From Tubulanus polymorphus (taxonomy: Eukaryota > Nemertea > Palaeonemertea > Tubulaniformes > Tubulanidae), in NCBI RefSeq assembly GCF_964204645.1, contig NC_134030.1, forward strand, positions 9,918,278 through 9,982,277: 64,000 nucleotides of DNA, in the 5' to 3' direction. The position numbers and the translations under genes are program-made. Shown piece by piece: positions 1 to 64,000 of the stretch. Within the stretch, counting starts at the first letter, position 1. Each line of letters starts with the position of its first letter. The notes beneath the pieces were generated by a model, which had not been told where the DNA came from, made no database searches, and was given only the letters and a program-made list of their open reading frames with translations.

Positions 1-258
1 ACGTAATTAACCAATGACTCCATTGCAAATATAGAAAATGGTGCAACATATTCATTATGCCTTATGCGGACATTCGGCATAAGAATCTAAGCAGGCCGGA
101 GTATATATGACGTATAAATGTAAAATGTGAATTTCATTGATACCGAATGATCCTGATTCGGCCGCCGGTTGGCTGGATCATGTACATCGGTACTTAGTAC
201 CGGTAATCGCACATTGGTACCGCCGCGGATAACTATGATTGTCATTTTTTCAATGCAG

Positions 259-1892
259 GTCCGTCAAGTGGAGTACAAAGACAAAATGGACGATGAATGG
301 GAACTCTTTCAAAAGGCTATGAAAGAAGAAAAATTAGTAAGTTTCGCCTTTCGGTCTTCATCGTGAAGAATCTAATCAATTTCGAGTCTAACTGCTTTCC
401 TACCTTATTCAGTGTCTATGATGGTTGATTATTAGTAGATACGTATGAGTACTTTGTACCAAAACATAGCAGTAATGATTCACCAGAAACTATGGACGAA
501 TCCCTTTACTGATAAAAGTCTTTACAGTTCAACGCATCATTCAGGCTGTCAAGCCCAAGTGCCTAACTGAGATATAAAGTCGTGATTGATTGCCAATAAA
601 ATCCATCTCGCGATGTCTTGCATTTTACAGTAAACCTCGGACAAACTGGGACTGACAAAATTGGTCCGAGGTGAGGAAAGTTCGAGTTAAAGCTATAAAA
701 AATAAGTTAGGAAATCACAAAATTGATTTGGTTTTTGTCCGAGTTAGTCGAAAGTTGGGGTTGGGCATGTAAGGCGAGATTTACTGTACGATGTATTAAC
801 TTATTGATGATTTCTATTCCCACGTGGTACCATTTGTTGCGATATCGATTTGCTTTTTATTTCGCTGTCCGTTATTACGTAGGTGTCCGAGGCTATAATC
901 GAGGATGAGGAGGAACACATTACTGAGGAGAGAAACATCGAGGAAATCGACGATCAAATGTAAGTACCCGGTACATTGAATCGATTGCAAATTGATGGAT
1001 CTGATTTTTGCCTCGGTATGGTAAACTTTCTCCGAAGAGTTTTCAGGAACTCTCAGCAGGGATTCGAACCTGATGTCGTCGATCGACTCGGGCCACGGCA
1101 CGAAACCCCATCAACACAATACCGGATGCGCAGTTTTACCGATGATGCAAATTTCACAGATTTCTCAATCGTTAATGTTTGGTATTGTAAAAATACCATA
1201 GTCGTAATACTGCTTTAATTTGTCACTATGCCAGCTATCCTCCGTGTTAACTTATACTTTTGGTGGACGTTGCTTCAAATCTATTGCTTCATCTCTGTGG
1301 ATTCTCATTAGATTCAGAGATTCGAAAAATTGACGATTTGAACACATTTAAACACAGTCTGAAACACCTGGGCCCAGTTTCACGAAAAAAGTGTACGCCT
1401 AAAACGGTTAAGTTTGATTTGTTGTCCTCATTGAAAAAATGAAGTAGACCAATAGCAATTACGCACAAATTTTGGGTTTAAACTTTTTTGTGAAACGGGG
1501 CCTGCTTTTCTGCAAAGCGTATGGACTGTAGATGCAGCTTTCACTAATTTTAAAGTGCTGGTTGACATTTTTTTAAATAAAATAGGTAGGCGCTCTACAA
1601 ATTTTCAGATTATTATTATGATTACTATGAACTGAGCCAAGATGATTAAATCAGTGGAACAAGTGAAATTATTTTTTTTGCATATTTTACTCGAGCTAAA
1701 ATAAAATACAATCTTGAAATTTGTTGCAGGCGTCGGTGGTCGAAAGTGCACGCTTTGGCCCAGAAGAAAGAGCAAATAATGCAGGAACATAATCTAAATT
1801 CGGCGAAGGGATCGGAAAGTGATAGTGACATTGATGAACAGGCGTTCGATGAATTTCTCGACTGGCGGTCGAAGTCCGCGTGGAAATCGTAG
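259..1892 (+). CDS. ZNF830: ZNF830 (CCDC16)-like protein, last three exons (5' part outside window)
   Basis: Three exons join in frame: 259-336, 883-959 and 1730-1892 (stop TAG 1890-1892), each with AG/GT borders (donors gtaagt, acceptors gcag, gtag, gcag). The peptide begins VRQVEYKDKMDDEWELFQKA, continues with SEAIIEDEEEHITEERNIEE and ends FDEFLDWRSKSAWKS. It matches the C-terminal region of ZNF830, with its coiled-coil KxxMDxEWxxFQKAM segment, SEAIV-acidic segment, EIDxQ block and final DWR. In vertebrates this nuclear zinc-finger protein is linked to pre-mRNA splicing and genome stability. The zinc finger and start lie upstream of the window. A polyadenylation signal AATAAA sits at 2149. 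The last exon is duplicated in broken form at about 15,264. Confidence 0.85.
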
Positions 1893-2981
1893 CACACGGA
1901 ATATTATGTTAACTGCCGAACAGTGTTGCTAAAAGACTTACGAAATGAGAATTTAAATAATATGCTAGCTGAATTCAGAATAATACTAGACGATTTACAC
2001 AATACGCCAGATGTACGAATAAAACTGGTTATGCTCTTATTCAGGATTGCATTAACCTGTCAGTGCTATTCTTATCAGATTAAGTGTAAATACTAGCAAG
2101 TGTTCCATATTGTTTTTGGAAAATGTGGATGAGAATTGATGTGTAAGGAATAAATGCCAAGTTAAGAAAAGCCATTTCAGAATTTTTATGGAGCCAGATA
2201 TTTTCGATATCGATTTAGACCGCGCCTGTTTTTCCTGCTGTATTTCAGTATTTTTTGATGTCTCGGATTATAGATGTGGTGGCCGGGAGACTGAAAATCA
2301 AGATCCAAATGTTCGATCCAGATTTGAATCCGATTCCGTGTTATACATCAGTATTTTTTTCTGATCCGATTCCGTCTGTTACGCAATACTCGTGGACCCG
2401 GAAATAAATGGTGGTGATGCAACTGTCAAATAAATTACGAAACATCAAATAAGCATAGATTAGTGAAATAATTCTAAGGTTCGAAATCGAAAAAAGGGTA
2501 AGATTCAAGAATAGGGGACTAGTGGTTAGGTTTAGGGTTAGGTTTAGTTCCCTAATCATCATTAATTACTGTATACATTACTATCATTATATATCATCAT
2601 TATCAATTACTAATATTATTACTTAATTGATTACTATCACTACATATATATTGCTATAGTCCCCTATTCTTGAATCCCCCCGAAAAAAGCGTGGGTATTA
2701 GATAATAAAACTAAAATCAGTTGACACTAATGTCTATTTCAACTTGACTTGAGCACACTTGACTGTTGATAGCACATCAAGAGGCCTAGCTCGTCAGCAT
2801 GGTCAGTTTTGCGGGGAGTTTTTTGATGTACATAATTATTAATAAATTTTAATTAAAATTGTAGTAATAAGGTGGCGCCGCTATCGATCGGTGTCTGGGA
2901 TTGATATAGTCAGTTACCTAATCGTTGGTGGTAAGCACAGGGTTAGATCAAAATCAGGATTCGATTAAATCAAATGTCGTA
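1893..2981 (+). other. Gap between ZNF830-like gene and trefoil gene copy A
   Basis: This holds the ZNF830 3' UTR and then AT-rich intergenic DNA, including a stretch rich in short TTAGG/TTAAT words (2,460-2,660). No coding signal was seen. The copy-B counterpart is about 15,640-16,718, so the probable trefoil promoter lies in the last few hundred bases of each. No TATA box stood out. Confidence 0.4.
2149..2154 (+). promoter_or_regulatory. Poly(A) signal of the ZNF830-like gene
   Basis: AATAAA lies about 260 bases after the stop codon on the same strand. The surrounding 3' UTR sequence recurs diverged at about 16,020-16,130, showing that the UTR was part of the duplication. Confidence 0.5.
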
Positions 2982-11329
<8,348 letters not shown>

Positions 11330-11765
11330 ATTTCCCCACATCCCATGGTTGTTACGCCGGTGTGTATCGTAAATAATTTGATGGTCATCAATTTGCTGAA
11401 GCGTGTAAAAAGAAGCGTCAACGACTGTGATTTATCTACAATGTTTGTGCGAATGGGACAATATATCTCTATAACAGCACGTGAAAGCAGACTCCTCCTA
11501 ATTCTACTTAATCAGAACCGGTGATAGTTAGGTGATGATTCGAGTTTGACAATCAACGTCTTGAATTCATATTATGCATTGAAATGGTGCGCAGCTTTGC
11601 GGTGTTCGAGTTAAGTGATTATTCGACTTCAAATTGATTCAAGTTAATCAGAGTTTGACGTATTTCACTGGGTACTCTAGCTGCTGGAGTCTCTGCTGTA
11701 TCACTGCAGTGATATGGTATATACTGCCGCCTGCCTGTCTCAAGATATGCAGTCATCGCGATACA

Positions 11766-11782
11766 CCCCCCCCCCCCCCCCC
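11766..11782 (+). repeat. Poly(C) run
   Basis: Seventeen consecutive C residues in the flank just upstream of the BEL-like insertion. It lies in a segment shared with copy B, where the run is absent. Confidence 0.9.
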
Positions 11783-11919
11783 GATACACCGCCATACCCG
11801 CTATACCGCCAAAATCACGAATCCCCGATGTTGGCGGTGTATCGAGATATGACTGTAATTTTTGTTAACTCCATAGGCTTCTGTTCTCGTCTGCTAAACT
11901 ACCGCTACTAGATATCAGT

Positions 11920-13300
11920 TGTTGTCTGGCGAACACCAGTTTGAATACAATATAGTGGACCTCTGTAGTATCCTCGCCCCGCTTGTCAATCATATTAGCA
12001 TGAGCATGTGCAGTCTGCCGAGTCGGAAATAAAACAGTTGTATTCTGCACATCAAACGAAAAGGTCATCTCTCATTCTCTCTGCATCGAAATGATTTCTA
12101 CTTTGGAACTCCAAGATCTCCACATTTGGTGCCGTGACCAGGATCGCTGAGAAAATGCCCGAAGACAATAGGAGACGACTTCTACGCTTACGAGGTCCCT
12201 ATCGGAGCCCGATTACAAAAACGAAAGACAAGATACAAATCATTCTATACAGCAAGAAGATTATCCGAAACAGATTACGGACTCCGTACGTTCAAAAAGT
12301 CGACAAACTCATAGCATTAGATGACAGCATACTCCATTTAGCGATGCTGAAATGGAAGAATTTCTCACCACATCCGACGATTACAACACAGAATTGGCCG
12401 AACAAGGACAATTTTTCAATTAAGAATCGAGAAGTAAGGCTACTGCAGTTCTCCAACTCAATTAAACTCAGGATGTAAACGAACAGTGAATCTTCCGAAA
12501 TAAACTCTTACATAAGAGAAAATGATGTTCGATGGGAACATTTTGGACTGGGTGGAATTCTATGAGGCATTCAACTCCGCCGTGTCATCCGATCAAAAGC
12601 TTATCCAATGTACAAAAATCCAATACTTGAAAGAATACTTATATATCCGTATGATTTCGTTTTTCTTCTCTTCATTTTCATCTTATTTATTTTTCTTTCT
12701 TCTCTTGGGCTGCATTCTTTTGTATAAGCTAACTGTTGCTTCAAAGCGGTCCTACATTTTTAATGTATTTTCTTACACATTAATTTTGTAAAAATTATAC
12801 TTGTAAATAAATCATATCATATAGGCCTATAGTCAAGGTCCAACTCGAAGGAGAAGCGACCCACGTGATCAACGGACTTGTGTTAACAGAGGGAAATTAT
12901 GGACATGCCATAGAACGACTTATCGACAGGTATGGTCAGAAACATATCATAATCATTGCGTACATGCGGGCATTGTGGGAATTAGGAAAACCGTTGAACA
13001 ACTACAATTCGTTGAGAGAATTCTATGATAAGTTAGAATCATACATTCGTGCGCTGAAATCACTTAACAAACCGGAGGAGGATACTGCAGTAATTCAGGA
13101 ACGAAAAACATCTACGTACCGATCAACAGATTACACGTCAACGCGGTGGCAATATTATTTGACTAATTACAGATTTACGGGTCTCACTATATTAAAAAGA
13201 AAATTGAGGCTGAAAATAGATCCGAAAACATGTTATTTTGTTATTCGTCAGAACGTCAGAAAAATTCGCTATTTTCCGAAAAATCGCTATTTTTGATTTA
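11920..13300 (+). mobile_element. Degenerate BEL/Pao LTR retrotransposon (5' LTR and partial gag)
   Basis: The duplicated host sequence shared with about 20,370 stops at ATATCAGTTG and the insertion begins TGTTGTCTGG. A short 5' LTR (about 11,920-12,124, ending CACA, with AATAAA) is followed by a primer-site-like TGGTGCCGTGACCAGGAT. Gag-like pieces follow. RRRLLRLRGPYRSPITKTKD begins near 12,170, FDGNILDWVEFYEAFNSAV near 12,525, and INGLVLTEGNYGHAIERLID near 12,870. They show the F-x-G-x4-W-x2-F and GL-x-LT-x2-NY-x2-A spacing of BEL/Pao gag. The pieces are in different frames, interrupted around 12,640-12,835. No pol or 3' LTR is seen, so it is a truncated relic. Confidence 0.65.
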
Positions 13301-15180
13301 TTGGTTTCATGTTGGTTTCTACTCCTCTATCTCTCTTTGGTCAATTCGCTGTTTTTACGGAAAATCCCTATTATTCTCCTTATTAATGTTTGTCAGAACC
13401 TGCAGTTTTTACTACACCCGTAACTGAACTTTCCGGAGGGGGCTTTTACTCTAGAAAATTGAGAAAGGCTCTTTCCCCAGCGAATATAAAGGGGTACGTA
13501 CATCATTGATCACTGACTTACTAGCCTCATCAGCTAAGAAAAGAGTGAAACTCAATTTCAATATCCCGGTACAATATATAATTTATTCAAATACGATTTA
13601 TGTATGATTCGTCCATTTGATTTACAACAATCTGGGCATGTCAATTTTCCCCTCGGTTTTCTCCTGACCCCAACACATCTATAGCGAAACTACTTAACCT
13701 CACAGTCTTCATCGTCGCAGCATATCATTTTCCCGAACTCTGCCTGAAAATGTAACAAAATAACTTAATGTCACAGTACAGAGTTCCTTGAATCACGATG
13801 CTAAACAGATACAGTAATGGTACTGGCAGTCACTGTAACAATTTTGTTTAAACCAAATGAGCAAATTGATTGTCTTGTTGTTTCAATTTATCCTTTAATA
13901 TTTTTCTCAAATGGGTACCCCAAATTAACAAACTATGAATTATTGGGTATCAAGTTTGAAATTGATTCAGTAAAATCCTTAACCCAAATTTGGATTATGA
14001 TACATTACAATCGACTGTTTAAAAATGCAAGCACATTCCTTTCTACATGAACACCAAATTTGAAATTTAGACAAGAGTTGTCCTTTCCAATAGTTAACTG
14101 CAATCAAATTACTAACCAGTCATTTGGCCTTCGTCGTCAACCTTCCCTTCCTTTTTTCTTTGGCATGGCCAGATTGTCGAACCATCCATAGCCGAAACAA
14201 AATATTGCTTCATTGAAATCCCTTCTAAAGATATGAGATATAAGACTTTTGGCAGAAAAATAAAATGCTGAAATGCTTTTATCAAACTTAAGGTAAATCT
14301 CACCTGGCTCTGGTTGGTGAATGATATCGTTAACAATTGGAGGATCCGGTTGAGTTTCGATTTCTGAAATATCCAAATGTCAATGCTATTTCTTAATAAT
14401 TCCTTTTAAATCTTACACATAATCTCATACAGAACTTTTTTTACATACCTTTTAAATGATTCCACAAAGCGTCCGATAAATTGGAACTGCCATTCCCGAT
14501 ACAACAGTCTCGAATAGTATGCTGGCCGTTCGCCCTCCAATTCTACCAGCTGCTTCTTTGAACTGCTTCAAAGAAACAGTTAAAAGTGATTGCCTCTGCA
14601 AAAGCACCTTTAACAGCTTCTGGGGCCTTACTGCAATACTCTCTCGGTATGTCTTATTTACATGAGACATTGATGTCTTGATATATTGTAATAACTGTAA
14701 AAAATTTCACAAAATCCATACCTCCCAGAAGCACAGCAGTAAGGTATGAACTGCGATTGGAACACTCTTCCAGAAAAGTTTCGAATTCCATCTGTATTCG
14801 GTATTTGATGAAATGGGCACATTGGCACCCCTGGAAAAATGTCGTTCAACTAACATTTCGTGCCAATCTTAAGCGTGTAATAACTCTTCATTGGGCTGGA
14901 GCGGCATATTCGATTGCAGCTGCAAAGTAGGTGACGCGTGAAAGTTTTTCTGGATTAGCGACCCAGCAATCCCAAACAGTGAGTTCGAAGTCTATCGATT
15001 CAAAGTTACGGAGCCGTAAGCTCACCGTTCATTCTAAATGCTACTGTTAAAAAACATTTGATGAACTTTGATTCCGATGCCTCCCGTGTTTTGGAAAGCG
15101 ATGGTCGATAATATCATCACGGGTGTAAACTCGGAGACCGAAGTGTTGGACTTCTACCGAAAGCCAACCGGATAAATAAT
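13300..15180. other. Gene-poor gap between the duplicated segments
   Basis: Apart from the PHD relic and loose minus-strand fragments (for example an exon-like piece at about 14,712-14,827 coding GCQCAHFIKYRIQMEFETFL), I see no intact gene. The segment is not part of the duplication. It probably consists of older insertions. Confidence 0.4.
13621..13743 (-). pseudogene. PHD-finger exon relic (ING-like type)
   Basis: On the minus strand, after an acceptor TTTTCAG, the frame reads AEFGKMICCDDEDCEVK, stop, FRYRCVGVRRKPRGKLTCPD. This has the GxMIxCDxxxC, then CVGxxxKPRGKxxCPxC pattern of ING-type PHD fingers. A stop codon stands close to where the conserved Trp should be. More minus-strand open fragments at 14,137-14,376 and 14,452-14,849 may belong to the same dead gene, but their frames do not join. 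It is probably a remnant of a mobile-element or captured gene. Confidence 0.45.
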
Positions 15181-15263
15181 GAATTGATGGAACTTAAGGG
15201 AAGTTGATTTTTTGCACATTTTGCTCGAACTTGAATAAAATGTCATCTTAAAAATTTGTTGCA

Positions 15264-15385
15264 GGTCGGTGGTCGAAAGTGCTCGCTTTGGCCATAACGA
15301 AGGAGCAAATAATACAGGAACATAATCTAAATTCGGCGAGAGGATCGGAAAGTGATAGTGACATTGATGAACAAGTGGAACTCCG
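15264..15385 (+). pseudogene. ZNF830: Broken copy of the ZNF830 last exon
   Basis: The acceptor TTGTTGCAG and the segment coding EQIIQEHNLNSARGSESDSD repeat the real last exon at 1,730-1,892. A 2-base deletion just after the acceptor (GCAGGTCGG instead of GCAGGCGTCGG) breaks the frame. Similarity stops after DIDEQ, so the terminal FDEFLDWR part is missing. It marks the left edge of the segmental duplication. Confidence 0.85.
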
Positions 15386-15526
15386 AAATATTTTTGGGGC
15401 TGAAAGCTCGGCAGTCGCTTATCGCGCCGCCAGTAGGGAATTGCCGGTGAGATGTCCCCTCGGTTCAACTTCAATTTTGGCTATTTCTAGTTGAAGAAAA
15501 TTGTAGTTTTTAAATTTTTGAAAAAA

Positions 15527-15604
15527 ACGACGTTTCGATCTCACCCTGGAGATCATCGTCAGGGTGACCTGACGATGATCTCTAGGGTGAGATCGAAACG
15601 TCGT
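15527..15604. repeat. Near-perfect 37-bp palindrome with hammerhead-like core, end of a dispersed element
   Basis: The arms differ by one base and enclose a 4-base loop. The right arm reads CCTGACGATGATCTCTAGGG then GAGATCGAAACGTC. This has a CTGANGA box, a GATCTC/GAGATC stem and a GAAAC box, like the hammerhead cores carried by Penelope-like elements. The following 75 bp (ending TTCTTTTAATCTGTAAATAG) recur inverted at 19,200-19,300. The hammerhead assignment is inference; the palindrome is direct. Confidence 0.5.
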
Positions 15605-16718
15605 GTCTTTTGTATATTTTAGATTCAATAAATAAATTCTGGGTTTTAAATTCTTTTAATCTGTAAATAGTGGGATTTTATCTTATTATAGGGAGGGTGT
15701 TTATGCAAAATTTTAGGAAGTCATAGATAAACACATTTCACTAAGCTTGTAGAGGTCATCAATGTTATCTCAGTCTGAAAGGAACAATTTAAAGAATTTT
15801 TGGTCAGAAAGTGAATGGAACTCTTTCCGGATCCACCAATAACCTAACGCCCCGCAAACGACATCGCCTAGATCCACGTCGAGATGTACCAAATAGACTT
15901 GTTGTGATTCAGGATTGCATTAACCTATATTCCTATAAGATTAAGCGTAAATGCCACTGAGAAAGTGTGGTTCCATTGTTTTTGAAATGGGACTTGTCTA
16001 CGGGAATGTAAAGCCGGAATAAATGCCAAGCTATTTCAGAATTTTTTATGGGGCCAGATGTTTTCGATATCAATATTTAGACCACGCTTGTATTTTTCCT
16101 GCTGATATGTATTTCAGTATTTTCTGTGTCTCGGATTAATAATAGATGTGGAAGAAAATCTAGGTAATGCGAATGTTCGATTCCAGATTTGAATCCGATT
16201 CCGTTTTATACATCTGATTTTTAGTCCGATTCCGTCTTTTACGTAGTACTCGTGGACCCGGAAATAAATGGTATGAACTGTCAAATTAGAAATTAATTCT
16301 AAGGCCCTAATTCGAAATCGCAAAAAAGTAGGTATCAGACAAAAAACTAAAGCAGTCAAATCAGTTGACACTACTAGTGAGTTGCCATGTATAGTCACAT
16401 TGTCAATTCATTTCACACACACCCTCAGGCACAGAGTCTGAGATTAGATGACAGAAAATGAAACTGCTAAAGTTAGTTTCGTCGCCATAGAGTAGACACT
16501 GCCCCAATGATGTTGTAGTTTTTTAACTTGGATTGGAGCGACTGTACATAAGGTGTCCCTTATGGTTATGTGCCTAACCTTGTCCTTACCATAAAAACTT
16601 ACTTTTATTTTATTACACTACTAGCCCCATGCAATTCAATTGGAAAGTGACCTATAAACTGCAGTTTGATATTCATTTTTAGATCAAATCAACAGGATTC
16701 ATTAAATCAAATATCGTA

Positions 16719-19370
16719 ATGTCCTATCCACCTCCGTCAACCGGATATTCAGGCTATCCACCTCCTGCCGGACAGCCAGGGTATCCACCGCCGACTGCAG
16801 ATCCAGGGTATCCATCATCCGGAGGACCGCCGGGATATCCACCACCACCAGGCGCATACCCGCCCATGGAACCACCTCCAGCCTATACACCACAAGGCGC
16901 ACAAGCACCACCGCCTCAACAGAAAACCATTTACGTTCAACAGAAAAAATCAAAGGTCGGTTATAACTAAAAGCCGTACAAAAGAACACTCTCAATAATT
17001 GTTTAACAAGTTGCTGATATCTTTGAATATATTTCGGCAGTTGCTATATTTACGTCATTCCCTCAAATGACATTCAATAATTCCCTGTGAAATCAATTTA
17101 GTGGAGCTGCTCTACTTGAGGTTTAAAAGGGGTTGCCACCCCTTTCATGTTTACATCCACCACTCTGAGAATCAGCCACCCCTTATATCTTCTGTCCCTA
17201 CCAGAGTTACTGACAATATGTTATCAATGTTGATAATGCTTTGAAATATATTGAGCTGAAAAAAAGAAGATAACATCAAAATTAAATTTAAATTTTCTGT
17301 AGTTTTTTGGCTGATCAAAAGCCTTGCTACTTCAGCGGTCATGATGCCAGAATGCAGTCCTTAGAATACCAGCTTACGGAGAACACTGAGCCTAACCTGA
17401 CGTTACGATACCTTAGCCATATTTTAACACCGCGTTAAATCTACACTAGATTCATAGAATTTTTTATTCTTTTCTAGGGACTCTTCGGATCACTGATGCA
17501 AGACCTCTCTCAGGGGGTTGATTCACTTTCAAATGATTTTCACAAATACAGTTCCGATAATGGCGGCATATTTGTAAGTTTTTAAGTCAGATTTAGAAAG
17601 AGATGAAAATATAATTATTATTGTCTTTGGCCTGGTTCCACAGTCGTGAGTTAAGGTTTGACCCCGAGTTAAAACATTGAAAATGAACTAATCTTAACTC
17701 AGAGTTAACTCTTACCCACAACTATGGAACCGGATCTTGTAGTTTAGTCTACCGGTATGTGTGATTGGATGTTCATTGAAAAATATTTTCAGAAAAATTT
17801 CAACAACGGCAACGTCGTCCAGTTGGTATCTCGATCGAGCGGCAAAGCATTGCAAATTGTACAATCGGCTGCAGGAGGACTAGTCGTCGATGGTCTAGGC
17901 CCTGAAGGACCTCAGTTCTACCACGGTCAGGAAATTCATGCGAAAACATTCAACATTTTTATTGAATCCGATGTATAGTTGAATCTGGTTAATCTCAATG
18001 ATCAGTCTAATCCGGATTTCAATCTTATTTGAATATCATTTATGGTCCATCTGTTGATATGTAAGATTTGATGTCTGTGTGATCAGATTTATTGTTAACC
18101 ATATGAATTGTGTTGATTCTAAAGGATCTGGATTGAGCGGTTTCTACTGTAATTGATGCCAGATTGTCCTCTTCGTTTTCAACAACAGAAGAGATTTTTC
18201 ATCATTGCCTAATTCGCATTTGATGAAGGTCACCGATTAAAACTTACCTATCTTTCTGTAGAGCCACGACTTAATCTTGGTCTGTATTATATATTTAAAC
18301 AGCTCACTGGACGGTTAAAAGTTTCTCCAATTACCGAGTTCAACTTATAAATAACTGCAACTACCTGGCGATTGTGAATGGATTTACCGTTTTAAGGAAT
18401 TATGTAAGTGACTGTAAGATTTTGTTACTACATGTGGTCTTACACATTTGTATAAACACATTAGCCTTGGGTCAAAGTATGATGGCCCATTTTTTCTTCA
18501 TCTGTAGCCAAAATGTGGTCACTTAGCCATTTAGTAGAATACTGGGTAGACACCTCCTTACTTGTTGGTCAACTGCATTTTCCATTGTTTGGAAAACCAT
18601 TTTCCCTGATTCGGTATCGGGTGAAATATGAGAAATATCTACCATCAGGTCACCCTAATGACAAACTCAGTGGTTCACATCGATAAGTATCCATTTGTTT
18701 CAGCCACAAGGAACGAATCCGGGTCCAGAAACGCTGTTGAAGATGCACTGTGCTGAGGGATCGTTTATTATGTTCGAAAGCACAATCGATCCTGGCCGAC
18801 ATATTGCCATATTACCTGATGGAACTTTGAAATCGGCGCAAGCCTCTGGCCGAGATGTTCATTCTCAATTTGGAGTCCGTCTCATTGTAAGTAGATCTAG
18901 CGCAGTAGCCACTTCTTAACTCGAATTCTTCCAAACCAAATTATTACCTTACTCGCTCAAAAGTTGCTGCCAATTGATTCGAGGTAGGAAGGAGTCCAGT
19001 AAAGCTGAAAAGAATAATATCTTGTTTCTCCTAGTCGGTCAGGTCATTTGCAATGAAATGTGTAATTAGTTCTATATTTCTATAGCTGCCTGGTCTGTTA
19101 TGGTTAGCTTGATTATGATTTAAAAAAAACTATAATTGCCGTAACTAATAGAATGATAACCACACTCAAACGTGGTGAACGGATAATAAGAGAAAAACCT
19201 ACTATCTACAGATTAAAAGAATTTAAAATCAAGAATTTATTTATTCAATCTAAAATATATAGAATACACGACGTTTTGATCTCACCCTAGAGATCATCGT
19301 CATTAATTTATTTATATATTTCCAGTATTCTCCACATCCCATGGTTGTGACGCCGGTGTATCGTAAATAA
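16719..19370 (+). CDS. Pro/Tyr-rich protein with probable beta-trefoil domain, copy B
   Basis: Six exons join in frame: 16719-16955, 17478-17573, 17793-17925, 18303-18403, 18704-18886 and 19326-19370, giving 264 residues. The order is a GYPPP-rich tail (1-79) with a PPAY motif that could bind WW domains, a linker LFGSLMQDLSQGVDSLSNDF, and then trefoil-like hairpins NVVQLVSRSSGKALQIVQ, NYRVQLINNCNYLAIV and GRHIAILPDGTLKSA. It ends YSPHPMVVTPVYRK. Exon phases equal those of copy A. The exon 1 donor is gtcggt, atypical but at the same place as in A. This looks like the more complete paralogue. No family name is claimed; beta-trefoil is inferred from the repeat pattern. Confidence 0.78.
17634..17735. 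mobile_element. Palindromic MITE, GGTTCCACAGT family
   Basis: About 100 bp beginning GGTTCCACAGTCGTGAGTTAA and ending with its imperfect inverse (TTAACTC... CTATGGAACC). Related copies lie at about 43,677-43,785, 51,073-51,165 and 51,788-51,895. Confidence 0.6.
19200..19305. repeat. Inverted copy of the hammerhead-like dispersed element end
   Basis: Reverse complement of the segment at about 15,590-15,680, including CGACGTTTTGATCTCACCC and the TTATTTATTCAATCTAAAAT tail. It interrupts intron 5 of trefoil copy B. Confidence 0.6.
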
Positions 19371-19686
19371 ACTTGATGGCCATCAATTTGCTGAAGTGTG
19401 TACAATGAGGTGTCAACGACTGTGATTTGAATTAACTGGCGCATGGCAGCCTAATAGCATATATCTGATGTATTTGTAACCGCTGGTAACTAATTCACTA
19501 TTGTGAACGGGACAATATATGTCTATAACATTAGACAGACAACTACTCTGTAGACTCCTCCTTATTCTAATTAATTGGGGCGCACAAAGTTAGGTGATAG
19601 TTCGAGTTGGACAATCAACTTTCCGTATTCTAATTAATTGGGGCGCACAAAAGTTAGGTGATAATTCGAGTTCGACAATCAACTTT

Positions 19687-20134
19687 CACGGATCCAGGGC
19701 CATTCGGTGACTACATCACTCTGAAAAAAGGGCACCAACTTTAAAAAAGGCCAGTATTAATGCCCAGCGAGCGAGTTTGAGTGCCATTTATTGGTATCAT
19801 GCCACTAAATTTGCCTTCACATTCAATTTGCTTGTGCCTTTTTAGATTTTTGGTGAAATTTGCCCTTTTTCGATTAGATTGATAGAACAATAATGTTTTT
19901 TAGAAAAGTGCCCTTTTGAGTAAAGGAAAATGCCTTAGATTGCTTTTTTTGATTTTGGGCAATTTATTTTCATTCACATTTTGCTTTAGTCCTAGTACAG
20001 AAAGGCAATTATTTTTTATGGCGCACAAATTGTGTGCCCTTTTCTTTACATTTTTCCCGAAACAAAAATTTTTCAAGGGCATTTGAAAACTGCGACTACC
20101 GCACGTGCTGCATGTGCGATAGTCTGGATCCGTG
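19687..20134. mobile_element. Nonautonomous element with CACGGATCCAG ends
   Basis: It starts CACGGATCCAGGG and ends GTCTGGATCCGTG (inverted). Copy A lacks it at the matching site (AATCAAC joined to TTGAATTCATATTATG), so it inserted after the duplication. The ends recall the hAT-like GGATCC MITEs elsewhere. The interior codes no protein. Confidence 0.65.
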
Positions 20135-21950
20135 CCTGACTTTGAATTCATATTATGCTGAAGTGGTTCGAAGCTTAGTTAAGTGATTATTCGACTTGAA
20201 ATAGATTCATGTTAGGTGGAGTCTGACCTATTTCACTGGGTACTTTAGCTGCTGGAGTCTGCTATATCACTGGTATATACTGCCTGCCTGTCTCAATGTA
20301 TTATAGATATTTCTTGTTAAGTCCATAGAGGCTTCTGTTCTCTTCTGCTAAATACTTGCGCTGCTATATCAGTTGCTGATACCGGTAGTACGTGATTTAT
20401 TCACATTTCGTAACAAAACAATACAATTTCTCGGAATAAAAGCTGCTTATATAATTCAATAATGTATTTGTAATAGTGATCTGATATCTTGTGAGTAATT
20501 GATTCACTAAAGAAACTTCAGTGCTGGTGCTTGTGGTGTAATTTGCTTAATTAATGCAACTATTTTTCCTGTCTCAGATTTAACTTAATGTTATTTATGG
20601 TGCTATAGATAAATAAATTGATAGTTTTAATCTATTATGAAGTTTGTTATTCTGGAATCGATATATTTTTCAGCGTCCTGTTTCACTGAGAAACCTTAGT
20701 GTCAGTGGTATATCGCTAACGCGACCCCTGGTGGTTCACGCGAGCTCTTTAGTATAGGCAGTATACGGAGCTCCGCGAACCGGCCATTCTCAGGCATGAG
20801 TGGCTTAGAATGGGACCACAAAATGCTTAGCTTTTAGTCGAGTTACATGTAACTTGTAACATTATATATGATGGGCAGTCAGCCCCTGATATTGCATATA
20901 ACCTGTTCTTCATAGTGAAACGTAAGTGAATATTTGTAACACCCTGTAACGCTATATGAAACACTAGTAACTAAAAGTGAAAAATCTGTAACGCTATGTA
21001 ACACACTGTAACAAGGGTGTAACAGGCTGTAACGCCCTGTAACACCATGTGAAACCCCTGTAACTAAAAGCGAAATATGTGTAACGCTATGTAACACCCT
21101 GTTACAGGGCGTTACAGCCTGTTACACCCTTGTTACAGGGTGTTACATAGCGTTACACATATTTCACTTTGAGTTACAGGGGTTTCACATGGTGTTACAG
21201 GGCGTTACAGCCTGTTACACCCTTGTTACAGGGTGTTACATAGTGTTACAGATATTTCACTTTTAGTTACTAGGGTTTCACATGGTGTTACAGGGCGTTA
21301 CAGCCTGTTACACCCTTGTTGCAGTGTGTTACATAGCGTTACACATATTTCACTTTGAGTTACAGGGGTTTCACATGCTGTTACGTGGCGTTAAAGGGGT
21401 TTCACAAGGCGTTTCGAAATAGCGTTACAGGGCATTACAGCCTGTTGCACCCTTGTTACAGGGTGTTACATAGCGTTACACATATTTCACTTTGACTTAC
21501 ACAGGGGTTTCAGACTGTTACTGCATTAGGATATTTGCATTCTTTGACAGTTTCGCAAAGTAGATTGTATGAGGTTACAGGGCGAAAATATCCTTTTGGC
21601 TTTCCAAAAATGAAGTACGACCTAATGTTACATGTTACTTGTAACTTGATGGGAAGTTAAGTATTTCTCTGTCCCATTTTAAGCCTTATATATTCTCAGG
21701 ACTGGGTGAACGTCCTGTTATTTACATTTTTTGCCTTGGTATTTTGTTTGTTTGTATGGTTTCACTTAAAAAGTCCAGAGATTCCCCGGGAGTGACTTAT
21801 TCGCATTTATCCTGAATTGAATGTGCCATGGTGCTAAATACAACGAGCTTGCTGCTATTTTGGAATTAGACTAAGTGGAACTCAATTTAATCACTATCAC
21901 TCAAGTTGTCTCTATTTCAATAGTTCCAATTTGTATTTGGGAATAAATTG
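20135..21950. other. Gap without gene between trefoil B flank and the transposon
   Basis: Contains the duplicated flank up to about 20,370, unique AT-rich DNA, the GTTAC satellite, and AT-rich sequence after 21,540. No coding signal. Confidence 0.5.
20930..21500. repeat. GTTAC-word satellite arranged head-to-head
   Basis: Units of about 94 bp are built from repeated TGTTACA/GTTAC words. Units left of about 21,100 read GTAAC and those to the right read GTTAC, so the array is a large imperfect palindrome centred near 21,100. No gene is seen in it. Confidence 0.85.
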
Positions 21951-21984
21951 GGATTCGAGCCCAACACGTTAGTATGGGAATTCC

Positions 21985-22059
21985 CTCTATCACGTGACGG
22001 AATTCTGACCATTGGTTGGCTTGCACGCTGAACGAGGAAACCCCCTACTACTATTCGCG
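21985..22059 (+). promoter_or_regulatory. Candidate original STT3B promoter, cut off by the transposon
   Basis: If the MULE is removed, the left target copy joins the STT3B ATG at 33,717. The DNA just left of it holds an E-box TCACGTGAC (about 21,990) and an inverted CCAAT box CCATTGG (about 22,009-22,015), 45-75 bp upstream of the target site. That is plausible core-promoter layout for a housekeeping gene. The assignment is inference from the empty-site logic. Confidence 0.45.
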
Positions 22060-22068
22060 AGTTTAAAG
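22060..22068 (+). repeat. Target-site duplication, left (AGTTTAAAG)
   Basis: The nine bases are identical to 33,708-33,716, immediately outside the terminal inverted repeats. Nine bp is the classic MULE duplication length. Confidence 0.9.
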
Positions 22069-22112
22069 GCAAAAGGTTGAAAGCCTGTTTTGGTCGATGG
22101 CGAGTGACGTCA
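22069..22112 (+). repeat. Left terminal inverted repeat of the MULE
   Basis: Forty-four bp, matching the reverse complement of 33,664-33,707 with one mismatch. The inner end contains the palindrome GTGACGTCAC, a CREB/ATF-type site. Confidence 0.92.
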
Positions 22113-22771
22113 CTAGTACAAATTCCGAGCGGTTCGAATCCCACAATACGCCAAAATCACTACGGCCGCTCTGAGCGCACATCGCATTTCAACGTTGCCG
22201 TTTAATAATTGTAAAATAACTAATAATAGTTTAAGTTTTATAAGGGTTAGAAGTACATTGTATTTACTGCTAGTGTATGTATATATCATGTACGGTTGCG
22301 AGAAATCCCTGCCCTAGTTAAACAGTAAGTCCACTAAATCTTTAAATTTTAAGTTGTTTAATGAAACTATTATTGTTTTAAATTGTTAAAACTGCAAACT
22401 ATGGTTGTCGAAGATGCACCTTCTTCACATCCTTTGAAATCCTAGATAGCATCGCTGTCGGCAAAGACCTTCAGGTCTGTCTTCAACGGCACATCGCTTT
22501 GGAACAAGCGACTACTGTGTTATCAAATCTGAACTAGGTAAAAAAATGTTCCCCAAAAATAAAGACAAGTAAACGGATTAATTTGAGGTTTGAATGTTTT
22601 TGTTTATTTGTTGGTTCAAATCGAACCCTCGTCATCCTGATCTCCATAAATCTAAGAAAAGTATTCGCACACTTAAAACAATAAAATACGAGCAATAAGC
22701 AATAACATCAGACTGGAGTAAGTAACTTTACTTAATTCACAGATACAATCCTACACAAAACAATAGCTATT

Positions 22772-23012
22772 CAGTGGCGGATCCACCCCTCTATTTTTAC
22801 CGATGTAGCCGCAAATCTATGCGTTACTGAGTAAAAACCGAATGAAATCTTTCTATTAAGTAATGCTCAGAATGCACCTGCTTGCATCTATTTTTCCAAA
22901 AAATTTTTAGGAAGGGTCTTCGCGTTATCGGTGCTTGCTCTGGAATGGCTTACAGCCATCTGTTGTTGCTTTCATTTGCCCCCCCCCCTTCAAAATGCTG
23001 GATCCGCCCCTG
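22772..23012. mobile_element. hAT-like MITE nested in the MULE
   Basis: It starts CAGTGGCGGATCCACCCC and ends TGGATCCGCCCCTG. CAGNGGCGGATCCA ends are common in hAT derivatives. No clear 8-bp duplication was found. Confidence 0.6.
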
Positions 23013-23149
23013 AGTGCAGACAAAATGATCGACAAAGACATACAGAACTCTAAAACAACAGTTAACAATTTAAGCAACGATAGACAAAACAGATAGCTGA
23101 TTACTTTACAAACCTGTTGTCAGAACCTTAATTATTTTTACATGTACAT

Positions 23150-24020
23150 ACAGAGGACTGTTAACAATTCAACCAATGAAATTGCGATAGAGATACAGAA
23201 CATACAGCTTTAACAGTAAACAATGCAACCAATGAAATTGCGATAGAGATACAGAACATACAGCTTTAACAGTAAACCATGCAACCAATGAATTGCGATT
23301 AACTAAGACCTACGAGCAATTATCAAGTTTGATAATTGCTCGTAGCTAAGACATACAGGACAAACAGGACTAACTTAATTGCGATAGACATACAGGACAT
23401 ACAGGATTAACAGTAGACAATTCAACCAACGAATTGCGATTAACTAAGACATACAGGACTAAACCACAGGACATACAGGACTAACAGTAGACAATTCAAC
23501 AACCAATGAATTGCGATTAACTAAGACATACAGGACATACAGGACTAACTTAATTGCGATAGACATACAGGACTAACAGTAAACAATGCAACCAATGAAT
23601 TGCGATCGCGATCACAAAGACATACAGGACAAAACCACAGGACATACAGGACTAACAGTAGACAATTCATTAACCAATGAATTGCGATTATTTAAGAAAT
23701 ACAGGACTAACTTAATTGCGATAGACATACAGGACATACAGGATTAACAGTAGACAATTCAACCAACGAATTGCGATTAACTAAGACATACAGGACTAAA
23801 CCACAGGACATACAGGACTAACAGTAGACAATTCAACAACCAATGAATTGCGATTAACTAAGACATACAGGACATACAGGACTAACTTAATTGCGATAGA
23901 CATACAGGACTAACAGTAAACAATGCAACCAATGAATTGCGATCGCGATCACAAAGACATACAGGACAAACAGGAATAAACCACAGTAAATTGCGATAAA
24001 AAAGACATACAGGACTAACT
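23150..24020. repeat. Subterminal tandem array of the MULE with 337-bp higher-order units
   Basis: Built from words ACATACAGGACTAACAGTA, CAATTCAACCAATG and AATTGCGAT(TAACTAAG). The block starting GACTAACTTAATTGCGATAG at 23,368 repeats at 23,705. AATTGCGAT occurs more than ten times. Subterminal repeats often bind transposases, but binding here is only inference. Confidence 0.85.
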
Positions 24021-24333
24021 GCAGTAAATATATAGGGCCTTAGGAATGCAAAATTCATTCATTTTGTCATTTGTAAACATTCCACAACTTATTTCATTAT
24101 GTCATTTCCAGTTTTCAAAGGGAATTTTCTTAACTTCAGATGCCTCGAGGACATAGAGCACTATAAACACCAGTGCATATACATCGCTTCTTAACCTTAT
24201 ATATAATCGAGTAAATATATAGGTGACTAAGTGACGGTCATTATAGGCTTCTACGTTCACCATGGGAAATGAAAATATTTCTAACGTCAGGGATTCATTC
24301 GAAACCCGATCAATAATATTCTATACAAACTAT

Positions 24334-27300
24334 TTAGGAAATCGGGTCACAATGAAAACAAAACCACCTGATATGTTCAGGAGGAGCCTCATTGATTGGA
24401 GCACATTTCCAATGATACCATCTATGGCAATTATCACATTCAATTGAGAATGTGGACTTTTTCTTAGGATTAGCATTGCAGTTTTTGTGGCAGACAGGGC
24501 AGGTTTCAGCAACTAACCGAGAAGGGGTTTTTTCAACTTTTGATGACAAAAGATTATCTAGTTTCAATTTTGCTAGGTTTTGGAGGCCTGCATTTCCAGG
24601 TTGATCTATAAGAATTTCTAATTCTTTTTCAGAATTGGAATTATTGATTTCTGTAATAGGAGAACTGTTGAGATAATCATCTCTATTATTATAATCGATT
24701 ACAATAGATTTTTTCTTATGATGATTATGTTCAATACGAATGTGCTTTTGAAGGAATGTTTCACTTGCATATGAATTAATAACCCCATCTGCCCAACAAA
24801 TAGCACATGAGATAGGTTTCAAAGATGAATGAGAAGTGGATATGTGCCTATCTAGTTCCCTGCGACATGAACAAAGATATGGAGGATTTATTTTGTCTTT
24901 AATACAAAAGGAACAGACAATACTTTTTTCAAATAAAACAGACTTCGAGTCATTTTTAACAACTGGTATTGACTTAATATCTTTTGGTTTGGTATCTTTT
25001 GATTTTTTTGGTAAGGATGATTTATTCTGACTTAAAATATCTGCTGAAAATTCGATATCATTGCCAGGATCTGGATCAGTGGAGTCTATGGTTTCAATTT
25101 CTGATATTTTAGCTTTTTTACCTAGTTTGATAGCAGCATTTTCAACCATAGCAGAAAAGGATACACCTCTGTTAGCAGGTCTAATTATCTTTCGCCCTCC
25201 GTGTCTTGCATTCTCAGCATCTTTAGGCATTGTAACCTTAGGACAGTAAGGGTCTATCACTTCAAGTTCAGGAAGGTTTATGGCAACCTGATTGTCCTTG
25301 ATTGGACCCTCAGCACGCCTATGAGCCATATTGTGAGGTTGTCGTTTGGCAGGTCGTCCGCTTATTAACTTAATTCCACAGTGGCTTTCATTATGTAAAA
25401 TACTTAGAATGTGCCCTTTCCGAGCAGCATTGATATCATTCGAGCTAGCAATGTGGGAATGATCTTTTAACTTATCAATGAGGGTAGATGAAACAGAAAT
25501 ATTTTGTCGAGTAAAATTGTAAGTTGGCAGAGGCTCCACAATGTGGAATTTATATGCATCAATTAAAGCCTTCGTTGTGGTTATATTGTTTTTTTGGGCA
25601 AAACAGGCAAAAAGATGTTTGCAAAAATATGGTTGTCCAATCATTATAAAAGCTTCACAAGTACATATACCTAGTTTCAAATTGATTAAATGGCAATTAC
25701 CATCTACGTATGAAAGACAATTTTCAGGAACGATTGTAATAACGTAATTGAATAAGATACGACTGGATATTGAATCTAAATTTCCTATGTACCTTCGGCA
25801 TTTTTTTGAAATGTCATATGAATGTTCCTCGGATATTGATACTTTATCGGGGAATCTTTCTTCTAAAACATCAAGCTGATTGAATGTATATTGAGTATCA
25901 CCATTGAAAAAATTATCATTATCTTCTAACCTATTTAAGTTCTTTCGTGAAGAACTCTTCACAACAAACCAATTAGTTTCTTCATCATATTTTAAAATCT
26001 CATTATTCTGTAATAAATCAAAGGCTCTTTTGCAACACTTTTCTATCTTTTCAAGGTGACGTATATTCTTAACTCGTTGGTCAAGTTGCTTAAATTGGAG
26101 ATTGTTCATATTTGTCGCTTTGATCTCATCATTAAAAACATTTTCAAACAGTAATCGTACAAAAGATGATATCAGTTTATTTAGGTGTCCACTTAAGTAG
26201 ACATCATCTATTTGTTTGAATTTGCGCTCAGTAATATTATCAGTTAATAGCAAAGGGTTATTTCTGTTAGATTGGTCTGACTGATAAATTGATTCAGCAT
26301 TGAATGCATCAGACCAAATTTGGGAATTAAACCAATTCTTCTTTAGGTAATCAATAAATAATGTTTTTGTATCTTGCGACATAAGGTCTAAAGAAATATC
26401 ATTCTCAATAAAACTAATAAATGAATTGGCTATATCAGTTCTAGAGGAAGCATCCCATGATCTCATAATGCATTTGAAACCAGTTTCTAGAGGCTTGCAA
26501 AATAAGCGAAGTTCTTGATTTTCATTCATGAAGCGACGAATACACTGCAGGACATGAAAATTACATAGTACTGATTTAAGATTATTGTCAGATGCTCCTT
26601 GCTTTAGACTTGCATCTTTATCATGTTGTACAAAAGGACAAAATCTAGATGTTGATGAACATGGCTTGATTCTGAAAAAACCATTGCCATCATTAAATAT
26701 ATAGAATTCAGATGGATGATTACATTTTTCGTCTTTACATGGTGTATTGGCTAGAACTAACTGGATGGTAGTTGCATGAGTAGCCCCCCCTTCATCACTA
26801 CTAATTGATGCAGCAGCAATACGTCCTTCATTTTTGTTGTCTGCAAAAGTTACAAATGAAGTTTTGAATTTCCACGAATTGAAATCATGTTTCACGTCAA
26901 TACCAATGACAGATTGTCCAAAGTTGGATAAATGTTCCAGAGAACGAGGATCAGAGAGAATAATGTGATAATTACGTTTGAGTGTGGCATCCCCTCGTTG
27001 AAATAAAAGGACAGATTCATAGTTACCCTCTAATAATTTTTCAGTATTTCTCCAATCAGAACTTAGAATAGGTATTTCGTCTTGAGATTTCATATGTAAT
27101 TTTATCGAAGATTTATCAATATATTTCAATCTATTTGAAATTTGATCTAGGGTATGGTCATGACCGGCGCCATCATTTACATTTGATACATGAAGGTTAT
27201 TGTGAGCATTGGTGGCAGAAAGAACCTTCATTGCTGTGGCTTTCATCATGACTCTATTTTCATCCCATCTATCTCTAGTAGATAAATTAGGTCGCTTTTT

Positions 27301-30300
27301 AATTTGTAAAGGAATATTGTCATGATATTGACCATTAAGTGGTTTGCTGAAGATTCTCCACTTGGATAAATCAGTACTAAATAATACAAGTTTTGTTGCC
27401 CAATAACACATAAAATGAGGGTGAATTAATTTTTTTGGCTCAAACTGCTGCCTTAACTTCACAGGACGATCACGTTTATTCTTCAGCTTATAGTTGTAAC
27501 AGTTGGAACAAAGTGTTTCACCATCAGCATTTTTCCTCCATTTGTTAGACATGGTAATGGAGCAATGAATACATTGTTTATCATTTAAAACAACGTCAAT
27601 TTGACATGAGGGACAATTAGTGATGTTACTGGACATATTCAACTTTGAAAGATAATATCCACATGATGATTTACAAACTGAAGACTTTGACGAACATTTT
27701 ATGAGCATTTCTGCAGCCACAAATTGAGAAGTATCCTCAACAATTGGCTCAATAAATTCAAATTTATTATCTAATCTATGGGTTTGCCAATTCTTTTTTA
27801 ATGTTAAGGAAGCTTTCATCGTTGTCTGGTTACCAACAAATGAAGGCCGCACATTCTTATGCAGACGAACTGTTTTTGTAAAATCAAAAGTGAATCTATC
27901 GAAATAATATTTTGTGTCAGCACCAGTCATTACTTCCCCATTTTCAACCCATTCATCACTAAGTGGATTCTGGTTGTTGAGGTATTTCTTGATAGTGTCA
28001 ATGGCTACCTGGTCATTTGTACCTTGGTCTGTACAATGAAAACTTTTATACTTCGTCTTACTGCCAGTTGAATGAAAAGCAACTTCAAGATAATGCTTTC
28101 CTCTCCTGATGCGATGGGAGATAGTAGTTTTAGAACCATTAATATGGGAAGTTAATGGTTCAGCTGAATTTAGAGTTAATGAGGATTGAGGATTCAAAAT
28201 TGAGGATGTAGATTCAGGTGTAGATTCATTATTCGAAATTGGTGTAGATTCAGGTGTAGATTTAATAGTCAAAATTGGTGCAGATTCACTATTCGAAATT
28301 GGTGTAGATTCATTAGTCAAAATTGGTGCAGATTCACTATTCGAAATTGGTGTTGATTCAGGTGTTGATTCATTAGTCAAAATTGGTGCAGATTCACTAT
28401 TCGAAATTGGTGTTGATTCATTAGTCAAAATTGCTGCAGATTCATAATTCGAAATTGGTGTAGATTCAAGTGTTGATTCATTATTCAAAATTGGTGTAGA
28501 TTTAGATTTGGCTGTAGTTAAGACTGATTTGCTTTTTTTAGGGGCAATATAAGAGTCTGACATCTTTAATTCAGAACTAGCTAGTGTATTATTTGACTCA
28601 GTTGATCGTTTATGTCTCTGTCTGCGAGATAATCGTGATATCTTAGAGAAAGTAGTACTATTAGCAGTAGGTTGAGATGACTTTGAGAAGAGTTGAGTAA
28701 TATCAATTAGATGTTTCATAAGCCAATTAATCAATATCAATCTAACAAAATCAGAATAGTTAGAAATGTTCTTAAGATAAGATAATTCATTGGGAGATGA
28801 AAATACACTTGAAATATCCTTTTCATAATAGGTTGCAATGCAAGCACCAATTAATGTAGCAGGGCCACAGACAGATGAACATGATTGGAGTGGGTAATAA
28901 CTAGTACAATTATTACTACATACATGCACTGAATTTTCAGTAACAAAATGAGGATCATGGAGGTGGATATAAACAGGATCAGGGCAATTCAAACCTTTCA
29001 AAACAGATCTTAAATGATTTTTAAATTCCCTTGGACAATCCCATGCTAGTGTATCAGCATAACACAGTTTGTTACTTTTTGGGTAAAAAACTGCTAGTGC
29101 ATAATGATTGGCAACAACATGTCCATAAGAATTTAGAAATACGAAATCGTTTTGGGTGCCAACATGCAGGAAAAAAATTAGTTTATCACAACTTATGAGT
29201 GGATTAGGACCGAATCTTTTATATAAATTTGAAACATATTTCTTAGCATCAAATGTAAGTGGCATCATAAATGCATGAATATTACAGTACTGTTCATTTA
29301 TCATAGATGCAAAAGCATTTAACACAGATCCTTCAAACCATTTTTGATTAGTCATCGTCTGAAGTTCTGATACAGATACGCTATTATTATTACCAACTGG
29401 AAATTGTTGAGAGGGTTTTAAGGAAAAGAGCATATTTGAAAATGCTTGAATCTGTTCCCAATCGACTGAATCAGTGGGGCTTAAAGGCTTACTATTTACC
29501 CAAAGATTCATGGCAAAAAGATCTTGTTGTTTGGTTTTAGCATAATGTAAGAAAAGAAACCTATTAATCTGATCAATAGAATAGCAGCCTGTATCGAGTC
29601 TCACATGGATATTAATGGAAGGGTCACGGACAATCCTTGACTGCATCTGTGCTTTTATGTCCTCCAACTGATTTTTGTGGGGCATAGTGGGGGCATCATC
29701 AGCCAAATGACATGAATTAGACATGTCACAAATTCTGAATGACGTGACCTTTGATGGCATAACAGGAGGAATTTTCAAAAACTGATAGTCATTGAGGCAC
29801 ATTTCTGTTGGATTGTAACTAAAATTTCTTCTACATACATGTTCATCATCAGAATCATTCTCATCACTATCATCAATTATGATTGGTTCGATACCTCCAC
29901 CACCTGTGATACTTAGCTGTTTTTTGTTTTCCATCCAGCTATCTTCCTGCATCTTTAATCTTTCTATCCTTTCTTTCGAACTATCTTCCTGCATCTTTTC
30001 TGCTTCCTCTATCGTTCCTTCCGAGAAATTGTCACAAGCCGCGTCCTTTCCTTCTTCCTCCATTGTCCGCCTGAAATACACATTATCAACTCACTTTTTT
30101 TAGACATATGAATAGATAGAGTATGAAATTACCCATATAGGCCTAACATAAAACATGGGTATCTCTGAGTCATTTGCATTAAGTCATTTAGATTTGTAGG
30201 TACTAAATTAATTGAATTATGTTGTACTTACATTTCAGTATGGTTTAAACTAACATGGTCTAGAAGATCTTTCCAATTGGTGAATTCAACTCCGCAAAAA

Positions 30301-32027
30301 CATGTCGAGTCAGCAGGATCCGTCTGTGGATGAATAACCTAATGTGGAAGAGCACATTAATCTGTTTTTGCTTCAACATCTAAGCAAAAATAACAAAAAT
30401 GAACCCGCATCTCGCAGAAAGGGCATCAAACTTACATGTTCCACTGACTTCCTTTTTCTGTTAAATCTTTTAGTATTGTGACAACTTCTATTGTAGCATC
30501 CCTGAATATGAAAACAAAGCTTTACAGCATAAATCATACCAATACCAATGAATTTCTATAATTTCATTTCGAGAAACATATTACTCACGTTCTTAGTCTG
30601 ATAAAAAGGAGTAAATAATTGAGGCTTTAAACAAATAGCAACACCAGCCACATCAATTTTAGTCATGTACTGGAAAAAAAAGACAGATTTGTGCATGCAC
30701 AGCCTTTAGGTAATTGTGAAATAAAAGTGACCAAACTAATATTAAATCATAAGTTCTTGAGATGATATGTACCTGGTCGAATGTGAAAAAGGCTCTTTGA
30801 TCTTCACAACAGAATTGTTTCCTTGTATGATGCGCAACGTCAAAACTGCTATACTGGATTGAAGGATACAAAAAACTGTTAAAATATATCTAACTTTATA
30901 AAGATAAATCACGTACAAATCACTTAGGAAAACAACTTTACCACTATTGTTGAATCATCCCATGCTCTTGCTTGATCATCCTTCAATTTGTTTTTTGCTA
31001 TCAGCTATCAATATGATTCATTAATTCAATGCAAGGATTTTGAATAAAGTGGTTTCGTATTCAAGTTATAAAAACTAATTGCAAATCATTCATTTTCTAG
31101 GATATCAATGCTAAATGATTACCTTTCGTCGATGGACTGCTCTACTTCTTTGCATCTTTTCAATCTCATATGGAAAGTATTGAGGGCACCTGATTAAGAA
31201 TCATTCATTATTTCCAGTACAATCATAAAATTTATGTAGTTTGCATACCTGGTAATTGGATAAAATAATGCAATTCTACGTACATTTCATCTTCATTTTT
31301 CAATAGCAGTAGTTCCATTATCCTGTTATTTATGAACTGATTTCCCTTACGGCTGGGGTGTAACAAGTCAGTCCTAGATCACAAAATTTAGAAAAAAACA
31401 AGTTAGTTTAAATCGCGAAAAAATGCACATAACCTACTGGGCTTATTAAAATTAAACGATTACTTACGGTGAAAGGAGATCTCTTGAGAAGTGAAAATCA
31501 ACGAACTTTACACCAAGTGTAAAGCATTCGCGGTGCAGCATTTCATTGTAATGAAATATTTTTGTGTCAGCATCGAAACTTTAAAAAAGAAAGAAATTTA
31601 AAAATCATTACATCGATCATAAATATAGTACTTCAAGAAAAATCTATTCTTGATACTTACTCATCACATCGAGGAAAAAGAGCTGGTACAATGATGGTCC
31701 CAGTACATTTATAGAGCAACAATCGAATTAATTCAACGTGTCTTCGCAGAACAATCTCAAGCGGGACATCACGCGTCATATTATTTGTTCCAACATGGAC
31801 GATTAGTTGTTCCACATTCAGCATCTTCACCTTTTTCAATTCTGTAATATACAACTAATCAGTAACCCAATGAAAATGAACAATATAAATCAGTACTGAA
31901 CCGAGAAATTACCTTCCATCAATGTTTCAATGGTTCCTCCGGGGCACACGATCCTTGTCCATTCAAATAAGCCTACACCATCTAGCCCAGCATACTTTAA
32001 AATGCTGTCTGCTACGAGACCAATACG
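24334..32027 (-). CDS. Multidomain MULE transposase: SGNH hydrolase + Ulp1 protease + DDE + SWIM + PHD
   Basis: Exons read on the minus strand: 32027-31913, 31841-31661, 31578-31468, 31373-31284, 31189-31123, 31004-30942, 30853-30773, 30669-30589, 30501-30436, 30338-30232 and 30070-24334. Phases agree throughout and give 2,232 residues from the first resolved exon. An upstream start exon is missing; 33,544-33,479 is one candidate. SGNH hydrolase: ADS with Ser8, GTNN 56-59, DLLH 138-141. C2H2-like finger about 298-318. SUMO-interaction-like IEPIIIDDSDEN about 381-392. Ulp1/C48 protease: H643, D660, Q716 and C722 in VCG. Ser/Thr-rich repeat about 845-945. GATA-type finger about 1154-1178. DDE: D1379 (IGIDVKH), D1471 (QHDKDASLK), CNFH near 1490, E1602 (NITERKF). 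SWIM CTC-CKH 1790-1806. C2H2 fingers 2040-2102. PHD 2178-2228. The donor of exon 31373-31284 (gtacgt) is the weakest junction. Confidence 0.82.
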
Positions 32028-32039
32028 CTACAAAAAAGA

Positions 32040-33600
32040 TTATTTGTCAGTCTCAGGCCAATATCACAGGGAGGTGTGAGAGAGCACACTGGTTACTGTA
32101 AGACCCTACTACATGCAAAAGAAGTGACACATATATGTATATCAATGTGATAGAATTGATTGAAAAAATTGTGCATAATAGTAGCTAGTGCCCAAAAATA
32201 GAACACAGTGTTATTGAAGTGAAAATTTCTAAAATCCTCTGAAGCGGTGCTTATTTGGTAGCTACATGGGTATTCTAATTGAATAAGCATAAAGATAAGC
32301 GTGCACACACAGTAGCCTATGCATAAACAAGGGCCAGTTTCACCTTCACCTAAAAGTCCTGCAGTGTGAAGACTAACTTGTTCACCTAAACCACCTCTAC
32401 CAGGCTGTGGAAGGCCTAACATCAGGCACTAAATTAAAAGATTCCTCTAAATCAAATTATCTATAAACATCCTCTTAATTGCAGGCAGACTGATTCAGGG
32501 AGGGGTGCAGCCCAAAATAGGGCATACATATCAGTATCATATATAATTAAAAATCAAAAGGGCACCAGATCATCAGAAAACATAATACCTATATTTTGGA
32601 AGTAGGCCTACAGAGAACATGTTTTGGAATATAAGCTTTTTAAAAATACTTGTTGATATTTTTAATTTTTCCTTTAAATTTCATTGCGACTTAAAAGTTT
32701 TAAGGGGTGTACACCCCTGTATACTCTCCTGATCTGCCCCTGAATTGCCACTTAACAAAATTTCTCAGCTTAATTGTTGGCTAACTAGCTCAGTGAAACT
32801 GGGACCAGACCTAATGCATACACCCTCAGTGGCCAGGGCCAGGATTAAACAGTTAGGCTACGTATATAAATAAAGGAATGAAAAGTACTTATCCTGAAAT
32901 TGGTTAGGCTATCTATCTGCAACAAGAAATACATTTTCATTGACTCTGAATACAGGGAACTACCATTCTTCTGTTTCGAGGCCTTAAAATTTATTGTTTA
33001 TTTTTTGTTGCTGGATTTGGAATGGTTGTTGGAATATTTAAGGCCTAGTAGGTGGTGACTGTGTACGGGCAACATAGGCCTATACCCAGTGGCATGGCAA
33101 TGGCATGCCACTGGGTACCCACTACTGCACTATAGTATACTGCCTACGGCTACTGCGACTGGTGGTTCGGTTGGCAGAAATTACTTGTTAACATGGGGGG
33201 GGGGGGGAGGGGGGAAGTAAGCGTGGATGAAGACAAATTAATTTAGCCGAGTAAGTAGCAAGCAAGTAAAGTAGTGGCAGTACAGTAGGCCTAGCGACAA
33301 TGTGAGTGTGGTGGTAACGTGGCCGTGGTGGCAATAACAAGACTCCAAAACTGGCAAAAGCCAAAATTAAAAAGCCCTGCCGCCGCGCGGTCGCGACGCC
33401 TCGCCTGCACCACCGTGTACGATCCTCGCGGCGTTCACCAGTGTTACCCAGTGAGTTTTTTATAATCTTGCAATCTACCTCTTTTTTCAAACCAATATTC
33501 CCACCAACTGGTCCGGAGACAAGCTTAACACGTTCGGAAAACATGATTCACAATCTTTTAATCAACAGCCAGCAAGAATACACTTGACAGAAAATTCAAA
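32040..33600 (-). other. Right interior of the MULE: presumed promoter and first exon(s)
   Basis: No exon here is certain. A CpG-rich block (about 33,360-33,450) contains the start of a minus-strand frame MFSERVKLVSGPVGGNIGLK at 33,544. A GT after LKKE (33,478) would splice in phase 0 to the SGNH exon at 32,027. A short G-run lies at about 33,194-33,215. Other open frames (for example 32,093-32,422) look non-coding. Confidence 0.35.
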
Positions 33601-33663
33601 TTCAGCGGTTAACCGTTAAAAGTGAGTTGTTTAGCTGTGGGAGTAACAAAAAGGCGATCTTGA

Positions 33664-33707
33664 TGACGTCACTAGCCATCGACCAAAACAGGCTTTCAAC
33701 CTTTTGC
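33664..33707 (-). repeat. Right terminal inverted repeat of the MULE
   Basis: Reverse complement of the left repeat with one mismatch. It contains TGACGTCA, a consensus CRE, 40 bp upstream of the STT3B start codon. Since only 9 host bases separate it from that ATG, this repeat must now form the proximal leader or promoter of STT3B on this chromosome, if the gene is still expressed. Confidence 0.92.
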
Positions 33708-33716
33708 AGTTTAAAG
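33708..33716 (+). repeat. Target-site duplication, right (AGTTTAAAG)
   Basis: Identical to 22,060-22,068 and directly followed by ATG of STT3B. With the ATG it forms AAGATGGCGG, a YY1-type element often found at start codons of housekeeping genes. Confidence 0.9.
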
Positions 33717-34798
33717 ATGGCGGACACCGGGAAACACGATATACGGGGCGCCCTGGCTAATCCCGGTGGTTGGACGAGTCTGTTGACGTTTTTTATCTTG
33801 TGCCTGGCGTGGTTGGGTGGATTTTGTTCTAGGCTATTCGCCGTTATCAGATTCGAGAGCATTATCCATGAGTTCGATCCTTGGTAAGCGATTTTAAACG
33901 CCAAATCATCGTCGCGTCGGTTCCTGCTAATTCATTTCCACGCCACCAGGGGGAAGCACAACGAACATGTTTTCTGCGGGTAATTCGCTATGAGAGCCTA
34001 TCATCAACGTGGGGTTGATACCATAACTAGCCACAGTCAGTGCAGCAGGCAGGCACTTTCGCAGAAGTCACTGAATGAAGAATATGCTGCCAAGTCCAAA
34101 TTAAATTTCTCTCATCTCTGTCCCTCCTTCTTTCTCTTGGCTTTTCCCGAGTTATGTCACGGGTGTTTGTTGATGGTTTGGATTTTGTGGTTGATAATCT
34201 TGTGAGAATGGCACTAGATATACTGATTCTTAACAGCCTATAAACAATTTCAACGCAACATATTTCTGTGATGTTTTGAATTTATTTCCAGTTTATGTTT
34301 TGCGCCATTCCATGCCCATCAACAAACACTGGCTTGAAGCTGTCAATGTCCGTCAATGCTTGAACCAATACCGGGCTTGGGTCTAGAATACAGCTCCTGG
34401 TGTTATTGATAATTTATGTATTTGTGGTCGGCAATAAGATAGCCAAAGAAGAGAAATGCCAAATGCTACTCGTTTAGGCTTTCAAGAACAGTGGTCACGA
34501 TCATTAAACCTCTCTTGAACCTTTCTTTAATCCTGATGAAAACTACACCAAAGACATAAGATAATAGCGATAACGACTGAACTGAGTTCGGATGTCATTA
34601 CATACTTAATAGGCCTACCTGTTTTTTGACCAATCAGTGGTCCAAAAATTAGGCAGATTAAACATGTTGGACCAGATGCTCAGAAGTTTGTCCAAGATAT
34701 TACCACAAATTGTTTTATATTCTTGTATTCCGATGGTATTTTGATGATTTCACAATTTCATGAATTACTATCGGCAGATACATGTTACATGTGTCTGC

Positions 34799-34841
<43 letters not shown>

Positions 34842-37800
34842 TTAGTGATGATTTAAGTTCATTGTGACTATGGTACATGATGCACCATAGTAAAAATTAA
34901 CTTAAATCATCACTATGTCTACTATCGACTGGTAAACTTTTGAGCTACTTGTCTTTGTTAGCCATATTAATACTTTATATTCAGTCTAGATCGAATTCTC
35001 CACGGATTTCTCTATTCGACAGGTTTAACTACCGCGCTACGCATTTCATGGTCGAAAAAGGTTTCTATAATTTCCTCAATTGGTTCGACGAAAGAGCGTG
35101 GTATCCCCTGGGTCGTATCGTTGGCGGAACTGTAAGTATATTATCCCTTTCGTTGTAATGTTTAATCCTTTCGCTGCAAGCGGGGTTGAATCATGGTGTG
35201 GCAGGGTGGGGTCCCCGGGTTGAAAGATTAAAGCAATTCGAATACGAGAAAACCATTTACTTTTGATTGGGTCTAATTTGTTATGATGTTTCCTTGATGA
35301 AAATAGCTAGAAATACTATTTCCGATCTCCCACTGTCATGAAACTGCAGCCGCATTACACACAATGAGCCCATGGCTGACCCTGAATCCTTGTCTGGTTA
35401 TTCTAAAAAGATTTGATCGGTGATCGCCACTGAGCCACAATTGGTCAACAAGGCTCGATCGAGCCTGATACAACTTAAATTACTCCTAGCCCTTTTATTA
35501 ACTATGTTCGGAAGTTATGAAGTAGAATAGCTTTAGATGCCCATCTGGCGGTAATACGTAGTGTCGAAGTAATCAGTTGATATTGATCGTCGATCTCGTC
35601 TCTGTTTCCAGGTCTACCCGGGTTTGATGTTAACGTCTGGTTCCATTCATTGGATTTTAAACATTCTCAACATACAAGTTCATATCCGTGATATATGCGT
35701 GTTCCTCGCCCCCATCTTCAGGTATGTGTAAATTGTATTATAAATAACCATGATGGAAAACCATTCTAGTATGATCTTGAATCTTTCACTTACGTATACC
35801 GTACTGTTAAAGGGATCAGTTGAATTGGTTCTTTGGTTTCCGTGAGACCCTTATCCCATATTGTCGGTCTGTGTGTCTGTCTTTCAGCTCTACTTAGGTA
35901 GCTGTGTAAATTATTACAGTGGGTTGATCTTGATGAAACTTGGGTTCAGAGTTTGCATCGGGGTCTTATTGCGCGGTGCAAAGAATGGGTGCTGTGTGCC
36001 ACTTGGCAGCAGAACTAGGCACTAAAAACTCTTTTGCGACAAGGCCTTGTAGATGATCACCTAACTGAGGAACTGGTTCGAAATGTAAAAATTAAGCTTG
36101 GCAAATTAAGCTATTGGCCCTAGATGCAACTTATCCAAAATGCGATGGGAACTAACGCATGGGAATTTTGGAGTTCCAGAGTCAAGCCTGATCGCAAGAA
36201 CCGTTGTCGCCTGTGGCTTGTCTTTCACTTCAATGGATGGTACTGTCTGTCAAACCCGCTTAATCGAGATTAGTTTGATCCGGATTTCAATCTAATCAGG
36301 ATATCACACGCCTAGCCTATACGTGAATATGTGTGAGATAAGATTTAAGTCCGGATTTCTGAAAAAAGCAGACTAATTTCCTCGGTTCGGAAATAATCCG
36401 GATTAAGCGACTTGGTTAGATGTCTAGGTTGTACATTTTGATGCCAGGTTCGCTATCTTCTGGGACTGTCAATAGGCCTAGCCTGATGAAGTGACGATAA
36501 TGGAGATAATTATTAGAGTATTTTGAGTGCCAATATCTACGTCAGTGCGTGTGCGTTCGGCAATGTCAGTTTTATTACGTATCTCTTGACTATGTAATCG
36601 GTCATCTCTCCCTGGGGTGACGCATCATTGATGTTACTACCCCTAGCGTGTGGAATTGTCATGAATGCTGAATGCTTGAAACGCTCGGCTGGTTAGGCCG
36701 CTCACGAAACTTACTGTTTCCTGGTTCATGATAATAATAATTTCATTTTGTCATATATGGACATTATGTATCTAAATTTTTCATACACACTTATACTACA
36801 TCATTACACGGATGTATGGAAAGCCATCATCGGCTGTGGATCCAAGGAGGGAACCATACACCCCGCAATAGAACAAAACAAAGAAATTAATTGCGTTGAT
36901 AAAAAAATTGAAAAATGATTGAATGATGGTTATATTCATTTTACGCCAAAGTAAAGAATAGCAGTAGACAAACTTGAGACACGTAATCGTAAAGCCTAAC
37001 CCATTAGCACTCAAGCCGCCCGAATCCGCCCGGCATTTTTTTCGTATGCTGCACGAAAACGGTTATAGTGGGATTCGAACCTAATAGCTTATGATTAACT
37101 ATACACCTAAGTCCTCAAATACCAAACAGAAATGAACATCCTCCTATTTCAATTTCTCGAGTATTTCGAGTTTGAACATGACACATCACTTCAAATGTAA
37201 TTAAGTTTGGATGAATTTTGGGGGCCAAAAGGACACGAATTTGGTGGCCCACCTCATCAAATATTACATCATATGAAAGCCTTGACTGTTTACTACAAAA
37301 TAACACTAACTTGTAATGCATGGAAATAAACAGCAAATGAACTATCCCATTAGCACTCAGGAATTGCACTGTAGTGTCAATTACTCCTTAGAAAATTCAA
37401 GGTAAAAATCTAAGTTCATCACCACGACTATGGCGATTACAGAGTTAACCCATTAGCACTCAGGAATTGCACTATGTAGTGTCAATTACTCCTTAGAAAA
37501 TTCAAGGTAAAATCTAAGTTCATCACCGCGACTATGGCGATTACAGAGCTATTTGGTTTCGTGATGAACTTAGATTTTACCTTGAATTTTCTAAGGGGTA
37601 ATTGACACTACATAGTGCAATTCCTGAGTGCTAATGGGTTAACTCTGTAATCGCCATAGTCGCGGTGTTGCGACATTTGCTACGCTGATATCCGCACGCC
37701 CGCTGACTTTCGAGCGGTTTATGTCGGCGCGAAAAAGTTCCTCGCGCCAGTTCGAACAGATCGGCAGCTAGCGGCCTACTCCTGACTGAGCAAACGTAAA

Positions 37801-40800
37801 CGTTTCTCTTCAAGTTCTGTCTGTATCTGCGAAAATTGAAACTGTATATTCGCAGCAGCAATTTCATGATAGGGAAACTGAAGAAAAAGTTCTCCATTTT
37901 ACATTCTTCATGTCTGCGACTTCTTCTTAGACGCCTTTGCTCTTGTCGAAGGGAGGGAGCTATAGCTTGTCAGAGAACCCCCACCAGGGGGGTGGGCTGC
38001 GGCTGATTTATAAGAAAAATGTCTTGTGGGGGAGGGTGTTTTAGACGTTCAGTTGCGATGCATAAAGGGTTAAAGATGATACAATAAGTAGGTAGCGATT
38101 TTGTGTATGATAAATCGTGGTGAATTGTTATAAGTGGCTCGGTTGTATCGATCAGAAATTGTTCCGATTCAGCTGTCGTGTTCAAACGCCGAGGTATTGA
38201 ACATTTATTCACCAAGCGTTTTAGGTACTTAGTTTTGCTGGCGGCTTTGTGCATCCTGTCCCTACCTCTGATTTGATACCTACAGGCATGCATGGATTGC
38301 CTCAACCCCCTACAGACGTAACATCGGTACATTATCACCATTCTTCAAATTTTTTACCGTCTGGACTTCAACTCAGTGTTCAGGACCAGTAGCTCATAAA
38401 TGAATCACTAACTTGAAAGTCATTTTTTATCTCCAATCTTTCAAAGTGGATCACCAAGACTTTGTACTATGTCTGAACGGCGCCAGAGCGATACCAACAC
38501 CGTGCTTAGAAGGCGCGCTAACTGTCGCAAAAAATAGTGACAATCAGGTTATCAAGCCGCATGTTATCATCAGTTCTAACTGAGAGTGAAATAATGCAAG
38601 ATGAGCACGGTTTTGAGAAAATCTGTGTAAAAAATTTCAGTATTTTTTTACGCCGTGAAAACCGTTACAATAATGTTTGTATACATCGATACCTAGCATG
38701 CCTAGGGGTTCTGTGCGAGTCGATGTGCACTAAGTCATCAATACTGGCGTTTCAAAATGAGAATTACAAACGTGAGTTTTGGCTTTCATTTTGTAATCAA
38801 ATATATTTCATGACTCTTATTCTTATTTTTGATAAATCTCGAAAACTATTTTTGAAAGGCTGTGCATTACGTCATCTGCAATGTGTCGAATATATTTCAT
38901 GACTTTTTCATGACTTGATTTTCTATTCGTAGATTTTTCATGTTGTTTTTCTTTTTTGGGCGATCTATTATTGAGAGGATGCACGGTACTCCGTCAATAT
39001 ATATCTGGGCTAACTATTGATTCTATGATTATTCATATCATATTACTAATTACTGACGATATTAAGTAATATATATCACGTGTTATTTTTCAAGGCGTCA
39101 TAATTTTTCAAGTTCGTTGTTGTCACGTTTCTAAATTTGTTTTTAGCCTCATAAATGCCAGCTGCGCGAGCTGCGAAAGGGTTTCATGAATATAAAACGG
39201 TCCACGATACAATATTCTCCATATTTCACCTACGTGACAAACACTTGTGTGAAAATCTCGAGCAAGAGTTTTTTGAGTGCTGTGCGATCGTGACGTGGCA
39301 GTGTTTCATAACATACTAATGCGACAGCGTTGTTATCAGCTGCTGAACGAAACTGTGATAATTTAACACGCGCAAAACCTGTGGCTAGGATTTGTTCTCT
39401 TTCTTCCTAAATATAAAGCTATTTTCGATGTGAAGATAAACACGTGTCACCCGAGGCTAGATATTCCCGCTGTTTTCTTTCCATTATTGTCTCTATATCG
39501 TATGATCACGATGGAAATGAAAGTATACTATGTATGGCCTATAGTATACTATACTAGAAAGCTGCATTCGGGCGATAGCAGGGGCGGATCCAGGAGTTTG
39601 GAATGGGGGGCGGGAGGCATCGGGCGTGAGCACCGCCGGTGCGAATCCCCGAGGGGGTCAAGTGGTCCTACCCCAGAAAATTTTGAAATGTAGGATGCCG
39701 TATGCAATTTCCAGGCATCAGAAAACAAAATCTGCACCTGTTGTCTTCTTCAAAACCTATATCTCAGTGAAAATAAGGGGGGGCGTACGTCGCTTCCGGA
39801 ACAACTATTCACACGGGTGCCAACTTATTCTAGAAGTGATTCACTTCGCTTTGTCTCAGCATTGTTTATTTACTTTCGGAGTGGATGAAGTACAAGAACG
39901 CGCTCTCTAATCAGGTGCGGGCCAAATTTGATTCGGGCCTGATCCGTGCCGATTTGGCCCGGGCCAAATCATCTCTGTACGATAGCGGCTATAGAATGAA
40001 CATCACTGGAGATTTCCTTCTGTCACTCTTTCAGTATGTGTCGCCACCTAGGTGCAGGACGAAATTTCCAGTGACGTTGGGTGATGATGTCGCTCGTGAT
40101 TTCGAATTTAGTACATTAATTTCCCTGATAGATGAATTTCCATAATTCTTAAATCTTAAGACTAGTCTGAAGTTATTAGATTGGCTTTAGAACTAAGTTG
40201 TTGCTTAGTAGCATGACAGGGCAACTGGCGCCTGAAGTTTATTGAACTGTAATGTGGTTCCACTGTATAACTTCATAGCCTGAGTCCGATAAGCTCCCGC
40301 CAGTGCTGCCATCTTCAATTGTGGATCGCACGACAACAAACATTGCTCATATTGAGATCCGTGCTGCCACGCTGTGGTCAAAATATGAACTAAGTTATCG
40401 TGAGATGTGTTGTCATCGGTATGTTGAAAAGAGGATTGCTCCAATAATAATCAAATCATTTCTCCGTCTATAATATCTGGTTCAAATCCCGGCGATGAAT
40501 TTTTCGATTTCGATCCCATTGGGTCACATGTGGAAGGCAGAAAACCCGTTATCTATTGCTGCTTTGCAGCTATATTCATTGTAATGTGGTTCCACTGGAA
40601 CTTGGAAATCTGATAACTTTCTCGTCCTCCCAACTGATACGATGAACTGCTGTACACGTATCAGTTTAGATGGAACATATTTTCTGGCCTTCTGAAGTTC
40701 ATTATAACATGAGGTTCCACACACGGTAGTAAATACACTTGAGAGTTTGCTCATCAATCTGGAGTTAACTGTCAACAAGGTTATTTGTGTGAGACAAACA

Positions 40801-41827
40801 CTCCCGGTCGAAGCATTCAGTTCCTGTTTATCATTATTTTAAAAATTACAGCCAAGTTCGAGTCCGTTGAAAAGCAGCCCGTCACCTGTGAGAACTCGAG
40901 GCAAATGAAGATTTGTGGTGCGGTGATGCCGAGTGGTTTAAACGTTTGGATCTGGGAAGGATCTGGGAAACCAGGTCGTGGGTTCGAACCTCGTACATTA
41001 CCATAGTGTCCTCGGGCAAGACACTTAACCTCATTGCCTCTCTCCACCCAGGAGTAAATGGGTGCGCGGTCTGATAGATGACTCCTAAGTGCTTATAGTA
41101 GCTGCTACTGGTTGGAACTGGTTCGCGAAATTACTCACGTTTGAGCATTGTTTAGTATCAAGTGAGTGGTTTACGTGTGAGCGCGTTCTCTTATTATATC
41201 TAATAAGCCACGGGCCAAATTTGGCTAGAGCCTGATCTGTGTTAATTTGGCCCGGGCCAAAATCGTCTCCGTGTGATCGCGGCTGTAGTGTGCCGCTACT
41301 ATAGGGCATTCTGCCTCGGGGAGGATTCAAACCTGACACTGGCATCGAGACTGCCACGGAACGAAACCCTGTCTGACTAGCCCCGGCGTACGCGGTTACA
41401 CGGGCTGCTTTTAGACGATGTGATTTTGAGTCGAGCGGAGTCTCTCTACTGTATAACTGTCAGAATTTTAAACCGGAAAGCTATCACCAGCTGCCATTGT
41501 TGTGTAATGATATATTAATTACGAAGCTAGTTGGGGGTAAGAATTAATTAAGACCTGCATCGTGATCTATCGCGCGAAACATTTCGCAGATTGAATTTAG
41601 GAAAAATGACATTTTTCGCGCAGTACGAGTTGAAACGTTATAGCCGCGATCACACGTAGGTGATATTGCCAGTGACAAAATTGGCACGGATCAGGCTCGA
41701 GTCAAAATTGGCACGTGTCTAATGAGAGAGAGCGCGTTCATGCGTACACCACTCACTCGATACTAAAAATGCATCTGAATCTGTATCACTTCCGGATCCA
41801 GTTGCAATTCATACACGCACACGCGCG

Positions 41828-41864
<37 letters not shown>

Positions 41865-42028
41865 TTCCCGTGCTAAAATTCGGCTCGGGCCTAGTCTAAC
41901 GTTTTTTTTGCGGGGCCCAAATCTGTCCGGGGGTGGGCCAAAACTGTTTCCGCGATTGCGGCTCGAGGTTAACCCATCAGACGCCACAACTTCATATATA
42001 TGTTCCTGAATAAGGAACGATTAATAAG

Positions 42029-42125
<97 letters not shown>

Positions 42126-45100
42126 GCAGTGTATAGATTTGGTCAATCATTGGTCAAAAGTTTGACCTTTGACCTCAAACTATAGGTGGCGCTATAGTAC
42201 AGCCGACGTTGTTAGGAGATACAAGTCGAGAACAAGCCCGCCAGAACTCGGCTCCGGATTTTTCGATTTCGTTACTTTTATCGATAAAGAAGCCGCGTCA
42301 TTAATGTCGGTGGCGGAAGCAATTTAAATTCGACGAATTCTTCGCGGTCTTTAACGAAATGAGGGGTGCCGCCGCCTCGCGTAATTGAATAACAAGCGGA
42401 TGTCGGGAGCGGTAATTATCGAAGGCGAAGATTTTAGTGCGTCGAGAGTAGAAAATTAAACGGTCCGGCTACGTAGTAGCCGTGGTAGTTAAGAGAATTT
42501 TTACCGACATTCATTCGGCGTCGTCGTCGTTTAAATGGAAAATCTATTGCGCAACAATCAATGAAATTTTCTAATTACGCAGTCAACAGCGGCGATGCAC
42601 CCGCAACATTTTCAATTACCCTAGTCATTATTTGCCTGCATGTGAATTTAAAAAACACAAACCATTTATCGTGTTCGTCTCCCTGATACTTATCGCGCGT
42701 GTGGTACTTAACAGGTAGTGAATTGGTGCACCACGTCAGCCATTCAATTTTTTTCTTAAATTTTTTTTGAGTCTACTGTAATACAGGTTATAGGCCTAAC
42801 GTTCGTTACCGGAAGTAGGTATCAGTTTTCGCGTCAACCAACTACATTTCAATGAAAATCCGTTGGTTCAAGTTTCCAGTAAGCATTTTCTCAAAAACTA
42901 TACACGCACTCACCTTTTCCAAGATTTCCCAATTTTTGTGAGAAAATGCTTACTGGAAACTTGAACCGACGGATTTTCATTGAAATGTAGTTGGCCGACG
43001 CGAAAACTGATACCTACTTCCGGTAACGAACGTTAGGCCTATAACCCGTATTGGGGTATAGAATTGTTGCAGCATACGCACTTCCTTGAAATATGAATTT
43101 TCCTCACATTAAAGCTCCTTATATCCAGGAATGACTGAGGTCTGTTTCGAGCCTGACATGTAACACATCATACTTATTACAGAGAACCCATAAACCAGAT
43201 TAGTTACCAGTAAATTGGTTCCGAATGATCCGAATAAAAGGGGCTTTACTGTCGTATAAAGGCTGGTTTGATTTTTGCTTCTTGATTGTCTATGAAACAG
43301 ATTCCTTTTAAGACAGAAGAACTCTCTGTTATTTAAATCTAGCTATGTCCTATACAGTGTGCACCTAATTGATATTTTTGAACAAATTTCATAGTTGGAT
43401 TGTTGATGATTTATTGTTATTCATTTCTATTTCAGTGGCCTGACTGCGTTGGCTACGTATTTATTGACGAAGGAACTATGGAGCTCAGGGGCTGGATTGT
43501 TTGCTGCGTGTTTCATAGCTATAGGTATGTCCAGTGATTTCTCCCGGCTCACGAAAATGCTGTTTATACGTTTCCGATAACGATCTGCTGCCTGGACCCC
43601 TGATACGCTTCCAGCGTTCTTATAGTTTTCATCGCCGAGGCTTCACCCGTGTTCAAGACCTCAAGGCCCCTGGGCCCAGTTCCACAGTTCTGAGTTAAGA
43701 TTTGACTCTGGGTAAACTCATTGAAAATGAACTAACTTTAACTCAGGGTTAACTCTAACTCACGACTGTCGAACTAGGTCCTGATGTTTAAATTGAAAAT
43801 GTATTGAAAGCACATGTCTAAAATCTCTAATGTGGTAGTTAATGTTGATAAAGAAGAGTGGTTACGGGTTGCTGTGTGATGCCTGGGTTGGCTGTTGGGC
43901 AGCCGTGGCCTAGGCTCTAATTCGGTCTTGAATCTTCAGGCTGGTTTTCAGTTTTAGGATAAGCTATAGAGCTAAAAAGTTGTGAAAATGAACTGAAGCC
44001 ATGACGGCACGATTTACCCTAGACAGAGTCCCTACAACTCCTTGATTCCATAAAAACTCCTAACTCGAAAATGCTTTTAAAAGTGCTCGGAACTCCTTTC
44101 TTTTAAGCAAAATAGCCAAAACTTCCTCAATATTGAGAAATAGGCAATTAGGCAATTTTTGTCTAGTTCGTAGTTGTACAGTCGACTACGCGTTAATCAG
44201 ATGGGTGCAATTGGGACCAGGATTTTTTTTAGCCGATTAGCCGGTTACCGAATTAGAAACCGGGTTTAGGCAGTGTATAGGATAATTAAGGTCTGCTTAC
44301 AAAAACCGCCAAATTAACGGTGTACCAAGATAAACAGTATACCGATTCAACACCACCAAATTAACGGTGTACCAAGATAAACAGTTTTCTGGAGGAGTCT
44401 ACTGACGTAATTTTGGGATACGAACGCAATGCGTGTGGACGTCCTCAAATTTTAAACTTTCTCTTTTAAAACTTCTTATATCATCCGGTAATGACCGATC
44501 TGTAGGTATCTTGATAAAAGTAACGGTACATATCTATATACGGTATATGATGTGATGTTTGATTTTTTGTTTACAGTGCCTGGCTACATCAGTCGTTCCG
44601 TTGCTGGTAGTTACGACAATGAAGGAATTGCTATATTTGCGCTTATGTTCACGTATTATTTATGGGTTCGTATTAACGATGCTAATAATAATAGTAATAA
44701 TAATAATAGTACCCTGAGCCGTCAATATCGACAAGAAATTCTCATCCGTCTCTCTGTGCCTATCGTTATATATATTTGTCGTAGTTGAAAGTTTATTTTT
44801 CAAAAAAAAAAAATCTTTTTCAGATAAAATCCGTGAAGACCGGCTCGATCTATTGGGCGGCTCTTTGTTCACTGTCGTACTTTTATATGGTAAGCATACT
44901 GCGCGGGCGGTGATGTAAAGCTTGTGACGTACCAGACGACGAATCCCTTCGGCCAAAGTTGATGCATTTAAAGTCTAGTTATTTTTGTCTGGCGTGGATT
45001 TCGTTTTGGATATTTCTCTTAGTCTTTAGAACGCACGCCTCAATTTGGTCTTAGTACGACCGATGAAACTGTGCGCTCTGATAAACCATCGTTTTTATAT

Positions 45101-48100
45101 CCATTTTGAACAACACAACTCTGTTGAATGATTGCTAAAATGTCTTCTTTTTCCTATGTTAAAAGGAGAAAAGATTTTTCAACTTTTAACGATTTTCGTT
45201 TCCATATTGTTAAAATTGATTTAGTTCATGGAATCGAGTCTCTTTTCTCTGATTCAAATAAGAGGACTTTCAGGCGCAATCTTTCAATACAGTGTAAAAT
45301 GGATCTAAAAACGATTTTATATTCAGACTGCACATTTTCACTGGTCGTATCAATACCAAATTGAGCTATGTGTTCAAAAGATAAAGATAGAGATATATCC
45401 AAAAAAAATCAATCCTAGACAAAATTGAATGAACATTAGTCAAATAAATCCACCAATCTAATGATCACATGATTCAGTTTGTATTTTGTGGAGTAAAATT
45501 CACCTAGAACATGCCACAGGCTTTACACACTACAGACAAGCCTGGATTTAAAAGATAAAAAATGAATAAACCATTTTGTGGCATGTATCCCTATAATGGT
45601 TTATCAATTCTAAGATTTGATAACGATAAGATTTCTCAAAATCTCCTTATAAAGGCGGCATCACCTATCAAACATTTTTGAATATTTAAATAACTGTCGA
45701 TATACTGCGCAGAAGGGTAGACGCAGTGTAGCGGTCCGTCTTCCACCGTACACCGCACTGCGGTGGAATTTTCAAAATGTTTCCAATTTTCGCCGGGTAG
45801 AATAGGGTTTAATCTTGTGTTCTTGTGTTTTTCAGGTGTCAGCCTGGGGCGGTTACGTATTCATCATCAATCTAATTCCACTTCACGTGTTCGTACTACT
45901 GTTAATGCAGAGATTCTCGAAAAGAATTTATATAGGTTCGTTTCGATGAAAATCATCAGTCGGCCCTGTCCCTTAACCTCTTCGCTACCATGCGTGACAT
46001 ATATTTACGTCGCAAATAACGACCTTCTCTCACCATGCGCGACGTATATTTACGTCGCAAATATATTCATTTACTACAATTGCTGGTGTGGTGAGTCACT
46101 ACGCCGCTGGTGTATAGACGTACTAAATGATCGTCTGCTTCAATTTAGTTACACAATTTACTCATAGATGGCGAATCAGTGCCTCAAATACTGAACTGAA
46201 TCGAAAATATGTCAAAATATGGGAAAATGCTCTGGTGAGGGGCGTTACATTACCTATGGTAGCGAAGAGGTTAATGTTGTATCATCAACGGTCGTAGTAG
46301 AAGTCGAATAAACACTCCATTCCATGTATGCTGTAGATGATAGAAGAAATCCCACGATTCGAATTTTATATGATAAAATTTCTTGACCAACTTTTGGGTA
46401 ATCTTCGGCGTGTGCACTGTCCATGTGAAGAAATTAACGGCGTTTTCTTGTTTCTTTTTCCCCGTTACAGCGTATACTACATTTTATATACTCGGATTAG
46501 TAATGTCAATGCAGATACCATTCGTCGGATTTCAACCATTAAGAACCAGCGAACACATGGCGGCAGCCGGTAAATATTTCTTTACAATCTTCTCGAATAG
46601 TTACCCGATTCGCGGTTCGCGCGGTACCTGGAAATCGGAGAAAACTAGGGAATTTCGTAACGATACGTGTCGGTGGAGAATTAGGAATTTGATCGATTTT
46701 CCTCGTAATCATCTGACGTATAACATGGCCTATGCCAAGCGAAGTGCAATTCTTCAGCAATTTTTCTCGAAAATCACCTTCACCCACCGGTAAACACTAA
46801 ATCACCGACACCCCAGTAATATGATCGTGTATGTTCATTTTTCCATTTCGGAAACTTGAAAAATTGCCGAAATACTTGGAGGAGATATCGAGAGGCAATT
46901 GCTCAAAAGTTTAAGTTAACTAGTGGATAGTCGACATAGTGACGATAAAAAGTTCATCGTTACTATGGCCTTTATCCGCCGGTTATCTTTTAACCGACTT
47001 TTGAGCTACTGGCCCCAGAATTTTGAATTCCTGTGACGGCAGGAAGAATAAGATTATGTTATGAAGACCGCCTTGATGAATGGATTAATTTGGTTAAGTT
47101 TAAATCATTAAAAAAAAGCTGTCCTCAGCACTCAGATATTACATAGAATCTATCATCTACTACATCGTAGCGGTGAGGGGTCTTCCCAAAATACCTAGGT
47201 CCAGTTGCTCAAAGGTTGCTTGAAGCTAACTGGCGGATAAATACCATAGTGATAATGAACTTTTTAATTGTTCCTATGTCAACTATCCACTCGTTGACTC
47301 CAACTCTAACCAACTTTTCACCAACTGTGCCACGATTACAGGCAGTTTGCTCGGTGTATTTCTGAGGAGGAGTCATTCCTGTTTGCTGAAGAAGGTTCTA
47401 CGTGAGAAACATAATCGGAAGCCGTCGTCGTGTACCTACGCGGTACGAGCAAAAGATTCATTTTCATTAGTGTATTGAAATTTATTTTTTATTGAAATTT
47501 AAAAAAAAACAAGCTTTCCAAATTGTCAGATCCGTCGTGGAAAGTTAGCTGTTTCTGGCATGATGTTTCGGCTCACAAAACTGAGTATTTTAGCATGCGA
47601 CGGTACTTCGCCCAAAGATTTGCATTATGTGCTGCCATCTGGTATTGCCAATATACACTACTGTGAAAAAATAATCAGTTCGTGCTGCCATCATGTGCAG
47701 TTTAACTGCAATATCAGTATTTTACAGAAATTTTCCTCAAAAGTCCCGCTTTCTTCATAATCCCTGGTTCTCATCCCTGAAACAATTAAACCATCAAGCT
47801 GAGTGCATACATATATGTCATGTGTATCGTACTTGATTATTATACGTCGATATTGGTTTATTGCAGAACTTACGTACACACGATAAAAACAAAACTGACA
47901 GCTGACTGGCAACACGGTGTATTAGATATTTAATAACCGACAATCTTTTCACCATAGGCCTACATCAGTATTGAACCATCTGCCCGTCCATCAATATATA
48001 CATAGGCCTATAGTAATTGCCGCTTTTGAACATGTTGCAATATAATGATTTTCACGAAGGATTAACCCTATTACACCTATGTATCTATGTAGTAGCATAA

Positions 48101-51100
48101 GTTTTTTTCGAACATATCCATAGCTTATTTAGTCTTACTTTTACCCTTCAGCTGGGCGCACGTCCACGTAGACTTTGTTACTGCACAACAGTCTACAATT
48201 TTGGACGAATTTTCTCATGATTTGGAATCTGGGAAGGCTGCCAAACTATTTCAAGCGTTTTGTAATGCAAGGGAATGGGAAAAAATGAAAATCAAGATTT
48301 TTCAATTGTTCCAGTCTTTTCATGAAATAATTGAAGCGCCAGGAAAAAAATATGAAAGGAGTGTAAATTGTGTTCAATTGAATTCAAATGATGGAGAAAT
48401 CGAATGACTCCTGCAGCTAAAATTGTAACCCTTAAAATGAAAAGATTTGTGTTAAGGTCTGGGACCAGTAAACTGCTCAAATATTGAATACAAAGGAAAG
48501 CAATGCTGTCTAGGTTTAGTCATGTTTCAGTTATTCATAGGTTTACACGTATGGAAAGAAATAAGAATGAAATGGCACAAATTCTACATGAAATCTTGAT
48601 TTTTTTGAGGATTTTTTTATAATTTTCTAGGTGTGTTCGCGTTGTTACAAGCGTACGGTGGACTGAAGTACGTGCAGTCGTTCCTCAGCAAACGAGAATT
48701 CAGGAATTTTTTTATATTCGCGTCGTTGGTCGCGGCGGGTCTAGTCTTCGCCGGAGTCGTCGGTCTTACCTATGCGGGTAGGTATTGTTACGTGTTAGGA
48801 TGTACATTATACATAGATTGACAGGGTCCCTACAACTCCTTGATTCCTTAAAAACTCCTTCTAGAGGGAAAATGCTTTTAAAGTAGCTTGAAGGTCCTTC
48901 AATTTGAGAAAAATGCTCAAAACTCCTTTGAAACTCCTTCAATTTGGAGAAAAAAGCCAATTAGAAATTTTAGAACTTGTACAGTAAATAGACTACGGCT
49001 AAATCGGTACAGTTAGGACCAGGATTTGTTGCCCAATTAGATGGTCACTGAGTTAGAAAGGATAGGAATTTGTTTGCGAAACCTCGGACTTAACGGTTTA
49101 CTGAGATAAACAGTACCAATTTAGGAGGAGTCTACTGCAATTAAGATATGAAACTAGATTTGAATTGTCCCTTTAAAAACTCCTCGAAACTTCCTAAATC
49201 CAGGAATGACTTGATATGTAGGGACAATTTCTTGGGTTCAAATTTATTGTTACCATGCCCATAGGCCATGATTTTGGCATTATGAGACCACCGACAAAAA
49301 TGAAGTAACTATAACCCTAGTTTATCCAGGCCCTCGAAATGATCTAACATTGAGTATAAATACCCACGTATAGTAAAGTAATATGTTGTGATTAAGATGT
49401 CACAAGTCTGAATTTAAAAATGAGAAGGACAATATGGGACCTTACATTTTCCTCCAATTTAATATTTTGTTTAATCCAAATAACGTGGAATGGGTTACTT
49501 ACTGTAAGGCAATTTCGGTTTTCTTGTAGGTTACGTCGCTCCGTGGAGCGGTCGGTTCTACTCCCTGTGGGATACGGGATACGCTAAAATTCACATCCCG
49601 ATCATCGCATCGGTGTCCGAACACCAGCCTACGACGTGGGTGTCGTTTTTCTTCGATTTGCATATCCTTGTTTGCGTGTTCCCCGTCGGCGTTTGGTTCT
49701 GCATCAAAGAGATCAATGACGAACGCTTGTTTAGTAAGTATTGTCGTCGAAACGCCGACTTAACTGTTTAGAGGGCGGCAGTTGACCTGGAAAACTCGGT
49801 GAATGAGTTTAATCTAAAAAAAAAAATCAGGGAAAACTCGGGGAATTTGACAAATCTTACCAAAACCCTGGGGCCAGTTGAATAGTCATGGCTTAGACTT
49901 AAGATCAATCTAAGACCAACTTCGTTCTATAGCCAATCTAATGACTTAAGATCTAAGACCACTTTTGGACTTAAGTCACGACTGTGCAACTGGCCCCTGG
50001 GGCCGGTTCCGTAGTCAAGACTCAACACCAAAAGTGGTCTTAAATCTTAAGATTGGTCTTAAGTTTTTAGATCGGCCATAGAACTAAGTTGATCTTAGAA
50101 CGGGTCTTAAGTGTAAGTCATGACTATGCAACCGACCGGAGACCAGGAGAACGCAGGGAATTCGAATAATGTTATCGATAGCGTGTTTCTCACGCAGTAC
50201 GTGATTCACTGAAAAATGAATGAATTGTAACATTTCTAACCTAGAAATTTCTCGTATTTGTACTCGCCTCGGGGAATTTTGTGCAATCTCGTGGAAAAAT
50301 CTGGGGAAATTTCTAGGTTTAGAATGAAACCAGATTGTAACTAGAAGTTTTATAGATAAGCCGTCGGGCGTATAAAGTGGGGTATATAAACCACAACTTC
50401 AGTGACTCGTTGATATTTAATGCACGGACGATATATTTTGTTTTGCAGTTGTTTTATATGCAATTACGGCGTCTTATTTCGCCGGCGTGATGGTGCGTCT
50501 GATGTTGACGTTGACGCCGGTCGTGTGCGTCCTGGCGGCGATCGCGTTCTCGAAAACGTTCAGCTTGTACCTGAAAGACGACTTGCCGAAAGATAAACAG
50601 CTGCGCGACCACGACGAGTCGACCGACCAGAAAAACGATAAGTATTACGATAAGGTACGAACAATCCCGACTGTTGGCCTGCTGGTAACTGACCGATGAA
50701 TGATGCTGATAAAAAACTCTTTAGGAGTCATCCATTTTTTACAAAAGAAGATTTCTGGTTATTTTTCATGACTTCCTACGCAATGATATTATGCACAATC
50801 CCTAACCCATTTATTGTAAATTAATTCTCGTCATGACTGTTCTATTTTGCAGGTTGGAAAAACGAAAAAGATCAAAGAGGACAAACCGAAAGACGAAGGG
50901 CCGCTGGGTATGAATATCAAGACGATAGTATGCATAGCGATGTTGATGATGTTGATGTTGTTCGTCGTACATTGTACGTGGGTGACGAGCAACGCGTACT
51001 CGAGCCCGAGTATCGTGCTAGCATCGTACGGACATGATGGGTAAGTTGGATTTTTAGATATAACTATACATCCGGGTCCAGTTCCACAATTGTGAGTTAG

Positions 51101-54100
51101 AGTTAAAATCCATTCATTTTCGATGAGTCCAATCTTGAAGCAGAACTGTGGAACTGGATCCATGGGTCAGTTGCTCCTATGTTTTGTAGAGTTAAGCAGT
51201 GGATAGTTGACATAGCGACAATCAAAGGCCATTTGTCACTATCGTTTTTATCCGCCGGTTATGTTTAACCAAGTTTTGAGCAACTAGCCCCTGCAATGTA
51301 GGGTTATGGGGCGATAGGCTTAACTAAGAACCTTCCAGGAGACCAGAAAACCAAACCCCTCATTCCTCCATTGACAAAACCGATATGGGAAATAGCGAAA
51401 AGATGACGGCTTTCTCATTAAACTATTCAAAAATCTGTAGTTTAAACCATCAAAAATTTATCCCCCGTTAGAAAAATATCATATAAGAACTAGGTAATTC
51501 CATTCTCCAAATTCATATGTATCTACTACTAGGATGGCTTTTCCTTTCAGATCAAGAAAAATTTTGGACGATTTCCGAGAAGCATACTATTGGCTAAGAG
51601 AGAACACCGATGACAAGGCGCGAGTGATGAGCTGGTGGGATTACGGATATCAAATAGCTGGAATGGGAAATAAAACAACGCTAGTTGATAACAACACGTG
51701 GAATAACAGTCATATCGCCTTGGTAAGTTTCCCATAACCAAATAGCCCTACAGGGCGCCCGCATCCGCCCTACCTATTACTCCTCAGGACCTGGTTCCAC
51801 AGTTCTGAGTTAAGAGTTAATTCTTGTGTTGAGATTAGTTTATTTTCTATGTTTTTACTCTTAATTCAAATCTTAACCGTGGAACTAGATCCTGGCTGCC
51901 CGAATCCGCCCTGCCTTTTACTCCTCTAGTTGCCTGAATCCGCCCTGACCTTTTCGTCTGCTACACAACGGTTACTGTGGGATTCAAACCCATTTGCTTA
52001 GGATAATTTGGACCCAAGGCGTCTTCTGCTAAATCCGTATGCTCTAAGACATGTTATCATTCTGAACTAGAAGCCGGTTATAACATTGCATGTTTCGACA
52101 CTGTTCTTGAATATCTGAGATCTGTGTAAGCACTCCGCCTCGGAGGTTTTTACTGATAATGAACTACCAAGCGACACCTACAAATACTGATCATCAGGAC
52201 TTCACGCGAAAATGTATCGGAAGGAGTTTGAGAGGCGCAGTGGCTGAGTGGTTTAAGCCGCCAGTCACTGGTCTCGTCAATCCAGGGTTTATGGGTTCAA
52301 ACCCTGGTGGCGACAGAGTTTCTTGGTCGAAGGTTCTTCTCTGGTCTCTCCCCAATTGGGAAAAAGAAACATCGAACCTGTGTGGCGCTTAGCGGGTATA
52401 GGGTGTTAAAAAAAAAATGTATCAGAAGGCTGCAGTTAATAGCTTTTAATTCTTCTGAGCTCTTGAATTGAATGATCATTACCCCGATTTGATTTTTTTT
52501 TGGCAGGTCGGTAAGGCGATGTCGTCGAACGAATCGGCTGCTTACGAAATTATGAAGGAACTCGACGTCAACTACGTGCTGGTGATATTCGGGGGCGTGA
52601 TCGGTTATTCCGGCGACGACATCAACAAATTTCTGTGGATGGTTCGCATTGCCGAGGGCGAACACCCTAAAGACATTCGGGTGAGTTGTTTTTGACGGCG
52701 CGATGAACGTTCATCTTAACCAATGGGGAACCCGCAAAACCAGGAGCTATCCCACCAGATGGCGGGACGAGCATGAGGTCGTCCGTTTTCAAAATTTTTT
52801 CATTTTCGATGAACTTCGAACTGGATTTTCAGACTCCCAAATCCGTATATCATCGCCAACCAAATATACAATACTTTCATTCTTCTACTCAGATGTAGAT
52901 GGTCTGAATGTGGATGACAATCTGTTAGAGAATCTGCCGGATCCTCGCCTGCAATACGCGGAATCTGCCATTGCAGTGCGGCTACCCCCTTCGCCTTGTG
53001 AATGCCCTGTAATTTGGGTTTCTTTGTGCCAGCCATATGGGAAACTGTCCGCGATTTAAAGGGTTCATTATATCTCGAGGGGAAACTTTTTATGTCACTT
53101 ACTATATTTGTTATCATCGTTCCGACGAAGGGACTAACAAGTGATTGATTTGAATATTTCAGGAGTCGGATTATTTTACAGCGCAGGGTGAATTCCGAGT
53201 CGATGCTGGCGGCTCGCCCACATTGCTCAACTGTCTCATGTATAAACTTAGCTATTACAGATTCGGTGAACTGCAGGTACGTACGCGATGCAAATGATGA
53301 TATCTGTTCAAGTCTAATGTCTATTCCAACTTAATTTGAGAGCACATCAAGTGGCCTAGCTCAGTCATTTTTGGCTGTACATACCTGATAAAAGTCTTAT
53401 AAGGACCAGAAAGGACTGGCAGTTGAACTAAAACATTGTTTTTTAATACATTCTACATTGTATTGAAGGATTGCAAAAAAGTCTGTGTTGAAATAATAGC
53501 CTGATTCTAATATTAGGTTGACAAAATGAAAATTTAAAAAATCCGTTGAAAATTATGTGGTCATGCAGCATAGGGTTAGTAGAGAAAATACTACTGGAAA
53601 TCAGGGAATTTTGTAAAATAAAAATCAGGGACAACTCCGGGAAATTGTATGAATAACAGGGTCAATTCCTATTTTAAGATCAAGCAATCTGGGAAAAGTC
53701 ATGGAAATTAGTATGTTGAGATGGCTAGATCGCTTGTAAAATAAAACGGTTTCCGTCTATGTCTTACGTATTTGACTTTGTTAATTAATTGGATGCTTGA
53801 TGCTTAGCAGATAATCTGCGATATCTGAGATCTAGTCTGGGAAAACAACGTGCATGTCAGGGAATAGTCGGTGGAAAAAGCAAGTCGAATAAAAGTGGGC
53901 ACCCTGTCTTGGCAAACTTACCGGTAACTAACCCGCATAATTTTGTGCGTATTTTCAGCTGGACTTCCGAACCCCGCCCGGGTTCGACCGCACTCGTAAC
54001 GTCGAAATCGGTAACAAGAATATAAAACTGCATCATTTAGAAGAGGCGTACACAACCGAACACTGGCTAGTACGCATATACAAGGTGCTAGACCTCGACA

Positions 54101-55121
54101 ACCGTCAGAAAGTCGCCGTGCCCAAAAAACCAGCCAAAAAAGTTTTATCGAGAAAGGTGCGTTAGATATGTGTGATATATTACTTGCGGCATGGAAAAAA
54201 ACGTTTTCGACGTGTTTCGTTTTACGGTGTGCGTTGAATTGAAAGCAGGAAACGCCAAACGGAAAAACATTTTTCGCGAGACAAGCATTGCTGTTTTGTA
54301 TTGTCAAAAACGTTTTTCAACCCGTGTGCGTTTGATGTTTTGTGTTTTGCAAAACATCCACAGCCGAATCAATATCCAATTGCCGCATCGCATGGCATCA
54401 TACTCTTAAAAATTGATTTGAATAACTGAGTGTATTGTTGCACCATGGATTCTATCCAGTGCAAGAACTGTTATCAACGTGTTTTCGTTATGCCATTACA
54501 CGGTTCATCGTTCGTGGGTAAAACATTAACTCGAAGTGCTATGTGAAAAACGTGTTTTGTTTTTAAACTGGCGTTTTGCAACGTACATTGGGCTTTACGA
54601 AGGCATGTTTGTAAATGATACGTTGGAAAATGTTACATGGTTCCCACAATACAGGGAAATTGGGAAAAACTCGGGAATTTTGTAATAATATTTCCAGTTA
54701 GGAAATATTCGGAAATTTCAAAAATTTTCCTCTAATCAGGGAAATATTCGGAAAATTCATTTACATTTCACGTATTGCATTTGCCCAGGGGAACCAACTT
54801 CAGCAATTTCTCTTTGAGAATCGCCTTGATCAGCCACAGGAACAATTAAAATGTTGAGACTGTGGTATGATGATATCTGTTCATTTTTACGAAGGCTCCG
54901 TTTTCCATTTGGAAAAATTTAAAAATCAATACTTGGTAAAAAGTTGGGAATTTTTTATTCATGTAACTCTGTGGGATGATGTTATGAAAATGCTTTCTGC
55001 AGTCGCTTTCATTTTTCCTCATCGGTTGTTTTCTTTTTAGACGAAAACTCGAAAACGCGGCTCCATCAAACTGAAACCGAAAATCGTGAAGGGCAAAAAG
55101 CCGAAGACCAAGAAGAAGTGA
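33717..55121 (+). CDS. STT3B: STT3B, catalytic subunit of oligosaccharyltransferase
   Basis: Seventeen in-phase exons: 33717-33883, 35023-35131, 35612-35721, 43436-43524, 44577-44665, 44824-44889, 45836-45935, 46471-46569, 48631-48777, 49530-49733, 50449-50654, 50853-51040, 51551-51722, 52507-52680, 53163-53276, 53959-54156 and 55041-55121. They code 770 residues. STT3B transfers the dolichol-linked glycan to Asn in N-x-S/T sites in the ER lumen, mainly post-translationally. It is a multi-pass ER membrane protein. Visible motifs: D54 in EFDPWFNYRAT, DNE 172-174, SVSE 353-356, WWDYG 553-557, the DK-type [12 protein letters not shown], and a basic KKK tail. Sequence such as [18 protein letters not shown] and [15 protein letters not shown] matches STT3B; the loop [20 protein letters not shown] and long tail also favour STT3B over STT3A. 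The start ATG abuts the MULE, and exon 1 has no other Met. Confidence 0.97.
34802..34917. repeat. (TAA)n microsatellite and adjoining hairpin in STT3B intron 1
   Basis: About 13 TAA units (34,802-34,842), then an imperfect hairpin in which TAGTGATGATTTAAGTT pairs with AACTTAAATCATCACTA. Confidence 0.8.
36240..36430. mobile_element. pogo-like MITE relic in STT3B intron 3
   Basis: CCCGCTTAATCGAGATTAG at the left and CCGGATTAAGCGACTTGG at the right resemble the ends of the MITE at 7,894, and TCCGGATTTCAATCT inside is shared with it. The termini are eroded. Confidence 0.45.
37342..37670. repeat. Direct-plus-inverted repeat foldback with TTAACCC ends (STT3B intron 3)
   Basis: A unit of about 105 bp beginning CCCATTAGCACTCAGGAATTG occurs at about 37,347 and 37,449 in direct orientation, then inverted at about 37,560-37,640. 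The inner pair is bounded by TTAA (37,445-37,448 and 37,639-37,642), suggesting a piggyBac-type MITE. Similarity continues beyond the TTAA (GACTATGGCGATTACAGAG on both sides). The pair could form a stem of about 100 bp. Confidence 0.8.
39575..40145. mobile_element. hAT-like end and AGCCGNGATCACACG-family MITE copy 2
   Basis: GGGGCGGATCCAGGAG at about 39,583 is a hAT-like terminus without a clear partner. At about 39,790-39,990 GGGCCAAATTTG and GGCCCGGGCCAAATC blocks and the right end ACGATAGCGGCT mark a diverged copy of the family at 9,818. Confidence 0.45.
40912..41080 (+). repeat. tRNA-derived SINE with conserved central core
   Basis: A tRNA-like head has a B-box GTGGGTTCGAACCTC. It is followed by GTCCTCGGGCAAGACACTTA and CTCTCCACCCAGGAGTAAATG, a core widely shared among animal SINEs. 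It lies in STT3B intron 3. Confidence 0.7.
41120..41285. mobile_element. AGCCGNGATCACACG-family MITE copy 3
   Basis: It ends CTCCGTGTGATCGCGGCT and contains GGGCCAAATTTGGC and GGCCCGGGCCAAAATCG. The left terminus is unclear. Confidence 0.5.
41640..41970. mobile_element. AGCCGNGATCACACG-family MITE copy 4 with (CA)n inside
   Basis: It begins AGCCGCGATCACACG and ends CCGCGATTGCGGCT. A (CA)n-rich microsatellite at 41,812-41,862 lies inside. Confidence 0.6.
42032..42124. repeat. (AT)n microsatellite
   Basis: About 46 AT units in STT3B intron 3. The overlapping open frame is an artefact. Confidence 0.95.
42240..42700. promoter_or_regulatory. Candidate intronic regulatory block
   Basis: This stretch lacks recognisable repeats, has more CpG than the surrounding intron, and is dense in TAATTA/CAATTA/TTTAAAT words typical of homeodomain sites (for example TCTAATTACGCAG near 42,570). 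The long interruption of the otherwise repeat-filled intron suggests constraint. This is inference only. Confidence 0.3.
42781..43051. mobile_element. Foldback MITE, about 113-bp arms
   Basis: The left arm (42,781-42,896) and right arm (42,939-43,051) are near-perfect inverted copies, with outer ends GTTATAGGCCTAACGTTCG and inner ends AGCATTTTCTCA, around a loop of about 42 bases. No coding capacity. STT3B intron 3, shortly upstream of exon 4. Confidence 0.85.
43677..43785. mobile_element. GGTTCCACAGT-family palindromic MITE in STT3B intron 4
   Basis: CAGTTCCACAGTTCTGAGTTAA at the left and the imperfect inverse TTAACTCTAACTCACGACTG at the right. Confidence 0.55.
44029..44515. mobile_element. 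Nonautonomous element, GTCCCTACAACTCC ends, copy 1
   Basis: It begins GTCCCTACAACTCCTTGATTCC and ends with the imperfect inverse (GGTAATGACC...CTGTAGG). A related copy is at 48,826-49,231. Confidence 0.55.
45977..46270. mobile_element. piggyBac-like MITE in STT3B intron 7
   Basis: TTAA (45,973-45,976 and 46,271-46,274) flanks inverted ends CCTCTTCGCTACCAT. Internally it repeats GACGTATATTTACGTCGCAAA. The TTAA duplication with CC-start ends is diagnostic of piggyBac derivatives. Confidence 0.8.
46896..47330. mobile_element. Two copies of a 'TTGCTCAAAAGTT' inverted-repeat MITE (STT3B intron 8)
   Basis: Segments at about 46,896-47,016 and 47,203-47,330 share CAGTTGCTCAAAAGTT at one end, GTGGATAGTCGACATAG-type interiors and ACTTTTGAGCTACTGGCCCC-type ends. 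A third copy lies at about 51,167-51,292 in intron 12. Confidence 0.6.
48826..49231. mobile_element. Nonautonomous element, GTCCCTACAACTCC ends, copy 2
   Basis: GGGTCCCTACAACTCCTTG at the left and GGAATGACTTGATATGTAGG at the right are inverted ends. It lies in STT3B intron 9. Confidence 0.6.
49873..50135. mobile_element. Tandem inverted MITEs of 'CATGGCTTAGACTTAAG' type (STT3B intron 10)
   Basis: Two head-to-head units contain CTTAAGATC/GATCTAAG words and end in GTCACGACTGTGCAACTGG-type sequence. Related pieces occur at about 57,990-58,080 and 60,225-60,360. Confidence 0.5.
51073..51165. mobile_element. GGTTCCACAGT-family MITE in STT3B intron 12
   Basis: CCAGTTCCACAATTGTGAGTT at the left and GAACTGTGGAACTGG at the right. 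Confidence 0.55.
52231..52420 (+). repeat. tRNA-derived SINE in STT3B intron 13
   Basis: An A-box-like TGGCTGAGTGGTTTAAGC and a B-box GGGTTCAAACCCTGG give a leucine/serine-type tRNA head. The unrelated body ends in an A-run (about 52,410). The acceptor arms do not pair well, so it is not a working tRNA. Confidence 0.65.
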
Positions 55122-55397
55122 ACGGAATTCAAAACAGTCGATCATAGGGTATAATAATTGAAGAATCAAAAAAAAAGAAGAATCGGAGATTCGCGTGGTC
55201 GCGTCACCATTTCAAAATCGCGACCAGTTTCTCATTGATGTAGATGTATTAAGTTCTTCAATATCAAATAAGGCTTACGGTTATAGTAAGCTACTTACTA
55301 ATATAATAACTCTCTTTTGTTTTGTGTGGACATTTCGAAATGGTGTCACGGGCGAAATTTTTTATGTAGTGTACTGTCTTGGATTAAATTATAAAAA

Positions 55398-55403
55398 AAT
55401 AAA
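55398..55403 (+). promoter_or_regulatory. STT3B: Candidate poly(A) signal of STT3B
   Basis: AATAAA 277 bases after the stop codon. A second AATAAA-containing site lies near 55,774 and could give a longer 3' UTR. Confidence 0.45.
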
Positions 55404-55803
55404 GTGTGCGTCTTTTTTCAAATCTCTGCGAGGGAAGTCTTTATGTGTGTGCGTGTACGCATGTGGCTTCGATTGCGAATCTTACGAAGGTACTTAGTGC
55501 TCCCATGTGGATCCGCCCCTGAATTTGATACATAATTTATTGGATGATGCGATTACGATCTGGATTCAGAAGTAATTAAATTCAGTTCTAAGATAATTGA
55601 AAATGGGCCAGTTTTGATAGGGTTTGACTGACTACTCGTCATGCTATCTGGCCGAAGAGCTGGTGTTGTGGCGGTCCGTTCGAGAGTTTGCGGTAGTTAG
55701 CTACGAAGTTATTTGTTGAATTTCGTAGGTACTTTCTCTAAAACCTGGGGATACATTTTTTGTGTAAATTATGAAATAAAAGTTGAGAAAAGAAGAAAAC
55801 ACG

Positions 55804-57091
55804 GAAAACGTTACTTCAAGTAGAATTAAGTGGTTTGAGTGAGTTATTCAAGTTGAATGGTATATAGTTTGTACATAAGTTTACAAATCTTAGTTAATTG
55901 GTTTATATCCAAGTTGATTGGATCGGACCTGGACGGAGTCTAATGTGTTCTAAAAAACCAAAATAATTGTTACAAAAATGTAAATGTTGTTTGTGCTCTT
56001 GATTGCTACAACGCACTTCAGAGAATTGAATCAAATCTATCTTGTTTGGCACTGCAGTCATTCTATGCTAGTCATTCGCCATTTAAGCGCGAGGGCTAGA
56101 AATCGGAAAAATGGGGTCCGGGGGGAAGTGGCAGCAGATACACCGGGCTTAACCTGCGGACGTAGTCTTTGAACCTTGTTCCATAGTTAGAGATGGATTA
56201 GAATTTAATTCCAGTCACGGACGATATAAGTGAATCTGCAACTATATAACTCGGTTTGTGCTTGCTTATTTCTCAATTGGAATAATCGTTTGGCTTATAG
56301 AAGACCAACAAATATAAGAAGAAAAACGTTCACCGACTTAGCCTACTTCATGCTTAAATGCAGATGCTTACTTGAGTAACCTATCAAAGGACGTAGCTAT
56401 GTATTTACACGTACTGAGAGTGCTAGTTTTTAGACGGTGTAAAACTTAAACCCGAAGGTTAACTGAATTTCAATTGAGTTAATCAGTTGTTAATACTAGT
56501 TTATAAAACTGGTCCATTTTTTGATAGCAGGAAAACGCAAACTGCATTTCTTAATTTCAGTGATTTGGGGTTAGATTTAAGTGTTTGAAACTAATACATG
56601 AAATAATGTCGAGAGAATTCTATAATGTTAACAAAAAACTAAAGTCCAAAAATGTTTCCTAGAGCCGTTACTTTATTCGATGTTTCAACTATATTCATAA
56701 TTTCTGTTGTAACTCGTTATTCCCGAAGATGACTTTTAGAATAAAGTCGATACGTCAAAACTATAATCAGCTCAAGGAGACATTTTTGGACTTTTTTTTC
56801 GTTATCATTGCAGGATTTCCTCCATATTACACACGGACAAGACGGATATAGTGTTTTATCAATGGTGAACGTGAAATTATGTTTTAGACGTGTAGAGATA
56901 AGGATTTCGCAGGGTTGTGGAATATTGCTGTGTGTTATGAAACTGAAAGTATATTGTAAATCACTCGTAAAACTGTTATCTGTTCGCTGTAGCCATTGTT
57001 TTCTTTTTCTTATTCATTATCAAGCCTTATCAGCACTCAGGATAACCATTTTAGTATGGAACGGTGTTAACTGATAAATGATTCATTCTAA
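55804..57091. other. Gene-poor stretch after STT3B
   Basis: AT-rich DNA. At about 56,725-56,790 GAAGATGACTTTTAGAATAA, GTCGATACGTC and an AAGGAGACATTTTTGGAC tail resemble the ends of Penelope-like elements (compare 15,527), in decayed form. No gene. Confidence 0.4.
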
Positions 57092-57874
57092 AGGCTGGCT
57101 TATGTCGACAAGCAACGCGACGCCTACCGACGCAACTGGGTTTATCGCCGATTAGCGGCCTACGAGAGGCCGCCAGTTGCTCCTCAATCGGTTCGACATA
57201 AGCCGGCTTGTGACGGCAACGCGACGCCTACCGACTCGTCGCAAGCCGTATCCGGCTAGTTGCCCATGTTCTACTCCGGCCTACGGTAGGCGGGCAGTTG
57301 CTTTCGATCGCAGCCGACATCAGCTCATCTGCGACGTGACGGAACTGAGCGCAGGGGTTCCAGCCAATGAGAGACCGCATATACATAGTACAAATTATCA
57401 CCGCTAGTTAGCGTCATTCGTAATTAATCATGAACTTTCAAATTCAAGTAGTTCAAAACGTAAACCAAACCTTCAGCACGGCAGAGGACTGGACCGAAGA
57501 TCTAGAAACGAAATTGGTAGAATTATGGTGTGAGCGGCCATCTTTATAGATGTCGCTAGCACGTTGTATTCAAAACAGAATCAGAAAGATCAAAGTCTTA
57601 AAGAAATAGCTTTTCTAATAGAAGTATATTTCCTAATAATTCAAATTTATTCTCAAAATGCTTATCACGTGACCATTTGAGCCGTTGCAGTTGCTAGTAA
57701 TCGCAACCGACATAAGCAGGGAAGCAACTGGGAGGATCTCATATCATGCTAGTCGGCCTCCGTTGCTGCGAATCGGAGCGCAGTCGACATAAGCTTGGCT
57801 GCGATCGCGGTTGCTCTCAGTTGCGTCGGTAGGAGTCGGTAGGCGTCGCGTTGCTTGTCGACATAAGCCAGCCT
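57092..57874. mobile_element. PIF/Harbinger-like MITE
   Basis: A 40-bp identical inverted terminus starts AGGCTGGCTTATGTCGACAA. TAA flanks both ends (57,089-57,091 and 57,875-57,877), a 3-bp TWA duplication typical of Harbinger elements. The GC-rich interior repeats GCGACGCCTACCGAC and CAGTTGC words. It has no transposase, and the open frame at 57,177-57,407 is probably spurious. Confidence 0.85.
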
Positions 57875-57877
57875 TAA

Positions 57878-59820
57878 AGAGGTCATTGCAAACTAGCCAA
57901 TTAATATTTGTGCCATCGCGTTAACCCCCCGACGTTAAAGCTTATTGAGTCGAACAGATAATTGAAGCTTGAGACTCCTATTTACGGGCCAGAGTAATGG
58001 CTTAGATTTAAGACCAGCCTGAGACCAACTCAGTTCTATACATATAGCCAATCAAACTCATGACTGTGCTATTGGGCCCTGGGATACAAATGATGTCAAT
58101 TCGATGCAGTCAGAATCAGTTTGATTCTAAATCCAAAAAAAAATGCAGTTTAGTAACAGATAGAAAACAGGGGTGCCAGACTTTTAGGTCATTTAAGAGT
58201 AGGGAAAAGCCATAAGTGTGCAGATTATGTGAGGGGCTCTCTGTGGCTTGCTTCACTCCTGGATGATATTCTTACTTAAAGCCCGCGTCTCTGTCATCTG
58301 TGGGGTAGAGGTTATTGGCTCGTTTGTATTGGGTTTTCATGAAATGTTTTATTTTCTTTTTCTGTATCTTTCACATTCTTTGATCGGTGTGCGTACATCA
58401 AGTGGTGTTCATTGTGTATATGTTGTATACACAATTTACTTTATAAGCGTTATTTTCACGTCTATATTTTGACCCTCCTCTTTTCAAGTAGTTGTCAAGT
58501 TCTATAACAGAATCCCTTGTACTGGTTGCACAACCAATGCTCAGACTTCAATCAATAGCGATATTGCATTCTTCTTATTAAGCAAGACCAGGTCGAGGCA
58601 GTCGCTTATTTGCCATGCTAGTAGCAGTTGAAGAAAGTAGGGTGTTCTGAGATATTGAAATCATTTATTTCATCGATTGATTTTCGATTTTTTGATTTTC
58701 AAAATATTCTTCCCCAGTGTGTTGAATAATGCTTCAGTGTGTCTACACTGTGGTGCGGTGTATTGTTAGTTACTAATATTTCTATATGTTTGACATGGGC
58801 TGTCATCATGGAGATAAAAACTAATTACTAATATCAATCCACTGCGATGCGATGTATTTGTGAAGTCCATCACTGATTAATACACTGCACCGCTGTGTAG
58901 ATGCACTGAAAGGGTTGAATTCGATTTTGTATCCTTACAAACTCACCGCACCTACTGTGAACGAAACAGCGGTTTTAGCTGTCTAATACTCGAGCAACTG
59001 GACCCTGTACGTTAGAGATCAAGCTTTTTATCTTCTGAACCCTCACCATGATGAAATACTGCCATATGCCATATTACACGCGAACCAAATGAGATTTCGC
59101 TACAGCCAAAATTGATGACGCACTAGTTTGTTCATTTTTGAGATGTATTTCATGAATGGATGGCCTAATCACAAGCATCACAAGCTTAATCACGCGCAAT
59201 AATTTCAGGGTGAAGGTATAGGCATCGGGAATGTTAAATTCCTTTTAACTGGTTATCAGTTCTACTATGGACGTATAAGCTAGATCGTTAGTTCGTCTAC
59301 GGTTCTACAAATTACTCTTTTTTACTCATTTCTCAACCCATCTTTATCCGTTCAATAACTAAGCAAAGTAAATCAGAGACTTAAAAACAAATTTCGAGGT
59401 ATTTTCCTTGATAACTGAACATGCAAAGTCGAATGGTTATATATTGTTTTTTTTTTTAATTTTGTGTCAGATGACGGTATAAATAATAGGCTGATTGATT
59501 ATTTTTTAACGACATTTCATGTTTGGTTTATATATGTGTATCATGGTATAGAAGTTTAAGTAACTTTATTATGTATGTATGTATGAAATGTAAAAAGAAT
59601 AAATTTATTATTCTAATAAGTGTATTTGTTTATTCACTTATTTTCATGAAAACAACGGCCACCATTTGGCCATCTTGATTCTGATCGGGCTGCAGATGTG
59701 TCTAGACAACACGTATTAACCGGAGTATAAACCAAATATCAAGATGAGCCATCGAAGTGCGTTGAAAACTCCCCAAAAAGCTTGATTCTATCTACTGTTG
59801 TATAGGAATAGACTATAAAT
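57878..59820. other. Gene-poor stretch, no coding signal
   Basis: Contains a CTTAAG-type MITE piece (about 57,990-58,080), AT-rich unique DNA, a segment rich in CACTGCGATG/CACCGCTGTG words (about 58,740-58,920) related to about 61,690-61,800, and a short TATG repeat near 59,570. Nothing protein-like. Confidence 0.45.
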
Positions 59821-59828
59821 TATAATTA

Positions 59829-60107
59829 ATACGGTGGAACCGCATCAAGGAAAGGATCTTCATCTTAATTCGCCGCAGCACCATTCGCAGACGATGTAAC
59901 AAACAAAACACTACAGATGGATGAAAAATGAAAGCAATACAGTGTTGCATCCTCGTTTGAACCGGATACAATCGGATATAACAAAATATAGAATTTCGTC
60001 ACGAGTAAGACTAGTCGATTAATTTCTTACTTGATATAACAGTGAACTATCGGTTATAACGCACAGATCTAGACCGGTGAAGTTCACTGTTTAAAGAGGT
60101 TCCACTG
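59829..60107. mobile_element. pogo-like MITE relic
   Basis: GGTGGAACCGCATCAAGG at the left pairs loosely with AGAGGTTCCACTGTAG at the right. The interior contains GGATATAACAAAATATAG and GGTTATAACGCAC, as in related elements. Confidence 0.5.
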
Positions 60108-60371
60108 TAGATAGACCTTAGTGACTCGGATCAGATGCGCTAAGTAAAAATTCCACCATTCTATGAAGATTAAAAACCATCTTCAGAGCGCTATGCCGTC
60201 AATATCCACACCAGCCAGGTCCGGTGGCACAGTCATAACCTAAAGCCTCACTCAGGGTACCAATGAATCATAGGGTCAACTCATGTCGATCATCTAGGGG
60301 GGACCTGAGTTAGGCTTAAGTCCAGAGGTCCTTTTAATATAAGACTTGTCTTAACTTGTTTGATTGGCTCT

Positions 60372-60564
60372 ACAGCGGAACCTCGTTACAACGAATTTCA
60401 CAGGATCAGAAATATGTTCGTTATAACCGATAGTTTCTTAAAACCAGTATGAAATTTGTTATAACCAGTATGAAATTAATCAGATTGTCTTTTGGGTCGA
60501 AATTCTATATTTGTTATATCTGATGAATCGATGTATCCGAGTTCGTTGTAACGAGGTTCCGCTG
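60372..60564. mobile_element. pogo/Tigger-like MITE, well preserved
   Basis: Inverted ends CAGCGGAACCTCGTTACAAC, flanked by TA on both sides (60,370-60,371 and 60,565-60,566). CAGNGGAACCTCGNTA termini are the Tigger/pogo signature. It is 193 bp, without coding capacity. Confidence 0.8.
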
Positions 60565-60924
60565 TAGAGCCAAGTTGGTCTAGACTGGTCTTTATGTGCG
60601 CTGGGGCCCCTGTACAATGCTCGTCTAGATAATTTGCATTTCGAAATTTCTTTTTGACAGGAATGATAAGATAATGCCAGCATGCAGGAAAAATTACTGA
60701 ACAATGTTCGTTTTGTTTTGATATTCTACACATTTTTAAATTTAATTAGAGGATATTACTCTTTACATAGTATATGATAACAACGAATACATTTTTTACC
60801 ACATTGAATTAAAAACAATACCGTACGTGTATTTTGTGAGAACTCCATTATTAGTAAGCTTACGAAGAGGGCACTCGGCTATAATTCTCAGTTAAATAAT
60901 CGTTAATAAGTGTAATACCACATG

Positions 60925-61229
60925 GGTGGACCCAGACAGGAGCACAAGAAGGGCGTGCTCCGTTGCAATTTTCCCAGGCTCTTTTGAAAATATGGCGGCG
61001 TTATTTTTCTGGGCATTTTTCTCACCCGCAACTAATAAGACGGCAGTAAATGTCCCTCAAGTGCCTAGAAATTGTATGAAAATGCGCTGAAGTTTCCAAA
61101 TTTCGCAGACCCTTGTTTTGGCTGCGTGAATACTTAAATACTTAACTCGCCCCTTTTCAGCGAGTATATATGCCCTTTTTCATTTCTTCGTGCTCCTGTC
61201 GAAGTCTGACCTGGGATCCGCCCCTGTGT
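60925..61229. mobile_element. hAT-like nonautonomous element
   Basis: Left GGGTGGACCCAGACAGGAGC and right GTGCTCCTGTCGAAG... CTGGGATCCGCCCCTG are imperfect inverted ends of the GGGGCGGATCC type. Confidence 0.5.
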
Positions 61230-63927
61230 CGGAGATGATCACCGGATTATGATGATAGACAAACAAAGCAAAAAGTTTAGTCATAGAGCGTGTGCAGTTA
61301 AATACCTATTTCATTTCACATCGAAAAACAAGGCCACAGATGGCCCCCGCATAGCTTCCCCGGCAAAAACCTCCATATAACAATAAAAGATAAAGTTCAT
61401 TAAGTATCCATCCAAAAGAGCTTGTTGGTCCAACACCTACTAGAAACAAATACTGTTAGTTTAGGGCTAGATACCAGTTATCATATTGTCCAAACACGAA
61501 GCCCTATTGAATACACGTCTAATTTATGATAATACAATGCCCATCTCGATATCACACAATCATATTTCAAACGAAACGCAGGTGATTCTCGAGTTGATAC
61601 CCTTTCAGTGGCGACTTAATACCAGAAAGTGCTGGAGATAATTTGAAAGTTTTTGTCAACTCCAGTGTGGAATTACAGGCACACAGCTTTGGTCTGTGGA
61701 TCTACACCGCAGCACAGTGTATCGTTATATATTACCATGGTGCGGTGTACGAGCGAAGCCCATCAGCAGTTTATACACCGTACTGTAGTGTAGACACACT
61801 GAAAGGATTTATTCGATTTATTTTATTTCTTCAATGATTCAGTTTATTCGAAATTCGATTCAGGAGTATTAAATACTTTTTGTGAAATCAGGCCCAAGGC
61901 ATCGGGAACCGGTTTCGTCAAGTTTTATGACACATTCGAAACGGAAGTTGACGAAATAGACGAAAAATCAACTGATTTCGAATTGGTTTGAATCCCAACA
62001 ATGGAGTATTGGGGAACTGGAGCCTGAATAATCGTCCATAAGAGTCCATAATCGAAATTGAAATATGATCCGTAACATAAAAATAAAGACTCAAACATAT
62101 AATACATATGTATGCAGTTTAAATATCGCGATTGCAATCAGAAAATTAATATTTGAGCAATAAACAATAAATTTAAGTAAATCTATGCGTGTAGCAAGAG
62201 TACATACCGGGCAAGACGATAACGACATTTTTGGCACAATATACAAATTTTCACACTTATAATACAAAAAATCAATGGTCGAGGGTCAGACCGGAATTTA
62301 TAAAGTACTATACCGGGTATGTACGAATTCCAGCGATTTAATTATGGATTCTAGGCTGCTCAAACCACGAGGAACAAAGCCTAGAGTGCGCCAAATATAC
62401 CAACAATAGTTACTATAACGCGATTAAGGTCATTAAAATTTCGAACGAAACCGACGCACGTAAAACGTTATTATAGGTACAATATACCTGTGCACATGTA
62501 CATAGAAATAAAACTTTGAAAATAAAGAGAAAACGAGACGCGAGAAATTTTTCCATAAATTTTCTACACAAGATATATAACACGTTGATATAAATATGAA
62601 CACGGGAAAAACCTCCACATTAGAATCAGGCGTAGTTCGAAAGAATTTACATATCCATTCAGATATAACATCAGTGATGCTACTGTTGACGTCTCTTTTC
62701 ACGAGTAATATATTAAAGTCTTCGTGTAGTTATATAATCTTCCAATTTGATTGCGCAGGAACCTCATCTCAACTGACATTTTCGATTGAAATAAGCCAGA
62801 AGTTTCAAATCGGAAATTAAGTACCGGTACAAAAGCCGGAAGTTTGTCATCTGATCACCGTGCTTTCAAGAACTGATCATCAAAGCTTCATCAAACAATG
62901 GTGAATGTCTTCAGAGGATTGGTTTCAAGCCAGAGATAGATATCCGTATTGATTTAGATGTACAACACGGAACCGAATATACAATCTTTTCTTTTTACGC
63001 ACAAGAAACCGACAAAATTGATTCAAATATTCATTTTCGAATTTTCTCTTTTAACGCGGATAAGGAATCAACCAATTTTTTCTGCTAAATTCTCACTTAC
63101 GTACATTTACAAAACGTCCTGTCAAAATTTCATCACAGCCTTAATAACAGTTTTCATATTTCACTATTCCCATATATGATATCGATATATACATTTTTCA
63201 CTCTATATTAATCCCTGTCCTTCACAAGTCTGAAGGCCAAGCCTACTAGATTAAAGAAAACAAAGTCCAAAAACATTAAAATAACCAGTACACAGGCCTA
63301 CCGGTTTACAATAAATACAAGAGGGCAAATTTCGGATTGAAGTTCCAGCTGTACTGTAGCTACAATGAACATAATATACCTGGAAGTATTGACCTGAATT
63401 GATCAATAAAATCGATAAAGTGACTTGAGGGGTCCAGCCTTAGAGAACCACCCTTATCAAAATAAGCAAAGCAGAATCATCTCTCTTCTTCGTCAAAACA
63501 TTGAACCTTGCTTTTGCGGAATTTCCACACGCAACAGTTACATCATTTCTTTGTAACAGTCGAGAAAGTAAGAGAACTTCTTTTCATCTTGTTTTACACC
63601 GATGAATACCTCAATTAGTTAACCCACACAGTTTCAAAATCAATCAAATATTATATCATTCGTAGTTAATCAAACAAATAGTTAAACTAGATCTATTTGG
63701 AATGGTGTTTCCATTAAGCGAGAACTAATGTGATCTTCATCTTTTTCAATTAACGTTTCTGCAGTTTTTTTGTTGTTATTTTTCTAATTAAGAGTATACA
63801 TAGTTCTATACATACATACATACATACATACATATGTAAACTTTTTTATTTCATTACATTAACAACAGGCAATCGAAATCTTGTTCTTCGAATATTGGTT
63901 TTAATTTTTTTGTAGATTCTAAGAATC
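61230..63927. other. Gene-poor stretch, probably containing the 3' UTR of the right-hand minus gene
   Basis: AT-rich, with no conserved coding frame. An (ACAT)n run lies near 63,814-63,835. A minus-strand AATAAA (TTTATT on +, about 63,845) is close to the stop codon of the zinc-finger gene and could be its poly(A) signal. Confidence 0.4.
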
Positions 63928-63999
63928 TTACTGCGTTTTGAAGTGTTCTTCGATGTGTTTATTCAACGCGTCCGGACTGTCGAACAGGCGTTGACACAT
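63928..63999 (-). CDS. C-terminal end of a C2H2 zinc-finger protein (partial)
   Basis: The minus-strand frame entering from the right edge reads MCQRLFDSPDALNKHIEEHF, then KTQ and stop TAA (63,928-63,930). C-x12-H-x3-H is the second half of a classical C2H2 finger. The first Cys would lie just beyond the window, so the visible Met is internal, not a start. Candidates include many zinc-finger proteins with a terminal finger; none is claimed. Confidence 0.6.
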   Translation of the reverse strand: MCQRLFDSPDALNKHIEEHFKTQ

Positions 64000-64000
64000 T

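Follow-up and report, generated by a model that had tools for sequence, protein, structure and literature searches.

We have very probably found an intact, recently mobile cut-and-paste transposon of 11,639 bp, classed here as a Rehavkus-like MULE, in a 64,000-nucleotide stretch of Tubulanus polymorphus DNA (the window; contig NC_134030.1). Its one gene encodes a predicted 2,254-aa SGNH-protease-DDE-PHD protein, with the predicted domain order SGNH hydrolase, C2H2 finger, Ulp1/SENP-type protease, GATA-like finger, DDE-like core with C-x2-H, SWIM finger, C2H2 pair and PHD finger. Profile, fold or sequence comparisons back the assignment of the SGNH, the Ulp1/SENP-like protease and the TAF3-like PHD; the SWIM, GATA-like, C2H2 and DDE modules are putative, being assigned mainly from motifs.

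Boundaries and genomic copies of the element

The complete transposon occupies 22069-33707 of the window, with the gene inside on the minus strand. Its ends and surroundings include terminal inverted repeats (TIRs) and target-site duplications (TSDs), as follows.

22060..22068, no strand: left TSD, AGTTTAAAG; all 9 bp identical to 33708-33716, directly next to the TIR
22069..22112, plus strand: TIR of the 3' end, 44 bp; 43/44 identical to 33664-33707 inverted
23163..23943, no strand: minisatellite between the ORF stop and the 3' TIR (TRF; periods 56, 77, 166 and 171)
33664..33707, minus strand: TIR of the 5' end, containing TGACGTCA; pairs with 22069..22112
33708..33716, no strand: right TSD, AGTTTAAAG; copy of 22060..22068, abutting the TIR
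33717..33884, plus strand: host context, the first exon of STT3B, adjoining the insertion (STT3B 6s7t_A, E 2.3e-18)

The minisatellite unit ACATACAG occurs 23 times on the plus strand of the window, every time at 23038-24005, and the transposase-like ORF is the only one in the element longer than 120 aa. The ATG at 33717 is probably the start of STT3B. A 51-bp inverted match with a tRNA B-box-like stretch close by was also considered as a SINE; this reading was abandoned, as the repeats directly adjoin the TSD, ARAGORN detected no tRNA, and the core recurs as inverted pairs.

TIRs with a TSD of fixed length are the mark of a cut-and-paste transposon, and both recur across the genome. The 33-bp TIR core has 65 genome matches at up to 3 mismatches, against 0 for a reversed-pattern control. 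These were paired by hand (opposite orientation, nearest), which left 13 of the 65 unpaired. A perfect 9-bp TSD flanks 20 of the 25 TIR pairs tested (19 of 23 plus the window pair, with one further pair lacking it), a count that omits the C13 pair, at a contig end; cross-pairing of those 23 pairs yielded a 9-bp TSD in 0 of 506 cases. The 1,918-aa main frame is free of stops at seven or more genome places among 33 matches, a lower bound from 25 scored candidates of 774 at first look. SGNH exon matches lie within 19 of 26 TIR pairs, counting one match per place over 27 places and omitting a 28th (C4:9.94 Mb, 29% identity). Finally, a single internal deletion is common to four elements at separate sites, and each of them is flanked by a perfect TSD of its own; these derivatives retain SGNH exons 1-5 and lack the protease and DDE parts. 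Judged by its sequence, the window element is thus a TIR- and TSD-bounded, multicopy and recently mobile transposon, which would move by cut-and-paste and make 9-bp target duplications.

Gene model

The gene model comprises 12 exons (6,765 nt, 2,254 aa) on the minus strand.

33479..33544, minus strand: exon 1, 22 codons, phase 0, with a GT donor; supplies the start ATG; identical in 7/7 other long copies, and the fam2 exon 1 leader is similar
31913..32027, minus strand: exon 2, SGNH blocks S30 and G53 (in-phase join, Pfam, alignment, fam3 comparison)
31661..31841, minus strand: exon 3, SGNH block GTNN with N80 (in-phase join, alignment, fam3 comparison)
31468..31578, minus strand: exon 4, SGNH (in-phase join, fam3 comparison)
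31284..31373, minus strand: exon 5, SGNH block with D160xxH163 (in-phase join, alignment, conserved in fam3)
31123..31189, minus strand: exon 6 (in-phase join, fam3 similarity)
30942..31004, minus strand: exon 7 (in-phase join, codon-use score)
30773..30853, minus strand: exon 8 (in-phase join, codon-use score)
30589..30669, minus strand: exon 9, with Met260, the start of P0001 (in-phase join, P0001 match)
30436..30501, minus strand: exon 10 (in-phase join, codon-use score)
30232..30338, minus strand: exon 11, encoding an N-terminal C2H2-like finger of the CxC variant (in-phase join; matched in fam2 and fam3)
24334..30070, minus strand: exon 12, 5,737 nt, with the protease, GATA-like, DDE-like, SWIM-like, C2H2 and PHD modules (main 1,918-aa frame)
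28204..28515, minus strand: Ser/Thr-rich repeat linker, residues 862-965 (TRF periods of 24, 48, 60 and 108 nt)

The first-pass annotation had joined ten small exons in phase to the 5.7-kb exon, and the present model agrees, with GT-AG at every junction and the frame kept throughout. The AT|G join across 30232/30070 proved correct, as did the length of 6,699 nt, or 2,233 codons including the stop, between 32027 and 24334. The earlier frame therefore stands; that model lacked a start codon, having missed the exon at 33544-33479, which brings the product to 2,254 aa.

Residues 260-2254 of the predicted protein are identical to P0001 (1,995 aa, NCBI 'LOC141914437 isoform X2', Tubulanus polymorphus). 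Because P0001 matches across junctions 9/10, 10/11 and 11/12, we conclude that the exon junctions are more than chance. A codon-use score trained on exon 12 versus the introns is positive in the claimed frame for 11 of 11 small exons, with exons 6 and 10 each having one other frame that scores higher. Seven other long copies keep the splice sites and frame of exons 1-11, with three amino-acid changes in total, and such near-identical intact copies leave the system open to testing. A protein search with residues 1-400 returned no match besides P0001.

DNA transposons seldom have so many introns, and because of them a domesticated gene was the reading considered first. In this reading, a host gene fusion or domesticated transposase, host SGNH exons were joined to a transposon-derived exon. 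The 11 small exons ahead of one long exon would suit such an origin. Nevertheless, every exon lies between TIRs with a perfect TSD, the same exons sit inside TIR pairs at many loci, and the SGNH part is found again in diverged families. The TSD, TIRs and copies contradict domestication, and we give host fusion hardly any weight.

The SGNH hydrolase and its diverged relatives

The SGNH match in Pfam covers residues 50-170, running over exons 2-5 of the spliced product, and scores slightly above the cut-off. The blocks that characterize these hydrolases (S, G, N, D-x2-H) are all present, as S30, G53, N80, D160 and H163; the Pfam stretch includes the G, N, D and H, and the S was placed by alignment (4c1b; fam1-fam3).

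Two further families, fam2 and fam3, carry SGNH, C2H2 and protease in that order on one strand, with SGNH upstream. Pfam SGNH is above the cut-off in all three families, and the S, G, N, D and H are invariant. Between fam1 and fam3, SGNH exons 2-4 show a pS of 0.58-0.77 versus a pN of 0.19-0.28, which suggests amino-acid constraint, and intron positions are shared. Within fam2, dN/dS for SGNH comes from one pair with 5 changes (partial C39 exons not included), which is too few. Only three places yielded a fam2 SGNH (C6, C7 and, in part, C39), and none was located beside the protease matches of this family at C10 and C6:15.29 Mb. A minisatellite lies just 3' of the fam2 ORF, and a TIR search over 19.8 kb gave nothing convincing for this family. 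In fam3, two protease matches stand in tandem, of which the SGNH-proximal one carries a stop; fam3 is thus decayed and perhaps rearranged.

Because two diverged families share it, the SGNH is not a recent capture. MULEs and Helitrons do capture gene parts (described in PMC6431247 and PMC4021074), and the SGNH could accordingly be a neutral passenger taken from a host gene; given the full catalytic set in three families, the silent-change excess between fam1 and fam3, and the shared intron positions, we find this quite improbable. The SGNH looks instead like a lasting part of the transposon.

Whether the SGNH belongs to the same protein, as first annotated, bears on another reading: the same transposon making two proteins, with the SGNH exons on one transcript and the transposase made from Met260 by another promoter. 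Isoform X2, the only annotated isoform found, begins in exon 9, downstream of the SGNH exons, and the four shared-deletion elements hold exons 1-5 alone of the SGNH, protease and DDE parts. Two proteins are unlikely, though not strongly so, since exons 6-11 are open and in phase from SGNH to exon 12, no AATAAA or ATTAAA was found in introns 2-11, and the SGNH-C2H2-protease order on one strand is kept in fam2 and fam3. The in-frame exons speak for the single protein, and the start of isoform X2 does not.

Retroelements were already known to carry esterase domains, whose role in them is unsettled. The SGNH/esterase ORF1 of CR1/L2/RTEX LINEs (ZfL2-1, aligned as 4c1b) has the same catalytic set, and CR1/L2 ORF1s are described as including both esterase and PHD types (PMC3905857, PMC4120745); here, in contrast, the SGNH resides in a DNA transposon with TIRs and TSDs. 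Bdelloid LTR retrotransposons and Athena retroelements likewise carry a GDSL/SGNH domain, but as retroelements with a separate ORF3 and, as PMC5408684 describes them, no transposase fusion. The fish Texim SGNH gene is mobilised by a DNA transposon (Helitron), but as a separate, associated gene unfused to the transposase in the description of PMC4021074. Our literature search found no description of an SGNH inside a transposase gene, nor the domain order of the predicted protein in any element; the earlier suggestion of an undescribed architecture holds for the literature searched. That diverged families have kept an esterase in the transposase gene of a DNA transposon is an argument for a role in mobile elements other than reverse transcription or RNP assembly. 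The hydrolase may be an accessory enzyme that deacylates, or that anchors the complex at membranes, by analogy with proposals for the LINE ORF1 esterase.

The protease

28654..29661, minus strand: Ulp1/SENP-like cysteine protease, residues 480-815 (profile match and fold search)

The catalytic residues H665, D682, Q738 and C744 follow the H-D-Q-C order of Ulp1/SENP proteases (C48, clan CE), and the fold agrees. In the profile match to ULP1 (1euv, E 1.5e-5) the H and D are aligned, and Q-x5-C was placed by motif. All nine Foldseek matches at E<=0.001 are Ulp1/SENP, with TM-scores to the query of only 0.21-0.33, from a predicted model of mean pLDDT 55.5. The protease may strip SUMO or ubiquitin-like tags, or process a polyprotein.

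Some plant MULEs carry Ulp1-like proteases, and the window element resembles them in having a Ulp1-type protease in a MULE context. It differs in its SGNH and TAF3-like PHD, neither of which the table of PMC6446971 lists for plant MULEs; Ulp1 is absent from the main text of that source.

DDE-like transposase core and classification

26179..26991, minus strand: DDE-like transposase core, D1401, D1493, C1512xxH1515, E1624 (motif)
25615..25665, minus strand: SWIM-like finger CxCx11CxH, residues 1812-1828 (invariant in fam1, fam2, P0002 and P0004)
27499..27573, minus strand: GATA-like zinc finger, residues 1176-1200 (Pfam GATA, E 0.0013)
24727..24915, minus strand: pair of C2H2-like fingers, residues 2062-2124 (motif; Pfam zf-H2C2_2 far under the cut-off)

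The D, D, CxxH, E motif is invariant in four relatives; a C-x2-H between the second D and the E, in an RNase H-like fold, is the rule for the MULE-type DDE motif, and SWIM fingers are found in many MULEs. A full set of catalytic residues can be assigned for the hydrolase, the protease and the putative transposase, as originally noted. Of the HMM searches proposed with that note, those for SGNH and PHD pass Pfam, GATA falls under the cut-off (18.7 versus 26.8 bits), and MULE, SWIM and Peptidase_C48 give no Pfam match in the window protein (P0004 has a weak SWIM match, E 0.53). No transposase match was found in Pfam or NCBIfam, PF10551 (MULE) included. Structure prediction, likewise proposed, recovered the Ulp1/SENP fold at low TM-scores; with a pLDDT of 34, the AlphaFold2 model of the transposase part could not be used to look for related folds. 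Thus, one element gene is predicted to join all the modules named in the single-MULE-protein claim, and the MULE identity of its transposase is not established by sequence.

The 9-bp TSD lies within the 8-11 bp given for the MULE superfamily (Dupeyron 2019, PMC6446971). The same source describes Rehavkus, a MULE branch (Repbase), as having a 9-bp TSD, TIRs of 26-400 bp, a PHD finger, a 3' minisatellite and a single ORF, all of which the window element has; its TSD, PHD finger and minisatellite before the 3' TIR point to this branch. In contrast, the Rehavkus table entry gives PHD and minisatellite only, with no SGNH, Ulp1, GATA or SWIM, and the hosts given are arthropods and annelids, whereas ours is a nemertean. 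Comparing descriptions rather than sequences, we class the element as a Rehavkus-like MULE whose N-terminal module is unusual.

The element might instead belong to another or undescribed DDE superfamily, for example one allied to KDZ (Kyakuja-Dileera-Zisupton), a real possibility at somewhat less than even chances. No Pfam transposase match is what it would predict, and the KDZ-associated protein P0003, with a CxC4 domain (E 1.3e-7), has a homologous Ulp1-like protease (26%, E 2.9e-29) and a PHD-like stretch below the cut-off. However, similarity to P0003 is limited to the protease plus that weak stretch, with none in the DDE part; the window element has no match to the KDZ CxC cysteine cluster; and the 9-bp TSD, PHD and 3' minisatellite fit Rehavkus. 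Pfam found no SGNH in the relatives P0002 and P0003, and a half-SGNH at the annotated N-terminus of P0002 was rejected (hhalign probability 0.2-0.5%).

PHD finger and possible targeting

24346..24501, minus strand: PHD finger, residues 2200-2251 (Pfam PHD, 25.6 bits versus a cut-off of 24)

The closest solved structure to this finger is the TAF3 PHD (E 2.8e-9). For the Rehavkus-like MULE we propose that the zinc fingers would bind the TIRs and the 3' minisatellite, and that the TAF3-type PHD would read H3K4me3 and steer insertion to active promoters. A bolder reading, tentative and rather unlikely, is an animal DNA-transposon lineage not yet described. Its DDE transposase, matched by no Pfam transposase model, would have been joined since the ancestor of the lineage to an active SGNH esterase, to a SUMO-type protease and to a TAF3-type PHD; a single protein would then cut DNA, edit SUMO or acyl marks and aim insertions at H3K4me3-marked promoters. 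A TAF3-like PHD with an insertion right before STT3B makes for a concrete targeting hypothesis; the window copy, a single insertion (n=1) directly before the probable STT3B start, fits promoter targeting.

Structure and copies of the element

The window's element spans 22069-33707 (11,639 bp) and encloses the gene. Its inverted repeats, 44 bp each with one base different (first detected as a 51-bp inverted match), abut a perfect 9-bp target duplication, AGTTTAAAG, at 22060-22068 and 33708-33716. We rebuilt the gene on the minus strand as 12 exons with GT-AG junctions, amounting to 6,765 nt and a predicted protein of 2,254 residues. The first-pass annotation had proposed one fused MULE protein at 24334..32027; its count of 6,699 nt, or 2,233 codons including the stop, was exact, but its model had no start codon. 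This is supplied by exon 1 (33544-33479), where the ATG lies 120 bp inward of the 5' repeat. Downstream of the stop codon, a minisatellite precedes the 3' repeat. Three of the exon junctions are independently confirmed by the database protein P0001 ('uncharacterized protein LOC141914437 isoform X2 [Tubulanus polymorphus]' at NCBI), which equals residues 260-2254 and whose start falls downstream of the SGNH exons.

To find other copies, the T. polymorphus genome (268 Mb, 77 contigs) was searched. The 1,918-residue frame has at least 33 matches, at least seven of them full-length without a stop, the window's own counted; these are lower bounds, because scoring covered 25 of the 774 first-look candidates. 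Seven other long copies of this family were fetched, and in all of them the splice sites and frame of exons 1-11 are intact; the encoded protein is identical to that of the window in five, and differs by one residue in the C2:2.99 Mb copy and by two in the C8 copy. A 33-bp core of the terminal inverted repeat (TIR) matched 65 places at up to 3 mismatches, and its reversed-pattern control none. Orientation and nearness joined 52 of these matches into 26 elements and left 13 single. Excluding a C13 pair at a contig edge, 20 of 25 pairs carry a perfect 9-bp duplication: 19 of 23 in the main set, the window element, and not the C4:12.47 Mb pair, which was checked and has one end with 3 mismatches. 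The other pairs lacking a perfect duplication are at C1:1.59 Mb (the same 8 bases, offset by one), C2:12.9, C4:18.6 and C1:25.5 Mb. Cross-pairing the 23 pairs gave no perfect duplication in 506 combinations. SGNH exon matches lie inside 19 of the 26 pairs, and 8 of the 27 listed SGNH places lie outside pairs. One pair, at C2:19705419-19722669, is 17.3 kb apart with a perfect duplication, exceeds the window copy by about 5.6 kb and is probably a nested insertion. We conclude that the window element is real, intact and recently mobile, with an unusual predicted polyprotein.

Predicted domains

A hydrolase and a Ulp1-type protease were proposed at first pass. The SGNH domain matches Pfam Lipase_GDSL_2 (33.9 bits; cut-off 32.9); because this match covers residues 50-170, it excludes the S30 block. 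Oskar (E 0.008) and the esterase of ZfL2-1 ORF1 (E 0.04) match the SGNH domain weakly, and in the latter alignment S, G, N, D and H are in register. The protease region had no match in a Pfam search, but a profile of three relatives matches yeast ULP1 (E 1.5e-5), and H and D of the catalytic set align. AlphaFold2 models the protease with modest confidence (mean pLDDT 55.5). Foldseek gave nine matches at E<=0.001, every one a Ulp1/SENP protein; TM-scores are low (0.21-0.33, relative to query length) and rmsd values large.

Among the remaining modules of that annotation, the PHD finger held up in Pfam (25.6 bits; cut-off 24), the GATA-like finger scores under the cut-off, and SWIM and DDE stand as putative motifs. 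The closest solved structure to the PHD finger is TAF3 (E 2.8e-9), followed by CXXC1 and BPTF; the PHD fingers of TAF3 and BPTF read H3K4me3. Across four relatives, the SWIM-like CxCx11CxH is invariant, as are D1401, D1493, C1512xxH1515 and E1624. No model in the domain libraries searched names a transposase, and the transposase fold model is too poor for use; hence we infer the DDE transposase, and likewise the SWIM finger, from such residues.

Age of the SGNH domain

Two diverged families were compared with that of the window. The second, at C6:15.72 Mb, has a 1,787-residue open frame that matches the window protein at 44% over residues 953-2252 and at 34% in the protease. Four upstream exons on the same strand join in phase to give a complete SGNH (Pfam E 2.3e-9), after which come a C2H2 of the CxC type, the protease, the transposase and a PHD finger (E 8.1e-7). 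Directly 3' of the frame lies a 74-bp x 28 minisatellite (L023, 5365-7456), which parallels that of the window's family.

The third family, at C7:9.33 Mb, has an SGNH at 61% to the window in spliced alignment (42-47% in raw tblastn stretches, introns included), with Pfam E 1.6e-8 on a piece assembled from tblastn stretches. It also has C2H2 and protease, with a DDE match immediately downstream. Its protease gives two tandem matches (C7:9329217-9332042), the SGNH-proximal one with a stop, so this copy is decayed and may also be rearranged. The first and third families agree in the intron positions of SGNH. For exons 2, 3 and 4, silent differences per site are 0.58, 0.71 and 0.77, near saturation, and replacement differences 0.19, 0.28 and 0.24, an excess such as protein constraint would predict. 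These comparisons indicate that SGNH is old in this transposon lineage. Against this, the second family's SGNH was found only three times, on C6, at C7:10.44 Mb and, in part, on C39; next to the matches to this family's protease on C10 and at C6:15.29 Mb there was none. Among database relatives, Pfam found no SGNH in P0002 or P0003, nor did hhalign in P0002.

P0003, a KDZ-associated CxC4 protein, bears a homologue of the element's protease; thus, this enzyme seems to pass from one kind of transposon to another.

Internally deleted derivatives

Four of 11 shorter stretches (L088-L098) have one internal deletion in common, which removes exons 6-11 as well as the protease and DDE parts; exons 1-5 with SGNH remain, as does the 3' part from SWIM to PHD.

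Non-autonomous deleted derivatives
L088, C3:19.92 Mb
L089, C11:12.98 Mb
L090, C3:6.47 Mb
L091, C6:22.71 Mb (with a second deletion)

Each has its own perfect target duplication, a pattern that would be expected of derivatives mobilised in trans.

Relation to known elements

Rehavkus is described as a MULE-like group whose duplications measure 9 bp and whose TIRs measure 26-400 bp; it also has a PHD finger and, ahead of the 3' TIR, a minisatellite (Dupeyron 2019). Compared by description, the window element fits in all structural marks tested, but the available part of that description is without SGNH or Ulp1, both predicted here. On present evidence, the element is a variant of the MULE/Rehavkus kind; possibly it is a deeper lineage. 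In the accessible portions of other reports, CR1/L2 LINE ORF1s include both esterase and PHD types (PMC4120745), action at membranes is proposed for the ZfL2-1 esterase (PMC3905857), GDSL forms an ORF of its own in LTR elements of bdelloids (PMC5408684), and a fish SGNH gene was mobilised by Helitrons (PMC4021074). PHD, SWIM, peptidase and GDSL are absent from the main text, as available, of a 2026 arthropod MULE survey (PMC13359780). The literature searched, outside most subscription journals and Repbase, yielded no SGNH-transposase fusion. The weakest links in our verdict are this predicted fusion and the putative transposase family.

Insertion site and neighbouring sequence

The first exon of STT3B, which encodes an oligosaccharyltransferase subunit, occupies 33717-33884 (plus strand), and shortly upstream of it is the 5' TIR of the element, with TGACGTCA. 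Of the 56 residues read from the exon's ATG, residues 9-56 match human STT3B (6s7t_A, E 2.3e-18). Because this ATG begins at the first base past the right target duplication, the element is probably inside the 5' leader of this housekeeping gene, head to head with it. Together with the TAF3-like PHD finger, this one site (n=1) suggests promoter-directed insertion.

Just outside the element, at 20902-21533, TGTAACACCCTGTAACGC-like units are densely arrayed, both in tandem and inverted. At 37343-37670, a direct repeat of 104 bp and its inverted partner of 110 bp (97%) form a foldback-like structure. An ORF at 12811-13296 (plus strand) resembles a gag-type segment of a retroelement. Similar tandem-repeat ORF array blocks lie at 5879-7685 and 8542-8950, and a long TA run is also present.
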